From Lentzea tibetensis (lineage in GTDB: Bacteria; Actinomycetota; Actinomycetes; Mycobacteriales; Pseudonocardiaceae), in NCBI RefSeq assembly GCF_007845675.1, contig NZ_VOBR01000041.1, positions 1-62,169 of the forward strand: a DNA stretch of 62,169 bases, in the 5' to 3' direction. Of this stretch, positions 1-62,169 are shown piece by piece. The position numbers and the translations under genes are program-made. The stretch's first letter is position 1, and each line of letters opens with the position of its first letter. The notes below the pieces were generated by a model. That model made no database searches. It was not told the origin of the DNA and worked only from the letters and a program-made list of their open reading frames with translations.

Positions 1-132
1 CACTCAGAAACCGAACGACGAGCAGCCCTGCCCAGCTGGCTGCACTTCTACAATCACCACCGAGCCCACTCAGCCATCGGAGGCAAGCCACCCATCACCC
101 GGCTGACCAACCTCCCTGGACATCACATCTAG
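1..132 (+). mobile_element. C-terminal end of a DDE transposase (IS481/IS3-type integrase core), cut by window edge
   Basis: Frame 1 is open from the first base to a TAG at 130-132. The peptide contains WLHFYNHHRAHSAIGGKPP followed by ITRLTNL, the usual end of rve-type integrase cores of IS481/IS3-like transposases, where a YN-HRPH-LGG-PP stretch follows the catalytic Glu. Only the last 43 residues are inside the window, so neither intactness nor family can be decided. No terminal inverted repeat was recognised between the stop and the next gene. Confidence 0.75.
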
Positions 133-168
133 GGAAACGAGGAACGGTACGCACGCGATGAGGTGAGC

Positions 169-1044
169 ATGGGGGATCCGGGGTTCAACCGCCGCACACT
201 TCTCGCCTCCATCGGCCTGGTGGGACTCACCGCGGCCGGGGTCGCGCTGAAGGTGTCGTCGGAGCGCTCGCCGCTGAGCGAGGCGATCAGCCACGCCGGG
301 AACGTGGCGGCCGCGACCAAGGCCGCGGTGGTCCGTTCGGAACGGGTGTTCTCGAAGGCCCGCGGCCGCGAGGTCGAGCTGGTGTTCGTGCTGCCCGCGG
401 GTGCGTCCGGCAAGCTGCCGATGTCGATCCTGCTGCACGGCCTGCACGGCGACGCCCGGCACGCCGCGATCGGCGACCTGCCCTCGGTGCTGACCAACGC
501 CGTCGCACGCGGGACGGTGCCCGCGTTCGGGTTCGTCGCGGTCGACGGCGGCAACAACTACTGGCACGAGAACGTCCCCGGCGACGACCCGATGGCCATG
601 CTGCTCGACGAGGTGCCCGGCTGGCTGCGGGAACGCGGCTACGGCGAGCCCTTCGCGTGCACCGGTGTGTCGATGGGCGGCTTCGGCGCCCTCCTGTACG
701 GCCGCCGCCGCGCCGAACGCGGTGCGCCGGTCAGCGCGGTCGCCGCGATCTCCCCCGGTCTGATCACGTCGTGGCCCGAGATGCGCAAGCGCCGCGCGTT
801 CGCCGACGAGGCCCAGTGGGCGTCGCTCGACCCGCTGCGGCACCTGGGTGGGACCGGCTCGACGCCGCTGGGTGTGTGGATCGGTGACCGCGACCGGTTC
901 GTCGAGGGGACGCGGCGGTTCATCGCGAGCGCCAAGCCCGCGGTCGGGCACGTCGGGCCCGGTGGGCACGACGACGCCTTCTACCGGTCCGTCACTCCGG
1001 ACGTGGTGCGGTTCCTCGGCCGGCACGCGAAGCGGGCCGTCTAG
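169..1044 (+). CDS. Tat-exported alpha/beta hydrolase, esterase D / antigen 85-like
   Basis: The predicted 291-residue protein begins with a twin-arginine-like signal (NRRTLLASIGLVGLTAAG), suggesting folded export. The body is a serine esterase of the esterase D / mycolyltransferase-like superfamily: oxyanion region LLHGLHGD, nucleophile elbow GVSMGGFGALLYG, a likely acid in GDRDRF and the catalytic His in GGHDDAFY. Substrate cannot be read from sequence. I chose ATG at 169 because GAGG lies five bases upstream; a GTG at 163 in frame would absorb that ribosome site. The last 18 codons are duplicated 120 bp downstream (991-1044 versus 1111-1164), a scar of a lost tandem copy. The gene is followed by a hairpin and by convergent mutM. 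Confidence 0.8.
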   Translation: MGDPGFNRRTLLASIGLVGLTAAGVALKVSSERSPLSEAISHAGNVAAATKAAVVRSERVFSKARGREVELVFVLPAGASGKLPMSILLHGLHGDARHAAIGDLPSVLTNAVARGTVPAFGFVAVDGGNNYWHENVPGDDPMAMLLDEVPGWLRERGYGEPFACTGVSMGGFGALLYGRRRAERGAPVSAVAAISPGLITSWPEMRKRRAFADEAQWASLDPLRHLGGTGSTPLGVWIGDRDRFVEGTRRFIASAKPAVGHVGPGGHDDAFYRSVTPDVVRFLGRHAKRAV

Positions 1045-1164
1045 CCCTGGGCCGCGGCTCGGGGCTCGGCGAGAACGCTCTGAGCTCGGCAAACACAGAC
1101 AACCAGCCTCGTCGCTCCGGACGCGGCACGGATCCTCGGCCAACACGCGAAGCGGGCCGTCTAA
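991..1164 (+). repeat. Direct repeat of the esterase 3' end (54 bp, period 120 bp)
   Basis: Bases 991-1044, the last 18 codons of the esterase, recur at 1111-1164 with eight mismatches and keep the reading sense: the tail PDVVRFLGRHAKRAV-stop becomes PDAARILGQHAKRAV-stop. The 66 bp between the copies show no clear homology. The simplest inference is a former tandem duplicate of which only the 3' tip remains. Confidence 0.8.
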
Positions 1165-1200
1165 CCTTCCGAGCTCACCAGTCAAGTTGGCAGGTCAGGC

Positions 1201-1246
1201 GTCGTGAGTGATTAGGAGGCCTATTGCACGCCTAATCACTCACGAC
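1201..1246. terminator. Perfect 16-bp inverted repeat between convergent esterase and mutM
   Basis: GTCGTGAGTGATTAGG at 1201-1216 is the exact reverse complement of 1231-1246, with a 14-base loop. The mutM stop (1240-1242) lies inside the right arm. There is no long T run on either side, so termination is inferred from position and symmetry only. The arms are AT-richer than the surroundings. Confidence 0.55.
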
Positions 1247-2127
1247 CTCTGACGTGCGCGAACAAGCCGTGTAGCCCGCGGCCGCGGCTGGCAGATCGGG
1301 CACGAGTACGAGGACCGGTTCATGAACGCCTCGCGGATGATCAGCGCGCCGCAGCGGCGGCACGGCTCGTTCTCCTGGCCGTAGGCGTTGAGGGACCGGT
1401 CGAAGTAGCCGGACTGGCCGTTCACGTTGACGTAGAGCGCGTCGAAGCTGGTGCCGCCCTGGTCGAGCGCCTCGTGCATGACGTCGGTGGCGTGGCTCAG
1501 CAGCTCGGCGGCCTGCGCCTTGGTCAGCTTGTCCGTCGGCCGGACGCCGTGGAGCTTGGTGCGCCAGAGTGCTTCGTCGGCGTAGATGTTGCCGATGCCG
1601 GAGACCAGGGTCTGGTCGAGCAGAGCCCGCTTGACCTCGGTCTTTCGGGCCCGGAGTGCGCGGACGGCGGCGTCGGGGCTGAACGCGGGGTCCATGGGGT
1701 CGCGCGCGATGTGGGCGACGGGTTCCGGGAGGCGGGTGCCGTCGACGTCGACGAGGTCGGCGAGTGCGAGGCCGCCGAACGTGCGCTGGTCGACGAAGCG
1801 CAGCTCAGGGCCGTCGTCGGCGAAGCGAATCCGGACGCGCAGATGTTTCTCGTCCGGGGTGTCAGATGGCTGGACCAGCATCTGGCCGCTCATGCCCAGG
1901 TGGGCGAGTATCGCGGCGTCCTCGCCGAGCTCGACCCACAGGTACTTGCCCCGTCGCTGGGCAGCGACCATCGGCAGGCCTGCGAGGCGCGCGCTGAAGT
2001 CAGCGGCGCCCGGCAGGTGCCTGCGAATGGCTCTTGGATGCAGCACCTCCACATCGGAAATCACCCGATTGGAGACATGCTTGTCTAGGCCGCGGCGGAC
2101 TACCTCGACCTCTGGAAGTTCGGGCAC
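1240..2127 (-). CDS. mutM: Formamidopyrimidine-DNA glycosylase (Fpg/MutM)
   Basis: This bifunctional glycosylase/AP lyase removes oxidised purines such as 8-oxoguanine. The mature N terminus [13 protein letters not shown] carries the catalytic Pro next to the initiator and the Glu pair. The C terminus has the FPG zinc finger CRRCG...CPICQ. The length, 295 residues, fits the family. I start at GTG 2127, which places Pro second as catalysis requires; the frame remains open upstream to 2205 but that would bury the catalytic Pro. It follows rnc and a small ORF on the same strand with one base between, as in the conserved actinobacterial rnc-fpg cluster. The stop codon lies inside a 16-bp inverted repeat. 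Confidence 0.95.
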
Positions 2128-2128
2128 C

Positions 2129-2320
2129 TCAGTCTTCGGACGAAGCCTCGTCCGGCGCGTCGATGACCGCGGCCTGCGGCTTCGTCGGCTTGAGCACCCA
2201 TACACCCGCGCGGCTGTGGTCCCTCACCAGCACGAGGCCCTGAATGCCCCCACTGCGGCTGGCGTTGACCGGGCCCCGTGCGGGACGGCGGCGGTTGGTG
2301 CGATACCTGGTGGCATACAT
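2129..2320 (-). CDS. Small hypothetical basic protein between rnc and mutM
   Basis: The 63-codon frame starts at ATG 2320, ten bases after the rnc stop, and ends one base before the mutM GTG. That spacing is what a translationally coupled gene would have. The product is Arg-rich at the N terminus ([13 protein letters not shown]), hydrophobic in the middle ([18 protein letters not shown]) and acidic at the end. I do not recognise the family. It could be a genuine small DNA- or RNA-binding protein or chance packing; the exact fit between its neighbours argues mildly for a gene. Confidence 0.5.
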
Positions 2321-2330
2321 CGCGTTGTCT

Positions 2331-3134
2331 CTAGTCTTCCTCGGTTGGGGAGCTCCCTGGCGTCACCGAGGCGCCATTCTGCCCGTTCGAGGACGCAGCC
2401 GACTCCTGCTCGGCTTGCACCCTCTCCGACAGAACATGATAGGCGGCTTCGGCCGCCTTCTGCTCGGCTTCCTTCTTGGTGCGCCCATCGCCCTTGCCAT
2501 AGGCCTGCCCACCGACGAGCACCGTTGCGGTGAACTCCTTGCGGTGGTCCGGCCCCTGGTCGTCGACCTTGTACTCGGGTACACCGAGGGCGGCCTGGGC
2601 GGTGAGTTCCTGCAGGCTGGTCTTCCAGTCCAGGCCGGCCCCGAGAAGAGGGGCCTTGGCCAGCAGCGGATCGAACAGCCGGTGAACCAACGTTCGTGCG
2701 GTATCAATACCCCACTGCAGGTACACCGCACCGATGACGGCCTCGAGACCGTCCGCGAGGATGCTCGCCTTGTCCCTGCCACCGGTCAGTTCCTCGCCGC
2801 GACCGAGCAACAGGTGCGCTCCCAGTCCACCATCTCCGAGGTTACGCGCAACTCCAGCCAGTGCGTGCATGTTCACCACGCTGGCCCTGAGCTTCGCGAG
2901 CTGACCTTCGGGCAGGTCGGGATGGGTGCAGTAGAGGTGGTCCGTGACCACCAGGCCCAGCACCGCGTCTCCGAGGAACTCGAGACGCTCGTTCGGCGGC
3001 AATCCGCCGTTCTCGTACGCGTAGGACCGATGGGTCAGGGCGAGCACGAGCAGCTCGGCGTCCAGGTGGACGCCGAGCGCTTCGAGCAAAGGCGCACGAT
3101 CAGCTGCCTGACCGCGCGGCGACCTTCCCCCCAC
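2331..3134 (-). CDS. rnc: Ribonuclease III
   Basis: This endonuclease cleaves double-stranded RNA in rRNA and mRNA processing. The RNase III signature [14 protein letters not shown] is present with the distal metal ligands ([20 protein letters not shown]). A C-terminal dsRNA-binding domain follows ([12 protein letters not shown]...[16 protein letters not shown]) and then a roughly 25-residue low-complexity tail. With GTG 3134 as start the protein has 267 residues, normal for actinobacteria. The frame is open far upstream but that part overlaps rpmF. The ribosome site is weak, so the start is inferred from family length. It lies 17 bases after rpmF in the DUF177-rpmF-rnc-mutM cluster. Confidence 0.93.
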
Positions 3135-3151
3135 TACTGAGCCGAGGAGAT

Positions 3152-3334
3152 TCAGGCCGGCTGAACGACGTTGCGGCCAGCGTACTGACCACAAGCCGGG
3201 CAGGCGACGTGCTGCGGCTTCGGCTGCTTGCACGCCTTGTTCTGGCACGCAACCAGGTGCACGGCAGACGTCTTCCACTGGGCGCGGCGCGAGCGCGTGT
3301 TCGAGCGCGACATCTTCCGCTTCGGGACGGCCAC
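3152..3334 (-). CDS. rpmF: 50S ribosomal protein L32 (zinc-binding form)
   Basis: The 60-residue product begins [20 protein letters not shown], typical of L32, and has the four-cysteine zinc ribbon (ACQNKAC...ACPACG). It is a structural protein of the large ribosomal subunit. It starts two bases after the DUF177 gene, an association common across bacteria (yceD-rpmF), so co-transcription and probably coupled translation are expected. Confidence 0.97.
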
Positions 3335-3336
3335 GA

Positions 3337-3918
3337 CTAGTTCTCCTCGTTGTTGTCACCACTGAGCCGCTCTTGCAACGCGGCCCAGCGAGGGTCAATC
3401 GTCTCATGCCCGTGGTTGGGCCCAAGCTCCGCCCGCCTGCCTCCGCACTCGGAGCAGAGCCCCTGGCAGTCCGGCGTGCAGAGCGGCACCTGCGGCAACG
3501 CGAGAACGATTGCGTCCCGCACCACAGGCTCGAGGTCGATCAGATCGTCAACGATCCGACTGACCTCGTCTTCATCAGTGGTCTCGTCCGTCGTGCTGTC
3601 CGGATACGCGTACAGCTCCGTCAGCACCACCTCGACCTCGTCGGAGAGCGGCTCGAGACAACGCGAGCACTCCCCGGTGACGGTGGTCTTCGCGGAACCC
3701 GTGACCAGCACGCCTTCCACTACCGACTCCGTCAGCAGGTCGAGTTCGATCTCCCCGCCTTCCGGCACCGCGATCACGCCTTCAAGGCCAACGCCCTCCG
3801 CGGGAACCGACCTCTTGACGGGTCGGCTGGAGCCCGCTCGACGACCGAGCTCCCTGGTGTCGATGACCCAGGGACCGGTTGCTGTGGGACGCGTGGACGC
3901 GTGGCGATATTTAGACAT
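3337..3918 (-). CDS. DUF177/YceD family protein
   Basis: This 193-residue protein has the DUF177 core: an N-terminal basic stretch, the central [18 protein letters not shown] with a Cys pair, an acidic segment ([14 protein letters not shown]), and the second half [28 protein letters not shown], with a Cys cluster. Homologues are linked to 23S rRNA accumulation and precede rpmF almost universally, as here. ATG 3918 is the only sensible start; its upstream ribosome site is weak. It is probably the first gene of the leftward operon running through mutM, since a 166-bp gap separates it from sepIVA. Confidence 0.9.
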
Positions 3919-4084
3919 AATCGTGGTTTTGCTGGCGGGGACCTACCACGTCCAGCCGGTCCAGGGTACGGGACAAGTGGGTCAGGCGTGAAATCGCCAG
4001 GTGATCGCACCTGAATGTGTGCCCAAGCCCACTCGACCGGCAGGTTCCCGGAGAGGGACAGTCCGCCGAACGGGCGATGCCGGG

Positions 4085-4801
4085 TCAGTCGTGGTAGTCG
4101 AACGGAGCAGCCGCACCGGCCACGGCGGGCCCGCGCAGGTGCGAACGCCCCTTGCCGACCGACCGCAGCGTGTGGGCGAGCAGGTCCTCGAAGTCGGCCA
4201 GCTTGGAGTCGACGTACGCGTCGCACTCGTTGCGCAACCGGATCGACTCGGACTGAGCGGCGTCGAGCACCCGCGCCGACTCGGCGTGAGCGGCCCGCAC
4301 GACCTCGGTCTCGTTGAGCAACCGGGTCTGCTCGGCCCGGCCCTCCTCGGTGGCGCGCTCGTAGTTGGCCCGCCCGGCCTGGACCATCCGGTCCGCCTCG
4401 GCGTGCGCGCGCCCCACCAGCTCGTCGTACTCCTGACGACCCGCGGACACCGTGCGCTCGGACTGCTCCTCCGCCTCGGCGACCATGCGCTCCGCGCGGG
4501 AGCGGGCGTCGGACAGCATGCGCTCGGCCTCGGCCTGCGCCTCGGCGAGGATGCGGTCGGCGTCGGCGCGGGCCTTGGAGACGCCCGCCTCCGCCTCGTG
4601 CTTCGCCTTGCCGACCATCTCGTCGCGGTGGTCGAGCACGTCCTGCGCGTCGTCGAGCTCGGCAGGGATCGCGTCGCGCACGTCGTCGAGCAGTTCGAGG
4701 ACGTCCCCTCGCGGCACGACGCAACCCGAGGTCATCGGGACGCCGCGCGCTTCCTCGACGATGGTGACCAATTCGTCGAGGGCCTCGAACACCCGGTACA
4801 C
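4085..4801 (-). CDS. sepIVA: SepIVA-like DivIVA-domain septation protein
   Basis: The 238-residue protein starts VYRVFEALDELVTIVEEARGVPM, a DivIVA-type N-terminal segment, and continues as a nearly uninterrupted coiled coil (AEAGVSKARADADRILAEAQ and similar heptads, roughly residues 65-200), ending in a glycine/alanine tail. In mycobacteria the gene next to DUF177-rnc (Rv2927c) encodes SepIVA, an essential septation factor; position and architecture match. I chose GTG 4801 because GAGGAG lies seven bases upstream, although the frame is open to 4879. It would act at the septum or pole beneath the membrane. It is separated from the upstream RNase gene by a strong terminator. Confidence 0.82.
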   Translation of the reverse strand: MYRVFEALDELVTIVEEARGVPMTSGCVVPRGDVLELLDDVRDAIPAELDDAQDVLDHRDEMVGKAKHEAEAGVSKARADADRILAEAQAEAERMLSDARSRAERMVAEAEEQSERTVSAGRQEYDELVGRAHAEADRMVQAGRANYERATEEGRAEQTRLLNETEVVRAAHAESARVLDAAQSESIRLRNECDAYVDSKLADFEDLLAHTLRSVGKGRSHLRGPAVAGAAAPFDYHD

Positions 4802-4833
4802 GTCACACTCCTCTGTTGATCCCGCAATAGTTT

Positions 4834-4872
4834 GCCCTGCCGATCTCCCCCGATCGGGGACATCGGCAGGGC
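4834..4872 (-). terminator. Intrinsic terminator of the secreted RNase gene
   Basis: GCCCTGCCGAT (4834-4844) pairs perfectly with 4862-4872, and a second inner stem TCCCC/GGGGA closes a five-base loop. It begins ten bases after the leftward RNase stop. On the minus strand the stem is followed by a short AT-rich stretch rather than a long T run. Confidence 0.75.
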
Positions 4873-4882
4873 GTGTCAAGTA

Positions 4883-5290
4883 TTAGCGAGAGATGTCCAC
4901 GAGCACGAAGCTCGCGTAGTGGTCCGCCGTGTAGAAGTAGAGCTTCGGCGAGGCGTTGCCGGTGACGATCCGCCGTGCCCCGCGAGTGGAGCTGCCGGGC
5001 GTCTTGACCGTGTACTCCTTGTAGTAGCCCGACGCGCACAGCGGCAGGATCCGCTCGCGGTTGCCGAACGTCTGGTTGTCCTGCGGGAACGGGTAGGGCC
5101 CGCCGCGCTGGATCAGGCGGACGGTGTCGGTGGCCTGTGCAGGCAGGCTCGACAGCGCCCTCTTGGTGAAGCCCGAGGTGTTGCCGCATGCCGCCTGGGC
5201 GGACGCGCTGGTGACCGGGGCGATGAGGGCGAACAGGGTGATGAGCAGTGCCAGCAAGGTCTTTGCTGGACGCAGGGTGATGTGGCTCAT
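4883..5290 (-). CDS. Secreted guanyl-specific ribonuclease (RNase Sa / N1-T1 family)
   Basis: The 135-residue protein has a Sec signal peptide (TLLALLITLFALIAPVTSASA, cleavage expected near residue 31) and then the microbial RNase domain. Catalytic elements are visible: the Glu in FGNRERILPLCASGYYKEYTV, the Arg pair in RGARRIVTGN and the C-terminal His in YTADHYASFVLVD. Two cysteines (ACGN and PLCAS) probably make the disulphide of RNase Sa. It cleaves RNA after guanosine outside the cell. No barstar-type inhibitor is encoded next to it. Flanking genes are unrelated housekeeping genes, so it is probably monocistronic; a strong hairpin follows its stop. Confidence 0.9.
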   Translation of the reverse strand: MSHITLRPAKTLLALLITLFALIAPVTSASAQAACGNTSGFTKRALSSLPAQATDTVRLIQRGGPYPFPQDNQTFGNRERILPLCASGYYKEYTVKTPGSSTRGARRIVTGNASPKLYFYTADHYASFVLVDISR

Positions 5291-5352
5291 ACGAGTGAAA
5301 CGTACTCACATCGTGCAACGCTGACATTAACCAACAGTGACCAGGGGGGCGC

Positions 5353-5580
5353 ATGGAGCTCACGATCAGGCGCGCCACCAGGGAGGACCTGGTGCACCGC
5401 GACCACCGCGACCAGGGTGTCGGCAGGCAGCTCGTGGCCCGCGCGATCGAGGAGGCGAAGGCCAGGCGCGCGGGCATCGTCCGCCTCACGAGCCACACCT
5501 CGCGCGAGAACGCCCACCGCTTCTACGAGAGGCTCGGGTTCACCGCGGAGCACATCGGCATGAAGCTGGAGCTGGCATGA
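5353..5580 (+). pseudogene. Internally deleted GNAT acetyltransferase copy
   Basis: This 75-codon frame is a paralogue of the next gene with the middle removed in frame. Its start MELTIRRATREDL matches the downstream MKIRRATQHDV. It then jumps to DQGVGRQLVARAIEEAKARRAG, the acetyl-CoA loop region, and finishes normally with ENAHRFYERLGFTAEHIGMKLEL. About 68 residues, including strands 2-4 of the GNAT fold, are missing. The frame itself is intact and its stop overlaps the next start as TGA in ATGA, so a short protein is probably still made. It could bind CoA poorly at best. Confidence 0.75.
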
Positions 5581-6017
5581 AGATCAGGCGCGCGACGCAG
5601 CACGACGTGGACGCCATCGTGGCGATGCTCGCGAACGACCCGCTGGGCGCCACCCGCGAATCCCCTGGTGACCCGAGCTACCAGGACGCCTTCAAGCGGC
5701 TCGACGATGACCCGCACCAGTACCTCGCCGTCGCTGAGAAGAACGGCGAGGTCGTCGGCACGCTCCAGCTCACGTTCACCAGCGGCCTGTCCCGCAGGGG
5801 CATGACCCGCGCGACGATCGAGGCCGTGCGGGTGCGCGACGACCAGCGCGGCGAAGGGCTCGGCCAGCAGCTCGTCGAGTGGGCCCTCGGAGAGGCGCGC
5901 GCACGGGGAGCGGGCCTCGTCCAGCTCACCACGGACGCGTCACGGGAGGACGCGCACCGGTTCTACGAGCGGCTCGGGTTCGTGGCGAGCCACGTCGGGA
6001 TGAGGCTGAACCTCTAG
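5577..6017 (+). CDS. GNAT-family N-acetyltransferase
   Basis: The 146-residue protein has the full GNAT fold: N-terminal MKIRRATQHDVDAIVAML, strand 4 ATIEAVRVRDDQRGEG, the pyrophosphate-binding loop RGEGLGQQLVEWALGEAR and the C-terminal HRFYERLGFVASHVGMRL. It transfers acetyl from acetyl-CoA to an amine, but the substrate is unknown. The start ATG 5577 overlaps the stop of the deleted paralogue by the ATGA arrangement, implying coupled translation. Its stop overlaps the convergent coaD stop by four bases. Confidence 0.85.
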   Translation: MKIRRATQHDVDAIVAMLANDPLGATRESPGDPSYQDAFKRLDDDPHQYLAVAEKNGEVVGTLQLTFTSGLSRRGMTRATIEAVRVRDDQRGEGLGQQLVEWALGEARARGAGLVQLTTDASREDAHRFYERLGFVASHVGMRLNL

Positions 6018-6496
6018 CGGGTCTCGGCCAGCCGCTGCTGCAGCCGCTGCTCCACCTGGGGCGGCAGCAGGGAGGAGACGTCGCCGCCGTAGGTGGCGAC
6101 CTCCTTCACCAGCGACGACGCCAGGTAGCTGTACAGCGGGTTGGTCGGCATGAACAGCGTGTCGACCCCGGTGAGCTGGTGGTTCATCTGCGCCATCTGC
6201 AGCTCGTAGTCGTAGTCGCTGACCGCGCGGAGGCCCTTCACGATCGCCTGGATGTCGTTCTCGCGGCAGTAGTCGACCAGCAGGCCGTGCCACGAGTCGA
6301 TGCGCACGTTCGGCCACTGCTTGGTGCAGTCGCGCAGCATGTCCATCCGCTCCTCGACCGAGAAGAGGGTGCGCTTGTTCTTGTTGATCATCACGGCGAC
6401 GACGACCTCGTCGAAGAGCTTCGCCGCTCTTTCGACGATGTCCAGATGGCCGTTGGTGACCGGGTCGTAGGAGCCGGGGGTCACGGCACGCGTCAT
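6014..6496 (-). CDS. coaD: Phosphopantetheine adenylyltransferase
   Basis: This enzyme adenylates 4'-phosphopantetheine to dephospho-CoA, the penultimate step of CoA synthesis. The nucleotidyltransferase motif TPGSYDPVTNGHLDIVERA (T/HxGH type) is at residues 6-24. The other active-site segments are present: NKNKRTLFSVEERMDML, VKGLRAVSDYDYELQMAQMN and SSLVKEVATYGGDVSSLLP. The length of 160 residues is standard. It follows rsmD in the conserved rsmD-coaD arrangement, with a 52-bp gap. Confidence 0.96.
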   Translation of the reverse strand: MTRAVTPGSYDPVTNGHLDIVERAAKLFDEVVVAVMINKNKRTLFSVEERMDMLRDCTKQWPNVRIDSWHGLLVDYCRENDIQAIVKGLRAVSDYDYELQMAQMNHQLTGVDTLFMPTNPLYSYLASSLVKEVATYGGDVSSLLPPQVEQRLQQRLAETR

Positions 6497-6548
6497 GGCC
6501 GGACGGTAGCACCCGATCGGACGCGCCCAGGCGGGTGCGTGTTCCGCA

Positions 6549-7097
6549 TCACGCCTGCGCCCAGTACAGCGTCGTATCTCCGTAACGCTTGGCGCGCAAC
6601 GGTTCTACTCCATCCGGCCACGGCGGTTCCGCGCTGCGGGCATCGCGTTCCACGATGAGAACAGTGCCCGCTGCCACCCGTTCGTTGGAAACCAACGCGG
6701 TGAGCACGCTCCCGATCGCCGCGTCCTTCACCGCGTACGGCGGGTCCGCGAAGACCAGGTCGAACGCCTCGCCGGGAGTGGCGCAGAACGCCTCGGCCGT
6801 GCGGTTCACCACGGTCACGCCGGACAGTCCGAGCTCGCGCGCGTTGCCCTTCAGCACGTCCGCCGCGCGCCGGTCCGACTCCACGAAGGTCGCCGACGCG
6901 GCTCCGCGCGACAGGGCCTCGAACCCGAGCGCTCCCGACCCCGCGTAGAGGTCGAGCACGCGCAGGCCGTCGAGGCCCACCACTGCCTCCAGCGAGCTGA
7001 ACAACGCCTCGCGCACGCGATCCGACGTGGGCCGGGTGCCCTTCGGAGGCACCTTCAGCCGACGTCCGCCGGCGCTGCCGGCCACGATGCGTGTCAC
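6549..7097 (-). CDS. rsmD: 16S rRNA (guanine966-N2)-methyltransferase
   Basis: This SAM-dependent methyltransferase modifies G966 of 16S rRNA. Visible motifs are the N-terminal TRIVAGSAGGRRLKVP, the RsmD segment GTRPTSDRVREALFSSL, the SAM loop VLDLYAGSGALGFEALSRG and the catalytic VFADPPY. I start at GTG 7097, giving 182 residues; upstream codons in the frame do not match the family. It begins four bases after the SDR stop, so it is probably the distal part of the same transcript, followed by coaD. Confidence 0.95.
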   Translation of the reverse strand: MTRIVAGSAGGRRLKVPPKGTRPTSDRVREALFSSLEAVVGLDGLRVLDLYAGSGALGFEALSRGAASATFVESDRRAADVLKGNARELGLSGVTVVNRTAEAFCATPGEAFDLVFADPPYAVKDAAIGSVLTALVSNERVAAGTVLIVERDARSAEPPWPDGVEPLRAKRYGDTTLYWAQA

Positions 7098-7101
7098 GCG
7101 C

Positions 7102-7785
7102 CTATCGTCCCAGGTGCGCTCCGCCGTTGACGGCCAGCACCTGCCCGGTGATGTGCCCCGCACCGGGAGAAGCGAGGAACGCCACGAGCTTCGCCACGTC
7201 GTCCGGCGTGCCCGCGCGACCGTTCTTCGTCTGGGAGACCAGCATCTCCAGCCGCGACGACGTCATCTTGCCGCCGAAGAACTCGGTGTCGACGATCAGG
7301 CCGGGCGACACGACGTTGGCCGTGATGCCGCGCGGCCCGAGCTCGGTGGCGAGATCAGCCGTCCACGCCTCCACCGCCGCCTTCGCCGCGCCGTAGCTGC
7401 CGCCGCCGCGCCGGCCGGCGATGGAGCCGATGGTGATCACGCGACCGTTCTCCGCCAGCCGGGGTTCGAGCGCGGCGGTCACGAGCACCGCGCTGACCAC
7501 GTTCGACTCGTAGTTCGCGAGCCACTGCTCCTTCAGGCTGTCCCGCGTGACGGCGCCGCCCGCGTTGTTGACCAGCACGTCGACCGACGCAGGCAGCTCG
7601 GCCAGCGCCGCGTCCACGGCTTCCGGCGAGGTCGCGTCGAACGCGACCGCCCGCACACCGGGCACCTGCGCCAGCACGTCCGCCCGCCTGCCGGTGATCA
7701 CGACGTCAACGCCCTGACCAGCCAGTTCCACCGCGATGGCCTTGCCGATACCGGTGCCGCCACCGGTCACGACCGCAGTCCGCAC
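7102..7785 (-). CDS. Short-chain dehydrogenase/reductase (SDR)
   Basis: The 227-residue protein is a classical SDR: TGGGTGIGKA nucleotide-binding motif near the N terminus, NNAGG, catalytic Ser in ITIGSIAG, and the active-site YGAAKAAVEAW (YxxxK). The C-terminal HITGQVLAVNGG is typical of FabG-like members. The Asp in AFDATSPEA suggests how the cofactor adenine is sensed, but NAD versus NADP cannot be fixed. GTG 7785 is the start that gives a normal N terminus; it overlaps the end of the arginase-like gene by 19 bases. Substrate is unknown. The neighbours rsmD and coaD do not suggest a pathway. Confidence 0.88.
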   Translation of the reverse strand: MRTAVVTGGGTGIGKAIAVELAGQGVDVVITGRRADVLAQVPGVRAVAFDATSPEAVDAALAELPASVDVLVNNAGGAVTRDSLKEQWLANYESNVVSAVLVTAALEPRLAENGRVITIGSIAGRRGGGSYGAAKAAVEAWTADLATELGPRGITANVVSPGLIVDTEFFGGKMTSSRLEMLVSQTKNGRAGTPDDVAKLVAFLASPGAGHITGQVLAVNGGAHLGR

Positions 7786-8357
7786 ACTTCCCCCACGACG
7801 TCGAGCAGCGGCTCCAGCCGCCGCAGCTGTTCCGGATCGGTGGTCGCGCACCCGGTGATCCCGGCGCCGATGATCGGCAGCGCGGCCGCGATCGCGCGGA
7901 CCGCCGTCACGACCTCCGCGACCTTCATCCCACCGGACTCGGGCCGCTCGGCGCCAGCGAATTCGGCCGGGTCCAGCACGTCCAGGCCGATGTGGACGTA
8001 GACCTCGTCCGCGTCGGTCTCCAGCAGGCAGTTGCTGACGACGCTCGCCCGCCGGGCGGCGGCCACGGTCAGGTGCCGCACGCGGCCTTCCCAGACGTGC
8101 CGCCACTCCAGCACGCCCAGCTTGCGCGCGCCGATCAACGCCACCCGCCCGCCGCCGATCCGGGGCGACGCGACGAACTCCGGGTCGCCCAGCCCCATGA
8201 CCGCGGCGAGCGCGGTGCCGTGCCGGGCCGGACCACGGGGCGCGTGCAGGCTCCCGTGCGCGTCGAACCACGCGAGCCCGAGCGCGTGACCGTGCCTGCG
8301 GCGCGCGGCCGCGATCCGGGCGACCTCGGTGCCCGAGTCGACCAGCGGCTCAGGCAA
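7767..8357 (-). CDS. Arginase/agmatinase-fold protein with degenerate metal site, N-terminally short
   Basis: The ureohydrolase fold is recognisable from WFDAHGSLHAP, VYVHIGLDVLDPAEF, PESGGMKVAEVV and the C-terminal helix EQLRRLEPLLDVVGEV. Two of the aspartates that bind the Mn pair are gone: the family DAHxD reads DAHGS, and SxDxDxxDP reads GLDVLDP. The protein has only 196 residues, about 100 fewer than usual, and the strand with the first histidine ligand is absent. ATG 8357 overlaps the stop of the upstream hydrolase gene, so the short form is probably the real one. It may be catalytically inert or a remnant kept in frame. Function unknown. Confidence 0.65.
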   Translation of the reverse strand: MPEPLVDSGTEVARIAAARRRHGHALGLAWFDAHGSLHAPRGPARHGTALAAVMGLGDPEFVASPRIGGGRVALIGARKLGVLEWRHVWEGRVRHLTVAAARRASVVSNCLLETDADEVYVHIGLDVLDPAEFAGAERPESGGMKVAEVVTAVRAIAAALPIIGAGITGCATTDPEQLRRLEPLLDVVGEVCGLRS

Positions 8358-9420
8358 GCGCCTGCCACCAGCCGTCGACGCCGGGCGGGTCGTCGACGTT
8401 GACCCGCTCGCCCGGCCGCGGCACGGCCAGTGCCACGTCCCGCGCCTTGGCCTCGGCCCACACCCGGTCGACCGGCTCGGTCCACGAGTGCATGGCCAGG
8501 TTGAACGTGGCCCAGTGCACCGGGATCAGCAGCTTCCCGCCGAGGTCGCCGAACGCGTCCAGCCCTTCCTCGGGCGTCATGTGGATGTCCGGCCAGGCGT
8601 CGTTGTAGGCGCCGATCTGCATCAGCACCGCGTCGAACGGCCCGTGCGCGGCGCCGATCTCGGCGTACCCGTCGAAGTAGCCGGTGTCGCCGCTGTAGAA
8701 GACGGAGCGTTCACCCCGCTTGATCACCCACGACGCCCACAGCGTGACGTTGCGCGTGAAGGCACGCCCGGAGAAGTGCTGCGCGGCGGTCGCGGTGAGC
8801 GAGAAACCGTTGACGGAGAAGGACTCGTTCCAGTCCAGCTCCACGATCCGCTCCGCGGGGACGTGCCAGCGCCGCAGGTGCGCGCCGAGTCCCAGCGGCA
8901 CCACGAAAGGCGCGCTCTGGGTCTCGCGCAACGCGCGCACGGTCTCCATGTCGAGGTGGTCGTAGTGGTCGTGCGAGATCACGATCGCGGACAGCCGCGG
9001 CAGGTCGGAGAGCTTGTGCGGCACCGGGTGCAGCCGCTTGGGGCCGACTGCCGACGACGGCGAGCAGCGGTCGCTCCACACAGGATCGAGCAGCACGGAC
9101 GCGCCGTCGATCTCGATGAGCGCGGACGCGTGCCCGTACCAGGTGACGTGCAAACCGGACGAAACGGGCGCGGCGGGGCCGACGAGTGGCACCGGGGCCG
9201 ACGGCTTGCGCTTCTCCTTGCCGAACAGGAAGTCGCGGAACGTGTTGCCGTCCGGCACACCTGCGCGCGCCTCGGAGCGGTTGTGGAACACGCCGTCCCT
9301 GAACTGCGGCGACCGGTTCATCTGCTCGGGATCTGGCGTGCCGCCCATGGCGGCCGGGACGTCACGCAGCGTCCACGCGACCCCGGCCAGCCCGAGCAGT
9401 GCTCCCACGGCTTTCTTCAT
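8350..9420 (-). CDS. Metallo-beta-lactamase-fold hydrolase, NAPE-PLD/UlaG-like
   Basis: The 356-residue protein has a short hydrophobic N terminus (MKKAVGALLGLAGVAWTL), perhaps an anchor, and then the lactamase fold. The metal-binding HDHYDHLD motif lies in IVISHDHYDHLDMETV; later ligands are in FYSGDTGYFDGYAEIG and LIPVHWATF. The segment VTWYGHASALIEIDG, DPVWSDRCSP and WHVPAERIVELDWNE resemble N-acyl-phosphatidylethanolamine phospholipase D-like members. The substrate may be a lipid phosphodiester, but this is inference. It starts 39 bp downstream of the pyc stop and overlaps the arginase-like gene. Confidence 0.85.
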   Translation of the reverse strand: MKKAVGALLGLAGVAWTLRDVPAAMGGTPDPEQMNRSPQFRDGVFHNRSEARAGVPDGNTFRDFLFGKEKRKPSAPVPLVGPAAPVSSGLHVTWYGHASALIEIDGASVLLDPVWSDRCSPSSAVGPKRLHPVPHKLSDLPRLSAIVISHDHYDHLDMETVRALRETQSAPFVVPLGLGAHLRRWHVPAERIVELDWNESFSVNGFSLTATAAQHFSGRAFTRNVTLWASWVIKRGERSVFYSGDTGYFDGYAEIGAAHGPFDAVLMQIGAYNDAWPDIHMTPEEGLDAFGDLGGKLLIPVHWATFNLAMHSWTEPVDRVWAEAKARDVALAVPRPGERVNVDDPPGVDGWWQALA

Positions 9421-9459
9421 GTCCGGTGCAACGCGGGCACCGGACCGTTTAGTTCCCGG

Positions 9460-12400
9460 CTATTCGAGAACGATGAGCAGGTCACCGCCCTCGACCTGCT
9501 GAGCACCGCGCAGCGCCAGGCGCTGCACCACACCGGCCTTGGGCGCGGTGATCGCGGCCTCCATCTTCATGGCCTCGATGGTCGCGACCGTCTGACCGGC
9601 CTCGACGCTGTCACCCTCCGCGACGGCGGCGGTGACGACACCGGCGAACGGCGCCGCGACGTGGTTCGGGTTCGAGCGGTCGGCCTTCTCCGCGACCGGG
9701 ATGTCCGCCGCGACGGACAGGTCGCGGATCTGGATCGGCCGCAGCTGGCCGTTCAGGGTCGCCATGACCGTGCGGATGCCGCGCGCGTCGGCCTCGGAGA
9801 TCGCCTCCAGGCCGATGAGCAGGCGCACACCGGGCTCCAGGTCGACCGAGTACTCCTCGCCGGGACGCAAACCGTAGAAGAAGTCCTTGCTGCGCAAGAC
9901 CGACGTGTCGCCGTACGCCTCGCGGTGCGTCAGGTACTCCTTGGTCGGCGCCGGGAAGAGCAGGCGGTTCAACGTCGCGCGGCGGCTCTCGGCCAGGCCC
10001 GCGGCGTCCTCGATGGTCAGCTCCGCGACGCCCTTCGGCGCGGGACGCCCCTGGAGTGCCTTGCTGCGGAACGGCTCCGGCCAGCCGCCGGGCGGGTCGC
10101 CCAGCTCGCCGTGCAGGAAGCCGATCACCGACGCCGGGATGTCGAACTTGCCGGGGTCGGCCTCGAAGTCCTTCGGGGACACACCCGCGCCCACCAGGTG
10201 CAGCGCGAGGTCGCCGACGACCTTGGACGACGGCGTCACCTTCACCAGGTGCCCGAGCATCCGGTCGGCGGCCGCGTACATCGCCTCGATCTCCTCGAAC
10301 TTCTCGCCGAGACCGAGCGCAACCGCTTGCGTGCGCAGGTTGGAGAGCTGTCCACCGGGGATCTCGTGGTGGTAGACGCGGCCGGTCGGCGCGGGCAGGC
10401 CCGACTCGAACGGCGCGTAGACCTTGCGCGCGGCCTCCCAGTACGGCTCGAGGTCGCACACGGCCTGCAGGTCGAGGCCGGTGGAGTGCTCGGTGTGGTC
10501 GGTCGCGGCGACGATCGCCGACAGCGGCGGCTGCGACGTCGTGCCCGCCATGGACGCGGTCGCGCCGTCGATGGCGTCCACACCGGCCTGGATGGCCGCG
10601 AGGTACGTCGCGAGCTGGCCACCGGCCGTGTCGTGCGTGTGCAGGTGGACCGGGAGGTCGAACTCCTTGCGCAGCGCGGAGACCAGGCGTGCGGCCGCCG
10701 GCGGGCGCAGGAGTCCGGCCATGTCCTTGACGGCCAGCACGTGCGCACCGGCGCCGACGATCTGCTCAGCCAGCTTGAGGTAGTAGTCCAGTGTGTACAG
10801 ACGTTCGTCCGGGTTGGACAGATCGGACGTGTAGCACAGCGCGACCTCGGCGATCGCGGTTCCGGTCTCCCGCACGGCCTCGATCGCCGGACGCATCTGC
10901 TCCACGTCGTTCAGCGCGTCGAAGATGCGGAAGATGTCGATGCCGGTCGCGGTCGCCTCTTCGACGAACGCCTTGGTCACGGCCTCCGGGTACGGCGTGT
11001 AGCCGACCGTGTTGCGACCGCGCAGCAGCATCTGGAGGTTGATGTTCGGCACGGCCTCGCGCAGCGCGGCCAGCCGCTCCCACGGGTCCTCGGCGAGAAA
11101 CCGCAGCGCGACGTCGTACGTGGCGCCGCCCCAGCACTCCAGCGACAACAGCTGCGGCGTCAGGCGCGCGACGTGCGGCGCGACGGCGAGCAGGTCCTTG
11201 GTGCGCACTCGGGTGGCGAGCAGCGACTGGTGCGCGTCGCGGAACGTGGTGTCCGTGACGCCGATCGGCTTGGACTCGCGCAGCCAGCGCGCGAAGCCCT
11301 CCGGGCCCAGCTCGGTGAGCCGCTGCTTGGAGCCCGCGGGCGGCTCGGTGTTCAGGTCGACGACGGGCAGCTTGTCGCGCGGGTCCACGATGGACGGACG
11401 CGGCCCGTTCGGCTTGTTCACCGTGACGTCGGCGAGGTAGGTCAGCAGGCGCGTGCCGCGGTCGGCGGAGTGCCGCGCGGTCAGCAGGTGCGGACGCTTC
11501 TCGATGAACGACGTGGTGACGCGACCCTCGAAGAAGTCCGGTTCGTCCAGAACCGCCTGGAGGAACGGGATGTTCGTGGACACGCCGCGGATGCGGAACT
11601 CGGCGACCGCGCGGCGAGCGCGGGCCACGGCGGCGGGGAAGTTGCGGCCGCGGCAGGTCAGCTTGACCAGCATCGAGTCGAAGTGCGCGCCGATCGCGGT
11701 GCCGGAGCCGGTCGTGCCGCCGTCGAGGCGGATGCCGGAGCCACCGGGCGAGCGGTAAGCGCTGATCATGCCGGTGTCCGGGCGGAAGCCGTTCGCCGGA
11801 TCCTCGGTGGTGATGCGGCACTGGAGCGCGGCGCCGCGGAGTTGCACGGTGTCCTGGCTCAGCCCGAGGTCCTCGAGCGTCTCCCCCGCGGCGATGCGCA
11901 TCTGGGACTGGACGAGGTCGACGTCGGTCACCTCCTCGGTGACCGTGTGCTCGACCTGGATGCGCGGGTTCATCTCGATGAAGACGTAGTGGCCTTCGGG
12001 GTCGAGGAGGAACTCGACGGTGCCCGCGTTGCGGTAACCGATGTGCCGCGCGAACTTCACGGCGTCGGCGCAGATCCGGTCGCGCAGCTCGGGCGCGAGG
12101 TTCGGCGCGGGCGCGATCTCGATCACCTTCTGGTGGCGCCGCTGCACGGAGCAGTCGCGCTCGAAGAGGTGGATCACGTTGCCCTGGCCGTCCGCGAGGA
12201 TCTGCACCTCGATGTGGCGCGGCTCGACGACGGCCTGCTCGAGGAAGACGGTCGGGTCGCCGAACGCGGACTCGGCCTCGCGGGACGCGGCTTCGAGCGC
12301 CTCGCGCAGCCCGGCGGGGTCGTCGACCTTGCGCATGCCTCGGCCGCCACCACCGGCAACAGCCTTTACGAATACTGGGAAACGCATCTTCTCGCTGGCG

Positions 12401-12837
12401 GCGAGCAGCTCGTCGACGTCCGACGACGGCGCGCTCGACTCCAGCACGGGAAGCCCGGCTTCGCGCGCGGCCGCGATGGCGCGCGCCTTGTTGCCGGTGA
12501 GCTCCAGCACCTCGGTGATGGGGCCGATGAACGTGAGACCCGCCTCACGGCACGCGAGCGCCAGTTCGGGGTTCTCCGACAGGAAGCCGTATCCGGGGTA
12601 GATCGCGTCGGCCCCCGCCTTGCGGGCGGCCTTGATGATCTCGTCGACGGAGAGGTACGCGCGGACCGGGTGACCAGGCTCACCGATCTCGTAGGACTCG
12701 TCTGCCTTCAAGCGGTGCAGCGAGTTCCTGTCCTCGTGCGGGAAAACGGCGACCGTGCCGGCACCCAGTTCGTAGGCCGCGCGGAACGCTCGGATCGCGA
12801 TCTCGCCGCGGTTGGCGACAAGAACCTTGCGGAACAT
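9460..12837 (-). CDS. pyc: Pyruvate carboxylase
   Basis: This biotin enzyme carboxylates pyruvate to oxaloacetate to refill the citric acid cycle. All domains are present in one 1125-residue chain: biotin carboxylase (KVLVANRGEIAIRAFRA at the N terminus, ATP-grasp loop AVAGGGGRGMRKV, EMNPRIQVEHTVTEEV), carboxyltransferase TIM barrel (TDTTFRDAHQSLLATRVRT, with metal-binding HLHTHDTAGGQLA), and C-terminal biotin carrier domain with the biotinylated Lys in IEAMKMEAAI. ATG 12837 is preceded by a GGGAGGG ribosome site. It corresponds to pca of mycobacteria beside rsmD-coaD. A 195-bp divergent gap separates it from the coiled-coil gene and probably holds both promoters. Confidence 0.97.
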   Translation of the reverse strand: MFRKVLVANRGEIAIRAFRAAYELGAGTVAVFPHEDRNSLHRLKADESYEIGEPGHPVRAYLSVDEIIKAARKAGADAIYPGYGFLSENPELALACREAGLTFIGPITEVLELTGNKARAIAAAREAGLPVLESSAPSSDVDELLAASEKMRFPVFVKAVAGGGGRGMRKVDDPAGLREALEAASREAESAFGDPTVFLEQAVVEPRHIEVQILADGQGNVIHLFERDCSVQRRHQKVIEIAPAPNLAPELRDRICADAVKFARHIGYRNAGTVEFLLDPEGHYVFIEMNPRIQVEHTVTEEVTDVDLVQSQMRIAAGETLEDLGLSQDTVQLRGAALQCRITTEDPANGFRPDTGMISAYRSPGGSGIRLDGGTTGSGTAIGAHFDSMLVKLTCRGRNFPAAVARARRAVAEFRIRGVSTNIPFLQAVLDEPDFFEGRVTTSFIEKRPHLLTARHSADRGTRLLTYLADVTVNKPNGPRPSIVDPRDKLPVVDLNTEPPAGSKQRLTELGPEGFARWLRESKPIGVTDTTFRDAHQSLLATRVRTKDLLAVAPHVARLTPQLLSLECWGGATYDVALRFLAEDPWERLAALREAVPNINLQMLLRGRNTVGYTPYPEAVTKAFVEEATATGIDIFRIFDALNDVEQMRPAIEAVRETGTAIAEVALCYTSDLSNPDERLYTLDYYLKLAEQIVGAGAHVLAVKDMAGLLRPPAAARLVSALRKEFDLPVHLHTHDTAGGQLATYLAAIQAGVDAIDGATASMAGTTSQPPLSAIVAATDHTEHSTGLDLQAVCDLEPYWEAARKVYAPFESGLPAPTGRVYHHEIPGGQLSNLRTQAVALGLGEKFEEIEAMYAAADRMLGHLVKVTPSSKVVGDLALHLVGAGVSPKDFEADPGKFDIPASVIGFLHGELGDPPGGWPEPFRSKALQGRPAPKGVAELTIEDAAGLAESRRATLNRLLFPAPTKEYLTHREAYGDTSVLRSKDFFYGLRPGEEYSVDLEPGVRLLIGLEAISEADARGIRTVMATLNGQLRPIQIRDLSVAADIPVAEKADRSNPNHVAAPFAGVVTAAVAEGDSVEAGQTVATIEAMKMEAAITAPKAGVVQRLALRGAQQVEGGDLLIVLE

Positions 12838-13032
12838 CCGTTCCCTCCCGGTTACTCGGCGGTCAGTTTCGGCACGTTACCTTGCTCCTCCCGCCACTCG
12901 GGAGATTCGTCCCACGTGACGGGCGTCATCCTGATCGATCCCTCGTGGAAGCACCCGGTCGGACTCCGCCGTGTAGTGGGAATAACCGGATCGAGTGACG
13001 ATCTTCAGTGACATCTCGGTAGGGTGAGCCAT

Positions 13033-14319
13033 ATGGCCGGGGCCGATGGGACCGGGCAGCCTCCTGCCCGCACAGCACATTTCGACGTAGTTCTCCGTGG
13101 TTACAACCAGCGACAGGTGAACGAACGCGTCACCCGACTGGAGTTCGATCTTCGGAACTCCAGCCGCGCGCGTGACGCCGCTGCGGCGCAGGTCGGCGAG
13201 CTCAACAAGATCCTCAACGCGACGAGAGCCGAGCTGGACAAGGTCAAGGGCCAGCTCACCAACCTGGCCAACAGCCCGGTGAGCGCGTCCAACGTCACCG
13301 AGCGCGTGCGCGTGATGATGAGCCTGGCCGAGGAGGAGATCGCCGACATCCGCAAGGCGGCGGTCGACCAGGCGAACGGCGTCCGCGCCGAGGCGGACCG
13401 CTACGCGTCCGAGACGAAGGCCGCCCACGCCCGCCTGCTGTCCGAGGTGGACGAGCGCCGCAAGCAGCTGGAGCTCGCTCACCAGCAGCGCACCGCCGAG
13501 CTGAGCCAGCAGTACGACGAGCGCCGAATCGCACTCGAGGCAGAACACGAGCAGCTCCGCGCCAAGCTGTCCGCCGAACACGAGGCCCTGCTGGTCGAGG
13601 TCCGCGCCGACGCCGAGCGCGTGACCACCGAGTTCGACCGCAAGACGGCCGAACTGGAGGAGCGCCGCACCGCGCTGGAGCAGAAGTACTCCAAGTACCA
13701 CGACGAGCTGGACAAGGAGTACGACGAGCTGCGCTCGACGTTGAACTCCGAACACCAGAAGATCCTGATCGACGCCCGCACCGAGGCCGAACGCGTTCTG
13801 GCCGAGGTGGCGGACCGCGAGAAGACCGCTGCCGCGGAACTCGCCGAGTCCCTGGCCGCCCAGAAGGCCGACACGGAGAAAATGATCTCCGAGCTGGAGT
13901 CCGAGGCCCTCATCAAGGTGGACGCGCTGACCACCGAGGCCACCACCAAGGCGGCCAAGACCGTCAGCGACGCAGACGAGTACGCGGCATCCAAGACCAC
14001 CGAGGCCGACGAGTACGCGACGCGCACCATCGGCGAGGCCGACGCGAAGGCCACCGAGACGGTCCGCGCGGCCGAGGCCAAGGCGTCCGAAACCGTGCGC
14101 TCGGCCGACGAACACGCAGACCGCCGCCTGACCGCCGCGTCCCAGCGCGAGACCACGCTCCGCAAGGTCCACGACGACCTCACCGCCCAGTTCGCCGCAG
14201 CGCAGGACGCGGTCGCGAACGCGGTGAAGTCCCTGACGCCGCTGCCCTCGCCTGGCGATGACGCGAAGACCGAGCAGTTCCCGCTGCCCCGGCCCGACAA
14301 GGACCGCAAGAAGTCCTGA
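13033..14319 (+). CDS. DivIVA-domain long coiled-coil protein (Scy/FilP-like polarity factor)
   Basis: The 428-residue protein opens with a DivIVA-type segment (HFDVVLRGYNQRQVNERVTRLEFDL) and is then almost entirely coiled coil, with repeats such as AEADRYASETKAAHARLLSEVDERR and later TTEADEYATRTIGEADAKATETV. It ends in a proline-rich charged tail. Such proteins, often labelled cellulose-binding in Streptomyces, organise the growing pole or cytoskeleton; that role is inferred from architecture. ATG 13033 is eight bases after TAGGG; an in-frame GTG at 13024 is possible. The gene is divergent from pyc and followed by a strong terminator. Confidence 0.8.
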   Translation: MAGADGTGQPPARTAHFDVVLRGYNQRQVNERVTRLEFDLRNSSRARDAAAAQVGELNKILNATRAELDKVKGQLTNLANSPVSASNVTERVRVMMSLAEEEIADIRKAAVDQANGVRAEADRYASETKAAHARLLSEVDERRKQLELAHQQRTAELSQQYDERRIALEAEHEQLRAKLSAEHEALLVEVRADAERVTTEFDRKTAELEERRTALEQKYSKYHDELDKEYDELRSTLNSEHQKILIDARTEAERVLAEVADREKTAAAELAESLAAQKADTEKMISELESEALIKVDALTTEATTKAAKTVSDADEYAASKTTEADEYATRTIGEADAKATETVRAAEAKASETVRSADEHADRRLTAASQRETTLRKVHDDLTAQFAAAQDAVANAVKSLTPLPSPGDDAKTEQFPLPRPDKDRKKS

Positions 14320-14361
14320 CCTGCGCAAACGCCGAAACTGTCGGTGTCGCGTGAGATGCTG

Positions 14362-14398
14362 AAAACAGGGGTTCCCCCCGGCCGGGGACCCCTGTTTT
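14362..14398 (+). terminator. Intrinsic terminator after the coiled-coil gene
   Basis: AAAACAGGGGT (14362-14372) pairs perfectly with ACCCCTGTTTT (14388-14398); an inner CCCC/GGGG stem follows after one bulged T. The right arm ends in TTTT. It lies 43 bases after the stop codon. Confidence 0.85.
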
Positions 14399-14404
14399 GC
14401 GTTT

Positions 14405-14429
14405 CCAGGCCAGGCCAGGCCAGGCCAGG
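14405..14429. repeat. Pentanucleotide microsatellite (CCAGG)x5
   Basis: Five exact CCAGG units in tandem directly after the terminator. Unit number may vary by slippage. Each unit junction is also a run of CCWGG-type sites. No coding role. Confidence 0.9.
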
Positions 14430-14612
14430 CACGGCTAGCGCGCTCGAGCTGGGCAGCGGGCCAGAGCAGTGGCGGGGCCGGAGCAGCGACAAGCCAGGGC
14501 GAGCGGGGTAGGCGCAGTCTGGGACGAGGCGCAACTGGGACGAGGCGGCGTGGGCGGGCCTGGCGGGACGGGTGACGGGTGACGGGCGGCGGGTGCGGAG
14601 ACCGGCGGCCTG

Positions 14613-14642
14613 TGCCAAGCGGGCCGCGCGGCCCGCTTGGCA
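14613..14642. terminator. Perfect 30-bp GC-rich palindrome in the non-coding region
   Basis: TGCCAAGCGGGCCGC is followed at once by its exact reverse complement, giving a 15-bp stem without a loop. It can form a cruciform or a bidirectional terminator. Between 14430 and 14612 I see only low-complexity GC-rich sequence with GACGGGT-type short repeats and no gene. Confidence 0.6.
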
Positions 14643-14643
14643 A

Positions 14644-15104
14644 CGCTCACGCAGGCGTCCCCGCACGTGAGAACCCCCCGAATCGATGCTCCCAGCCAGC
14701 ACCGACAATCCCCGGCCGCGCAGCGGCCTCAGCCATGAAACCGGTGCGAAAGCCAGCACTTCTGCGGCGCGGCGGAGACCCCGCGAGCGAAGCGAAGCCA
14801 GCACACCAAGCAACCCACACAAACCGGCAGGTACCAAGAGAGCCCAGCGAAAACCGGCAGATACCAAAAGAAAGAGCGCCCGCCGCACCAGCAACCCCCG
14901 CACTGCCAACCGGGCGCGGCCCCCGAACACAAACCGGCAGCCAAATGATCCCAAGCATCCGAACGGGCCAGGGGTGGGGAGGGGCTCGCTGATCAGGCGC
15001 AGCCTTGCCACATCGAAAAGCCCCTGTCAAGGCAGCTTTTCCGCCTTGACAGGGGCTTTTCGATGTGGCGACCGTGAGGTGATCAGCGAGCCCCTCCCCA
15101 CCCC
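14644..15104. repeat. Dispersed intergenic repeat element, copy 1
   Basis: This block is repeated at 61804-62169. Shared parts, in order, are a roughly 60-bp opening segment (CGCTCACGCAGGCGTCCCC and on), two spaced copies of AACCGGCAGATACCAA about 30 bp apart, a nearly identical stretch of about 75 bp ending AAACCGGCAGCCAAATGATC, and a giant hairpin. The segment between the first and second parts differs between copies. No reading frame in either copy resembles a protein family. Copy 1 fills the gap between two convergent genes and ends one base before the sigma-factor stop codon. Confidence 0.85.
14971..15104. terminator. Nested long hairpin of repeat copy 1
   Basis: The outer arms are perfect over 25 bp (14971-14995 with 15080-15104). 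The inner arms are perfect over 27 bp (15007-15033 with 15043-15069) around a nine-base loop. Inner-stem ends are AAAAG and CTTTT, giving T-rich tracts on both strands. Position between convergent genes fits a bidirectional terminator. The second copy has an inner stem of the same length with compensatory changes. Confidence 0.85.
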
Positions 15105-15105
15105 G

Positions 15106-16257
15106 TCAACGAAGAGAGTTGAGCCGCGCGGCTTGCCGAGTCAGGTGATCACGCTCAGCGAGGTTGGGCGCCTTCAAAGCAGCCTCGGCGTACAACCGAG
15201 CCGCAGCAACCACGTCGCCATCACGCTCATGGAGATAGGCAGCCACGGCCGCATACCGCGGCACCGACTCATCCACCCCCGCGAGCGCCGCGAGCCCGGC
15301 ACGCGCCCCATCGGCCTCACCAACGGCAACCGCACGGTTGAGCCGCACAACCGGACTGTCAGTCAGCCGCGCCAACTCGTCGTACCACTCGACGATCTGC
15401 ACCCAGTCGGTCTCCTCGGCAACAAGCGCGTCCGCGTGGAGTGCCGCGATGGCGGCCTGCGCCTGGAACTCGCCCAGCTGGTCGCGGGCGAGGGCCGCCT
15501 GCAGGATCTCGACGCCCTCGGCGATGGACGCGGTGTCCCACCGGCCGCGGTCCTGCTCGGCCAGCGGCACGAGGCTGCCGTCGGGCGTGGTCCGGGCGGC
15601 GCGCCGGGCGTGGTGGAGCAGCATGAGGGCGAGCAGGCCCGCCGCCTCGGGGTGGTCGATCGCGGACGCGAGCTGCCGGGTCAGCCGGATGGCTTCGGAG
15701 GCGAGGTCGACGTCGCCGGAGTAGCCCTCGTTGAAGACCAGGTAGAGAACGCGCAGCACGGTGGCGACGTCGCCGGGCTGGTCGAACCGCACGCCGGACA
15801 CGGTGCGCTTGGCCCGGCTGATGCGCTGCGCCATGGTCGCCTCGGGCACGAGGTAGGCCTGGGCGATCTGGCGGGTGGTCAGCCCGCCGACGGCGCGCAG
15901 CGTCAACGCGACCGCGGACGACGGCGTCAGCGACGGGTGGGCGCACAGGAAGTAGAGCTGCAGCGTGTCGTCCACCGCGGGCGCGGACCCCGGCGCCGGC
16001 TCCTCGTCGACGACGTCCTCACGCCGGCGGCGGGCGGCGTCCGCCCTGGTCGCGTCGAGGAACCGGCGCCAGGCCACGGTGACCAGCCAGCCCTTCGCGT
16101 CCCGCGGCGGGTCGGTCGGCCAGACGCGGATCGCCTCGACCAGCGCGTCCTGCACGGCGTCCTCGGCCGCCGCGAAGTCGGCTCCGCGACGGACGAGGAC
16201 CCCGAGCACGCTCGGCGTGAGGCTCCGGAGCAGGGCCTCGTTCATCTGAGTGGTCAC
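15106..16257 (-). CDS. ECF RNA polymerase sigma factor, ECF42-type with C-terminal helical extension
   Basis: The 383-residue protein has sigma region 2 (FAAAEDAVQDALVEAIRVWPTDPPRDAKGWLVTVAWRRFLDATR), region 4 (LTTRQIAQAYLVPEATMAQRISRAKRTV) and a roughly 200-residue C-terminal helical extension (GLLALMLLHHARRAARTTPDG, RLNRAVAVGEADGARAGLAAL) characteristic of the ECF42 group. These sigma factors lack a classical anti-sigma factor and are paired with a DGPF/YCII protein, exactly as here: GTG 16257 overlaps the YCII stop (GTGA), so the two are translationally coupled. The target regulon is unknown. The stop codon abuts the giant hairpin of the repeat element. Confidence 0.92.
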   Translation of the reverse strand: MTTQMNEALLRSLTPSVLGVLVRRGADFAAAEDAVQDALVEAIRVWPTDPPRDAKGWLVTVAWRRFLDATRADAARRRREDVVDEEPAPGSAPAVDDTLQLYFLCAHPSLTPSSAVALTLRAVGGLTTRQIAQAYLVPEATMAQRISRAKRTVSGVRFDQPGDVATVLRVLYLVFNEGYSGDVDLASEAIRLTRQLASAIDHPEAAGLLALMLLHHARRAARTTPDGSLVPLAEQDRGRWDTASIAEGVEILQAALARDQLGEFQAQAAIAALHADALVAEETDWVQIVEWYDELARLTDSPVVRLNRAVAVGEADGARAGLAALAGVDESVPRYAAVAAYLHERDGDVVAAARLYAEAALKAPNLAERDHLTRQAARLNSLR

Positions 16258-16661
16258 TCGGTGATGGTGGGCGACACGCCGTAGAACGGGCGCAGCTCGA
16301 GCCACTCGTGGATCGGCTTCCCGCCCGCACCGGGGGCGGCCGACAGTTCCCCGGCGAGCTCGACGGCGCGCTCGTAGCTGTCGACGTCGATCACCATCCA
16401 CCCCGCGATGAGGTCCTTGGTCTCGGCGAACGGGCCGTCGGTGACCGGCGGGCGCCCCTCGCCGCCGTACTGGACGAACGTCCCCTCGGGGGCGAGTGCC
16501 TGCTCGTCGACGTACTCGCCGGTCTCCTCGAGCCGGTTCGCGAAGTCGCGCATGTACTGCAGGTGGGCCGAGACCTCCTCGGGCGTCCACTGGTCCATGG
16601 GCACGTCGTTGACCGAGGCCGGAGCGCCGCGGTAGTGCTTGAGCAGCAGGTACTTGGCCAT
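16254..16661 (-). CDS. YCII-related DGPF-domain protein, partner of the ECF42 sigma factor
   Basis: This 135-residue ferredoxin-like-fold protein starts MAKYLLLKHYRG and carries the diagnostic PPVTDGPFAETKDLIAGWMVIDVDS. Such DGPF proteins are encoded next to ECF42 sigma factors and are suspected to take part in signal sensing, although the mechanism is not settled. A GAGGAG ribosome site lies upstream of ATG 16661. It is the first gene of a two-gene operon with the sigma factor. Confidence 0.92.
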   Translation of the reverse strand: MAKYLLLKHYRGAPASVNDVPMDQWTPEEVSAHLQYMRDFANRLEETGEYVDEQALAPEGTFVQYGGEGRPPVTDGPFAETKDLIAGWMVIDVDSYERAVELAGELSAAPGAGGKPIHEWLELRPFYGVSPTITE

Positions 16662-16765
16662 GGTGTTTCTCCTCGGTGCTGGTGCGACCCATTTTGGTCG
16701 CATTCACCTCGGGGACGGAGCCGATCACCGGTTCTCGACATCGCCGGCCGAAACTTTTTCTCGAT

Positions 16766-17890
16766 CTACGGATGAGCCGGCAAAGCCCCGGAAGCGAACT
16801 GGGTCACGCAGGCCCCGGCGGCGTTGAAGTCGCTGGTGAACTCCAGCACGGACTTCCCGTCCAACGAGGTCAGCAGCGCCGGATGGTAGTTGGGGCAGTT
16901 CACGTCGCGGGCCTGAGGCACCGCGACGGGGGCAGGAGCCTCGTACCACTCCCCGACGCCGCCGTTGTCGTTGACGAACAGCCGAGCCCCGTTGGCCTCG
17001 TCGATCTTCCCGGACGAGTGCATCAACATCTGGCCGATCAACACCACCCGCCCGGCAGGAGTCCCGTTGGGAGCGAGAGCGATGGAGGGCGTGTGGGCGA
17101 AGTACCGCCCCTCCCGACTGTGCAACTGGGTGCCGAACGCAGCCCGATCTCCCCAGTTCCACCCATCAGCGGACGTCCGGTAGTAGGCCTCGCAGAAGTA
17201 CTGCGACCTCTGCCCGCACACCTCGTAGGTCATGTAGTAGGACCCACCGGGCATGCGCCGCACGTGCGCCATCCCCGGCCGATACCCGCGCGGGCTGAGC
17301 GCGACCGTGAACTCCTTCGCCGACCAGTGCACCCCGTCAGCGGACACGGTCCGAGCGAGCACCTGGCTGTGCGAGACGCCGAAGCTCTCGTCGGCGAAGT
17401 GGCAGACCAACCGACCCGAGGCGTCGACGGAGAACTCGGGCTCCCAGATCCCGCCCCGGTTGGCCGACGACGCGCACGTCGACAGGTACGACCAAGTCGT
17501 GCCGGCGTCGGGGCTGCGCCAGATGCGGATCTCCATGCCGTGTTCCTTGGTGCCGACGGACCCGGCCCACAGCACGGTCCCGGCGGGCATGTCCCCCACC
17601 GGCGAAGGCAGCTCGTACAGGTGAGCGCAGCACATGAACGACGTCGCCGCGAGGGTGTCGGTGAAGACGGCCGCGCGGCGGAACGAGCGGCCATGGCGGT
17701 TGCCGCGGTAGATCTCGGTCTGCGTCCACTTGTTGACGCTCACCAGGATGTCGCCTGCGTTCCGGCCGTGTTCCAGGCGGATCGCGTGCGGGTAGCGGGA
17801 TTCCTCACCGCTCAACGCCTTGACCTCGGCCGCGGAAGCCGGAGAGGCAACGCACAGCAGCAACGCACAAACGATGATCACGTGACGCAC
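16766..17890 (-). CDS. Secreted sialidase-like (BNR-repeat) protein
   Basis: The 374-residue protein has a Sec signal peptide (VIIVCALLLCVASPASA, cleavage near residue 20) and a beta-propeller-type body. An Asp-box is clear (WRSPDAGTTWSYLS), and a weaker one is SADGWNWGD. The segments GNRHGRSFRRAAVF and GGIWEPEFSVDASGRLVCHFADES resemble exo-alpha-sialidase/GH33-like proteins. Catalytic Arg triad and Tyr-Glu pair cannot be assigned confidently, so glycan hydrolysis is inference. It is separated by about 100 bp on each side from its neighbours and probably monocistronic. Confidence 0.75.
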   Translation of the reverse strand: MRHVIIVCALLLCVASPASAAEVKALSGEESRYPHAIRLEHGRNAGDILVSVNKWTQTEIYRGNRHGRSFRRAAVFTDTLAATSFMCCAHLYELPSPVGDMPAGTVLWAGSVGTKEHGMEIRIWRSPDAGTTWSYLSTCASSANRGGIWEPEFSVDASGRLVCHFADESFGVSHSQVLARTVSADGVHWSAKEFTVALSPRGYRPGMAHVRRMPGGSYYMTYEVCGQRSQYFCEAYYRTSADGWNWGDRAAFGTQLHSREGRYFAHTPSIALAPNGTPAGRVVLIGQMLMHSSGKIDEANGARLFVNDNGGVGEWYEAPAPVAVPQARDVNCPNYHPALLTSLDGKSVLEFTSDFNAAGACVTQFASGALPAHP

Positions 17891-17998
17891 AAGGCGGGAG
17901 GGTAGGGCCGATACGGACTATTCCGGCGCGCGACACACACCCATGTCGCCCAACCGGGGGCTGCGCCTCACCGCACCGCGCGGGACGCTCGAAAGCAA

Positions 17999-19543
17999 AT
18001 GGCAGCCATGCGGCAGAAACACCTCAACCAGGCGCTGATGCGCATCCCGAGGCGCGCCGAGAGCACGGACAGGTACTCGCTCGCCAGCACGTACGTCGCG
18101 GCGGGGAGTTTCTCGGCGATGTTGCACTCAACCGATCATCAGATCCTTTACGGGCGCAGAGGAACGGGGAAGACGCACGCGTTGCAGTTCCTCAGCGACC
18201 TCGTCGACCGCACCGGGGACGTGCCGATCTACCTCGATCTGCGCACCATCGGGTCGGCGGGCGGGATGTACGGGGACAGCTCGGTCGACACGAACGTCCG
18301 GGGCACGCAACTGCTCGTCGACACGCTCGAAGCGGTGCACGAGGAGCTGCTGACGCTCGCGTCCGAGCGGGACATCGGCGACGAGACGAAGTTGCTCGAA
18401 GCACTCGACACGCTGGCCGAGGCGGCGACGGTCGTCGAGGTCGTCGGGCAGGTCGAGCAGGAGACCAGGGTCGGCGGCACGCGCAGCCACGAACAGGGGC
18501 TCGAGTTGAGCCGGGCGCCGAAGATCTCGCTCGGCAGCAGACAGGCGGTCAGCGCGGAGAGCAGGACGCGACGCACCGGCGTCGAACGGCACCACATCGT
18601 CTTCGGGCCGCTTTCCCGCGCGCTGCGGGGAATCACGCGCGCGCTGGGACGCCGCAGGCTCTGGCTGCTGCTCGACGAGTGGAGCAGCATTCCGCTCGAT
18701 CTCCAGCCGCTGCTCGCGGACCTGTTGCGGCGCAGCGTGCTGCCCGCGCAGGGCATCACGGTCAAGATCGCCGCGATCGAGCGGCGCAGCAAGTTCTGCG
18801 AACCCGGTGCCGCCGGGGACTACGTCGGCATCGAGGTCGGCGCGGACGCCGCCAGCGCGGTCAGCCTCGACGACGTCATGATCTTCGACCACACGCAGGC
18901 AGGCGCGCGCGAGTTCTTCGCCGAGCTGTTCTTCAACCACGGCATGGCGCGCATGCCCGCCAGCGCCGGAAAGCCGGAGGACGCCGAGTCGTTCGTCGAG
19001 CTGCTGTTCCGCGGCAACGCGTTCAACGAGCTCGTGCGCGCCGCAGAAGGCGTGCCGCGCGACGCGATCAACATCGCCGCGCTGGCCGCACAGCACGCGC
19101 ACAACGAGCCGATCGGCATCGCCGACATCCGCCGCGCCGCGCGCGACTGGTACCTGCGCGACAAGCAGACCGCCATCAGCGAGAACTCCGCCGCCCGCCG
19201 GATGCTGCGGCTGCTCGTCGACGAGGTCGTCGGACGACGCCGCTCGCGCACGTTCGTCGTCGACCAGATGTCCTGCCTGCGGCACGAGACGATCGACGAG
19301 CTCTACGACGCGCGGCTGCTGCACGTCCTGCGCCGCGGCATCGTCGACAGCAAGACGCCCGGCGCGTTGTACGACGGGTTCGCCATCGACTACGGCTGCT
19401 ACGTGTCGCTGCTCATCGACGGTGAGGTCAGTTCGCGGCCCCGCGACAAGGGCGGCTGGCTCGCCTCGCCCAAGAGCATGCCTCCCGACGGCTTCAGCCT
19501 GTCGCGGGAAGCACTCGACCTCACGAAACTCGGTCCGCCTTGA
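17999..19543 (+). CDS. AAA ATPase of the ORC/CDC6-like type
   Basis: The 514-residue protein has a P-loop (ILYGRRGTGKTHALQFL, about residues 49-65), and Walker B RRLWLLLDEWSSIPLD (about residues 218-233). C-terminal helices (SRRPRDKGG tail; region RMLRLLVDEVVGRRRSRTF) could form a winged-helix domain, fitting ORC/CDC6-like or STAND-type ATPases of actinomycetes. Role is unknown: replication, defence or signalling are all possible. There is no transmembrane segment. The gene converges on the DUF397/XRE pair and its 3' end overlaps DUF397 by 23 bp, so the three form a compact accessory unit. Confidence 0.7.
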   Translation: MAAMRQKHLNQALMRIPRRAESTDRYSLASTYVAAGSFSAMLHSTDHQILYGRRGTGKTHALQFLSDLVDRTGDVPIYLDLRTIGSAGGMYGDSSVDTNVRGTQLLVDTLEAVHEELLTLASERDIGDETKLLEALDTLAEAATVVEVVGQVEQETRVGGTRSHEQGLELSRAPKISLGSRQAVSAESRTRRTGVERHHIVFGPLSRALRGITRALGRRRLWLLLDEWSSIPLDLQPLLADLLRRSVLPAQGITVKIAAIERRSKFCEPGAAGDYVGIEVGADAASAVSLDDVMIFDHTQAGAREFFAELFFNHGMARMPASAGKPEDAESFVELLFRGNAFNELVRAAEGVPRDAINIAALAAQHAHNEPIGIADIRRAARDWYLRDKQTAISENSAARRMLRLLVDEVVGRRRSRTFVVDQMSCLRHETIDELYDARLLHVLRRGIVDSKTPGALYDGFAIDYGCYVSLLIDGEVSSRPRDKGGWLASPKSMPPDGFSLSREALDLTKLGPP

Positions 19544-19706
19544 CGAACGCGCGCCACGCCGACGCCGAGAACCTGAGCTGCGGACCTGTCGCGTCCTTCG
19601 AGTCACGCACGCGCACAGCCTGCGAAAACGCCACCTCGACGCACTCGCTGTCCACCGAGTCGGCACTGGTGTAGCTGCTCTTACGCCAAACGCAGTCCTG
19701 GGGCAT
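19521..19706 (-). CDS. DUF397 small protein, partner of XRE regulator
   Basis: The 61-residue product shows the DUF397 pattern: WRKSSYTSADSVDSECVEVAF, VRVRDSKDATGPQLRFSASAWRAFV. Such proteins are encoded next to XRE/DUF5753 regulators in actinomycetes (WhiJ-like pairs) and are thought to modulate or antagonise them. The gene overlaps the upstream regulator by 26 bases, consistent with coupled translation. Confidence 0.93.
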   Translation of the reverse strand: MPQDCVWRKSSYTSADSVDSECVEVAFSQAVRVRDSKDATGPQLRFSASAWRAFVKADRVS

Positions 19707-20535
19707 TGCGGTCCTCTCGCGGTCGGCTGACGAGATCCGTCAGCAGCTTCCGCGATTGTCCCTCACTCAACGCAACACCATCCAGCTGCTCGAAGGTGTC
19801 CTTGCAGTGCGTGATCGCGCCAGGATCCTGCACGAACACCTTCGCTAGGGCACTCTCCGTGAACGCCACCGGCGCCAGCTTCTCGTACTGCCACAGGATG
19901 TAGGTCGCCGGGAGCGCGCCGACCAGGCCGCTCGACTCCGGCACGATGCGCAAGATGTGGGTGCGGAACAGCAGGCGCCGGTACTGCTCCTCCATGACCT
20001 CGTCACTCCCCACCTTCATCCGCAGCGCGAACTCGTGCACGAAGAAGGTGCACTCCGGCCGATCATGCCGCCGCAGAATCGCCTGCCTCTCCATGCGAAA
20101 GCGGACGAAGGCCTCGACATCCTCGTCAGCCACGTTTCCGGACTGCCCGCACAACGCTCGCGCGTAATCCTCGGTCTGGAGCAAACCCGGAATCGATACC
20201 ATGGTGTAGCTGGTGATCTTGCTGGCTGAGGCCTCAGCCAGCGCCATCGTGCGCAGGTTCTGCGGCACCTGCACGAAGTAGGTGTCGAAAGCGTTGCGGT
20301 ACCGGGAGAGGAAGCCCTCTACGAACTCGCGATCCTGGCCGCACACCGTCAGATACTGGACGATGTCGATCTCACTCGCCCGCGCCTTGCCGTTCTCGAC
20401 GTTCGAGACCTTGCTCTGGTCCCAACCGAGAAAGTCACCCATGGCCACGCCGTTGTACTTGGTCTGCTTCTCGCGGATGCGGCGCAGCTCGTCGCCGAGA
20501 TCCCGGCTGTACGGCGTGGAGGTGTTGCAGGTCAT
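19681..20535 (-). CDS. XRE-family regulator with DUF5753 domain (WhiJ-like)
   Basis: The 284-residue protein has an N-terminal helix-turn-helix (ELRRIREKQTKYNGVAMGDFLGWDQSKVSNVENGKA, about residues 15-51) and the C-terminal DUF5753 sensor-like domain (SYTMVSIPGLLQTEDYARALC, RQAILRRHDRPECTFFVHEFALR, IVPESSGLVGALPATYILWQ). These regulators act with DUF397 proteins in development or cell-surface programmes of actinomycetes. The HTH has a short insertion (KYNGVAMGD) relative to typical members. A perfect TATGGA-TCCATA palindrome 17 bp upstream of ATG is a candidate autoregulatory operator. Confidence 0.92.
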   Translation of the reverse strand: MTCNTSTPYSRDLGDELRRIREKQTKYNGVAMGDFLGWDQSKVSNVENGKARASEIDIVQYLTVCGQDREFVEGFLSRYRNAFDTYFVQVPQNLRTMALAEASASKITSYTMVSIPGLLQTEDYARALCGQSGNVADEDVEAFVRFRMERQAILRRHDRPECTFFVHEFALRMKVGSDEVMEEQYRRLLFRTHILRIVPESSGLVGALPATYILWQYEKLAPVAFTESALAKVFVQDPGAITHCKDTFEQLDGVALSEGQSRKLLTDLVSRPREDRNAPGLRLA

Positions 20536-20551
20536 AGCCCCGAAAGTAGGG

Positions 20552-20568
20552 TATGGACCCGTTCCATA
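20552..20568 (-). promoter_or_regulatory. Palindromic candidate operator of the XRE gene
   Basis: TATGGA at 20552-20557 and TCCATA at 20563-20568 form a perfect 6+5+6 dyad, 17 bp upstream of the XRE start. A TACCCT hexamer that could be the -10 box overlaps its start-proximal side. Autoregulation is inferred. Confidence 0.5.
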
Positions 20569-20601
20569 GGCGACCCCGTTCGGGTGGGGACAACCGTTTA
20601 C

Positions 20602-23600
20602 TCAGGCCTTTTCCAGGAACTCCGCTCGTTCCTCGGTGAGCAGCCCTGCGACCATCGCGGCGAGGCCCGGCTGCGTCTTGAGGTCGGGGTCGACGTCGAC
20701 GAACGCCTGCGCCTCGACGCGCGCGGCGGTGATGACGTCCTCGTCCCGCAGCAGCGACAGCATCTTCAAGGCCGAGCGCTTGCCGGACTGGGCGGCGCCC
20801 AGGATGTCGCCCTCGCGGCGCAGCTCCAGGTCGAGCTGGGCCAGCTCGAAACCGTCCAGAGTGGACTCGACGGCGCGCAGGCGGTCCATCGTCGGCGTGG
20901 CCTCTGGCATGTCCGTGACCAGCAGGCACAGGCCGGGCGCGCTGCCTCGGCCTACGCGGCCGCGCAGCTGGTGGAGCTGGCTGACGCCGAAGCGGTCCGC
21001 ATCCATGATCGCCATGACGGTCGCGTTCGGGACGTTCACGCCTACCTCGACGACCGTGGTCGCGACGAGCACCTGCACGTCGTTGGCCGCGAAGCCGCGC
21101 ATCACGGCGTCCTTCTCGTCGGACGGCATGCGCCCGTGCAGGATCTCGATGCGCAGGCCCTTCAAGGGGCCCGCTGCCAGCATGTTCGCGACGTCCACAA
21201 CGGACAGCGGCGGGCGGCGCTCCGACCCGTCCTCCGACGGCGGCTCGTCGTCGTCGCCGTCGCCGATGCGCGGGCACACGAAGTACGCCTGGTGGCCCTG
21301 CGCCACTTCCTCCCGCACGCGGGCGAACGCGCGGTCCAGCCAGGCCGGCTTCTCGCGCATCGGCACGACCGAGGTCTTGATGGGTGAACGGCCCTGCGGC
21401 AGCTCGCGCAGCGCGGAGACCTCCAGGTCGCCGTACACGGTCATGGCGACCGTGCGCGGGATCGGCGTCGCCGTCATGACCAGGACGTGCGGGTTCTCCT
21501 TGCCCGCCCTGGCGCGCAACGCGTCCCGTTGCTCGACGCCGAAGCGGTGCTGCTCGTCGACGACGACCAGACCGAGCGCGTGGAACTCGACCTTGTCCTG
21601 GATGATCGCGTGCGTCCCGACGACGATGCCCGCCTCGCCGGTGACGATGTCCAGCAGCGCCTGCTTGCGCTGCGCGGTGTTCATCGAGCCGGTCAGCAGC
21701 GTCACGCGCGTCGACTGCTCCGCGGCGCCCAGCTCCCCCGCCATCGCGAGGTCGCCGAGCATCTCGCGCAACGAGCGGGCGTGCTGCGCGGCGAGGACCT
21801 CCGTCGGCGCGAGCATCGCGGACTGCCGACCCGAGTCGACGACCTGCAACATCGCCCGCAACGCGACCATAGTGTTGTGCGTGACCACGAAGTGATCAGT
21901 GACGTACAGCTGGTCCTTGTGCGCGATCGAGATGCACTGAACCGGCTTCCTGCCGACGAACTCCACCGCACGAATGGCGCGGACGGGCTTCTCGTACTTG
22001 GTTCTCTCCCTGACGAGGTCGGCTTTGCGCTTGAGCCGGAAAGGCGGGAACTGATTGGGCAGGCGAAGGCTCACCTGGTGATAGGTGTTGCCGGCCTTGG
22101 TCACCGGACGCACCCGGCCCGTGCCCCCCAACGACTCTGCCAACCAGGCGATGTTGTCGGCAAGCGCGGGGGACGCGGACAGGAAGCTCACGTCGGAGCC
22201 GCACTTGCTGTTGATCGTGCCGTCGGTGTCGAGCAGGCCTTGGAGCAGAGCGAGCCGATCCTTGACAGGCGCGACCAGATAGCGCTCGGGAACGTACTTG
22301 TCCTCTGCCTGGTGGCCGTACGCGCCTAGTTGTCGCAACGCAGCAAGTAGGGGGTTCGTCCCCCTACGACAGCCATTGACGTACCAGTCATGGGGGCGGT
22401 GAGCAGATTTGGCGAGATGTGTCCCCTTCGGGAGTGCCGCCATCGCTGCCACGAGCAATTCTGGGTCCGCAGTCGTGAACACGACACGGCCGTTCAACAA
22501 GGAGCCGTCACCGAGCAACAGACCCAGCAAGTAAGGATCAATCGCCTGCTCAGCAACGCAGTCCAGCTCGGGCGCGGCTACCACTGGCAGGTGCCACTTC
22601 GAAGCCCCGTTCGCCGTGACCAGGTCGTCACGAATCTCGCGCGTGGACAACACCTTGAGCGGATTGCCACGATTCCGCCGGACAGTGGTGTTGACCGCCC
22701 ACAGGTGCTCGAGATCGCATTCAACGCTCCGGCCATCGGACAGCACCATCCGGTAGACATCGCGTTCACCTTGGGGGAACACGCCGGTCACCACCGTCAC
22801 GTCGCCGTCCGCGGCGATGATCTCGTCGCCCACCTGGACGTCGCCCATCAGCTTGAACCCCGTGGGCGTGAGCACCTTCGCGTCGAGCGGCTGGGCCTTG
22901 CCCGAACCAACTTCCCCCTGCAGGAGGCGGTTCATCGGGTGCGTGCCCGTGACGTCGCGCGCGATCTCCTCTCCCACCGCGACCTGCCCGGCCGTGAGCG
23001 TGAACGGCAGGCGCTCGTCGAACGCGTCGAGAATCGCGCCTTCGACAGGTGCGCACGACGGGGCCGGGCGCGCGCCGGCGGACTTGCGGCGCTGGGCGAG
23101 CGCGAGCTGGACGGCCAGCGCCTCGTCCCACTTCAGGCGCTTCTGGGCGATCGAGATCTCGGCCCAGCTCTCCGGGCGGTGGATCGCGCGCAGCGCCTTC
23201 TCCAGGCCGATCAGGTCGTGCCGCTCGCGCACCTCCGCGGGCAGCGGGTCCGTCTCGACGCCGTCCCAGATCTCCAGCAGCTGCTTGACGCAGTTCTCGA
23301 TGTTCCAGGTGTTGATGCCCTGCGACGCCGGGTAGACGGGCAGGAACGCCTTGAGGAAGTCCGAGCCCGACGCCTCGTCCGTGAGCACCTCGTACGCGGG
23401 GTGCGCGAGCTGGAGCTTGTTGCGGAACTGGCCGACCTTGCCCGCGAACAGCGCCTTCGTGCCGGGCAGCAGCTCCTTCTCCGCCGAGTGCGCCGGGCCG
23501 CCGAAGAAGACGAGGTGCAGCTCGCTGGTGCCGTCCGTGATCACCGCCTCGGTCATGTGGCCGCGGCGGGCCTTCATGGACCGCTTGGTGCACTTCTTCA

Positions 23601-23799
23601 CCTTGGCCTGCACGGAGACGTGCTCGCCGAGCTCCAGCGACGCGATCTCGGTGAGCTTGCCGCGCTCGTCGTAGCGCCGCGGGTAGTGGCGCAGCAGGTC
23701 GCCGACCGTCGTGAGGCCGAGGCCGGACTCCAGTGCGTCGGCGGACTTCTTGCCGAGCAACGGCTGCAGCTTGTCGTCGAAGGAGATCATCGCTGCCAT
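20602..23799 (-). CDS. recG: ATP-dependent DNA helicase RecG, interrupted by an in-frame intein
   Basis: RecG remodels stalled replication forks and Holliday junctions. Extein parts are complete: wedge/OB domain (GEHVSVQAKVKKCTKRSMKARRG, TDGTSELHLVFFGGPA), helicase motif Q/I (FTLTAGQVAVGEEI ... GEVGSGK), Walker B VVVDEQHRFGVEQRDAL, motif III MTATPIPRTVAMT, and motifs IV-VI through QLHQLRGRVGRGSAPGLCLLV. An intein of 341 residues splits the Walker A motif between GSGK and T; splicing would give GEVGSGKTMVALRAM and a normal 724-residue helicase. Without splicing the P-loop is broken, so function depends on it. ATG 23799 is four bases after the DAK gene stop; in-frame starts at 23820 and 23790 are alternatives. 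Confidence 0.95.
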   Translation of the reverse strand: MAAMISFDDKLQPLLGKKSADALESGLGLTTVGDLLRHYPRRYDERGKLTEIASLELGEHVSVQAKVKKCTKRSMKARRGHMTEAVITDGTSELHLVFFGGPAHSAEKELLPGTKALFAGKVGQFRNKLQLAHPAYEVLTDEASGSDFLKAFLPVYPASQGINTWNIENCVKQLLEIWDGVETDPLPAEVRERHDLIGLEKALRAIHRPESWAEISIAQKRLKWDEALAVQLALAQRRKSAGARPAPSCAPVEGAILDAFDERLPFTLTAGQVAVGEEIARDVTGTHPMNRLLQGEVGSGKAQPLDAKVLTPTGFKLMGDVQVGDEIIAADGDVTVVTGVFPQGERDVYRMVLSDGRSVECDLEHLWAVNTTVRRNRGNPLKVLSTREIRDDLVTANGASKWHLPVVAAPELDCVAEQAIDPYLLGLLLGDGSLLNGRVVFTTADPELLVAAMAALPKGTHLAKSAHRPHDWYVNGCRRGTNPLLAALRQLGAYGHQAEDKYVPERYLVAPVKDRLALLQGLLDTDGTINSKCGSDVSFLSASPALADNIAWLAESLGGTGRVRPVTKAGNTYHQVSLRLPNQFPPFRLKRKADLVRERTKYEKPVRAIRAVEFVGRKPVQCISIAHKDQLYVTDHFVVTHNTMVALRAMLQVVDSGRQSAMLAPTEVLAAQHARSLREMLGDLAMAGELGAAEQSTRVTLLTGSMNTAQRKQALLDIVTGEAGIVVGTHAIIQDKVEFHALGLVVVDEQHRFGVEQRDALRARAGKENPHVLVMTATPIPRTVAMTVYGDLEVSALRELPQGRSPIKTSVVPMREKPAWLDRAFARVREEVAQGHQAYFVCPRIGDGDDDEPPSEDGSERRPPLSVVDVANMLAAGPLKGLRIEILHGRMPSDEKDAVMRGFAANDVQVLVATTVVEVGVNVPNATVMAIMDADRFGVSQLHQLRGRVGRGSAPGLCLLVTDMPEATPTMDRLRAVESTLDGFELAQLDLELRREGDILGAAQSGKRSALKMLSLLRDEDVITAARVEAQAFVDVDPDLKTQPGLAAMVAGLLTEERAEFLEKA
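21874..22896 (-). other. Class 3-type intein with LAGLIDADG endonuclease inside recG
   Basis: The intein runs from Ala1 (codon 22896-22894) to the terminal Asn (21876-21874), followed by Thr +1. Block A is AQPLDAKVLTPTGFKLMGD with no Cys1. The class 3 WCT signature is present: Trp66 in LEHLWAV (block B), Cys321 in VQCISIAH (block F), and Thr339 in VVTHN (block G). Class 3 inteins use the block F Cys as the first branch nucleophile and Ser/Thr as +1. Two LAGLIDADG dodecapeptides, LLGLLLGDGSL (about 123-133) and LLQGLLDTDGT (about 217-227), both keep the catalytic Asp, so the homing endonuclease may be active. Base composition looks lower in GC than the exteins. Confidence 0.93.
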
Positions 23800-23803
23800 T
23801 GAA

Positions 23804-25402
23804 CTACTCGACACCGACAAAGATGACGGCGTCCGGCTGTCCGCCCGGATACGCGGTCACTTCCACCTCCGGATGGGTGACCCGCAGATGATCTTCCAGC
23901 GTCTCGACGAGACCGCCTGGGCAGGCCTCGCCGAGGATGAGCGTCACCAGCTCACCGCCACCGCCGAGCATCCGGTCGACCAGGCGGCACGCGAGGTCGC
24001 ACAGGTTCTCCGGCGACGCGGGGCCCGGCTCGATCAGCACGACCTCGCCGTCCAGCATGCCGAGCAGGTCGCCCGGCTGGCAGCGGCCGACCCACGTGAT
24101 CGCCTCGCGGTCGGACACCTCGAGCTCGCCGCGTCGCGTGGCGGCCGAGGCCTCGGCCATCGCGACCACGTCGTCGCCCGCGCGGCGGGACGGGTCGTGC
24201 ACGGCCAGCGCGGCCAGCGCCTGCACCGGTGAGAACGTCGGGACGACCACGACGTCCTGGCCTGCCGCGACGGCGTAGGCGATGGCCTCGTCGAGCTGGT
24301 CGCGCACGTCCGGGTCGCCCGGCAGCACGGCGACGTGCCGCGCGCGCGTGCCCGCGATGGTGCTGAGGAGGTCGTTGGCCGTGACGTCGCGCGCGAGGTC
24401 GACCACCGAGGCGCCCTCGGCGCGGAACAGGTCCACCGCGCCGCTGGCGAGCACGACGATCGCGCGGTCGCGGACGAAGCGGGACGCCTGCGCGGCGATC
24501 TGGTCCGCGAAGCGCTGCACGGTGATGCGGTGCGGGCGGCCGGTGCGCACGCCCGCTTCGATGGCGGCGCCGATGTCGTTGCAGTGCACGTGCACGGTCC
24601 ACAGGCCGTCGCCGTCGCCGACGGCCGAGACGCAGTCGCCGAGCTGGTTGAGGTCGATCTTGAGCTGATCGACCTCGTCCGTGCCGTCGAGGAGGTACAT
24701 GACCTCGTACTCGAACTCGGCCGACCCCGCCTCGCGGTCGGTCGTGAGCGACTCGAGGGTGCGCGGGACGATGTTCGCGGGCAGCGTCGCGAGCTCCTTG
24801 CCGGTGACGATCGCGGCCAGTGTGTCCAACAACACAAGCAGACCCCGGCCACCTGCGTCGACCACCCCGGCCTTGGCCAGCACGGCGAGCTGGCGCGGCG
24901 TCTCGGCCAGTGCCTCGGCACCCGCCTTCGCCGCGGCCGTGACGACCTCGTCGAGCTCGTCGGTCGACGTGTCCTTGGCGGCCTCCGCGGCCGCGTGGAG
25001 CACGGAGAGGACGGTGCCCGCCACCGGGTTGGAGACGGCCGCGGTGGCCAGCTCGTCGGCCCGGTGCAGCGCCTGCCTGAGCGCGGTGCCGGTGAGGCTG
25101 CTGAGGTCCTTCGCGGCCTCCGCCAGGCCCCTGAGCGCCTGCGACAGGATCACGCCCGAGTTGCCGCGCGCCCCGGCGAGCGCACCCTTGGCGAGCGCGG
25201 ACAGCGCCTCGCCGACGCCGCTCATGGGCGCGCGCAGCAGTGCGTCCAGCGCGGACTGCATCGTGTGCAGGAGATTCGTGCCCGTGTCACCATCGGGGAC
25301 CGGGAAGACGTTGATCTGATCGATGGCCTCGCGATTCGCGTCCAACGACCGGACGCACGCGTCCGCCCAACGTCGCACCGCCACCGCATCCAGATCGTGC
25401 AT
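23804..25402 (-). CDS. DAK2-domain / FakA-like kinase
   Basis: The 532-residue protein has an N-terminal DhaL-type nucleotide domain (INVFPVPDGDTGTNLLHTM, LAKGALAGARGNSGVILSQ, VVDAGGRGLLVLLDTLAA) and C-terminal FakA-like domains. In Firmicutes FakA phosphorylates fatty acids presented by FakB/DegV proteins; in actinomycetes the recG-adjacent DAK gene is conserved but its substrate is less clear. No DegV gene is in the window. ATG 25402 matches family N termini, and TACCCT seven to nine bases upstream suggests a leaderless transcript; GTG 25420 is an alternative. It overlaps the transcription unit of recG (4 bp gap) and diverges from rpmB. Confidence 0.88.
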   Translation of the reverse strand: MHDLDAVAVRRWADACVRSLDANREAIDQINVFPVPDGDTGTNLLHTMQSALDALLRAPMSGVGEALSALAKGALAGARGNSGVILSQALRGLAEAAKDLSSLTGTALRQALHRADELATAAVSNPVAGTVLSVLHAAAEAAKDTSTDELDEVVTAAAKAGAEALAETPRQLAVLAKAGVVDAGGRGLLVLLDTLAAIVTGKELATLPANIVPRTLESLTTDREAGSAEFEYEVMYLLDGTDEVDQLKIDLNQLGDCVSAVGDGDGLWTVHVHCNDIGAAIEAGVRTGRPHRITVQRFADQIAAQASRFVRDRAIVVLASGAVDLFRAEGASVVDLARDVTANDLLSTIAGTRARHVAVLPGDPDVRDQLDEAIAYAVAAGQDVVVVPTFSPVQALAALAVHDPSRRAGDDVVAMAEASAATRRGELEVSDREAITWVGRCQPGDLLGMLDGEVVLIEPGPASPENLCDLACRLVDRMLGGGGELVTLILGEACPGGLVETLEDHLRVTHPEVEVTAYPGGQPDAVIFVGVE

Positions 25403-25546
25403 GGCGGCGAGGGTATCCACCCGGTTTGGTTCCCGTGCAGGCCACCGGCTACCCTTGCTGGGTTGCCGTGCCCGGTTGAGGCTTGTGCATACGCTTGCGC
25501 GCCCGCCGGGGCGTGAGACACCAGCAATCTAGAAGGAGTGGCTGAC

Positions 25547-25738
25547 GTGGCTGCCGTGTGCGACGTCTGTGCAAAGGGGCCGGGCTTCGGCCATTCGGTT
25601 TCGCACTCCCAGCGGAAGACGAACCGCCGCTGGAACCCGAACATCCAGTCCGTGCGCGCGAAGGTCTCGTCCTCGCAGCGCCAGCGGATCAACGTGTGCA
25701 CCTCGTGCCTGAAGGCCGGCAAGGTGGTGCGCGGCTGA
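25547..25738 (+). CDS. rpmB: 50S ribosomal protein L28
   Basis: The 63-residue protein has the zinc-ribbon form of L28: [51 protein letters not shown] with two Cys pairs. GTG 25547 is eight bases after AGAAGGAG; an upstream GTG at 25538 would overlap that ribosome site. The gene diverges from the DAK-recG unit and ends in a UUCG-capped terminator. Confidence 0.96.
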
Positions 25739-25747
25739 GACCGCGCT

Positions 25748-26944
25748 TTACTTGCTCGTCGTGATGAGCCCGGCTTCGGCCGGGCTCATTGCTTTTCGGA
25801 CCCTGACCAGGCACAACGCCCCGGCGATGATCGCCCCGGTGCCGCCGATCGCGAACACCCAGCGCGGGCTGAGCGAGAGCAGCAGGACACCGCCCGCCGC
25901 CGTGCCGACGAGGTTGGCCGCCGTGACCACCGAGCTGACCGCGGCGAACACCCTCCCGCGGATCTCCTCCGGGGTGCGCATCCTGATCAGCACCTTCTCC
26001 GTGACGTTGTCCACGCCGTTGCAGATGCCGCCGAGGAACCAGCCGATCCCGTTGGCGACCACGTAGGGCAAGGCCGCCGGGATCAGCACGGCCGTCCCGA
26101 TGCCGATTCCCGCCACGCCCAGCCACCCCGCTACCTGACGTTCCCTGGTCAGACGCGCTGCCAGGCGGTTGCCGACCAGGAGGCCGAGCATCCAGCACGA
26201 CTGGATGGCGCCGAAGGTGAACTCGTCGCCGTTGAGGACGTAGCGGACGTACGCGGGGTCTGCGACGTTGATCAGGACGACGCAGCCGACGAAGCTCGCC
26301 AGACCGCTGATGCCCGCCAGGAGGACCTTGTCCGTCCTGACGTGGCGCAGGCCCGCGGTGGCGCTGGGGCGTTCCTGGTGATCGCCCGGCCGCGGGCGGC
26401 GTTCCTGCCGCACGAAGGCCAGCGCCAGCGCCTGGAGCGCGAACGTGGCACCGTCGATGACGAGCGCCGGGCCGTAGCCGAAGTGGCCCGCCAGCAGTGC
26501 GCCGCCCGTCGCGCCCGCCAGGATGCCCAGGCTGCGGCCGGTGCCCATCCACGCGTAGGCCTTGGTCGAGTTCTCCTCGCCCGCGATGTGCGGGATCAGT
26601 GCCGACTGGGCCGGGGCGGTGATCGCCCGGCCGCAGCCGGAGAGGAAGACGAGGGTCAGCACCAGCGCCGGGACGGTCATGGCGGTGGCGATCGCGGCGG
26701 TGACCGCGCCCTGGCACAGCAGGGCCGCGATGAGGAGTCTGCGGTTCGGGAAGCGGTCGACCAGCCAGCCCGCGATCGGGGCACCCAGTGCGATCGGGAG
26801 CATCTCGGCCACCAGGACCCCTGCCACCAGCAGCGGGCTGATCGGGGTCGCCCAGAGGAGCAGGACGATCATGGTGATCGCGTTGCCGAAGTCGGACACC
26901 ACTGCGCCGCCTACGACCAACGGCAGGTCGCGTTTCCCCCACAT
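25748..26944 (-). CDS. MFS transporter (drug-efflux type)
   Basis: The 398-residue membrane protein has about 12 hydrophobic helices, starting VVGGAVVSDFGNAITMIVLLLWATPISPLL. The loop 2-3 motif A variant (GWLVDRFPNRRLLIAALLCQG) and the intracellular TPEEIRGRVFAAVSSVV after helix 8 are typical of the macrolide-efflux-like (MFS_3) group. It exports an unknown compound. It lies 18 bp downstream of the TetR gene on the same strand and is probably co-transcribed with and controlled by it. Its last 14 codons contain the hairpin that terminates rpmB on the opposite strand. Confidence 0.88.
   Translation of the reverse strand: MWGKRDLPLVVGGAVVSDFGNAITMIVLLLWATPISPLLVAGVLVAEMLPIALGAPIAGWLVDRFPNRRLLIAALLCQGAVTAAIATAMTVPALVLTLVFLSGCGRAITAPAQSALIPHIAGEENSTKAYAWMGTGRSLGILAGATGGALLAGHFGYGPALVIDGATFALQALALAFVRQERRPRPGDHQERPSATAGLRHVRTDKVLLAGISGLASFVGCVVLINVADPAYVRYVLNGDEFTFGAIQSCWMLGLLVGNRLAARLTRERQVAGWLGVAGIGIGTAVLIPAALPYVVANGIGWFLGGICNGVDNVTEKVLIRMRTPEEIRGRVFAAVSSVVTAANLVGTAAGGVLLLSLSPRWVFAIGGTGAIIAGALCLVRVRKAMSPAEAGLITTSK
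25764..25789. terminator. UUCG-capped terminator of rpmB, inside the 3' end of the MFS gene
   Basis: ATGAGCCCGGC (25764-25774) pairs perfectly with 25779-25789 around the stable loop TTCG, followed by TGCTTTT on the plus strand. It starts 26 bases after the rpmB stop. The same bases encode part of the MFS C terminus (MSPAEAGL). Confidence 0.85.
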
Positions 26945-26962
26945 GCCTCGCGACGCTACTGA

Positions 26963-27466
26963 TCAGGCGCTGTTCGGCCCATCGGATTTCACGCCGCGCG
27001 AAATGCCCTCCAGCGCGATGGTCATCAAGCGTTCCGCCGCGTCCGGATCGCCCTCGGTGACCGACGAGATCGCGCCCGCCAGGGTCAGCAGGTCGCCGAT
27101 GGTCACGTCCGGGCGCACGGTGTCCTCGCGTTCCAGCAGCTCGCTTCCCGTCGCGATGATCATCGCGTGGCAGTCGGCGCCGTTCGTCAGCGACGGGCCG
27201 AGGCCGCGGTTGGCGGCGGCGTGCCGCGCGACGGCGCGCAGCCACGGGACCAGTTCCTCCGCCTGCGCGCACAACGCTTCCACCCGTTCGCGGAAGACGG
27301 CGTCCAGCAGCGCCTGCCGGGACGGGAAGTGCCGGTGCAGCGTCGCGGAACCCACGCCTGCCCGCCGCGCGATCTCCTCGAGCGACGCCTCGGCGCCCTG
27401 CTCGGCCACGACCTCCTCCGCGACGGCCAGGATCCGCTCGTAGTTGCGGCGCGCGTCCGCTCGCAT
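26963..27466 (-). CDS. TetR-family transcriptional regulator
   Basis: The 167-residue protein has a TetR N-terminal HTH (ILAVAEEVVAEQGAEASLEEIARRAGVGSATLHRHFPSRQALLDAVF) and a helical ligand domain with no specific signature. It is divergent from the NmrA-like gene and upstream of the MFS gene on its own strand, so either or both could be targets. The 83-bp intergenic region contains an inverted repeat and a GGGGTACCCC palindrome that are candidate binding sites. Confidence 0.92.
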   Translation of the reverse strand: MRADARRNYERILAVAEEVVAEQGAEASLEEIARRAGVGSATLHRHFPSRQALLDAVFRERVEALCAQAEELVPWLRAVARHAAANRGLGPSLTNGADCHAMIIATGSELLEREDTVRPDVTIGDLLTLAGAISSVTEGDPDAAERLMTIALEGISRGVKSDGPNSA

Positions 27467-27480
27467 CCGAAATCTCCTTG

Positions 27481-27539
27481 CTAACCGGGGTACCCCTCCA
27501 TATCGTAGCGACCAGCAAACGGAGGACCACCCCGGTTAG
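27481..27539. promoter_or_regulatory. Candidate TetR operator region with inverted repeats
   Basis: CTAACCGGGGT at 27481-27491 is the exact reverse complement of ACCCCGGTTAG at 27529-27539. The left arm also contributes to the palindrome GGGGTACCCC (27487-27496). The two arms flank the divergent start region, close to both start codons, as expected for a TetR repressor binding at both promoters. Confidence 0.5.
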
Positions 27540-27549
27540 GAGCTCGGTG

Positions 27550-28419
27550 ATGGACATCGTTGTGGTGGGCGCGACCGGATCGCAGGGCGGCGCGGTGGCG
27601 AAGCACCTGCGCGCGGGCGGCTGGACGGTGCGGGCGCTGTCCCGCTCACGGCCGGGGTTCGTGCACGCAGACATGGAGGACGTGGCGTCGCTCGTGGCCG
27701 CGATGGAGGGCGCGCACGGCGTGTTCAGCGTCCAGCCGACCGTCGGCTCCCCCGGCACCGCGCCGGACTTCTCCGCCGAGGACGAGGTGCGCTGGGGCAT
27801 GAACGTCGCTTCGGCCGCGGCCGAAGCGGGCGTGCGGCACTTCGTCTACACGTCGGTCGCCGGCACGGGCAGGCACCTGGAGGAGCGGTTGCCCGTGAAC
27901 CTGATCAGCAAGTGGCGCATCGAGGAGCACATCTACGCGCGAGGACTGCCCGCGACGGTGCTGCGGCCGGTGTCGTTCCTGGAGAACTTCACCGGCGACT
28001 ACGCGTTGCACGACGACTTCATGGCCACCGGGCTCGCCCCGGACGTGCCGCAGCAGCTCATGGCCGTCGACGACGTGGGCATGATCGCCGCGCAGGCGTT
28101 CGCCGACCCGGCGAGCTGGATCGGCCGCACCGTCGAGCTCGCCGGCGACTCGGTGACGCCCGTGGAGATCGCGGCCGCCTTCTCCGAGGTGCTCGGGCGA
28201 CCGTTGCCGTACGAGCAGATCCCGTTGGAGGCCATGCCCGCGGACTTCGCGTTCGCCAACCGGTGGCTCAACGAGCTGGGCTACCGGGTGGCGAAGCTCC
28301 ACCCCGGCCTGATGAACCTGCGCACGTGGCTGCACGCCACGGGCGCGGCTCAGCTCAGGGCAGCTTCCAGTCAATCGGCTCCGCGCCCTGCTTCTGCAGC
28401 AGCTCGTTGGCCCGGCTGA
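27550..28419 (+). CDS. NmrA/NAD(P)-binding Rossmann protein
   Basis: The 289-residue protein starts [20 protein letters not shown], an atypical-SDR nucleotide loop, and has [23 protein letters not shown] and [15 protein letters not shown], as in NmrA-like redox sensors or NAD(P)-dependent oxidoreductases. The YxxxK pair is not obvious ([11 protein letters not shown] present). It is either a reductase or a cofactor-sensing regulator. TAGGAG precedes ATG 27550. The 3' end runs 65 bp into the 3' end of convergent ung, encoding an Ala/Ser-rich tail not expected in the family. Confidence 0.85.
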
Positions 28420-29029
28420 ACGGCTTGGAGCCGAAGAAGCCGGAGTGCGCCGACAGCGGCGACGGGTGCGCGGACTCGATGCAGGGCAACGGCTCCAGCA
28501 GCGGGCGCAGGTTGCGGGCGTTGCGGCCCCACAGGATCGCGACCATCGGCTCGTCGCGGGCGGCGAGCGCCTTGATCGCCTGCTCCGTCACGGCTTCCCA
28601 GCCCTTGCCCTGGTGCGCGTTGGCCTTGCCCGGCTGCACCGTCAGCGCGCGGTTGAGCAGGAGCACGCCGCGGTCGGCCCACGGCGTCAGGTCTCCGTTG
28701 GAGGGCAACGGGTGCCCGAGGTCCTCCGCGTACTCCTTGTAGATGTTCACCAAGGACTTCGGCAGCGGACGAACGTCCGGCGCGACGGAGAACGACAGGC
28801 CGACCGCGTGGCCGGGCGTCGGGTACGGGTCCTGGCCGACGATCAGCACGCGGACGCCGTGGAACGGCTGCTTGAACGCGCGCAGCACGTTCTCGCCCGC
28901 TGGCAGGTAGGTGCGGCCCGCGGCGACTTCCTCGCGCAGGAACTCACCCATGGCGGCAATGCGGTCGGCAACCGGGGCGAGTGCTTCAGCCCAGCCGGTC
29001 TCGACGATCTCGTTCAGAGGACGTGCCAC
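28355..29029 (-). CDS. ung: Uracil-DNA glycosylase (family 1)
   Basis: This enzyme excises uracil from DNA. The family 1 water-activating motif [18 protein letters not shown] (catalytic Asp) and the leucine-loop motif [14 protein letters not shown] (catalytic His) are both present, with [10 protein letters not shown] and ILWGRNARN between. At 224 residues it is standard. GTG or ATG at 29029 fits the N-terminal [13 protein letters not shown]. It lies 15 bp downstream of the gamma-carbonic-anhydrase-fold gene on the same strand and its 3' end overlaps that of the convergent NmrA gene. Confidence 0.97.
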
Positions 29030-29044
29030 GGCGAAGGACCTTAT

Positions 29045-29566
29045 CTAATCGAGGCGCCGCAACCCCGACCGGTACACCTCAATGTTGGCAACGTATTTCT
29101 CGACGATGAAGCTCCACGCCTTTTCCGGCACAACGTGTCCCTCCCGCACGCGTGCGGGCACGCCGAGCGCCATCGAGCGCTCGGGAAGCCTGCCGTCGAA
29201 CGACATCACCGCGCCCGCGCCGAGGATCGCGCCGTTGCCGACGATGGAACCGTTGAGCACCACGGATCCCGACGCGATGAGGCAGTCGTCGCCGATCGTC
29301 GCGCCCTCGATGTGCACGTTGTGCCCGATGACGCACGACGAGCCGATGTGCACCGGGTGCACCTCGGTGCAGTGCACGACCGTGCCGTCCTGCACGCTGG
29401 TGCGCTCGCCGACCTCGATGCGCCCGTAGTCGCCGCGCAGCACGGCCTGCGGCCACACCGAGGAGAACGCGCCGATGCGCACGTCACCGATGACGGTCGC
29501 GTCCGGGTGCACGTAGGCGTCCGGATGGATGTGCGGCTCGTACTCCCCGAGTGCATAGATGGCCAT
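29045..29566 (-). CDS. Left-handed beta-helix protein, gamma carbonic anhydrase family
   Basis: The 173-residue protein is built of hexapeptide repeats (IHPDAYVHPDATVIGDVRIGAFSSVWPQAVLRGDYGRI...). Conserved family elements are GERTSVQDGTVVHCTE, the metal-ligand histidines in VIGHNVHIEGATIGDDCLIA, and the C-terminal helix. It resembles YrdA/PaaY-type proteins; carbonic anhydrase activity is possible but not assured. It sits in the GNAT-thiL-to-ung leftward cluster with short gaps. Confidence 0.9.
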   Translation of the reverse strand: MAIYALGEYEPHIHPDAYVHPDATVIGDVRIGAFSSVWPQAVLRGDYGRIEVGERTSVQDGTVVHCTEVHPVHIGSSCVIGHNVHIEGATIGDDCLIASGSVVLNGSIVGNGAILGAGAVMSFDGRLPERSMALGVPARVREGHVVPEKAWSFIVEKYVANIEVYRSGLRRLD

Positions 29567-29575
29567 GGGCCGAAC

Positions 29576-30028
29576 TTACAGGTCCTTCGCGTAGCAAACG
29601 CTTTCCGGTTCGTCCTTGTACACGCCGTACTTCTCGATCTCGGTGTATCCGCTGGACACGTACAGGCCGATCGCCTCGGGCTGCGCCTGGCCGGTCTCCA
29701 GCACCATGCGCCGGTGGCCAGCCGCACGCGCGGTCGACTCGAGGTGCGCGAGGACCTGCCGGGAAAGCCCGCGGCCGCGCAGGCGATCGATGACGTACAT
29801 GCGCTTGATCTCCGCGCCGCCCATCGCGGAGTGGTAGCGCCAGCCGCCGCAGGCGACCGGGACGCCGTCGGAGTACCCGATGGCGAAGTAGCCCTCCGGC
29901 GCCGCGAACTGGGCCGGGTCGACGGGCGTGGCATCGACGTCGCCGTAGCGGACGACGTACACCTGCTGCAGCTCCGCGATCAACTTCATCGCGTCTGGAT
30001 GGTCATACGCGACCGTGAATAGTTCCAC
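29576..30028 (-). CDS. GNAT-family N-acetyltransferase
   Basis: The 150-residue protein begins VELFTVAYDHPDAMKLIAELQ and has the acetyl-CoA site MYVIDRLRGRGLSRQVLAHLE, followed by AGHRRMVLETGQAQPEAIGLYVSSGYTEIE. It belongs to a small-molecule or protein acetyltransferase group of unknown substrate. GTG 30028 is chosen because it gives a complete fold and lies ten bases after the thiL stop, so translation is likely coupled; the frame remains open further upstream inside thiL. Confidence 0.88.
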   Translation of the reverse strand: MELFTVAYDHPDAMKLIAELQQVYVVRYGDVDATPVDPAQFAAPEGYFAIGYSDGVPVACGGWRYHSAMGGAEIKRMYVIDRLRGRGLSRQVLAHLESTARAAGHRRMVLETGQAQPEAIGLYVSSGYTEIEKYGVYKDEPESVCYAKDL

Positions 30029-30038
30029 GCACTCCAGT

Positions 30039-31007
30039 CTACGTGCGCCAGTGCTCCCAGCCAGGAGGTTTCTCGTACACCCGGCCGTCGACGGTGACGC
30101 CACTGCCCGCGCGCACGGTGCCGATGGTCTGCCAGTCCTCGGGCACGGTCTTCGGGCCGGGGAACGTCGCCGCGAGAGCGTGATCCTCGCCTCCGGTGAG
30201 CGTCCAGTGCCTGGCGTCGGCGCCGAGCGCGGACGCGACATCCAGCAGGCGCGGGTGCACGGGGAGCAGCTCGGTGCGGATGTCGATCGCCACGCCCGAG
30301 GCCTTCGCGATGTGGCCGAGGTCCGCGAGCAGGCCGTCCGAGACGTCGACCATGGCCGTGGCGCCTGCCTCGGCCGCCTGCGGGCCCGCCGGGTACGGCG
30401 GCTCGGGCGTGCGCTGCGCGGCCACGATGCCGACCGGCGAGCGGAAGCCGCGACCGAGCACGGCCAGACCGGCGGCCGCCCAGCCGAGCTTCCCGCACAC
30501 CGCGACGACGTCACCGACGAGCGCGCCCGACCGGGTAACTGGCTCGAGCCCGTTCATGTCGCCGAGTGCCGTGATGGAGATCACCAGCGTGGGGGAGCTG
30601 ACCATGTCGCCGCCGACGACGCCAGCGCCGGCGACCGCGGCCTCCGCCCAGAGACCGGTCATGACCCCCTCGACGAGTGACGCGGGGGTGTCCGGAGGAC
30701 AGGCGAAACCGACCAGCAGCGCCGACGGCAGCGCCCCCATCGCGACGATGTCCGCGAGGTTCACCGCGGCCGCTTTTCGGCCGACCTGCTCGGGAGACGA
30801 CCAGTCCAGTCTGAAGTGGACACCCTCGACGAGGACGTCCGTCGAGGCCACGACGCGGCCGTCCGGCACGGCGACGACAGCGGCGTCGTCACCGGGGCCG
30901 AGCAACGTGGTGGGGGGCTGCGCCCGACCGGCCGTCACCCGATGGATGAGACGGAACTCACCCACTTCGGCGACCGTCTCCGCGTCGCGCGGCGGCTCCG
31001 GACGCAA
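30039..31007 (-). CDS. thiL: Thiamine-monophosphate kinase
   Basis: ThiL phosphorylates thiamine monophosphate to the cofactor thiamine pyrophosphate. Features include EFRLIHRVTAG at the N terminus, the ATP/metal site LLGPGDDAAVV, VASTDVLVEGVHFRLDW, VNLADIVAMGALPSALLVG, GGDMVSSP and the C-terminal LTGGEDHALAATFP. I start at TTG 31007, which follows GGGAGG by five bases and gives 322 residues, the normal length; no ATG or GTG fits. It is the first gene of a leftward run with GNAT, the beta-helix protein and ung. Confidence 0.93.
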   Translation of the reverse strand: MRPEPPRDAETVAEVGEFRLIHRVTAGRAQPPTTLLGPGDDAAVVAVPDGRVVASTDVLVEGVHFRLDWSSPEQVGRKAAAVNLADIVAMGALPSALLVGFACPPDTPASLVEGVMTGLWAEAAVAGAGVVGGDMVSSPTLVISITALGDMNGLEPVTRSGALVGDVVAVCGKLGWAAAGLAVLGRGFRSPVGIVAAQRTPEPPYPAGPQAAEAGATAMVDVSDGLLADLGHIAKASGVAIDIRTELLPVHPRLLDVASALGADARHWTLTGGEDHALAATFPGPKTVPEDWQTIGTVRAGSGVTVDGRVYEKPPGWEHWRT

Positions 31008-31104
31008 AGTTGCCTCCCAATCTGAGCATTCGGAACCCCAACTGGGGTACGTTGCGTGACACGTTCCTACCCCGACCCAACCTGTCGCGACGAAGGGGCA
31101 CGCC

Positions 31105-31338
31105 GTGGTGCACGCATACATCCTCATCCAGACCGAGGTCGGGAAGGCCGCCGCAGTCGCCTCCGAAATCTCCGGTATCGCCGGTGTCACGACGGCCGAG
31201 GACGTCACCGGCCCGTACGACGTCATCGTGCGCGCCGAGGCCGACACCGTCGACCAGCTGGGCCAGCTCGTGGTGGCCCGCATCCAGAACGTCGAGGGAA
31301 TCACCCGGACGCTGACCTGCCCGGTGGTGCACCTCTAG
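31105..31338 (+). CDS. Stand-alone RAM (Lrp/AsnC ligand-binding) domain protein
   Basis: This 77-residue protein is only the regulation-of-amino-acid-metabolism domain: VHAYILIQTEVGKAAAVASEI, VTTAEDVTGPYDVIVRAEADTVDQLGQLV, GITRTLTCPVVHL. It has no helix-turn-helix, so it is a SARM-type protein that may bind an amino acid or modulate a full-length Lrp homologue. GTG 31105 follows GAAGGGG. It diverges from thiL and precedes DUF3515 by 20 bp on the same strand. Confidence 0.9.
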   Translation: MVHAYILIQTEVGKAAAVASEISGIAGVTTAEDVTGPYDVIVRAEADTVDQLGQLVVARIQNVEGITRTLTCPVVHL

Positions 31339-31358
31339 GTCCGTGCTGTCATAGCCGT

Positions 31359-31922
31359 GTGACACAGGAATCCACTTCGGTGCTGTCCCGGCCGCTGATC
31401 GCGGTCGCGGTCGGGCTCGCCGTGCTGCTCGCGGTCGGCGTCGCGGCGATCGGACTCGTGCTGGGGACCGGTAACCCGGAGGAGACCCCGTCGGACCGCA
31501 CGGGCCCCATCGCGCTGGTGACGGTCGACGCGCCCGCCGCCGCGTCCCCGGAGTGCACGTCGCTCGTCGAGAAGCTCCCCGTCGGGCTGCCGTCCGGTAA
31601 GGACATGCTGCCGCGCAGGGAGATCGCCTCGCCCGCACCCGTCGGTGCCGTGGCGTGGGGCGACGCGAAACACGACCCGGTGGTGCTGCGCTGCGGCCTG
31701 AACCGGCCGAACGAGCTCACCCCCACGTCCGAGCTGCGGGTGATCTCCGACGTGCAGTGGCTGCGCGTCGAGGGCTCCGGCACCGCGACCTGGTTCGTCG
31801 TGGACCGTCCCGTGTACGTGGCGCTCACGGTGCCCGACGACGCGGGCACGGGGCCGTTGCAGGACGTCTCCACCACGATCCGCGACCTGCTGCCGAAGAC
31901 CGCGGTGAAGACGTCCGCCTGA
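31359..31922 (+). CDS. DUF3515 membrane-anchored protein
   Basis: The 187-residue protein has an N-terminal membrane anchor (PLIAVAVGLAVLLAVGVAAIGLVLG) and an external domain with two conserved Cys (PECTSLVEKLPVGLPSG, PVVLRCGLNRPNEL) and WFVVDRPVYVALTVP, matching DUF3515, which neighbours ddl in actinomycetes. Function is unknown; an envelope role is suggested by location. GTG 31359 is chosen because upstream in-frame sequence overlaps the RAM gene. The stop is immediately followed by the convergent ddl stop. Confidence 0.88.
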   Translation: MTQESTSVLSRPLIAVAVGLAVLLAVGVAAIGLVLGTGNPEETPSDRTGPIALVTVDAPAAASPECTSLVEKLPVGLPSGKDMLPRREIASPAPVGAVAWGDAKHDPVVLRCGLNRPNELTPTSELRVISDVQWLRVEGSGTATWFVVDRPVYVALTVPDDAGTGPLQDVSTTIRDLLPKTAVKTSA

Positions 31923-32990
31923 CTAACGCAGGCCCGTGCCGCGGGCGAGCGCGGTGTCGATGAGCGTGGTCAGCAGGGTGGTGTAGTCCACGCCGGTCTC
32001 CGCCCACATGCGCGGGTACATGGAGATCGGGGTGAAGCCCGGCATCGTGTTGATCTCGTTGATCACGAGCTCGCCGCCGTCGGTGACGAAGAAGTCCACC
32101 CTGGACAGTCCCTGGCAGTCGAGCGCGTGGAAGGCCGTGACGGCCATCTCGCGCAGCTGCCGCGCGGTCTCGTCGTCGAGCTTCGCGGGGATGTCGAACT
32201 CGCAGACGTCGTCGAGGTACTTGGCGTCGAAGTCGTACCAGTCGACGCCCTCGCCGACGATGCGCAGCTCGGCGGGCAGCGACGCCTCGACCCGGCCGTC
32301 GGGGAACTCCAGCACGCCGCACTCGATCTCGCGGCCGGTCACCGCGGCCTCGATGATGACCTTCGGGTCCGTCTCGCGGGCGTGCGCGATGGCCGCGTCG
32401 AGGTCCGCCCAGTCCTTGACCTTCGAGATGCCGACGGACGACCCGGCGCGCGCCGGCTTCACGAACACCGGCAGGCCGAGGCGGTCGCGCTCGTCGAGCG
32501 ACAGCGTCTCCTGGCGCCGGTCGAGCACGGAGAACGTGCCGACGGGCAGCCCGGCGGCCTGCAGGACGCGCTTGGCGAACGCCTTGTCCATGGCCATCGC
32601 GCTCGCCAGCACGCCAGGTCCGACGTAGGGCAGCGCCGTCAGCTCCAGCAGACCCTGGATGGTGCCGTCCTCGCCCCACGCGCCGTGCAGGACGGGGAAC
32701 ACCACGTCGACGTCCGCCAGCGCGTGGCTCGGCTCGATCGGGGCCAGCTCGCCGAGCGACCGCACCGTCGGCAGGTTGCGGCCGCTCATCTCCAGCGCAC
32801 TGGTGTCGCCCTTGCCGAGCACCCAGCCGCCCTCGGGGGTGATGCCGACCGGCACCACCTCGAATCGCTCGCGGTCGAGGTGGGACAGCACGCTTCCGCC
32901 CGACACGCACGAGATCGTGTGCTCGGAGCTGCGGCCGCCGAACACCACGGCCACCCTCGTCTTGCGCTGCGTACCAGTCCCTTGCGTCAT
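31923..32990 (-). CDS. ddl: D-alanine--D-alanine ligase
   Basis: This ATP-grasp enzyme makes the D-Ala-D-Ala dipeptide of peptidoglycan precursors. Motifs include [19 protein letters not shown] at the N terminus, [37 protein letters not shown], and the metal-binding C-terminal [17 protein letters not shown]. The Tyr-type dipeptide specificity region ([12 protein letters not shown]) is the ordinary D-Ala-D-Ala kind, not depsipeptide. The length is 355 residues. In related genomes ddl sits directly by gpsA; here about 5.7 kb of accessory genes lies between. Confidence 0.96.
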
Positions 32991-33025
32991 AGCGCCCGAC
33001 CATACCCGTTTGGGCTAATTGGTCT

Positions 33026-33640
33026 TTACGGGCAGCGCCTCCAGTGCAGGTCCCAGGTCGTCTCGCCGGCGTCCCGGAAGAGGTAGCTGGTGGTGTCCGG
33101 GTCCGATGTGCCCCTGGCGACCCGCAGCTCGACGTTGAGGTTGAAATTCCGCTTCTCGCCGCACGGGTGGAAGACCAGCTCGTCGATGCCCACGTGGTCC
33201 TCACGCGCCCAGTCGTCGGAGCGCGGCCCGTCGAAGTTGAAGCTGCGGTTGTGGGTGGTGGCATGGCCCTGGAAGTAGAAGCTGGTGCGCAGCGTCGCGC
33301 TGGCGCCCTTCTCCAGCAGGGCGAAGCCGCGGTAGGAGCTGCTGCCGACGGCGTAGGTGTAGCCGTCCGGCGGGTGGATTCGCAGACCGATCAGGCACGG
33401 TTTGCGCCAGTCTCTGACGGTGGTGCGGGCGCCTGCCGCGGCGTACACGATGCCGGGGCCGACCGAGCTGAGGGTGAAGGAGCGGTTGTCCTGCGCCACG
33501 GAGATGGTGAGGCCGCCCTCGGGGCAGGCACGGCCGAGGAAGTTCACGATCTCGGCGGTGACGGGTTCGGCGGGCGGGTCGACGTCGGTCGTCGGGGCCA
33601 AAGCGGCGAGGACCAGTGCGGCTGCTGCGAACGCGTGCAT
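33026..33640 (-). CDS. Exported DUF4360 protein, copy 1
   Basis: The 204-residue protein has a short signal peptide (MHAFAAAALVLAALAPTTDV) and the DUF4360 pattern: GRACPEGGLTISVAQDNRSFTL, RDWRKPCLIGLRIHPPDGYTYAVGSSSYRGFALLEKGASATL, HPCGEKRNFNLNVELRV and the ending DLHWRRCP. Four cysteines probably form two disulphides. Function of the family is unknown; a secreted beta-sandwich is likely. It is the last of three tandem paralogues, each with its own ribosome site and 28-35 bp between genes. Confidence 0.87.
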   Translation of the reverse strand: MHAFAAAALVLAALAPTTDVDPPAEPVTAEIVNFLGRACPEGGLTISVAQDNRSFTLSSVGPGIVYAAAGARTTVRDWRKPCLIGLRIHPPDGYTYAVGSSSYRGFALLEKGASATLRTSFYFQGHATTHNRSFNFDGPRSDDWAREDHVGIDELVFHPCGEKRNFNLNVELRVARGTSDPDTTSYLFRDAGETTWDLHWRRCP

Positions 33641-33674
33641 GACTTGCCTCTCTGCGTCAGTGGATCCGGCACTC

Positions 33675-34280
33675 TCAGGGGCAGCGCTTCCAGAGGAGCT
33701 CGTACCTCGTCTCGCCCGCGTCCCGGTACAGGTAGCTCGTGGTCGTCGGGTCCGATGTGCCCGCGGCGGCCCGCATCTCGGTGAGCATGGTCAGGTTGCG
33801 CTTCTCCCCGCACGGCAGGAACGTGGGCTGGCCGCTCTGGTCCACCCGCTCCCACCAGTCGGCGAACGGGCCGGGGAAGCGGTAGGTGTTGTCGCGGAAG
33901 TTGCCCTGGCCCTGGAACGAGTAAGCGGCCCTCAGCGACGCGGTGGCACCCTTCTCGATCGTGGCCAGGCCCTGGAAGCGCACCTTGCCGATGGCGTAGG
34001 TGTAGCCGGGCGGAGTGTTGACCCGGAGGTTGAGCTGGCAGCTCCGGCGCGCGTCGCCTGGGGTGGCCTTCGCGCCCGCGGCGACGCGGATCAGGCTGTT
34101 GCCGCCCACGAGGACGACGAACTCGGTGTTGTCCGGAGCGACGTAGACCGCCGCCCCGCCACCGGCCCCACAGCCGTTGCCGTTGAAGGTGACGACGTTG
34201 ATGGTGACCGGTTCGGTCGGCGGATCGTCGAGCGGGGCGAGCGCGGACAGTGCGAACACGAGCGTTGCTAACACGTGCAT
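33675..34280 (-). CDS. Exported DUF4360 protein, copy 2
   Basis: The 201-residue protein has a signal peptide (MHVLATLVFALSALAPLDDP) and the DUF4360 body: GNGCGAGGGAAVYVAPDNTEFVV, CQLNLRVNTPPGYTYAIGKVRFQGLATIEKGATASLRAAYSFQGQG, LPCGEKRNLTMLTEMRA, ending YELLWKRCP. It is more divergent from copies 1 and 3 than those are from each other in the N-terminal half (GGGAAVYV against EGGLTISV). Unknown function. It is the middle gene of the tandem array. Confidence 0.87.
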   Translation of the reverse strand: MHVLATLVFALSALAPLDDPPTEPVTINVVTFNGNGCGAGGGAAVYVAPDNTEFVVLVGGNSLIRVAAGAKATPGDARRSCQLNLRVNTPPGYTYAIGKVRFQGLATIEKGATASLRAAYSFQGQGNFRDNTYRFPGPFADWWERVDQSGQPTFLPCGEKRNLTMLTEMRAAAGTSDPTTTSYLYRDAGETRYELLWKRCP

Positions 34281-34308
34281 GACAGACCCTTCTGCAGCTG
34301 GCGAGAGG

Positions 34309-34941
34309 TCAGGAATGTGCTGGCGGACAACGCTTCCAGTGCAGGGCGTAGGTCGTCTCGCTGTCGTCCCGGTACAGGAAGCTGGTCGCCGCCGGGTCCG
34401 CGGTGCCCTTGTTCGCCCGCAGCTCCACGAACAGGGTGAGGCTTCGTTTGGTCCCGCACGGCTGGAACACGAGCGACTCGATCCCGACGCGGTCCTCGCG
34501 AACCCAGTCGTCGTTGTACGGGCTCTTGAACAGGTAGGTGCGCTCCCGGAAGAAGCTCATGCCCTGGAAGTAGCCGTAGAAGAAGAGCGTCGCGCTGGCG
34601 CCCTTGGCGAGGTCCGCGAAGCCGCGGTACTCGCTGCCCCCGACGGCGTAGGTGTACCCGGCGGGCACGTCGACCCGCAGGTTGATGTGACAGGGCTTGC
34701 GCTCGTCCTGGTAGGTGGTGCCGGGGCCGGCGGTGGCCATGGCCCCACCGGGTCCGACCGAGGTGAGGGTGATCGAGCGGTTGTCCGGTGCGACGGGGGC
34801 GGTGAACCCGCCCACCGGGCAGCCGCGGCCGATCGAGGCGACGACCTCGGCGGTGACCGGTTCCGCAGGCGGATCGACGACGGTGGGGGCACTCGGAGCG
34901 AGTGCCGCGAGTACGAGTGCTGATGCGGCGAACACGTGCAT
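34309..34941 (-). CDS. Exported DUF4360 protein, copy 3
   Basis: The 210-residue protein has a signal peptide (MHVFAASALVLAALAPSAPT) and the DUF4360 body: GRGCPVGGFTAPVAPDNRSITL, CHINLRVDVPAGYTYAVGGSEYRGFADLAKGASATLFFYGYFQG, QPCGTKRSLTLFVELRA, ending ALHWKRCPPAHS. Four Cys are conserved with the other copies. ATG 34941 is preceded by AGAAGGG. It is the first gene of the array and lies 35 bp after the MocR stop, so the promoter is uncertain. Confidence 0.87.
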   Translation of the reverse strand: MHVFAASALVLAALAPSAPTVVDPPAEPVTAEVVASIGRGCPVGGFTAPVAPDNRSITLTSVGPGGAMATAGPGTTYQDERKPCHINLRVDVPAGYTYAVGGSEYRGFADLAKGASATLFFYGYFQGMSFFRERTYLFKSPYNDDWVREDRVGIESLVFQPCGTKRSLTLFVELRANKGTADPAATSFLYRDDSETTYALHWKRCPPAHS

Positions 34942-34976
34942 GACGGCCCTTCTTGTCATGCGACGGCAGTTCGAGC

Positions 34977-36341
34977 CTAGGGCCGCAACAACTCCACCAG
35001 TACCGGCAAAGCGGCTATGAGCTGATCCCGCGAACAGGCGCTGTACCCGATGGCCAACCCGTGCACCTCGGGCTTGTTGATGTGGTGCCTGCCCAGCCCG
35101 TCCAGCCGCAACCCGCGCTGCTCCGCCACCCTGAGCAGCTTCTGCTCCCGCTCGATGCTCGCGACGGGCACGACGATGTGCGCGCCCGCGTCGTCGCCCA
35201 GCACCGGGATCTTGTTGGCGTGGAACGCTTCGACGAGCAGCGCGCGGCGTTCGGACAGCTCGCGCCGCAGCTTGCGCAGGTGCCTGCCGAGGTCGCCGGT
35301 GCGGGCCAGCTCGACGAGCACCCGCTGCCCCGCGGCCGCGGGTGCGGTGCCGGTGCGGTCGCGGTGGCCGAGCACGGCGCCCGCGATCGACTCCGGCGCG
35401 ACCATCCAGCCCGTGCCGAGCATCGGGGTGAGGATCTTGGACGTCGTGCCGAGGTGCACGACGACGTCCGGCGCGAGCGCGGCGAGCAGCGGCAGCGGGG
35501 CCACGTCGTAGCGCAACTCGCCGTCGTAGTCGTCCTCGATGACGAGCCAGCCGTCGCGGCGGGCGCGTTCGACGAGCGCGACGCGGCGTCCGGCCGACAT
35601 GCGGCCGCCCAGCGGGTACTGGTGCGCGGGAGAGCAGTAGACCGCGCGCACGCCGCGCGGCACGGCGTCGACGAGCAGGCCTTCCTCGTCGACCGCGGAC
35701 GGCAGGACCTTGAGCCCGGCGGCGCGGAACGTCCACACGGCGCGCTGGTAACCCGGTTCCTCCACCGCGATGGCGTCGCCCCGTTTGAAGACCGCGACCG
35801 CGAGCTCGGTGAGCGCGGCCGTGGTGCCGCCGGTCGCGAGGACCGGGTCGTCGTTGACCGCGAGGCCGCGGTGACGCAGCAGGTGCTCGGCGATCGCCTC
35901 GCGGTACTCGGGGAGTCCGGCGCGCGTGTGACGGGACAGCGGCGCCGAGTCGGCGGCGGCTCGCCACGCCCGGCGCCAGGCGGCGCGGTCGAGACCGCCC
36001 GCCCACGGCGCGCCCGGTGCGAGGTCGACGATCTCGGCGGCCTCCTTCACCTCCAGCGGCTTGCGCGGACGTTTGCGCAGCGCGCCCGGCGGCGTGGTGG
36101 TCACGTACGTGCCCGAGCCGTGCCTGCCGGCGATCCAGCCCTCGGCGTGCAGCTGTTCGTAGGCCGCCGCGGTGACCGTCCGGCTGACCTGGAGGCGTTC
36201 GGCCAGCGCTCTCGTCGACGGCAGGCGGTCGCCGCTGCGGAGCCTGCCTTCGGCCGCCGCGCTGCGCAGAGCGTCCGCCAGTTGGACCGCCAGCGGCTCC
36301 TGGGACTCGCGGTCCAGTGCCACCGGAAGCGCTGTCTCCAC
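34977..36341 (-). CDS. MocR/PdxR-type regulator (GntR HTH fused to aminotransferase fold)
   Basis: The 454-residue protein has a GntR helix-turn-helix (PLAVQLADALRSAAAEGRLRSGDRLPSTRALAERLQVSRTVTAAAYEQLHAEGW) followed by a fold-type I aminotransferase domain with the PLP-binding Lys in HLGTTSKILTPMLGTGWM and VIEDDYDGELRY. Such proteins commonly sense PLP and control B6 or amino-acid genes. GTG 36341 is preceded by AGAGGTGG; the frame is open further upstream without a better start. It diverges from a PNPOx-like gene, its likely target, across a 103-bp gap. Confidence 0.92.
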   Translation of the reverse strand: METALPVALDRESQEPLAVQLADALRSAAAEGRLRSGDRLPSTRALAERLQVSRTVTAAAYEQLHAEGWIAGRHGSGTYVTTTPPGALRKRPRKPLEVKEAAEIVDLAPGAPWAGGLDRAAWRRAWRAAADSAPLSRHTRAGLPEYREAIAEHLLRHRGLAVNDDPVLATGGTTAALTELAVAVFKRGDAIAVEEPGYQRAVWTFRAAGLKVLPSAVDEEGLLVDAVPRGVRAVYCSPAHQYPLGGRMSAGRRVALVERARRDGWLVIEDDYDGELRYDVAPLPLLAALAPDVVVHLGTTSKILTPMLGTGWMVAPESIAGAVLGHRDRTGTAPAAAGQRVLVELARTGDLGRHLRKLRRELSERRALLVEAFHANKIPVLGDDAGAHIVVPVASIEREQKLLRVAEQRGLRLDGLGRHHINKPEVHGLAIGYSACSRDQLIAALPVLVELLRP

Positions 36342-36444
36342 TGCCCACCTCTGCTTTACTTGTGTCGGGCTTGCCGAAGTGGCCTTCTCAGATGCCTTGA
36401 AATTGGCTCTGTCAGCATGCCACTTATCGGCGCAGAGTTGAAGC
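36342..36444. promoter_or_regulatory. Divergent promoter region MocR / PNPOx-like gene
   Basis: The gap holds an inverted pair AAGTGGC (36377-36383) and GCCACTT (36419-36425), about 42 bp apart, and an AT-rich TTGAAATTGGCT between them. MocR proteins bind spaced repeats in such divergent regions. The exact sites are inferred. Confidence 0.35.
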
Positions 36445-37077
36445 ATGACGACGCTTTCGCCCACTCCACGCAGCACCGTCCAGCGCGGCAAGAAACGCGC
36501 CGTCACCTCACGCGACGAGCTCTACTCGGTGCTCGACGCCGGGTTGATCTGCCACCTCGCGGTCGACGTCGACGGTGCGCCCATCGTGTTGCCCACGGCC
36601 TACGGGCGCGACGGGGACACCCTCTACATCCACGGTTCCACGGGCGCGCGGTCGTTGCGCGAAGCCATCACCGGCAAGCCCGTCTGCGTGGCCGTGACCC
36701 TCGTGGACGGGGTCGTGTACGCGCGGTCGGTGTTCCACCACTCGATGAACTACCGCAGCGCGGTCATCCACGGGATCGCCCAGCCCGCCGAGGACGAGGT
36801 GCGCGGGCTGCGCGCGATCGTGGCGCAGAGCTCGCCAGGGTCGTGGGAGTACGCGCGGACGCCGACGCCCAAGGAGATGGCCAAGACCGCGGTGCTCGCC
36901 ATCGACCTGACCGAGGCGTCGGTGAAGATCCGGACCGGCGGGCCAGGTGACGACGCCGAGGACATCGAGGCCGACACCGTGTGGGCCGGGGTGCTGCCGC
37001 TGCACACCTCGTGGGGCGTGCCGGTCACCGACAACGGGCACGCGGTGCCCGCGCACGTCAGCGAACGGGGCCGTTGA
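36445..37077 (+). CDS. Pyridoxamine 5'-phosphate oxidase-like FMN-binding split-barrel protein
   Basis: The 210-residue protein has a split-barrel flavin fold (SVLDAGLICHLAVDVDGAPIVLPTAYGRDGDTLYIHGSTGARSLREAI, VYARSVFHHSMNYRSAVIHGIA). It belongs to the PNPOx-like group of uncertain substrate; true PdxH signature residues are not all present. Divergence from a MocR regulator supports a link to B6 or flavin chemistry. ATG 36445 follows a weak GAAGC-type site. The 3' end overlaps that of convergent cysteine dioxygenase by 20 bp. Confidence 0.82.
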   Translation: MTTLSPTPRSTVQRGKKRAVTSRDELYSVLDAGLICHLAVDVDGAPIVLPTAYGRDGDTLYIHGSTGARSLREAITGKPVCVAVTLVDGVVYARSVFHHSMNYRSAVIHGIAQPAEDEVRGLRAIVAQSSPGSWEYARTPTPKEMAKTAVLAIDLTEASVKIRTGGPGDDAEDIEADTVWAGVLPLHTSWGVPVTDNGHAVPAHVSERGR

Positions 37078-37516
37078 CCGGGTCGTAGCGGTACGGGGTC
37101 ATGGCGCGCGTGCCGTGGCGGTACACGTGGACCGACACGGCCGGGTCGACGCCGTCGTTGCGCACCTGGTGCACGTAGCCGGGGCCCCACACGCGCGACT
37201 GGCCCGCGACGAGCTGGTGCACGACCTGGACGCGGGTCGTCACCACCTCGGTCAGCGTGCCGCTGACGACCGTGAACGCGCCGGTCGTGCCCGCGTGGTC
37301 GTGCAGCGACGCGGTCTGGCCCGGCAGCCAGCTCATCAGCCAGATCTCCTGGTCGTCCGAGCGCTCGACGAGCGCGGAGAAGCGCTCTTCCGGGTAGTAG
37401 CGGAGCAGGTGCTTCCAGCGGTCGCGGTCCGCGGCGAAGCTCAGCGCGACGCGCACCGGGTGCACGACAGCGGAGGACGCGGGCAGGGCAACGGTGTTCT
37501 CAGGAACGGCGAACAT
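37058..37516 (-). CDS. Cysteine dioxygenase (cupin)
   Basis: The 152-residue cupin has the iron-binding motif LPGQTASLHDHAGTTGAFTVVSG and a third His in GYVHQVRNDG, with the C-terminal VSVHVYRHG. This fits type I cysteine dioxygenase, which oxidises cysteine to cysteine sulfinate. ATG 37516 follows an AGGACC ribosome site. A cysteine-containing leader peptide lies 45 bases upstream on the same strand, so expression is likely tied to cysteine supply. The upstream gene is a trans-sulfuration-type lyase, making a small sulfur amino acid locus. Confidence 0.88.
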   Translation of the reverse strand: MFAVPENTVALPASSAVVHPVRVALSFAADRDRWKHLLRYYPEERFSALVERSDDQEIWLMSWLPGQTASLHDHAGTTGAFTVVSGTLTEVVTTRVQVVHQLVAGQSRVWGPGYVHQVRNDGVDPAVSVHVYRHGTRAMTPYRYDPVNGPVR

Positions 37517-37561
37517 GAGAAGAGGTCCTAACCAAGGGTGGCCAGCAGGAATGCGGGGCTA

Positions 37562-37627
37562 TCACCAGGCAGGACAGAGCGCGCTGCAGACCAGACGGAG
37601 GTCGATGTGACCCCGTCCGTCGATCAT
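37562..37627 (-). CDS. Putative cysteine-responsive leader peptide upstream of cysteine dioxygenase
   Basis: ATG 37627 opens a 21-codon frame whose product contains HIDLRLVCSALCPAW, with two Cys codons near the end. Actinomycete leader peptides of the form HVDLxRVCSAxC are known in front of sulfur-metabolism genes and are proposed to act by ribosome stalling at Cys codons. This frame stops at 37562, 45 bases upstream of the dioxygenase start. A TTGACC -35-like box lies at 37673-37678. Confidence 0.75.
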   Translation of the reverse strand: MIDGRGHIDLRLVCSALCPAW

Positions 37628-37674
37628 CGCGCGCAACAACACGAGAAAAGGGTCCCGCACACCGGGCGCGGGGG

Positions 37675-38745
37675 TCAATCCAGTCCCAGAGCGTGAGACA
37701 GAGCGCACAGCACGTCGGCCACCAGGTCGGCGGTGTCCTCACAGCCCGCGGAGAACCGGCACAGTCCTTCCGGCACCGGGTCGCCCCATTGGGCCCTGCG
37801 GTCGAGCGACGAGTGCAGTCCGCCGAACGACGTCGCCGCCGCCACCAGTTCCGAGGCCGCCAGGAACGCGTCGACCGCGGCCACCGAGGGCAGCTCGAAC
37901 GTCAGCACGCCGTTGAACCGGCGCATCTGCTTCGCGGCGAGGAGGTGCGCCGGGTCCGCGGACGCGCCGGGCCACCGCAGGCCCGCCACCTTGCCCTGCA
38001 AGGCGTCGTACAAAGCGTTCGCATTGGCGGCCTGGCGGGCCAGGCGAAGGTCCAAAGTGCCCAGTCCGCGGTGCGCCAGCCACGCCTCGAACGGACCGGG
38101 AATCGCACCGGTCAGCGTCCGCTCGTCGCGCAGCCGGGCGGCCAGCTCCGGATCCCGGACGGTCACGTGCCCGAGCACGACGTCGCTGTGCCCGGCAACC
38201 GCCTTGGTGTCCGACGCGACGACGACGTCCGCGCCCAGCTCCAACGGGCGCTGCCCGAGCGGTGTCGCGGTCGTGTTGTCCACCGCAACCAGCGCACCGG
38301 CGGCGTGCGCGGCCTCGGCGAGTGCGGCGATGTCGCACACGTCGAGGCCGGGGTTGGACGGGGACTCCAGCAGCACCAGCCGCACGCCGTCGAAGGACGG
38401 GTACGGCCCGGCCGTCGGCACCTCGACCACCTCGTAGGACGCGGCCAGCTGCCGCGTCAGGAAGTAGCCGTCGGACGGCAGGACCAGTCGGTCGCCTGTG
38501 GACAGAACCGTCCGAAGCAGACACGAGATCGCGGCCATCCCGGACGGGAAGAGCACGCACTCACCACCGTCCAAAGAGCCCAGTGCCTCTTCGAGCGCGC
38601 GCCACGACGCGTTGTGCGGACGGCCGTAGGTGTCCGGGCCGCCGAGCCGGTAGGTCGACGCGGCGACCGGGGACGGCACCCCGAGCGAGGAACCGGGACC
38701 CGACGGTCCGGTGTGGACCACACGCGTCCCGTCCCCGAAGGTCAC
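37675..38745 (-). CDS. Cystathionine gamma-lyase/gamma-synthase-type PLP enzyme
   Basis: The 356-residue protein belongs to the Cys/Met metabolism PLP family: [91 protein letters not shown]. The Lys in SDTKAVAGH binds PLP. Whether it cleaves or forms cystathionine, or acts on another gamma-substituted amino acid, cannot be decided. GTG 38745 overlaps the gpsA stop (GTGA), so it is coupled to gpsA despite a different pathway. The downstream leader peptide and cysteine dioxygenase support a sulfur role. Confidence 0.88.
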
Positions 38746-39752
38746 TGCCGCTCGGCCTTGCGCTCCCGCCCGAGCAGCGCGGCACCGAGGTCGCCTGCGG
38801 ACAGACCGTCGTGGCACACCATGTGCACGCCGTCGGTGATCGGCATGTCGACGCCGACCCGCTGCGCGAGCGCGCGGATCGACGAGCAGGACTTCACGCC
38901 CTCGGCGACCTGGCCGTGCGCGGCCTCCTGCGCCTGCGCGAGCGACTCGCCTCGGCCGAGGCGTTCACCGAAGGTCCGGTTGCGGGACAACGGGGACGCG
39001 CACGTCGCCACGAGGTCGCCCAGCCCGGCCAGCCCGGCGAACGTCAGCGGGTCCGCGCCGAGCGCAGCACCGAGGCGCGACGTCTCGGCGAGACCGCGGG
39101 TGATGATCGACGCCATGGTGTTGTCGCCGAAGCCGAGCCCGGCGGCCATGCCGCACGCCAGCGCGATCACGTTCTTGCACGCGCCGCCCAGCTCGCAGCC
39201 GACCACGTCGGTGTTGGTGTACGGCCGGAAGTAGCTGTTCGAGCACGCGTGCTGGAGGTCGACCGCGCGGTCGTGGTCCGAGCACGCGATGACCGTCGCG
39301 GTCGGCTGACCGGCCGCGATCTCCTTCGCCAGGTTCGGTCCGGACACGACGGCGACCTGGTCGGACGGCACGGCGGCGACCTCGCTGATCACCTCGCTCA
39401 TCCGCTTCAGCGTGCCCAGCTCGACGCCCTTGGCCAGCGAGACCAGGGTGGCGCCCGCGGGCAGCATGTCGCGCCAGCCGGAGAGGTTCGCGCGCAACGT
39501 CTGCGACGGCACGGCCAGCACGACGGCCTGCGCGCCGTCGAACGCCTTCGCCGGATCCGATGTCGCCACGAGGTTCGACGGGAGCGTCACACCGGGCAGG
39601 TAGTCCGGGTTCGTGCGCGTGGAGGAGATCGCCGAGGCGACCTCGTCGCGCCGGGCCCACAACACCACGTCCGGGCCCGAGTCGGCGACCACCTTCGCGA
39701 AGGTGGTGCCCCAGGACCCGGCGCCGAGCACCGCGACTTTGTCGATCGCCAT
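38742..39752 (-). CDS. gpsA: Glycerol-3-phosphate dehydrogenase [NAD(P)+]
   Basis: This enzyme reduces dihydroxyacetone phosphate to glycerol 3-phosphate for phospholipid synthesis. Visible are the nucleotide loop [19 protein letters not shown], the substrate segment [19 protein letters not shown], the catalytic Lys region [27 protein letters not shown] and [22 protein letters not shown]. The length of 336 residues is standard. It starts two bases after the plsC stop; lipid-synthesis genes plsC and gpsA are thus one unit. Confidence 0.96.
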
Positions 39753-39754
39753 CG

Positions 39755-40462
39755 TCAGCTCTTCCTGGAGGTCCCGTAGAAACCTTCCGGCGCCGTCTGC
39801 TCGCGAACCTCCGCGAGCAGCTCCTTGACGCCGTTCATCAGCAGATCGGTCACCTCGCGCAGCAGCGCGATCGACTCCTCGCGCCCCTTGTACGCGGACA
39901 GGTCGATCGGCTCGCCGACCTTGTGGGTCACCGTCTTGCGCGGCAGCGGCCGGAACCGCTTCTGGTAGTGGTTGTAGATGTCGACCGTGCCCCAGCGGGC
40001 GACCGGGATCACCGGTCCGTCGTGCTGCAGCGCCAGTCGCGCCACGCCGGTGCGGGAGTTCATCGGCCAGCCGTCCGGGTCCTTGGTGATCGTCCCCTCC
40101 GGGTAGATCACCACGACCATGCCGTCCTCAAGCGCCTTGTGCGCCTCGCGCAGACTCTGCTGGGCGTCGGACGTGCCCCGGTAGACCGGGATCTGCTTCG
40201 CGCCGCGCAGGATCGCGCCCATGATCGGCACGTTCCACAGGCTGTGCTTGCCGAGGAAGTGCGGCACGCGCCCGTTCGTGTGCACGAACCGAGCGTCGTA
40301 GCACGGGTCGAGATGGGAGATGTGGTTGAGCACCAGCAGTGCCGAGCCCTCCCCGGGGATGCCCTCACCGTTGATGATGCGGTGCTTGCCCAGCACAGCG
40401 GACATTGGGTAGACGATCGCCGCGGCGACCCCCACCCAGAAACCGCCCTTCTCCCTAGCCAC
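39755..40462 (-). CDS. plsC: 1-acyl-glycerol-3-phosphate acyltransferase (PlsC-like)
   Basis: The 235-residue membrane-associated protein has an N-terminal hydrophobic stretch ([18 protein letters not shown]) and the acyltransferase blocks: NHISHLDP (the HxxxxD catalytic motif variant [11 protein letters not shown]), [37 protein letters not shown] and VIPVARWG. It acylates lysophosphatidate. GTG 40462 is preceded by AAGGAGAGG. It is the first gene of the plsC-gpsA-PLP enzyme operon and diverges from cofC. Confidence 0.92.
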
Positions 40463-40531
40463 GTGGCAGCCTCTCCTTCGTCGCACGACCTGCGTGGTCA
40501 CCCTAGTCCGGGAATCGTGGACCATGGCCAT

Positions 40532-41155
40532 GTGCGGGACGAAGTGGACCTCGTGGTTCCGGTCAAAACCCTCGACCGGGCCAAAACCAGGCTGACCAGC
40601 GCCACCGGTGATCCGGTGACGCACGCGGCGCTGGCGCTCGCGCTCGCCATGGACACGGTCGCGGCGGCTCTGCGCACGGAGGGTGTGCGCCGCGTGGTGA
40701 CCGTCACATCGGACCCGGCCGTGGCCGCCGAGATGGCCGCGCTGGGCGTGGAGTCCGTACCGGAACCGGCCGAGTCGGGCCTCAACGCCGCGCTCCGGCA
40801 CGGCGCCGCGTTCCTCCGTTCCGACCGAGTCGGCGCGCTCCAGGCGGACCTGCCCGCGCTGCGGCCGGCGGAGCTCGCGGCGGCTCTCCGGCGGGCAGGC
40901 GGCCGGCGGGCCTACTGCCCGGACCGCCAGGGCACCGGCACGACGTTGCTCCTCGCCGCGCCCGGTTGTGATCTCGATCCCCGCTTCGGCGTCGGGTCCG
41001 CTTCGGCGCACGCCGTGAGCGGCGCGATCGCACTGCTCGGACCGTGGCCGTCGCTGCGCTGCGACGTGGACACGGCGGACGACCTCCGCGTCGCGACCGC
41101 GCTCGGCATAGGTGAGCACTCCTCGAAAATCACCGTGATCTCAACCACGAAATAA
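40532..41155 (+). CDS. cofC: Phosphoenolpyruvate/2-phospholactate guanylyltransferase (coenzyme F420 synthesis)
   Basis: The 207-residue nucleotidyltransferase has LVVPVKTLDRAKTRL at the N terminus, VVTVTSDPAVAAEMAALGVESVPEP, ALQADLPALRP and PDRQGTGTTLLLAAPG, as in CofC/FbiD. In mycobacteria FbiD (Rv2983) uses phosphoenolpyruvate and GTP in F420 assembly; its neighbours gpsA and ppk match this window. GTG 40532 is a best guess; GTG at 40544 is close by and neither has a strong ribosome site. Confidence 0.9.
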   Translation: MRDEVDLVVPVKTLDRAKTRLTSATGDPVTHAALALALAMDTVAAALRTEGVRRVVTVTSDPAVAAEMAALGVESVPEPAESGLNAALRHGAAFLRSDRVGALQADLPALRPAELAAALRRAGGRRAYCPDRQGTGTTLLLAAPGCDLDPRFGVGSASAHAVSGAIALLGPWPSLRCDVDTADDLRVATALGIGEHSSKITVISTTK

Positions 41156-41235
41156 CCAAAACGAGCAACTTCTCCCCCAGGGTCGGCACCTTTACGTCTG
41201 AAGGCTCAGTCCACCCTGCGAGGAGTTCCGAACTG

Positions 41236-42369
41236 ATGAGGTCCATGACGCACGCCGACTACCTGGCGTTGCGCCGATTCCCCGCACTCGACGGTCTCCG
41301 CGCCATCGCAGCGGTGATGGTCGTGTTCTTCCACTACGGCGGCCCGGATTGGCTGCAGGGGTGGATCGGTGTGCAGATGTTCTTCGTGCTCAGCGGTTTC
41401 CTGATCACGACGCTCATGTTGCGCGAGGAGCGGAGAACGGGCCGGATCGCGTTGCCGGAGTTCTACCTCCGCCGGGCGTTCCGCATTTTGCCCGTGTACC
41501 TGGTGTTGCTCGGAGTGACCGTGCTCGGCAGCATCGCGGCCGGCACCTTCTTCAGCAACGGCATCGCGGGCGCGTTGAAGTACTACCTGACGTTCTTCAA
41601 CGAGTTCGGCCCCGGCAACCCCTACGCGCAGTCGTGGTCGCTGGGCATCGAGCAGAAGTTCTACCTGGTCTGGCCGCTGCTGTTCGTCGCGGTGGGCACC
41701 GTGGCGCTCAAGCGGAGGATCTCCGTCGCGCTCGTCGGCATGCTGCTCTCGGTGGCGTTCGTCGGCCTCACGCTGACGCACCCCAACGGCGGGTGGACGA
41801 TCCACTACTTCTCGATCCTCACCGGATGCGTGCTCGCTCTGGTCATGCACAGCTCGCGCGGATTCGCCGCGCTGCGCCCGCTGACGAATCCGGTCGTGAG
41901 CGTCTTCGTCTCAATTGGATTCGTCGCCGTGCACATCGCGGTGCGACCGATCTGCGCTTTGCTGGGCGGCTTCGGCGGAATTCCGGGACACAACCTGGTC
42001 ATTCCGCTGTACGCGGCGGCGATGTGCCTGCTGCTGCCCGCGCTGCTCGCGCCGGGACCGGTCCAGAATGCGCTTTCCACGCGCCCGATGCAGTTCATCG
42101 GTGAACGCTCGTACTCGCTCTACCTCGTGCAGGGGATCTCCGCGACCGTGATCGCGTTCATCGTGCCCGAGTTGTCCGGAATTGGGCAGGCGGTCGCGGT
42201 CACGACGCTGGGACTCATTTTCGCGAGCATCCTCTACAAGACCGTCGAGCTGCCGATGATCTCCTGCGGGCGACGGGTCATCGCCCGCAGGAGCGTCAAG
42301 CGTCAGCAGCAGCTGCCCGGCCCGCAGGAGCCGCCGCGACTGGCCACCATCGGACACGCGAAGCCGTAG
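41236..42369 (+). CDS. Acyltransferase-3 family integral membrane protein (OafA-like)
   Basis: The 377-residue protein has about ten membrane helices and the family landmarks RRFPALDGLRAIAAVMVVFFHYGG (with the conserved His), GVQMFFVLSGFLITTLML and FYLRRAFRILPVYLV. Such enzymes O-acylate sugars of surface polymers or natural products; the target here is unknown. GAGGAG precedes the start, with in-frame ATGs at 41236 and 41245. Its last 67 bp overlap the 3' end of the convergent LVIVD gene and encode a Gln/Pro-rich tail. Confidence 0.92.
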   Translation: MRSMTHADYLALRRFPALDGLRAIAAVMVVFFHYGGPDWLQGWIGVQMFFVLSGFLITTLMLREERRTGRIALPEFYLRRAFRILPVYLVLLGVTVLGSIAAGTFFSNGIAGALKYYLTFFNEFGPGNPYAQSWSLGIEQKFYLVWPLLFVAVGTVALKRRISVALVGMLLSVAFVGLTLTHPNGGWTIHYFSILTGCVLALVMHSSRGFAALRPLTNPVVSVFVSIGFVAVHIAVRPICALLGGFGGIPGHNLVIPLYAAAMCLLLPALLAPGPVQNALSTRPMQFIGERSYSLYLVQGISATVIAFIVPELSGIGQAVAVTTLGLIFASILYKTVELPMISCGRRVIARRSVKRQQQLPGPQEPPRLATIGHAKP

Positions 42370-43823
42370 TCGGGATCAGGGACGAGGGGCAGGCGTTCCC
42401 GGCCCGCGTCCCTGATCTTCACCTTCGGCGTCGACGTCGTGACGAGCTGGACGTTGGTCCCGCTCTCCTGCGCGGCGTACGCGTCCTTCGTCAGCGACAC
42501 GATCTCGACGCCGCGCGCGAGGTCCGCGACGAACACGTTGCCCTTGTGCCAGTACGGCGCCCAGGAGACCGCCGCGTCCGGCCGCCAGAAGGCGATCTGG
42601 ATCGGCTTGGCCGGGTTCGAGATGTCCAGGAACCGGGTGCCCTGCTCGTACCAGGAGTAGGCCACGATCCGCTTCTCGACGTCGAAGTAGTGCGCGGAAC
42701 ACGTGACGTCACCAGGAAGCGTGCCCTCCTGGTCGTCCGGGCTCCACACGCCGACCGTCTTCATCTCCTTGGGCGTCGCGCCCCAGCCCTCGCCGTTCTC
42801 GGTGCCCTTCAACGACGAGATGACGAAGCGCCCCTGGTCCTTGCACGTCGAGGAGCCGAACGCCTCCTCGGTGTGCAGCAGCAGGCTGCCCGCCGGGTTC
42901 TCCCGCGTCGGCTTCGGGCCGTCCATCAGGGTCCGGCCCACCGGGCGGAACGAGTTGTGCGTGAACGAGGTCGGCATGTCGATCTTCGGCACGCCGCCGC
43001 CCGCGTACGGCACCGGGTCCACCGGCGTGGCCCTGCGGGACTTGCCGGTCAGCGGATCCTTGTGCCAGCCGTCCGTCCAGTAGCCGCGGGTGCCGTTGTC
43101 GCCTGCGACCCACGCGACGCCCTGCGCGTCGACCTGCACGTCGTGCGTGATCTTGCCTTCGCCCACCTTGCCGCGGACGTCGACGTTCACCGGCAACTGC
43201 TTGGGGTTGCGCGGATCGCGGAGGTCGGTGACGAAGATCCGGCCCGTCGCCTCGCCCGTGCGGTCGCGGCCCGCCGTCCACAGGTACTGGCAGTCGTTGA
43301 TGCACGTGGTCGTGTGCCCGGTGCCCTCGTGGTGGAACGTGAGGATCTTGAGGTCCGCCGGGTTCACCGCGGAGATGATGTAGGTGCCGGTCGGCCGTTC
43401 ACCCGGCAGCGCACGGCCGAACGCGTTGACCTCGCGCGCCAGGAACGCGAGCTTGCGTTTGGGGTCGACGTTGATGTCCTCGTTCTCCCAGAAGCGCTGC
43501 GACGGGTCGTCGCCGGGGAGAGCCATCTCCTGCTTGGTCAGGTGGTCGAGGAACTTCGGCTTGTCGACGTCCGTCACGTCGAACGTCTTCAGTCCGAACT
43601 CGCCGCTCACGAAGGCGACGTCCTTGCGCCCGTACTCGGCGAACGCGATCGAGATCGCACGCTCGGTGCCGGGCAGCACCGTGCGCAGCCGGACGTTCTT
43701 TGCCGCGGCCGACAACCGTGGCTTCTCGACGGCCGGGGCTTCTTCGGCCGCCGCCGCCGAAGAAGTGCCCTGGACGGCGAGCGCCATCAGCGCGGCCGCT
43801 GTCAACGTTGCGAGAACTCTCAT
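42303..43823 (-). CDS. Secreted LVIVD-repeat protein with Cys-rich C terminus, copy A
   Basis: The 506-residue protein has a Sec signal (MRVLATLTAAALMALAVQGTSSA) and a beta-propeller-like body with LVIVD-type repeats (GLKTFDVTDVDKPKFLDHL, RFLDISNPAKPIQIAFWRPD, ARGVEIVSL). Many conserved polar segments (DDPSQRFWENEDINVDPKRK, HNSFRPVGRTL, SAHYFDVEKRIVAYSWYEQGTRF) are shared with copy B at 44780-46282. It ends SCGPGSCC, an unusual Cys-rich tail also in copy B. Function is unknown; adhesion or extracellular binding are guesses. The sequence CGAACGTCTAG occurs 40 bp upstream of the ATG in both copies, and a small MITE begins in copy A's upstream CTAG. Confidence 0.8.
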   Translation of the reverse strand: MRVLATLTAAALMALAVQGTSSAAAAEEAPAVEKPRLSAAAKNVRLRTVLPGTERAISIAFAEYGRKDVAFVSGEFGLKTFDVTDVDKPKFLDHLTKQEMALPGDDPSQRFWENEDINVDPKRKLAFLAREVNAFGRALPGERPTGTYIISAVNPADLKILTFHHEGTGHTTTCINDCQYLWTAGRDRTGEATGRIFVTDLRDPRNPKQLPVNVDVRGKVGEGKITHDVQVDAQGVAWVAGDNGTRGYWTDGWHKDPLTGKSRRATPVDPVPYAGGGVPKIDMPTSFTHNSFRPVGRTLMDGPKPTRENPAGSLLLHTEEAFGSSTCKDQGRFVISSLKGTENGEGWGATPKEMKTVGVWSPDDQEGTLPGDVTCSAHYFDVEKRIVAYSWYEQGTRFLDISNPAKPIQIAFWRPDAAVSWAPYWHKGNVFVADLARGVEIVSLTKDAYAAQESGTNVQLVTTSTPKVKIRDAGRERLPLVPDPDYGFACPMVASRGGSCGPGSCC

Positions 43824-43869
43824 GCACTGAGCGTGGCAAGCGCGGACAGCGGCCACTACGTCCGAACGT

Positions 43870-44049
43870 CTAGTGCTGTGACCACTAACCCTTGCCGTGC
43901 CATTTCGTGTTCAGGCGGCCGGATCGTGGTGCCGCCCCCACGTCCTCGTACTGGTAGTACGGGGGCGCCAGGTGATGGAGCGCTGCGCGGTGCCGCGAGC
44001 TGGCCTCTGGGCGCGGAATTGCCGGTGAGGATTGTGGTCACCGCACTAG
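43870..44049. mobile_element. 180-bp MITE-like element with CTAG-bounded terminal inverted repeats
   Basis: CTAGTGCTGTGACCAC at 43870-43885 is inverted at 44034-44049 with one mismatch. Inside is a strong hairpin (GCCCCCAC... / ...GGGGGCG around a GTACTGGTAGTAC core) and no open gene. The CTAG ends fit insertion at TA within CTAG with TA duplication, as known for IS630/Tc1-type elements. The paralogous gene upstream region keeps an uninterrupted CGAACGTCTAG at the same distance from its start, which is an empty-site control. Confidence 0.72.
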
Positions 44050-44055
44050 TTGCGG

Positions 44056-44663
44056 TCAGCAGCAGGAGCCGAGCCGGCAGCCCACCACCGAGAAGATCGC
44101 GCAGCGCCACGACTCGCCCTGGTGCGAGCCCTTCAGCGACGAGAGGACGAGCTTGCCCTGGTCCGCGCACGTCTTGCTGCGCATGGCCTCCTCGTTGTGG
44201 ATCAGCAGGCTGCCGGGCGGGTTCTCCTTCGTGGGCAGCGGACCGTCCAGCAGCTTCCGGCCCACCGGGCGGTAGGAGTTGTGCGTGAACGCCGTGGGCG
44301 CGTCGATCGCGGGCGAACGTGAGGATCTTCAGGTCACGCGGGTTCGCCGCGGAGACGACGTAGATTCCGGACGGTCCGGGCTCGGTCTCGTGGCCCATGC
44401 CCCACTTGTCGCGGGACATGAAGACCAGCTTGCGCCTGGGATCGACGTTGACGTCCTCGTTCTCCCAGAAGTAGTCCGTCTTGTCGCCCGGCAGGGTGAG
44501 CTCGTCCAGCGTGAGGTGGTCGAGCAGCACGGGATGGTCGGGATCCGACACGTCGTAGGACTTCAGACCTGACTGCAGGCTCAGGATCACGACGTCGCTC
44601 GGCCACCGCGGGTGTCGCGGTCGCGGCCAGCACCGCCGCGACCAGTACGGGAAGAATCTTCAC
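44056..44663 (-). pseudogene. Wrecked LVIVD-repeat paralogue
   Basis: Remnants of the same family appear in three pieces and at least two frames: a signal peptide (VKILPVLVAAVLAATATPAVA from GTG 44663), then in another frame SDVVILSLQSGLKSYDVSD through DYFWENEDVNVDPRRKLVFMSRDKWG and DLKILTFA, and in a third step GRKLLDGPLPTKENPPGSLL to the end SVVGCRLGSCC-stop. Compared with the intact copies about 55 residues near the N terminus, about 125 in the middle and a large part of the C-terminal half are missing. The Cys-rich tail survives. Confidence 0.85.
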
Positions 44664-44779
44664 GCGGGCGATTGTGGTAGCGCTCTCACGCCCGTGACGA
44701 GGGCCGATCGGCCCTGGCGCTCTCAAGTGGGACCGGCCACCTTTGCGGTCGTTCCTGACCGCAAAGGTGGCGCGGACGG

Positions 44780-46282
44780 TCAGCAGCAGGAGCCGGGACC
44801 GCACTTCCCGTCCCGGCCGGCCATCATCGGGCAACCCCTGCCGTAGACCGGGTCCGGCACGAGCGGCAGGCGCTCACCGTTGCTCCGCCCGGCTTTCACC
44901 TTTGACGGAGTCGTGACGAGCTGGACGTTGGTACCGCTTTCCTGTGCGGCGTGGGCGTCCTTCGTGAGCGTCAGGATCTCGACGCCGCGGCTGAGGTCGG
45001 CGAGGAACAGGGAGTCGCCGTGCCAGTACGGCGCGAACGACACCGCGCCGTCCGGCCGCCAGTAGGCGATTTGGATCGGCTTGGCCGGGTTGGAGATGTC
45101 GAGGAACCGGGTGCCCTGCTCGTACCAGGAGTAGGCCACGATCCGCTTCCGCACGTCGAAGTAGTGCGCCGAGCAGAACGTGTCGGAGCCGGGCAGCGTG
45201 CCCTCCTGGTCGTCCGGACTCCACACGCCGACCGTCTTCATCTCCTTCGGGTTCTCGCCCCAGCCCTCGCCGTTCTCGGTGCCCTTCAACGACGAGATGA
45301 CGAACCTGCCCTGGTCCTTGCAGGTGGGATCACCGAACGCCTCCTCGGTGTGCAGCAGCAGGCTGCCCGCCGGGTTCTCCTTCGTGGGCAGCGGACCGTC
45401 GGCGAGCCTGGTGCCGACCGGGCGGAACGAGTTGTGCGTGAACGAGGTCGGCATGTCCAGCTTCGGCACGGCACCGCCCGCGTACGGCACCGGGTTGTCG
45501 GCGGTCGCCCTGCGGTGCTCGCCGGTCAACGGGTCCCTGCGCCAGCCGTCCGTCCAGTAGCCCCGCGTGCCGCCGTCGCCCGCGACCCACGCGACGCCTT
45601 GCGCGTCGACCTGCACGTCGTGGGTGACCTTGTCCTGCCCCGGCTTCCCGCGCAGGTCGACCTTCACCGGCAGCGTCTTCGGGTTGCGCGGGTCGCGGAT
45701 GTCCGTGACGTACACCCGGCCCTGCTTCTCGTCCGAACCGTCGAACCCGGTGGTCCAGAGGTAGTCGCAGTTGTTGACGCACGAGGTGATGTGGCCGGTG
45801 TGGAGCTGCTGGAAGCTCATCATCCGCAGATCGGCCGGGTCCAGAGCGGACAGCAGGTAGACACCGGTCGGCTTGTCCTGGCCGAAAGTCGACATCTCGC
45901 GGGCCATGAAGACGAGCCTGCGCCGCGGGTCGACGTTGAGGTCCTCGTTCTCCCAGAAGCCCTTCGCCGGGTCGTCGCCCGGCAGGGCCAACTCGTTGTT
46001 CGTCAGGTGGTCGAGGAGCTTCGGGTGGTCCACGTCGGTGACGTCGAACGACTTGAGCCCGAACTGGCCGGACACGAATGCGACGTCCTTGCGCCCGTAC
46101 TGCATGAACGCGATGGAGATCGCCCGCTCGGTACCGGGCAGCACGGTGCGCAACCGGACGTTCTTGGCCGCCGCTTCCATCCGCGGTTTCTCCACCGCGG
46201 GCGATTCGTCCTGTGCTGTCGCGACGCCCTGGACCGTGAGCGCCGTCAACAAGCCTGCGGTCAACGCTGCGAAAAGCCTCAT
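44780..46282 (-). CDS. Secreted LVIVD-repeat protein with Cys-rich C terminus, copy B
   Basis: The 500-residue protein has a signal peptide (MRLFAALTAGLLTALTVQGVATA) and is highly similar to copy A throughout (GLKSFDVTDVDHPKLLDHL, DDPAKGFWENEDLNVDPRRR, HNSFRPVGTRLADGP, SAHYFDVRKRIVAYSWYEQGTRF, RFLDISNPAKPIQIAYWRPD). It ends CPMMAGRDGKCGPGSCC. Function unknown. The start ATG 46282 is the family-consistent one; the frame is open upstream to 46369. The CGAACGTCTAG motif at 46322-46332 is uninterrupted and probably part of a shared promoter. Confidence 0.82.
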   Translation of the reverse strand: MRLFAALTAGLLTALTVQGVATAQDESPAVEKPRMEAAAKNVRLRTVLPGTERAISIAFMQYGRKDVAFVSGQFGLKSFDVTDVDHPKLLDHLTNNELALPGDDPAKGFWENEDLNVDPRRRLVFMAREMSTFGQDKPTGVYLLSALDPADLRMMSFQQLHTGHITSCVNNCDYLWTTGFDGSDEKQGRVYVTDIRDPRNPKTLPVKVDLRGKPGQDKVTHDVQVDAQGVAWVAGDGGTRGYWTDGWRRDPLTGEHRRATADNPVPYAGGAVPKLDMPTSFTHNSFRPVGTRLADGPLPTKENPAGSLLLHTEEAFGDPTCKDQGRFVISSLKGTENGEGWGENPKEMKTVGVWSPDDQEGTLPGSDTFCSAHYFDVRKRIVAYSWYEQGTRFLDISNPAKPIQIAYWRPDGAVSFAPYWHGDSLFLADLSRGVEILTLTKDAHAAQESGTNVQLVTTPSKVKAGRSNGERLPLVPDPVYGRGCPMMAGRDGKCGPGSCC

Positions 46283-46342
46283 GAACGCAGCGTGGTGCGC
46301 GCCTGGTGAGACCACCACGGTCGAACGTCTAGGCTTGCCCGC

Positions 46343-46534
46343 GTGCAGGCCACGGTGAGCGCGTTCCACTCGGATGGGTCAGCGACGGTGCTGCGCGACG
46401 ACGGCGTCCTGCTCGACGTGACGGCCGAAGCGGTCACGGAAGGTGGCTGGCGGATGCTCCGCCCCGGTCAACGGGTAACCCTCGAACGTACGCCCGATGG
46501 GGCGGTGCAGGCGGTCCGCAGACCGGTTCTGTGA
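46343..46534 (+). CDS. Small cold-shock/OB-like protein upstream of ppk
   Basis: The 63-residue protein (start GTG 46343) reads QATVSAFHSDGSATVLRDDG, DVTAEAVTEGGWRMLRPGQRVTLER, resembling a short OB or cold-shock-like beta barrel (GxxxVLRDDGxxxD, LRPGQRV). RNA-binding aromatic motifs of true CspA are not present. It is on the ppk strand, 59 bp upstream of it, and diverges from the LVIVD gene. Function is unknown; conserved placement before ppk in relatives is plausible but not verifiable here. Confidence 0.65.
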   Translation: MQATVSAFHSDGSATVLRDDGVLLDVTAEAVTEGGWRMLRPGQRVTLERTPDGAVQAVRRPVL

Positions 46535-46593
46535 TGAGGAGTTCACCGTCTCGTCGTTCTCGACGGGCGCGTTGCGGCCGATAGTGCGGAACA

Positions 46594-48861
46594 ATGCAGG
46601 ACGTGAGCACGGACGACAACGACGGCAAGGCGACCCCGGCCAAGCGGCGCACCAGGAAGACCGCGGCCACCCCGCGCAGGCAGCCACGGGCGGCGACGCG
46701 GCGAGCGACGACCCCGCCGAAGCCCGCTCCCGCCGAGGTCGAGACGCACGCACCGCGCGGAGTGCCGTCCGCTCCCCCTGCCGTGACCTCGGGCACCACG
46801 CTCACCGACCTGCCCGACGACCGGTGGTTCAACCGGGAACTGTCCTGGTTGGACTTCAACGCGCGGGTGCTCGCGCTGGCCGAGGACTCGTCGCAGCCGC
46901 TGCTCGAGCGGGCCAAATTCCTGGCGATCTTCGCGTCGAACCTCGACGAGTTCTACATGGTGCGCGTCGCCGGCCTGAAGCGGCGCGACGACACCGGCCT
47001 CACGGTGCGCAGCGCGGACGGGCTCACCCCGCGCGAGCAGCTGGCCGGCATCGCCAAGCGCACCCAGGAGCTCGTGGAGCAGCACGCGCGGGCGTTCCTC
47101 GACCACGTGCGGCCGGGGCTGGAGGAGCACCGGATCAGCATCGTCACGTGGGCGGACCTCACGGACTACGACCGGCTGCGGCTCTCGAACTACTTCACCG
47201 ACCAGGTGTTCCCGGTGCTGACGCCGCTCGCGGTCGACGCGGCACACCCGTTTCCTTACATCTCCGGCCTGTCGCTGAACCTCGCGGTGTTCGTGCGCGA
47301 CCCCGAGGGCGGCGGTGAGAAGTTCGCCCGCGTGAAGGTGCCGGACAACGTGCCGCGCCTGGTGCGCGTCGAGGCGGACCGCTCGTCGTCCTCCGCGACG
47401 TTCCTGCCGCTGGAGGCGCTGATCACCGCGCACCTCGGCGAGCTCTTCGCCGGCATGGACGTCATCGAGAGCCACGCGTTCCGCGTGACGCGCAACGCGG
47501 ACCTCGAGGTCGAGGAGGACCGCGACGAGGACCTGCTGCAGGCGTTGGAACGCGAGCTGGCGCGCCGCCGGTTCGGCCCGCCGGTGCGGCTCGAGGTCGC
47601 GGACGACATGACCGAGGACATGCTCGAGCGGTTGCTGCGCGAGCTGGAGGTCGACCCGCACGACGTCGTGACGGTGCCCGGTCTGCTTGATTTGTCGTGT
47701 CTGTGGCAGCTGTACGGCGTGGATCGCAAGCAGCTGAAGGACCCCGCGTTCGTGCCCGCCACGCACCCGGCGTTCGGCGAACGCGAGACGCCCAAGAGCG
47801 TTTTCGCGACGCTGCGCGAGGGCGACGTGCTGGTGCACCACCCGTACGACTCGTTCTCCACGTCCGTGCAGCGGTTCATCGAGCAGGCGGCGGCGGACCC
47901 GCACGTGCTCGCGATCAAGCAGACGCTGTACCGGACGTCCGGTGACTCCCCGATCGTGGACGCGCTGATCGACGCGGCCGAGGCGGGCAAGCAGGTCGTG
48001 GCGCTGGTGGAGATCAAGGCGCGCTTCGACGAGCAGGCGAACATCAAGTGGGCGCGGGCGCTGGAGAAGGCGGGTGTGCACGTCGTCTACGGCCTGATGG
48101 GCCTGAAGACGCACTGCAAGACGTCTCTGGTCGTGCGCCAGGAGGGTTCGACGATCCGGCGCTACTGCCACATCGGCACCGGCAACTACAACCCGAAGAC
48201 GGCGCGCCTGTACGAGGACGTCGGCCTGCTGACGGCCGAGCCGACGATCGGCGCGGACCTCACCGACCTGTTCAACGTGCTGACCGGGTACGCGCGGCAG
48301 GACACCTACCGCAGCCTCCTCGTTGCCCCGTACGGCGTTCGCCGCGGCATCATCGAGCGGATCGAGCGGGAGATCGAGCACGCGCGCGCCGGGCACAGCT
48401 CCGGTGTGCGCATCAAGGTGAACTCGCTCGTGGACGAGCAGGTGATCGACTCCCTGTACCGCGCGTCGCAGGCCGGTGTCCCCGTCGACGTGGTCGTGCG
48501 CGGCATCTGCGCGTTGAAGCCGGGCATCAAGGGACTGTCCGAGAACATCAACGTGCGTTCCGTCCTCGGCCGCTTCCTCGAGCACTCGCGCGTCTTCCAC
48601 TTCGTCGGCTGCGACGAGCACTGGATCGGCAGCGCGGACATGATGCACCGCAACCTCGACCGCCGCGTCGAGGTGCAGGTGCGCGTCACCGACACGCGCC
48701 TCACCGCGCAGCTGGAGGACATGTTCGACTCGGCGCTCGACCCGGCGACCCGCTGCTGGGTGCTGCGGTCGGACGGCGAGTGGGAGGCGTCCCCGTCGGA
48801 CGGCAGCCAGGTGCGCGACCACCAGATGGAGATGCTGCGCAAGCACGGGGCGCTGGGCTAG
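46594..48861 (+). CDS. ppk: Polyphosphate kinase 1
   Basis: This enzyme reversibly makes polyphosphate from ATP. The 755-residue protein has an N-terminal Lys/Arg/Pro-rich extension of about 75 residues ([20 protein letters not shown]), then the PPK N domain ([36 protein letters not shown]), the phospholipase D-like catalytic domains with [27 protein letters not shown], the phospho-His region [21 protein letters not shown], and [29 protein letters not shown] 46594 is likely but the extension makes later starts possible. The next gene starts at the base after the stop. Confidence 0.96.
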
Positions 48862-49788
48862 GTGGCGCAGATCGTTGCCGCAGGGGCGGTCCTGTGGCGT
48901 GAGGCCGATGGCGACGTCGAGATCGCCGTGGTGCACCGCCAGCGCTACGACGACTGGTCGCTGCCCAAGGGGAAGCTGGACGAGGGCGAGACCGTGCCCG
49001 CCTGTGCGGTGCGCGAGATCCACGAGGAGACCGGGTACGCGTGCGTGCTCGGCCGGTTCCTGCGCACCGTCTCGTACGTCCACCGCGGTTCCTCGAAGGA
49101 CGTCCACTACTACAGCGCCGAGGCCGTGTCCGGCGCGTTCGTCGCGAACGACGAGGTCGACGAGCTGCGGTGGGTGTCCGTCGCATCGGCTCCCGCGTTG
49201 CTGACCTACCCCGACGACCGGTCCGTCGTGGCCGAGTTCGCCCGGCTGCCCGCGGACCTGTCCATCGTGCTGCTCGTGCGGCACGCCAAGGCGGGCAAGC
49301 GGTCCGAGTGGTCCGGGGATGACGACCTGCGCCCTCTTTCCGACGCCGGCTGGCGGCAGGCCGCGGCACTGCAGGCCTTGCTGCCCCTGTGGTCACCCAC
49401 GCGAGTGCACGCCGCGCCTCGGGTTCGGTGCGTCTCCACCGTGTCCGGGCTGGCCGCCGACCTCGGCGTGGACGTCGTGCTGGAGGCCCGGATGTCCGAG
49501 GAGGGCTTCTGGCCCGACGAGGACGCCGGGCTCGTGCGGCTGCTGGAGATCGCGGCCGACGAGGGCCGCGTGGTGGTGTCCAGCCAGGGCGGGGTCATCC
49601 CCGCGGTGGTGTCCGCACTCGCCGACATGGGTGGTCTCCGGCTGGGTGAGGTGCCCTGCAAGAAGGGCAGCGCGTGGGTGCTCGCATTCACCCGGCCGTT
49701 CGGGACGTGGTCCACTTCGGACTCGCCTTCGCGCTGGCCAACGCTGGTGTCGGCGCACTACATCGCCAGTCCGCTGCCCCGGCCTTAG
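48862..49788 (+). CDS. mutT1: Nudix hydrolase fused to SixA/histidine phosphatase (MutT1-like)
   Basis: The 308-residue protein has an N-terminal Nudix domain with the box GKLDEGETVPACAVREIHEETGY and a C-terminal histidine-phosphatase domain (VLLVRHAKAGKRSEWSGDDDLRPLSDAGWRQA, about residues 135-280). Mycobacterial MutT1 (Rv2985) has this architecture and sanitises 8-oxo-dGTP and diadenosine polyphosphates in two steps. The order ppk-mutT1-hupB-leuD matches. GTG 48862 follows the ppk stop directly, so translation is coupled. A terminator hairpin follows 11 bp after the stop. Confidence 0.93.
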   Translation: MAQIVAAGAVLWREADGDVEIAVVHRQRYDDWSLPKGKLDEGETVPACAVREIHEETGYACVLGRFLRTVSYVHRGSSKDVHYYSAEAVSGAFVANDEVDELRWVSVASAPALLTYPDDRSVVAEFARLPADLSIVLLVRHAKAGKRSEWSGDDDLRPLSDAGWRQAAALQALLPLWSPTRVHAAPRVRCVSTVSGLAADLGVDVVLEARMSEEGFWPDEDAGLVRLLEIAADEGRVVVSSQGGVIPAVVSALADMGGLRLGEVPCKKGSAWVLAFTRPFGTWSTSDSPSRWPTLVSAHYIASPLPRP

Positions 49789-49799
49789 TCGTCGTCAAT

Positions 49800-49832
49800 T
49801 CCGCGCCCCCGCCGTGTCGGCAGGGGCGCGGA
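49800..49832 (+). terminator. Terminator after mutT1
   Basis: TCCGCGCCCC (49800-49809) pairs perfectly with GGGGCGCGGA (49823-49832), extended by an inner GCC/GGC. A GTCGTGTT tail follows. Confidence 0.7.
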
Positions 49833-50383
49833 GTCGTGTTCGGGGTTCCTCAAAGGGGCTCAGAAGCTTCGCTTTGCGCACTAGTGAAAGGTGCGTGTGC
49901 GGACGATGCCCAACGCATCAGCCGCATTGTCGCCGCGCTTTGCGATCCCGGTGAGCGCCGAGAACACCCGGCTTTGCCAACAACCCGGTCGGACATTGGC
50001 GAGGCGTTCGGATCGCCATTCATGGGACCTCGGCCTGAATCCTTGCAGCTCCAGGCACTCCCGGCAGTTGCGTGGCAGCTCTCCGGAACTCCCCTTCGGC
50101 ACCAGGCAATGTCGACTTGTGCCCTCCGGCCGCCCGCCGCGGGCCCTGAGATCCCCTGCAGCGGCACCAACTCCGCGGGCCGTCCACATCCACCCAGAAC
50201 CGTCACAACAGCACCACGTGCAGCACCAGGCCCCACAACAACGCCCCACCACGCCAAAACCGGACCCGAGCCACGCATCAGCCACCCCGGCCAGGCGTGA
50301 ACCGCGCCCGCAGCCGCACACATCGCGGCAAAGCCGCTCCACGCCGAACTGCGACCGCGCCCGGATCCCCAGCCAGGGCACGC
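49833..50383. other. 550-bp intergenic region with no recognisable gene
   Basis: Long frames cross this region on both strands but none shows a known family, codon pattern or ribosome site. The first roughly 330 bp are less GC-rich than coding DNA and contain words such as CTTTGCGATCCCGGTGAGCG and GGATCGCCATTCATGGGACC. The last 200 bp are CCA/CAC-rich low complexity. It looks like an interspersed intergenic element or decayed sequence rather than a gene. Confidence 0.4.
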
Positions 50384-50431
50384 AAACGCCGAAGGGCCCC
50401 TGTGTGCGCACACAGGGGCCCTTCGGCGTTT
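50384..50431. terminator. Perfect 48-bp palindrome terminating hupB
   Basis: AAACGCCGAAGGGCCCCTGTGTGC at 50384-50407 is followed without a loop by its exact reverse complement. On the hupB strand the stem ends in TTT. It starts 28 bp after the hupB stop and faces the convergent mutT1 side. Confidence 0.8.
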
Positions 50432-50458
50432 CAGCACCTCACATGGGAGGTGAGTGCC

Positions 50459-51115
50459 TTACTTCTTCTTGGCAGCAGGCTTGCGAGCAGCCGGCTTGGC
50501 CGCAGCCTTGGCCGCGGGCTTGGCAGCCGCGGTCGTCTTGGCGGCGGTGGTGGTGCGCTTCGCGGGCGCCTTGGCCGCGGTTGCCTTCGCCGCGGGCTTC
50601 GCGGCTGCGGCCTTGGCCGGAGCCTTGGCAGCAGTGGCCTTGGCAGCCGGCTTGGCGGCGGCGGCCGTGGTGGTCCGGCGGGTTGCCGGAGCCTTGGTGG
50701 CCGCTGCGGCCGTGCGGGTGCGCGTCGTCGTGGTGCGCGTGGTGGTGCGGGTCGCCGGTGCCTTCGCAGCGGCGGGCTTCGTAGCCGCGGTGGCGGCCGG
50801 ACGGGCGGAAGCCTTGGCGGCAACAGCCTTGGGCAGCTTCTTCGCGCCGCTGATGACGTCCTTGAACGTCGAACCGGGGCGGAACGCGGGCACGTTGGTC
50901 TTCTTGACCTTCACGGTCTCGCCGGTGCGCGGGTTGCGCGCGGTGCGAGCGGCACGGGCGCGCTTCTCGAAGACGCCGAAGCCCGTGATGTTGACCTTCT
51001 CGCCCTTGTTGACGCTACGAACGATCACATCGACGATGCCGTCAACAGCAGCACCCGCGGTCTTCTTGTCTCCGAGGCGCTCGGCGAGCGCCTCGATGAG
51101 CTGGGCCTTGTTCAC
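50459..51115 (-). CDS. hupB: HU-family histone-like protein with Lys/Ala-rich tail (HupB)
   Basis: The 218-residue protein has the HU fold in its first 90 residues ([79 protein letters not shown]) and a long C-terminal tail of [14 protein letters not shown] and TTTRT repeats typical of actinobacterial HupB. It compacts and protects the nucleoid. GTG 51115 follows GGGAGGGACTGAAG. The position between mutT1 and leuD is as in mycobacteria. A perfect palindrome terminates it. Confidence 0.97.
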
Positions 51116-51171
51116 CTTCAGTCCCTCCCAGGACGCTCACGGCCCCAAGTGTTCAGGCCGACTAGAACGCC

Positions 51172-51201
51172 ACGGTAGGCCCAAAACGCAAGAAATACCA
51201 A
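51172..51201 (-). promoter_or_regulatory. Candidate hupB promoter
   Basis: On the minus strand TTGGTA (51201-51196) and TACCGT (51177-51172) are separated by 18 bp, about 57 bp upstream of the hupB GTG. Just upstream a perfect 9-bp hairpin (GCCACGCCA 51204-51212 with TGGCGTGGC 51225-51233) may insulate it from leuD. Confidence 0.4.
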
Positions 51202-51261
51202 TCGCCACGCCAGATTTTTCGTTGTGGCGTGGCTAATTGCGCCCTGTAGAGGGACAGAGGC

Positions 51262-51295
51262 GCCGGATTCCGGCCTCATCAGAGGGGAATCCGGC
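51262..51295 (-). terminator. Hairpin downstream of leuD
   Basis: GCCGGATTC (51262-51270) pairs perfectly with GAATCCGGC (51287-51295). It starts seven bases after the leuD stop on the minus strand. No T run follows, so efficiency is uncertain. Confidence 0.5.
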
Positions 51296-51301
51296 CCCCT
51301 C

Positions 51302-51904
51302 TCAGACGGCCTGAAGCGGATCGGTTGTGGGCAACCAAGTCTGGCGATTGCCCTCGAATCGGCCGATCTCATCGCCGTGGCGAAGGGTCAGCGCGATGTC
51401 GTCGAGGCCCTCCAACAGGCGCCAACGCGTGTAGTCGTCGATCTCAAATGGCGCTACCAAGTCCTTGGCGCGCACGGTCTTGTCGGTGAGGTCGACGGTC
51501 ACCTCGGTGCCCGGTTCAGCCTCGAGCAGCTTCCACAGCAATTCGACATGTTGCTGGTCCACCTGGGCGGCGACGAGTCCCTGCTTGCCCGAGTTGCCGC
51601 GGAAGATGTCGGCGAACCGGGACGAGATGACCACGCGGAAGCCGTAGTCCATCAACGCCCAGACGGCGTGTTCCCGAGAGGAGCCGGTGCCGAAGTCCGG
51701 TCCGGCAACGAGGACGCTGCCCGCCTTGAACGGTTCCAGATTGAGCACGAAGTGCTCGTCTCCGCGCCACGCGGCGAAGAGGCCGTCCTCGAAGCCGGTG
51801 CGGGTCACCCGCTTCAGGTACACCGCCGGGATGATCTGGTCGGTGTCCACGTTGGACCTGCGCAGCGGCACGCCGACGCCGGTGTGGGTGGTGAAGGCAT
51901 CCAT
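51302..51904 (-). CDS. leuD: 3-isopropylmalate dehydratase small subunit
   Basis: With LeuC it isomerises 2-isopropylmalate to 3-isopropylmalate in leucine synthesis. The 200-residue protein shows the swivel-domain motifs [47 protein letters not shown] and [18 protein letters not shown] 51904 is two bases after the leuC stop, so the subunits are coupled. Confidence 0.97.
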
Positions 51905-51906
51905 CT

Positions 51907-53313
51907 CTAGTTCTCCAGGTCTGCGGGGGCCGACAGGGTGCCTCGGACGGCCGTCGCGGCCGCCACGAGTGGCGAAACCAGGTGGGTGCGCCCACCCTTG
52001 CCCTGCCTGCCCTCGAAGTTGCGGTTGGAGGTCGACGCGCTGCGTTCGCCCGGCGCGAGCTGATCCGGGTTCATGCCAAGGCACATCGAGCAGCCCGCCT
52101 GCCGCCACTCGGCGCCCGCGTCGAGGAACACCTCGTGCAGGCCCTCCCGCTCGGCCTGTGCGCGCACGCGCATCGAGCCGGGCACCACGAGCATCCGCAC
52201 GCCCTGAGCGACGTGCTTGCCGCGCAGCACGTCCGCCGCGGCGCGCAGGTCCTCGATGCGGCCGTTGGTGCACGAGCCCAGGAAGACGGTGTCCACGTGG
52301 ATGTCGCGCAGCGGCGTGCCGGGCTCCAGTCCCATGTACGTCAGCGCCTTCTCGGCGGCGACGCGCTCGTGCTCGTCCGTGAACGACTCGGGGTCCGGAA
52401 CCGACGCACCGAGCGGCAGTCCCTGACCGGGGTTGGTTCCCCAGGTGACGAACGGGGTCAGCTCGGCCGCGTCGATGTGGACCTCGGCGCTGAACGTGGC
52501 GTCGTCGTCCGTGCGCAACGTCTTCCAGTACTCGACGGCCGCGACCCAGTCCGCACCGGACGGCGCGTGCGGACGGCCCTCGATGTAGTCGAAGGTCGTC
52601 TGGTCCGGCGCGATCATGCCCGCGCGCGCACCGGCTTCGATCGACATGTTGCAGACGGTCATCCGCGCTTCCATCGACAGCGCCTCGATCGCGCTGCCGC
52701 GGTACTCGAGCACGTAGCCCTGCCCGCCGCCGGTGCCGATCTTCGCGATGACCGCGAGGATGACGTCCTTCGCCGTGACGCCCGGACCGAGCTCTCCGTC
52801 CACGGTGATGGCCATCGTCTTGAACGGACGCAGCGGCAGCGTCTGGGTGGCCATCACGTGCTCCACCTCGGACGTGCCGATGCCGAACGCCAGCGCGCCG
52901 AACGCGCCGTGGGTGCTCGTGTGGCTGTCACCGCACACCACCGTCATGCCGGGCTGCGTGAGTCCGAGCTGCGGGCCGACGACGTGGACGATGCCCTGCT
53001 CCACGTCACCCATCGGGTGCAGGCGGACACCGAACTCCGCGCAGTTGCGGCGAAGCGTGTCGACCTGGGTGCGCGAAACGAGGTCCGCGATCGGCTTGTC
53101 GATGTCGACGGTCGGGACGTTGTGGTCCTCGGTCGCGATCGTCAGGTCGGCGCGGCGCAGCTTGCGGCCGGCGAGGCGCAGGCCGTCGAACGCCTGCGGG
53201 CTGGTGACTTCGTGGAGGAGGTGGAGGTCGATGTACAGCAGGTCAGGCTCCGCACCACTTCCGTGGCGCACAACGTGGGCCTCCCACACCTTCTCCGCGA
53301 GCGTGCGGCTCAT
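51907..53313 (-). CDS. leuC: 3-isopropylmalate dehydratase large subunit
   Basis: The 468-residue aconitase-family protein has the [4Fe-4S] ligand regions [29 protein letters not shown] and [14 protein letters not shown], with EDHNVPTVD near the N terminus. It forms the LeuCD dehydratase of leucine synthesis. ATG 53313 is preceded by GGGAG. It diverges from an IclR regulator of the NdgR/LtbR type that controls leuCD in actinomycetes. Confidence 0.97.
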
Positions 53314-53326
53314 CTTCGACTCCCAG

Positions 53327-53353
53327 GATCTGGACACGCCGACAGATCTGGAC
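53327..53353. promoter_or_regulatory. Direct repeat GATCTGGAC in the leuC/IclR intergenic region
   Basis: GATCTGGAC occurs at 53327-53335 and 53345-53353, 18 bp apart, in the 71-bp gap. A TAGTAT box (53373-53378) lies seven bases before the IclR GTG and would give a leaderless transcript. The repeat is a candidate IclR binding site controlling leuC. Confidence 0.45.
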
Positions 53354-53384
53354 TTCTCACTTGCTGGGAAGTTAGTATCGGCTT

Positions 53385-54086
53385 GTGGGACAGCATAGCG
53401 GGATCGGCGTGCTGGACAAGGCCGTGGCCGTGTTGAACGCCGTAGCGAAAGATCCGTGTGGGCTCGCCGAGTTGTGCAACCGGACGGGCCTGCCCCGTGC
53501 GACCGCACACCGGTTGGCAGTGGGGCTCGAGGTGCATCGGTTGCTGCGCCGCGGTTCCGATGGTCGGTGGCGGCCCGGTGCCGCGCTGGGGGAGCTCGCG
53601 GGCGGAGCGACGGACCCGTTGCTCGACGCGGCGTCCTCGGTGCTGCCCCGGTTGCGCGACATCACCGGCGAGAGCGTCCAGCTCTACCGCCGGGACGGGA
53701 TGCAGCGCGTGTGCGTGTCGGCCGCGGAGCCGCCGAGCGGTCTGCGCGACACCGTGCCGATCGGGGCGCGGCTGCCGATGACGGCGGGCTCCGGCGCGAA
53801 GGTGCTCGCGGCGTGGAGCGATCCGGGGACGCAGCGCGCGGTCCTGGCGGACGCCGTGTACGGCGAACGCACGCTCTTGGAGGTGCGGCGCCGCGGATGG
53901 GCGCAAAGCGTCGCAGAACGCGAACCAGGCGTCGCTTCCGTGAGCGCCCCGGTTCGGGACAGTTCCGGTGCTGTTGTGGCCGCTGTCTCAGTTTCCGGGC
54001 CTATTGACCGAATGGGTCGCCGACCGGGTGCGCGATGGGCCGCCGATCTATTGGCGGCGGCCGAAGCACTGCAAGCTCGCCTTTAA
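53385..54086 (+). CDS. IclR-family regulator (NdgR/LtbR-like)
   Basis: The 233-residue protein has an N-terminal winged HTH ([46 protein letters not shown]) and a C-terminal effector domain ([46 protein letters not shown]). Divergent placement from leuCD is the signature of NdgR/LtbR, which regulates leucine and other amino acid genes. GTG 53385 is probably leaderless. Two hairpins follow the stop. Confidence 0.92.
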
Positions 54087-54111
54087 TAACAAAGGGACCG
54101 CCACCCCCGCA

Positions 54112-54148
54112 CCCCCACCACGTGGGGGCGTGGGGGGCTCGGCCCCCC
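54112..54148 (+). terminator. Tandem hairpins after the IclR gene
   Basis: CCCCCAC/GTGGGGG (54112-54128) and GGGGGGC/GCCCCCC (54132-54148) are adjacent perfect stems with three-base loops, 26 bp after the stop. Confidence 0.6.
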
Positions 54149-54163
54149 AACATGAAAATGCGA

Positions 54164-54203
54164 AAGAGGCCTGCTCAGGCGCTATGCGCCGAGCAGACCT
54201 CTT
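54164..54203 (-). terminator. Terminator of the tRNA operon
   Basis: AAGAGGCCTGCTC (54164-54176) pairs with GAGCAGACCTCTT (54191-54203) with one mismatch, ten bases after the tRNA-Glu 3' end on the minus strand, followed by TTTC. Confidence 0.75.
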
Positions 54204-54212
54204 CCACCTCTG

Positions 54213-54285
54213 TAGCCCCGAAGGGATTCGAACCCTCGCTACCGCCTTGAGAGGGCGGCGTCCTAGGCCGCTAGACGACGGGGCC
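54213..54285 (-). tRNA. tRNA-Glu (anticodon CTC)
   Basis: The 73-nt cloverleaf is complete: 5' GGCCCCG acceptor paired with CGGGGCT (G1-U72 wobble), anticodon stem CCGCC/GGCGG with loop CTCTCAA, and T arm GAGGGTTCGAATCCCTT. CCA is not encoded. It is transcribed after tRNA-Gln on the same strand, as in other actinomycetes at this locus. Confidence 0.93.
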
Positions 54286-54355
54286 CTAGAACTAACTGTA
54301 TTTAGTTCTTTATGTTGCTCGGTACTCTACCACAGTGGCTTTCTAACCTCTGTGG

Positions 54356-54427
54356 CTGGGGTACCAGGACTCGAACCTAGACTAACTGAACCAGAATCAG
54401 TCGTGCTGCCAATTACACCATACCCCA
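54356..54427 (-). tRNA. tRNA-Gln (anticodon CTG)
   Basis: The 72-nt cloverleaf has acceptor TGGGGTA/TACCCCA, anticodon stem ACTGA/TCAGT with loop TTCTGGT, T arm CTAGGTTCGAGTCCTGG, discriminator G, and an encoded CCA at 54353-54355. A hairpin AGAACTAA/TTAGTTCT between the two tRNAs (54288-54309) may aid processing. Confidence 0.93.
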
Positions 54428-54513
54428 TTGGCGGTCCTGATCAGCTTCCCTTGCGGGGGCCTCTCGTTCGTGCCGTGAGAAATACTAGACCAAGCCCCCG
54501 CCAGAAGTGAAAT

Positions 54514-54552
54514 CGGCCCCCACCAACGGACATCTGCCGAGGTGAGGGCCGG
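54514..54552 (-). terminator. Hairpin downstream of the HAD gene
   Basis: CGGCCCCCACC (54514-54524) pairs with GGTGAGGGCCG (54541-54551) with one mismatch around a 16-base loop, directly after the HAD stop (54566) on its strand. Confidence 0.5.
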
Positions 54553-54565
54553 TCTCCAGGGTCGT

Positions 54566-55303
54566 TCAGGCGGTGGCCGTCGACAGCTCGCACACGAGGA
54601 GCTCGGGAAGCTCCGCGAGGCTCCCGATGGTCGACAGGCCCGCGGGCAGCGTGCCGCCCTGCGGCCCCTGCCGGTTGATCCACACGCCGTGCATCCCGGC
54701 GTCCCGCGCACCGATGGCGTCGGCGTGCAGCCGGTCGCCGACGTGGACCGTGTCACCGGGCGGAACGCCCAGCGCGAGGCACGCGGTGTGGAAGATCACC
54801 CGGTCCGGCTTGGCGCAGCCGACCTCGCCCGCGATGAGGACGGTGTCGAAGTACTCGGCGAGCCCCAGCTGCGCGATCTTGACGCGCTGGTGGCGGCCGG
54901 ACGCGTTGCTGATCGCGGCGATGGGCAGCCCGGAGGCGCGCAGCCAGTCGAGCGTCGGCACGGCGTCCGGGAAGAGGCACCAGCCGGCGGACAGGACTTC
55001 CTGGCGGGCCAGTTCGCGCTTCGTCGCCTCTTCGAGTGAGAGCTCCTCGCCGAGCGCGGCGAAGAAGGCCTGCGTCCGGATGTTGCGCATGCTCTCGTAC
55101 TCGAGCTCACCGGCGAGCTGACGGGAGACGTGGTCGTCCGTGATCCGCTGCCACAGCGACCAAGCGTCGGCGTTACCGACCATCGAGGCCAACGCGGCGC
55201 GCGAAGAGGTGCTGTAGTCGACAAGTGTGTCGTCGACGTCCAGGCACACAGCGCGGATCTCGCCGGTTCTCTTACGCGTGAAAGTCGGGGACGCAGTTGT
55301 CAC
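54566..55303 (-). CDS. HAD-family hydrolase
   Basis: The 245-residue protein has the four HAD motifs: nucleophile AVCLDVDDTLVDYS, motif II IAAISNASGRHQRVKI, motif III Lys in VGCAKPDRVIFHTA, and motif IV VHVGDRLHADAIGARDAG. The helical cap suggests a subfamily IA small-molecule phosphatase (phosphoglycolate- or haloacid-type). Substrate unknown. GTG 55303 is the only start that spans motif I; the gene stands alone between the tRNAs and a 380-bp gap. Confidence 0.88.
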   Translation of the reverse strand: MTTASPTFTRKRTGEIRAVCLDVDDTLVDYSTSSRAALASMVGNADAWSLWQRITDDHVSRQLAGELEYESMRNIRTQAFFAALGEELSLEEATKRELARQEVLSAGWCLFPDAVPTLDWLRASGLPIAAISNASGRHQRVKIAQLGLAEYFDTVLIAGEVGCAKPDRVIFHTACLALGVPPGDTVHVGDRLHADAIGARDAGMHGVWINRQGPQGGTLPAGLSTIGSLAELPELLVCELSTATA

Positions 55304-55684
55304 CCCGTGAGGCTAGGGGCGAAGGACCCTCGTCCGATTCGGCTAACGAGGTGATTCCTGTGGGTCCTTGCACGATCAAGGAGGACTTGAGACCCCAAAC
55401 GAACTAGTGAGACTGCCCCGAGCGCCGAAAGCAATCACCCAGACGGGGGTTCCTTTCAGGACAAGGATTTGCGCCCGAGCGGGCAGTTCGACGGGGGCGA
55501 CACCATACGCGCCGCCGTATCGGTACGCACCGGGCCGTATCGGATTCGTGACTCGGGTACCAGACCGTCCACAGAGGACCATCGGGGCGGAAACCGCCAC
55601 CCGTTCAGGGTAATCGGACTTGACGACCGAGCGCGGGAGGAGGACATTGAACTTATTCAACTGGTGTTGAAAAGAGGGGTGATC
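55304..55684 (+). promoter_or_regulatory. 380-bp gap with a TTGAA-TTCAA dyad before the FAD oxidoreductase
   Basis: No gene is seen between the HAD start and 55685. At 55647-55660 TTGAA and TTCAA form a 5+4+5 dyad, and a further TTGAA lies at 55667. These are close to the start codon and are a candidate repressor site. GAGGGG at 55673-55678 is the ribosome site. Confidence 0.35.
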
Positions 55685-56932
55685 ATGGAGAGGACGACTG
55701 CACTGATCGCGGGTGGCGGCCCCGCGGGCATGGTTCTGGGGCTGCTGTTGGCACGGGGCGGCGTCGAGGTCACGGTGCTGGAGAAGCACCCGGACTTCCT
55801 GCGCGACTTCCGCGGCGACACCGTGCACGCATCGACGCTGACGCTGCTCGACGAGCTGGGACTGGGCCCGTCGTTCGCCGACGTGCCGCACCAGCTCGTC
55901 GACAAGGCCCAGGTGCTGCTGGACAGCGGACCGGTGACCGTCGGCGACCTGACCCGGCTTCCCGGGCCGCACAAGCACATCGCGTTCGTGCCGCAGTGGG
56001 ACTTCCTCGACCTGCTCGCGGACGCGGCCAGGCTCGAGCCGTCGTTCACGCTGCGGATGGAGACCGAGGTGACCGGCCTGACCAGGCGCGGCGACCGGGT
56101 CACCGGCGTCACCTACCGCACCGCGCGCGGCGAGACCGGCGAGATCGCGGCGGACCTGGTGATCGCGGCCGACGGCCGGAACTCACTGGTGCGGCGGGAA
56201 GCCGGGCTGCCGGTGCACGAGTTCGGCGTGCCGATGGACGTGTGGTGGTTCCGGCTGCCGCGCAACGAGGGCGAGCCGAACGGCGCGGTCGGACGGTTCG
56301 GTGCGGGCGCCGGGCTGGTGCTGATCAACCGCGGCGAGTACTTCCAGACCGCGCTGCTGATCCGCAAGGGCATGGACGCGATCCTGCGCGCGAAGGGCAT
56401 CGGCGCGTTCCGCGAGCAGGTCGCGAAGCTGGTGCCGTGGCTGGAGGAGCGCCTGGCGACCGTCACGTCGTTCGACGACGTGAAGCTGCTCACCGTCAAG
56501 CTGGACCGGCTGAAGAAGTGGCACCGCGAAGGGCTGCTGTGCATCGGTGACGCGGCGCACGCGATGTCGCCGATCGGCGGCGTCGGCATCAACCTGGCCG
56601 TGCAGGACGCGGTGGCGGCGGCCGCGTTGCTGGCGAAGCCGTTGCGGGAAGGCCAGGTCACGTCCGCGCAGCTCGCGAAGGTGCGGCGGCGCCGGTGGCT
56701 GCCGACGACCGTCACGCAGACCGCGCAGCGGCTGATCCAGAACGCGTTCCTCAAGCGGGCGCTGGCCGGGTCCGCCGGCGTGGTGGGCACGGGCGTGCCT
56801 CGGCCGATCAAGATCATCCAGCGGTTCCCGGCGCTGCAGGCGATCCCGGCCTACATGGTCGCCATCGGCCTGCGCCCTGAGCACGCGCCCGCGTTCGCCC
56901 GGCGCAGCCCGGAACGCATCAAGCGGACGTAG
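55685..56932 (+). CDS. FAD-dependent aromatic-ring-type monooxygenase
   Basis: The 415-residue flavoprotein begins ERTTALIAGGGPAGMVLGLLLARGGVEVTVLEKH (dinucleotide fold), has the FAD DG motif ADLVIAADGRNSLVRREAGLP and the GD motif LLCIGDAAHAMSPIGGVGINLAVQDA. This is the group A hydroxylase pattern, using FAD and NAD(P)H on aromatic or polyketide-like substrates. No biosynthetic partners are nearby, so it is probably a stand-alone detoxifying or catabolic enzyme. ATG 55685 follows GAGGGG; a GTG at 55679 is also in frame. Its end overlaps the convergent LuxR stop by 14 bp. Confidence 0.92.
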   Translation: MERTTALIAGGGPAGMVLGLLLARGGVEVTVLEKHPDFLRDFRGDTVHASTLTLLDELGLGPSFADVPHQLVDKAQVLLDSGPVTVGDLTRLPGPHKHIAFVPQWDFLDLLADAARLEPSFTLRMETEVTGLTRRGDRVTGVTYRTARGETGEIAADLVIAADGRNSLVRREAGLPVHEFGVPMDVWWFRLPRNEGEPNGAVGRFGAGAGLVLINRGEYFQTALLIRKGMDAILRAKGIGAFREQVAKLVPWLEERLATVTSFDDVKLLTVKLDRLKKWHREGLLCIGDAAHAMSPIGGVGINLAVQDAVAAAALLAKPLREGQVTSAQLAKVRRRRWLPTTVTQTAQRLIQNAFLKRALAGSAGVVGTGVPRPIKIIQRFPALQAIPAYMVAIGLRPEHAPAFARRSPERIKRT

Positions 56933-57617
56933 AGCTCGGGGGCCGGACCACCGTCCGGGGAGGCGTGGCGGCCGGGTCGTACGAGGTGCCGAGAACCATG
57001 GCCACCGCGTGCGCCCGGTCGCGCGCGCCGAGCTTGCGCAGTATCGCCTTCACGTGGGTTTTCACGGTGTCGTTGCTGATGAACAGCCGGTGCGCGATGC
57101 GCTGGTTGTCCATGCCCTTCGCCATCTCGGCCAGCACGTCGAACTCGCGCGCGGACAGCTGGCCGAGCGCGGCGGGCGGCGGCAGCCGGGACGGCAGCAG
57201 CGACAGCGAGCCGAGGCGGGAGTCGATGGTCGCGGGCGCGCCGCGGACGGCGCCCGAGATGAGCGGCAGCATCTCCTGCACCGGAGATGTTTTCAGCAGG
57301 TAGGCGACGGCGCCCGCGTCCAGCGCGGCGCGTGCCCAGTGCGGACAGTCCGCATTGGACAGCACGACGACCCGCGCCTTGGACTGGTACTGGACCGTGT
57401 CGCGGACGGTGCGCAGCGGCCCCGCCCCCGGCACGTCGACATCGGTGACCACCAGGTCGACGGGTGTGCTCCGCAGACAGCGCGCGGCATCGCCCACGGT
57501 GTGCGCGATGCCCACAACGCGGAAGCAATGGGTGCGGTGCAGCGAGATCCGCAGTCCCTCGGTGATGAGCTGCGAACCGTCGACGAGCAGCACACGAGTA
57601 ACCGCGAGCTCCGCCAT
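56919..57617 (-). CDS. LuxR/NarL-type response regulator with altered acidic pocket
   Basis: The 232-residue protein has a receiver domain and a C-terminal LuxR HTH (LSAREFDVLAEMAKGMDNQRIAHRLFISNDTVKTHVKAILRKL). The phosphoacceptor Asp appears in DLVVTDVDVPG and the switch Lys in AYLLKTSP, but the second acid of the metal pocket is replaced: VLLVDGSQL has DG where family members have DD. No histidine kinase is adjacent. It may respond weakly to phosphorylation or be constitutively active. GTG or ATG at 57617 is the start. Confidence 0.85.
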   Translation of the reverse strand: MAELAVTRVLLVDGSQLITEGLRISLHRTHCFRVVGIAHTVGDAARCLRSTPVDLVVTDVDVPGAGPLRTVRDTVQYQSKARVVVLSNADCPHWARAALDAGAVAYLLKTSPVQEMLPLISGAVRGAPATIDSRLGSLSLLPSRLPPPAALGQLSAREFDVLAEMAKGMDNQRIAHRLFISNDTVKTHVKAILRKLGARDRAHAVAMVLGTSYDPAATPPRTVVRPPSSTSA

Positions 57618-57683
57618 GACACGTGGAAGTTACTCGCGGGTACCCGCGCACGAAACAGCAGGAAGCCGGATTGCTCCGAACGT

Positions 57684-58442
57684 CTACCTGTTTGCGACCG
57701 GATTGGTGAGCGTGCCGAGGCCGTCCACAGTCACCGAGACGGTCTGGCCGGCCTTCATCGGACCGACGCCCGCGGGCGTCCCGGTGAGGATCAGATCGCC
57801 CGGCAGGAGCGTCATCACCGACGACACGTACTCCACGAGGGAGCCGATGTCGTGCAGCATCAACGAAGTACGCCCGTCCTGCTTGAGCTCGCCGTCCAGC
57901 TCGGTGCGGATGCCGACGTCGGACGGGTCGAACTCCGTCTCGATCCACGGCCCGAGCGGGCAGAACGAGTCGTAGCCCTTGGCGCGCGTCCACTGGCCGT
58001 CCGACTTCTGCAGGTCACGCGCCGTGACGTCGTTGGCGATCGTGTACCCGAGGATGACGGACTTCGCGCGCGCGGCGGGCACGTCGCGGCACGGCTGGCC
58101 GATGACGACGGCCAGCTCGCCCTCGAAGTCCACCCGCTCCGAGGTGGCGGGCAGCTTGATCTCCGCGTTCGGGCCGACCACCGACGTGTTGGGCTTGAAG
58201 AACATCAACGGGTTCTCGGGCACCTCGTTGCCGAGCTCCTTGGCGTGCTCGGCGTAGTTGCGCCCGATGCCGAGGATCTTCGTCGGCAGGATCGGTGCCA
58301 GCAGCCGCACGTCCGCGAGCGGCCATTTCCGCCCTGTGAACGTGGGTGAGCCGAAGGGGTGTTCGGCGATCTCAGCCGCCTCCTCGCCGTGTACGGCGAC
58401 GAAGGCGACACCTTCCGGATGAGCGATTCGAGCGATGCGCAC
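57684..58442 (-). CDS. Fumarylacetoacetate hydrolase family protein
   Basis: The 252-residue protein shows the FAH C-terminal domain: KILGIGRNYAEHAKELGNEVPENPLMFFKP, the metal-binding Glu triad in VDFEGELAVVIGQ, and LILTGTPAGVGPM. Members hydrolyse or decarboxylate acylpyruvate-like compounds. GTG 58442 fits the N terminus. It starts ten bases after the cimA stop on the same strand, and may be co-transcribed. A link to pyruvate/acetyl-CoA chemistry is conceivable but unproven. Confidence 0.9.
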   Translation of the reverse strand: MRIARIAHPEGVAFVAVHGEEAAEIAEHPFGSPTFTGRKWPLADVRLLAPILPTKILGIGRNYAEHAKELGNEVPENPLMFFKPNTSVVGPNAEIKLPATSERVDFEGELAVVIGQPCRDVPAARAKSVILGYTIANDVTARDLQKSDGQWTRAKGYDSFCPLGPWIETEFDPSDVGIRTELDGELKQDGRTSLMLHDIGSLVEYVSSVMTLLPGDLILTGTPAGVGPMKAGQTVSVTVDGLGTLTNPVANR

Positions 58443-58452
58443 GTACTACACC

Positions 58453-60051
58453 CTAGACGGGCTGAGAGGAGCGCATGGACTTGTGCACGAGAGCGTCACA
58501 CAGAGCCAGCCAGCTGGCCTCCACGATGTTGCCGTGCACGCCCACGGTGGTCCACTCACGTTCCCCGTCGGTCGACTCGACAAGGACTCGGGTAACAGCA
58601 TCTGTGCCAGGGTGCTCCGTCAGGATCCGAACCTTGTAGTCGGCCAGCTCAACACTGTCCAACCAGGACAGATGCGGTAGCAGCGCCTTGCGCAGCGCGG
58701 CGTCCAGCGCGTGCACCGGACCGTTGCCCTCGGCGGTGGCGATCACGCGCTCCCCCGCTACGTGCACCTTGACCGTCGCCTCGGACACCACCTCCCCATC
58801 CGGGCGCCGGTCGAGCACGACGCGGTAGGACTCCAGCTGGAACGGTGCACTGTCCAGTTCGGACAGCTCCGTCCGCAGCAGCAGTTCCAGCGACGCGTCG
58901 GCGGCCTCGAAGGACCAGCCCTTGGCTTCGAGGTCCTTGACGCGGCGCAAGGCGCTCCCGACCGCGTCTGACCGGCCGGTCAGGTCGAGCCCGAACTCAC
59001 GTCCCTTGAGTTCGAGACTCGCCCGACCGGCCATCTCGGTGACCAGCACCCGCATGTCGTTGCCGACGATCTCCGGATCGATGTGGTTGTACAGCTCCGG
59101 ATCGACCTTGATCGCGCTCGCGTGCAGACCCGCCTTGTGAGCGAATGCTGACGACCCGACGTAAGCCTGGTGGGAGTCGGGTGCGATGTTCGCGATTTCA
59201 GCAAGAGCATGGGAGACACGGGTGAGATCGGCCAGCGCCCCGGTCGGGAGCACGTTCATGCCGAGCTTGGTCACGAGGTTTCCCACGACGCCGAACAGGT
59301 CCGCGTTGCCTGCTCGTTCGCCGTAACCGTTTGCGGTGCACTGCACGTGCGTGGCGCCCGCCTGCACGGCCGCCACGGAGTTCGCCACCGCGCAGGACGT
59401 GTCGTCCTGGCAGTGGATGCCGACGCGGAAGCCCGTGCGGGACACGACCTCCGCGACCGTCTCGGCGAGACCGAGCGGCAGCTGGCCGCCGTTGGTGTCG
59501 CAGAGGACGACGACGTCCGCGCCACCCTCCACAGCGGACTCCAGCACGCGCAGCGCGGTGTCCGGGGAGAAGGCGTAACCGTCGAAGAAGTGCTCGGCGT
59601 CCAGGAAGACGCGGCGTCCCTCGTCGACGAGGAACTTCACGGTGTCGCGAACCATGTTCAGGTTCTCCGCGGCGTCCGTGCGCAGCGCGCGTTCGATGTG
59701 CCGCAGGTCCGACTTGGCGACCAGCGTGATGACCGGCGCCTGCGAGTCGAGCAGCGCCCGCACCTGCTGGTCTTCGGTGACCTTCACGCCCGCCTTGCGG
59801 GTCGCACCGAACGCGACGAGCTGCGCGTGCTTCAGGTTCAGGTCGCCCGCCGCCGCGCGGGCGAAGAACTCGGTGTCCTTGGGCAGCGCGCCCGGCCAGC
59901 CACCCTCGATGAAGCCGACGCCGATCCCGTCGAGCAGCCGCGCGACCGCGAGCTTGTCCGTGACGGAGTAGGAAATGCCCTCCCGCTGCGCGCCGTCGCG
60001 CAACGTCGTGTCGTAGACGTGGAACTCGTCTCCTAGCGGGAGCTTGGACAC
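58453..60051 (-). CDS. cimA: Citramalate synthase
   Basis: This enzyme condenses pyruvate and acetyl-CoA to (R)-citramalate, the entry to the threonine-independent isoleucine route. The 532-residue protein has the LeuA-like TIM barrel start VYDTTLRDGAQREGISYS (metal-binding Asp), HCQDDTSCAVANS, GATHVQCTANGYGERAGNADL and the C-terminal regulatory domain. The citramalate/2-isopropylmalate split rests on the CimA-type length and TRSK-free N terminus; the leader peptide with Ile codons supports isoleucine. GTG 60051 follows GAGGAG. The gene is controlled by an attenuator at 60086-60186. Confidence 0.93.
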   Translation of the reverse strand: MSKLPLGDEFHVYDTTLRDGAQREGISYSVTDKLAVARLLDGIGVGFIEGGWPGALPKDTEFFARAAAGDLNLKHAQLVAFGATRKAGVKVTEDQQVRALLDSQAPVITLVAKSDLRHIERALRTDAAENLNMVRDTVKFLVDEGRRVFLDAEHFFDGYAFSPDTALRVLESAVEGGADVVVLCDTNGGQLPLGLAETVAEVVSRTGFRVGIHCQDDTSCAVANSVAAVQAGATHVQCTANGYGERAGNADLFGVVGNLVTKLGMNVLPTGALADLTRVSHALAEIANIAPDSHQAYVGSSAFAHKAGLHASAIKVDPELYNHIDPEIVGNDMRVLVTEMAGRASLELKGREFGLDLTGRSDAVGSALRRVKDLEAKGWSFEAADASLELLLRTELSELDSAPFQLESYRVVLDRRPDGEVVSEATVKVHVAGERVIATAEGNGPVHALDAALRKALLPHLSWLDSVELADYKVRILTEHPGTDAVTRVLVESTDGEREWTTVGVHGNIVEASWLALCDALVHKSMRSSQPV

Positions 60052-60085
60052 CGGATTTCTCCTCAGCCGAAGGATTCAGGCAAAC

Positions 60086-60116
60086 AAAAAGACCCCCCGC
60101 GGGATGCGAGAGGTCT
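60086..60116 (-). terminator. Attenuator terminator of cimA
   Basis: AGACCCCCCGC (60090-60100) pairs with GCGAGAGGTCT (60106-60116) over all 11 positions (two G-T pairs) around the loop GGGAT. On the minus strand it is followed by TTTTTG, the expected U run. It lies between the leader peptide and the cimA start. Confidence 0.85.
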
Positions 60117-60154
60117 GCGCGCCGGGTGCTTGGGGAAGCACTTACCCGGCGCGC
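60117..60154 (-). promoter_or_regulatory. Pause-type hairpin of the cimA attenuator
   Basis: GCGCGCCGGG (60117-60126) pairs with CCCGGCGCGC (60145-60154), continued inside by GTGCTT/AAGCAC. It contains the leader stop codon and is immediately followed on the minus strand by the terminator. A ribosome stalled at the Ile codons would prevent its formation. Confidence 0.7.
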
Positions 60155-60186
60155 TCGTCAATAATGATGGCGAGGTTGAGAGCCAT
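60142..60186 (-). CDS. Branched-chain amino acid leader peptide of cimA
   Basis: ATG 60186 opens a 14-codon frame ending at TAA 60142 with the product MALNLAIIIDERAG. Three consecutive Ile codons and two Leu codons in 14 residues are what an isoleucine/leucine attenuation leader needs. The stop lies within the first hairpin. This is the classical transcription-attenuation layout. Confidence 0.8.
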   Translation of the reverse strand: MALNLAIIIDERAG

Positions 60187-60252
60187 GGTTCGGATGCTGC
60201 CACAGCTCTCCACCGCCAACCAAGGGCCGGGAGCAAATGTCCCACTATCTGG

Positions 60253-61377
60253 TCATGCCCGGCGCCACACCACCACCCGTCCGAATGAGCCCTGCGGCGA
60301 CGAAGAGCCGAAGATCGAGCCGTCACGGGTGATGCGCAGTGCGGAGGTGCGCACCGCGTCCGGCAGTGCCGGGAGCTCGGTCGCGTTGCCCCCGCGGTCC
60401 CACAGCACCGCGCGCCCGTTGCTGTACGACCCGTTCTTGCTCGACAGGCCCGCCACCTCACCGCGGTTGGTCAGCCCGGTGCCGTAGGAGTCGTCGTCAC
60501 CGGGCAACGGCTTCAGCTCGGTCGGCCTGCCGAACGGGTCCCACCGGACGACGTGCGTGTCGCCGCCGGTGCGGTCGCCGAGCCCGACGACGAAGCCGCG
60601 GTCGTTGATCGCGTGCGCGCTGCTCTGGTGGTCGCCGGGCAGGTTCCGCAGCTCGATCGCCCGTCCCCAGCGGGTCCAGCGCACCGCGGACGCGGGCGAG
60701 GAGTAGCCCACGACCGTGCCCGCCGCGTTGATGCCGTGCGGATCACTCCACTCGTCGCCGGGCAGGACGCCGAGCTCGGTGACGTTCCCGCGCCGGTCCC
60801 ACTTCACCGCGCGCGGCTTGTCGTTGACGGTGGACGTGCCGATGACCGTGCCGTCCTCGGCGATCTTCTGCGCACCCGCGCCCGTGGCGCCCGGCAGTGG
60901 CGCGAGCTTCGTGTACGTGCCGTCGCGTTCCCACCGGACGGCGTGGTACTCCCCGAAACCGGTGCTCACCCTGCCGACCGCGGTGCCGCTGTTGTCGACG
61001 TCCCTGACCTCGCTGCGCCGGACACCCGGCCACGTGGGCAGGTCGGCGCGGGTGCCGTCCGGGCTCCAGCGCACGGCCGTGTACTCGTGGAGCTCGTTGC
61101 GCCGCAGGCCGACCGCCTCACCGGACTCGTTGACCGCCACCGGCGATCCCTCGCCCAGATCGGCGAACGTGCCGTCCGGCGCCCAGCGCACCACCTTCTC
61201 GGTGCCCCGGTACTCCCGGATCCGGCCGAGCACGAACCCGTTGTCGCTGACGTCCTGCGGTTCCGCGTGCACCCAGTTGTTCTGCATGGCGAGCGCCGTG
61301 ACGGTGAACCCGGCCGCGTGGGCCGGTGCGGCCGCGGTGACGACAAGAGCGGCCGTGAGCACAAGAGATGCCCTCAT
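60253..61377 (-). CDS. Secreted HAF-repeat beta-propeller protein
   Basis: The 374-residue protein has a signal peptide (MRASLVLTAALVVTAAAPAHA) and about seven HAF-type repeats of the form AINDRGFVVGLGDRTGGDTHVVRWDPFGRPTEL, each with a G-D/N-G...VRW core. The family is extracellular and of unknown function. ATG 61377 follows GGGGGAGG. It is upstream of cimA on the same strand, but a leader promoter between them makes co-transcription unlikely. Confidence 0.85.
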   Translation of the reverse strand: MRASLVLTAALVVTAAAPAHAAGFTVTALAMQNNWVHAEPQDVSDNGFVLGRIREYRGTEKVVRWAPDGTFADLGEGSPVAVNESGEAVGLRRNELHEYTAVRWSPDGTRADLPTWPGVRRSEVRDVDNSGTAVGRVSTGFGEYHAVRWERDGTYTKLAPLPGATGAGAQKIAEDGTVIGTSTVNDKPRAVKWDRRGNVTELGVLPGDEWSDPHGINAAGTVVGYSSPASAVRWTRWGRAIELRNLPGDHQSSAHAINDRGFVVGLGDRTGGDTHVVRWDPFGRPTELKPLPGDDDSYGTGLTNRGEVAGLSSKNGSYSNGRAVLWDRGGNATELPALPDAVRTSALRITRDGSIFGSSSPQGSFGRVVVWRRA

Positions 61378-61418
61378 GTTTCCTCCCCCAGTTCGCTTCT
61401 CACCTAACCGCTGCGCCC

Positions 61419-61655
61419 TCACTGCGACAAGAATTTCGCGAAGGCTTCGATGGCGGGCAGGTTGGCCAGCGGCGCGTACGACTCGAGGAAGCGCTGCTTC
61501 TCCTCGGGCGTGTTGTCGCCGCCCGCCTTGGCGAGGATGTCCTGCGGCGCGGCGTTGCGGCCGGACGTGAACGGCTGGTCCATGCCGCTGTCGTAGAGGA
61601 ACACCTTCGCCTCGACGCGGAAGATCTTCCGAGGTTGCGCAGGTCCCCCGCGCAC
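61419..61655 (-). CDS. Short hypothetical protein, possibly a gene fragment
   Basis: The 78-codon frame has balanced, protein-like content (KIFRVEAKVFLYDSGMDQPFTSGRNAAPQDILAKAGGDNTPEEKQRFLE), with an ordinary ending AFAKFLSQ. I cannot assign a family. It lies between the HAF gene and the second repeat element, whose recognisable homology starts about 150 bp upstream of its start, so it may be the 3' end of a gene truncated by that rearrangement, or a small complete gene. GTG 61655 has no clear ribosome site. Confidence 0.45.
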   Translation of the reverse strand: MRGGPAQPRKIFRVEAKVFLYDSGMDQPFTSGRNAAPQDILAKAGGDNTPEEKQRFLESYAPLANLPAIEAFAKFLSQ

Positions 61656-61803
61656 AACGCCCAGCCTCTAACCCGACCGGGTTAATCGAAACCGGACCGT
61701 CTCAAATGCTCCCGAGATGGGCAACGGAGCACGAACCCGACAGACGTGCGGCGGGCGCAGGGCCGGTGATGGGCGGACACGGAGTGGGCCGAGCACGCAG
61801 CCG

Positions 61804-62169
61804 CGCTCACGCAGGCGTCCCCGTGCGCGAGAACCCCCCGAATCCATGCTCCCAGCCACGACCGACAATCCCGTGTCCACTGAAGCGGAGGCGGGCAAAG
61901 CGAGAACCGGCAGATACCAAGGGAGCACAGCGAAACCGGCAGATACCAAAAGATAAGGAGCGCCCGCCGCACCAGCAACCCCCGCACTGCCAACCGGGCG
62001 CGGCCCCCGAACACAAACCGGCAGCCAAATGATCAGAACAAACTTTCCCGGAGGGCAGGGGCGGGGAGGGTCTCGCTGATCAGGCGCAGCCTTGCCACAT
62101 CGAGAAGTCCCCGTCAAGGCAGCTTTCCGCCTTGACGGGGACTTCTCGATGTGGCGACCGTGAGGTGAT
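61804..62169. repeat. Dispersed intergenic repeat element, copy 2 (cut by window edge)
   Basis: This is the second copy of the element at 14644-15104. The inner stem is again 27 bp and perfect (62094-62120 with 62129-62155), with three compensatory pair changes relative to copy 1 and an eight-base loop. The outer left arm (62061-62082) is present; its partner begins at 62166 and runs out of the window. Bases 61678-61803 before it hold no gene that I can see. Confidence 0.85.

Follow-up and report, generated by a model that had tools for sequence, protein, structure and literature searches.

A giant two-storey hairpin beside a sigma factor gene of Lentzea tibetensis belongs to a dispersed family of such hairpins that extends through the genus. 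In the reading that we favor, with a probability of roughly 50%, the arms would be kept matched by template switching and the copies by gene conversion, and the structures would be retained as a barrier or insulator at gene 3' ends. The DNA would fold during replication, with one arm repeatedly copied from the other, and gene conversion between copies would keep those of a genome alike; less surely, a giant hairpin after a stop codon would act through termination, protection of the mRNA end, or a block to read-through. The window, i.e., the whole stretch of 62,169 nucleotides that was analyzed, is contig C46 of a 9.36-Mb genome (105 contigs), and it contains the following features of two copies of the element.

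14645 to 15104, plus strand: element copy 1, from the head block to the end of the right outer arm
14645 to 14713, plus strand: conserved head block of copy 1 (GCTCACGCAGGCGTCCCCG...)
14823 to 14868, plus strand: two tandem repeat units of about 30 bp (ACCGGCAGRTACCAAR), copy 1
14876 to 14917, minus strand: second, smaller GC hairpin GCGCCCG...CGGGCGC, copy 1
14971 to 14995, plus strand: left outer arm of copy 1, 25 bp
14996 to 15004, plus strand: left junction mini-hairpin GGC-GCA-GCC, copy 1
15007 to 15033, plus strand: left inner arm of copy 1, 27 bp
15034 to 15042, plus strand: loop AGCTTTTCC of copy 1 (GGAAAAGCT on the strand of the adjacent gene)
15043 to 15069, plus strand: right inner arm of copy 1, 27 bp
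15072 to 15079, plus strand: right junction mini-hairpin CC-GTGA-GG, copy 1
15080 to 15104, plus strand: right outer arm of copy 1, 25 bp
15106 to 16257, minus strand: adjacent gene, sigma-70 region 2/4 protein with DUF6596
61804 to 62169, plus strand: element copy 2, truncated by the contig end inside the right outer arm
61906 to 61950, plus strand: two tandem repeat units, copy 2
61985 to 62003, plus strand: conserved core, copy 2
62058 to 62082, plus strand: left outer arm, copy 2
62094 to 62120, plus strand: left inner arm, copy 2
62121 to 62128, plus strand: loop AGCTTTCC, copy 2
62129 to 62155, plus strand: right inner arm, copy 2

The 132-nt structure of copy 1 has a predicted folding energy of -109.5 kcal/mol (shuffled mean of -50, z = -14), and its end abuts the stop codon of the minus-strand sigma gene at 15106, 2 nt from the outer arm. 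The original prediction was correct in describing a perfect 25-bp outer stem in copy 1 (14971-14995/15080-15104) and perfect 27-bp inverted repeats as the inner stems of both copies (loops of 9 nt in copy 1 and 8 nt in copy 2), and the three differences between these inner stems (stem positions 11, 15, and 19) are all compensated, as it had stated. The conserved core CACTGCCAACCGGGCGCGG, located at 14901-14919 in copy 1, lies mostly inside the smaller GC hairpin, which is followed in the minus-strand reading by a T-rich run (14866-14875); by sequence only, this hairpin and run (14866-14917) are terminator-like, and a scan listed a match close by.

The element had been described as two-copy, which is true within the window only, as genome-wide searches gave dozens of sites. 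A 461-bp query yielded 108 matches in the genome (40 candidates scored), and the 19-base core with up to 2 mismatches was located at 39 forward and 24 reverse sites, compared to 0 for the reversed control. When up to 3 mismatches were allowed, the fetched loci of this genome contained 65 core sites, of which 43 possess the giant inner hairpin, 3 possess another or an overwritten hairpin (L045, L046, and L066), and 19 have no inner hairpin, some of these retaining an outer stem; the last two groups were dropped before the counts given below. Repeat units of the AACCGGCAGATACCAA type provided 122 + 87 = 209 matches (reversed control, 1 + 3), and more full or partial copies are present at contig ends and in arrays with an altered core. 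Many contigs begin or finish inside a hairpin; assemblies thus break at such sites, and the window too ends inside one. A scan of public genomes with a 20-base core pattern gave 0 matches, Rfam at gathering thresholds reported two tRNAs only in the window and no curated family for the element, and among the papers listed by literature searches none dealt with such elements in Lentzea.

Along the plus strand of the window, the element consists of the head block, the tandem repeat (0 to 9 recognized 30-bp units per copy), the smaller GC hairpin with the core, a linker, and the giant structure. The latter is a two-storey inverted repeat in which an outer and an inner stem are joined at a four-way junction with two tiny hairpins. 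It comprises a left outer arm (24-25 bp), a mini-hairpin GGC-GCA/GAA-GCC (loop GCA in 29, GAA in 10, and AAA in 1 of 40 copies), the 27-bp inner stem with its 8-9-nt loop, a mini-hairpin CC-GTGA-GG or CC-TCT-GG, and the right outer arm. The copies are mosaics in which linkers, spacers, and stems are combined in various ways. The mean pairwise similarity of the 43 copies is 83% and the best pair reaches 95.4%, indicating that no very young copies were seen. Diverged, partly tandem core units without a giant hairpin were also noticed (L063 3929-4002, L065 3854-4080, L049, and L060), possibly representing an older repeat that the hairpin module entered.

Other long hairpins were encountered beside this family. 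A second family with GTGAGTGATTAGG stems, also with varying arms, is present in L. tibetensis, and a third, consisting of simple giant hairpins with GGGGAGCTTTC or CGCGGGGACCTTTCG stems (grouped by eye), occurs both there and in congeners. A perfect 22-bp hairpin with a 4-nt loop at window positions 50384-50431 matches none of these three families by eye. Congeners additionally possess imperfect hairpins whose arms measure about 70-80 nt and which in some cases have CTAG or TTAG at their borders; they resemble MITEs. Their locations are as follows.

Second family (GTGAGTGATTAGG stems): window 1190-1257; L041 4496-4563; L059 3990-4057; L065 13658-13725; L297 near 103
Third family: L046 253-305; L049 6919-6971; L066 4064-4118
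Third family, further loci: L140 5543; L287 5234; L320 2794; L321 2771; L323 1222; L326 2543
Imperfect hairpins with arms of about 70-80 nt (other Lentzea): L251 2714; L265 2538; L269 9926; L273 15076; L275 18887

Pairing within the two-storey hairpins was assessed for both stems. In the inner stems of the 43 copies, 1156 of 1161 pairs are Watson-Crick and the other five comprise two T·C, two A·C, and one G·T, with 18 distinct left inner-arm sequences in the 40 copies with parseable outer arms (a table that omits L037, L047, and window copy 2). For the 25 distinct rows of the inner stem, 98.8% of the cells are paired, 17 of the 27 pairs are double-changed, and no pair varies on one side only; the covariation score was reached by 0 of 500 shuffles. 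The outer stem (33 complete copies) is 98.2% paired with double changes at 6 of 24 pairs. Its exceptions are mainly combinations of arms of differing types, and the 8 G·U versus 4 A·C pairs (the A·C counted by eye) exhibit no clear strand bias. The outer arms are inverted, partly invariant within the L. tibetensis genome, and different between species. Four loci (L079, L312, L313, and L315) were counted only in the alignment of 47 hairpins and in the 25-row covariation analysis, and partial hairpins at contig starts (L309, L310, L311, and L314) entered no count. L079, located at a contig start and having mismatched arms, may be an assembly chimera, and the outer-arm mosaics could partly be short-read assembly errors. 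The covariation first noticed in two copies is real, extending to 17/27 inner and 6/24 outer pairs, but the accompanying inference of selection on the folded form is not warranted. That conclusion is unsafe because wobble intermediates are nearly absent, and because half-converted hairpins, inverted loops, and a snap-back footprint suggest DNA copying.

The left outer arm of copy 2 had been assigned one G-to-T change with a matching C-to-A change expected beyond the window. Two changes relative to copy 1 are present in that arm, T to C at 62062 and G to T at 62071. The contig stops at 62169, and the bases beyond are not part of it. Contig C72 (locus L310) begins with the inner-stem type of copy 2 and with loop AGCTTTCC, which among the 47 aligned hairpins belongs to copy 2 only (another type has a different 8-nt loop). 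The right arm in C72 has both compensating changes, in agreement with the expected C-to-A partner, but the joining of C72 to copy 2 is likely, not proven: the 63 nt common to the end of copy 2 and the start of C72 are 96.8% identical, not 100%, and a synteny comparison gave no confirmation that C72 continues the window. By eye, the C-to-A partner accompanies the left-arm type of copy 2 in 5 of 10 scorable copies (present in L038, L059, L074, L077, and L085; absent from L035, L036, L048, L065, and L075). The outer stem is thus coupled less strictly than the inner stem.

Several hairpins carry marks expected of DNA copying. At L045, the left arm and part of the mini-hairpin reappear as a reverse copy at the start of the right arm; this overwritten arm is, judging from its sequence, a footprint of strand switching onto itself. 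The loop of L057 is inverted, and the tip is inverted relative to its flanks (by eye) in L406 and L419 of other species, corresponding to 2 of 60 copies. Half-converted hairpins are found at L399, L418, and L055. L399 of genome G001 possesses a left arm of the type of its G016 orthologue and a right arm of the type of its own genome, and it looks like a conversion tract ending within the hairpin. We infer these copying events from their footprints, none having been observed directly. According to two reports (PMC8604942, PMC8794818), template switching homogenizes arms, inverts loops, and yields compensatory changes. We favor the view that the arms would be kept matched by DNA copying, i.e., template switching plus conversion, rather than by RNA selection.

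For a protein encoded next to another copy, relatives come from Lentzea (Pseudonocardiaceae) at 15 of the first 16 loci. The whole element was detected in 0 of 24 other Lentzea genomes, and among 391 genomes of the family (two candidates scored per genome) in L. tibetensis only. The hairpin tip, GTCAAG-N-GAAAAGC-N-CTTGAC, is present in 16 of 25 Lentzea genomes (reversed control, 0), with 45 matches in L. tibetensis and 146 across 15 other genomes (13 in G016, 11 in G018, and the maximum of 38 in G020). The search fixed GTCAAG, GAAAAGC, and CTTGAC, which are conserved by construction, leaving the letters between them as the sole test. These letters are complementary in 59 of 60 copies by script and, by eye, in 122 of 123 among the other-genome matches listed (123 of the 146, excluding G022, G023, and G024). 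Sixty other-genome loci from six genomes were fetched with long flanks, along with 28 further loci with short flanks that are partly identical places. The fetched copies of other species have the two-storey form too, but with a different outer stem. Outside the tip, the L. tibetensis element is unlike those of congeners, which would require conversion to have replaced almost everything. Certain tip types were encountered in a single genome (TCGC in G001, a single C in G020), TCGAC tips occur in eight genomes among the matches listed, and G016 has two tip types that are equally frequent.

Comparison of flanks after masking the hairpins (only 100 nt either side of the loop center) revealed 23 between-genome pairs with similar flanks, 12 of them on both sides, and the tip orientation is the same in 21 of the 23. 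For L405-L427, the similarity covers 285 nt beside the element and probably reflects the element alone, which makes this pair doubtful. Ten shared-site pairs, representing 5 of 41 L. tibetensis loci versus 60 sampled copies elsewhere, involve that genome; the sites include the ends of rpoC (L061 with L389 and L373) and of the ribosomal protein S1 gene, rpsA (L063 with L395, L422, and L427). As a control, flanks of 15 of the 60 other-genome loci matched the element loci of L. tibetensis (442 kb) versus 4 of 60 matching its random sequence (400 kb). No tip-family hairpin was seen at the four random places, and for L377-L049, which is among the 15, L. tibetensis has a hairpin of another family. 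Over 151 nt, shared-site orthologues have a mean identity of 0.65 (23 pairs) compared to 0.59 for random between-genome pairs and 0.81-0.94 within six genomes. For the 63-nt inner hairpin, the contrast is weaker (0.67 for orthologues, 0.60 for random pairs, and 0.71-0.98 within genomes), and the pair L415-L421 (G016 and G018) is an exception, its value of 0.90 exceeding the within-genome means of both. Overall, similarity is higher among the copies of one genome than between orthologues at shared sites, which is the pattern of concerted evolution.

Sites are also gained, as the sigma-gene site lacks the element in all 24 congeners. A hairpin scoring at least 12 is located downstream of that gene in 10 of the 24 (by script), and 21 of the 24 share a convergent neighbor that is not beside the gene in L. 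tibetensis (by eye); the site therefore coincides with a synteny break. The genes that congeners have as neighbors at the sigma and leuB sites are missing from the fetched L. tibetensis loci, and visual inspection gave no alignment of the congeners' intergenic regions at either the sigma or the UDP-glucose dehydrogenase site. Synteny breaks at the element after the sigma gene (window 14319-15106), and also after a leuB-like gene if C72 continues the window, as if copies served as recombination points. At the 3' end of the UDP-glucose dehydrogenase gene, a two-storey hairpin is present in L. tibetensis (L036) and in G017 (L360); in the examined stretches of 17 other Lentzea loci no tip-family hairpin was seen.

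A more far-reaching alternative, which we hold only tentatively, is that genome-wide arm-to-arm and locus-to-locus copying rewrites the hairpins, many of them retained at inherited sites, in concert and without a Y1 transposase, possibly by way of a dedicated factor recognizing the conserved GAAAAGC loop and the four-way junction. Some tip types are common to several genomes, making both this alternative and our favored reading slightly less likely. The main rival, which we regard as rather unlikely, is recurrent insertion into preferred slots, which would give much the same picture as concerted evolution. A non-autonomous hairpin element of each species, with fixed orientation, would enter hot spots or replace older hairpins, such that shared sites would be parallel events and copies would be alike from having one source. 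Transposition in which inverted repeats are replaced is reported for one insertion sequence (PMC5678879). Recurrent insertion agrees with the occupation of the sigma-gene site in L. tibetensis only and with the use of one slot by different families (the tip family in G020 at L377, an GGGGAGCTTTC hairpin in L. tibetensis at L049). It also agrees with the identities of the ten L. tibetensis shared-site pairs (0.49-0.61), which are no closer than, and the same as, those to non-orthologous copies (0.52-0.60). The main counter-argument is L399, where the arm type of the orthologue is retained on one side only. Furthermore, the 43 L. tibetensis copies include no near-identical young pair (best 95.4%, mean 83%), a search for the Y1 family found no such transposase in this genome, and no target-site duplication was seen.

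If the hairpin were transcribed, within a 3' UTR or on its own, compensatory mutations could restore its fold; such selection on RNA structure is in our estimation improbable. It would account for the covariation in inner and outer stems, the conservation of the two-storey form across species, and the position after stop codons in L. tibetensis; in addition, the A·C pairs at the inner-stem base in other species are G·U on the opposite strand. In contrast, the inner stems have a single G·U among 1161 pairs, the outer stem (8 G·U versus 4 A·C) lacks a clear strand bias, arms of different origin are combined within single hairpins (L399, L418, and L055), and loop inversions are found.

The hairpins of L. 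tibetensis are positioned at gene ends. The adjacent gene reads into the hairpin end in 30 of 33 scorable copies (p = 1.4e-6; gene calls were from a custom codon-position script, and 10 further copies have a contig edge or no gene call), and the stop codon is a median of 27.5 nt from the element, within 38 nt in 18 of the 30. For other species this link is weak, with 16 convergent of 48 scorable copies. Here, as in intrinsic terminators, a hairpin immediately follows the stop codon on the gene's strand; however, the giant hairpin of copy 1 has no T-tract behind it, the T-rich run being only behind the smaller second hairpin, and in 4 of the 30 copies another perfect hairpin (7 bp or longer) lies between the stop codon and the element. 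These two observations weaken the plain terminator as an explanation, and the original prediction was fair in doubting it. Its suggestion of a mobile or packaged element holds insofar as the repeat is dispersed, but orthologous sites in other species are occupied by some copies, and a search limited to the Y1 family found no such transposase in L. tibetensis; nothing examined points to packaging. A species-specific mobile element was at first favored by the 0 of 24 congeners and by the restriction to L. tibetensis among the 391 family genomes, and it is weakened by the shared tip and sites. Our guess is that the giant hairpin serves as a 3'-end barrier or insulator. The palindromes stay perfect although 19 of 65 core sites are without an inner hairpin, so selection may act too.

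Copying of a REPIN-like repeat by a RAYT (Y1) transposase that is inherited vertically is very improbable: dispersed extragenic hairpins with compensatory changes, as reported for REPINs in PMC3116915, and similarity of copies within a genome speak for it, but it is not supported for L. tibetensis (G000), in which the Y1 family search gave 0 matches to Y1_Tnp (PF01797), nor is there a match in G016, G018, or G020 despite their 13, 11, and 38 tips. Y1_Tnp is present in 11 of 25 genomes with no visible relation to tip number. Escherichia coli genomes without RAYT can still contain REPINs (PMC8049555), so its absence here is not proof against that reading.

Covariation is the usual proof of a functional RNA, and in this family its near-perfect form looks as if DNA copying had produced it. 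As genomes contain up to dozens of loci and many species are represented, the explanations by RNA selection and by DNA copying become separable, and the family would represent concerted evolution of dispersed bacterial non-coding repeats with half-converted intermediates still visible. REPIN/REP sequences are likewise extragenic and present in many copies. The Lentzea element differs from REPIN/REP-BIME systems in having no Y1/RAYT gene in the L. tibetensis genome, two storeys, a four-way junction, and a shared apical loop, and in the resemblance among copies of one genome, whose sites are partly common to different species. With MITEs and inverted-repeat-replacing insertion sequences (PMC5678879) it shares short non-coding repeats, long inverted repeats, and hairpin slots as possible targets, whereas in Lentzea no target-site duplication or empty site was found (the Y1 transposase family alone was searched). 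The bacterial stem-loop repeat families described in PMC2267715 are also intergenic repeats sharing a predicted fold; those were derived from within-genome clustering, whereas the sites, orientation, and tip of the Lentzea hairpins were followed across species. Homogenization of arms and inversion of the loop (spacer) are common to this family and to the inverted repeats homogenized by template switching (PMC8604942 and PMC8794818). The systems in those reports are yeast coding repeats or rRNA and microRNA stems, whereas the Lentzea hairpins form a dispersed multi-locus family, so conversion between copies must act besides template switching.
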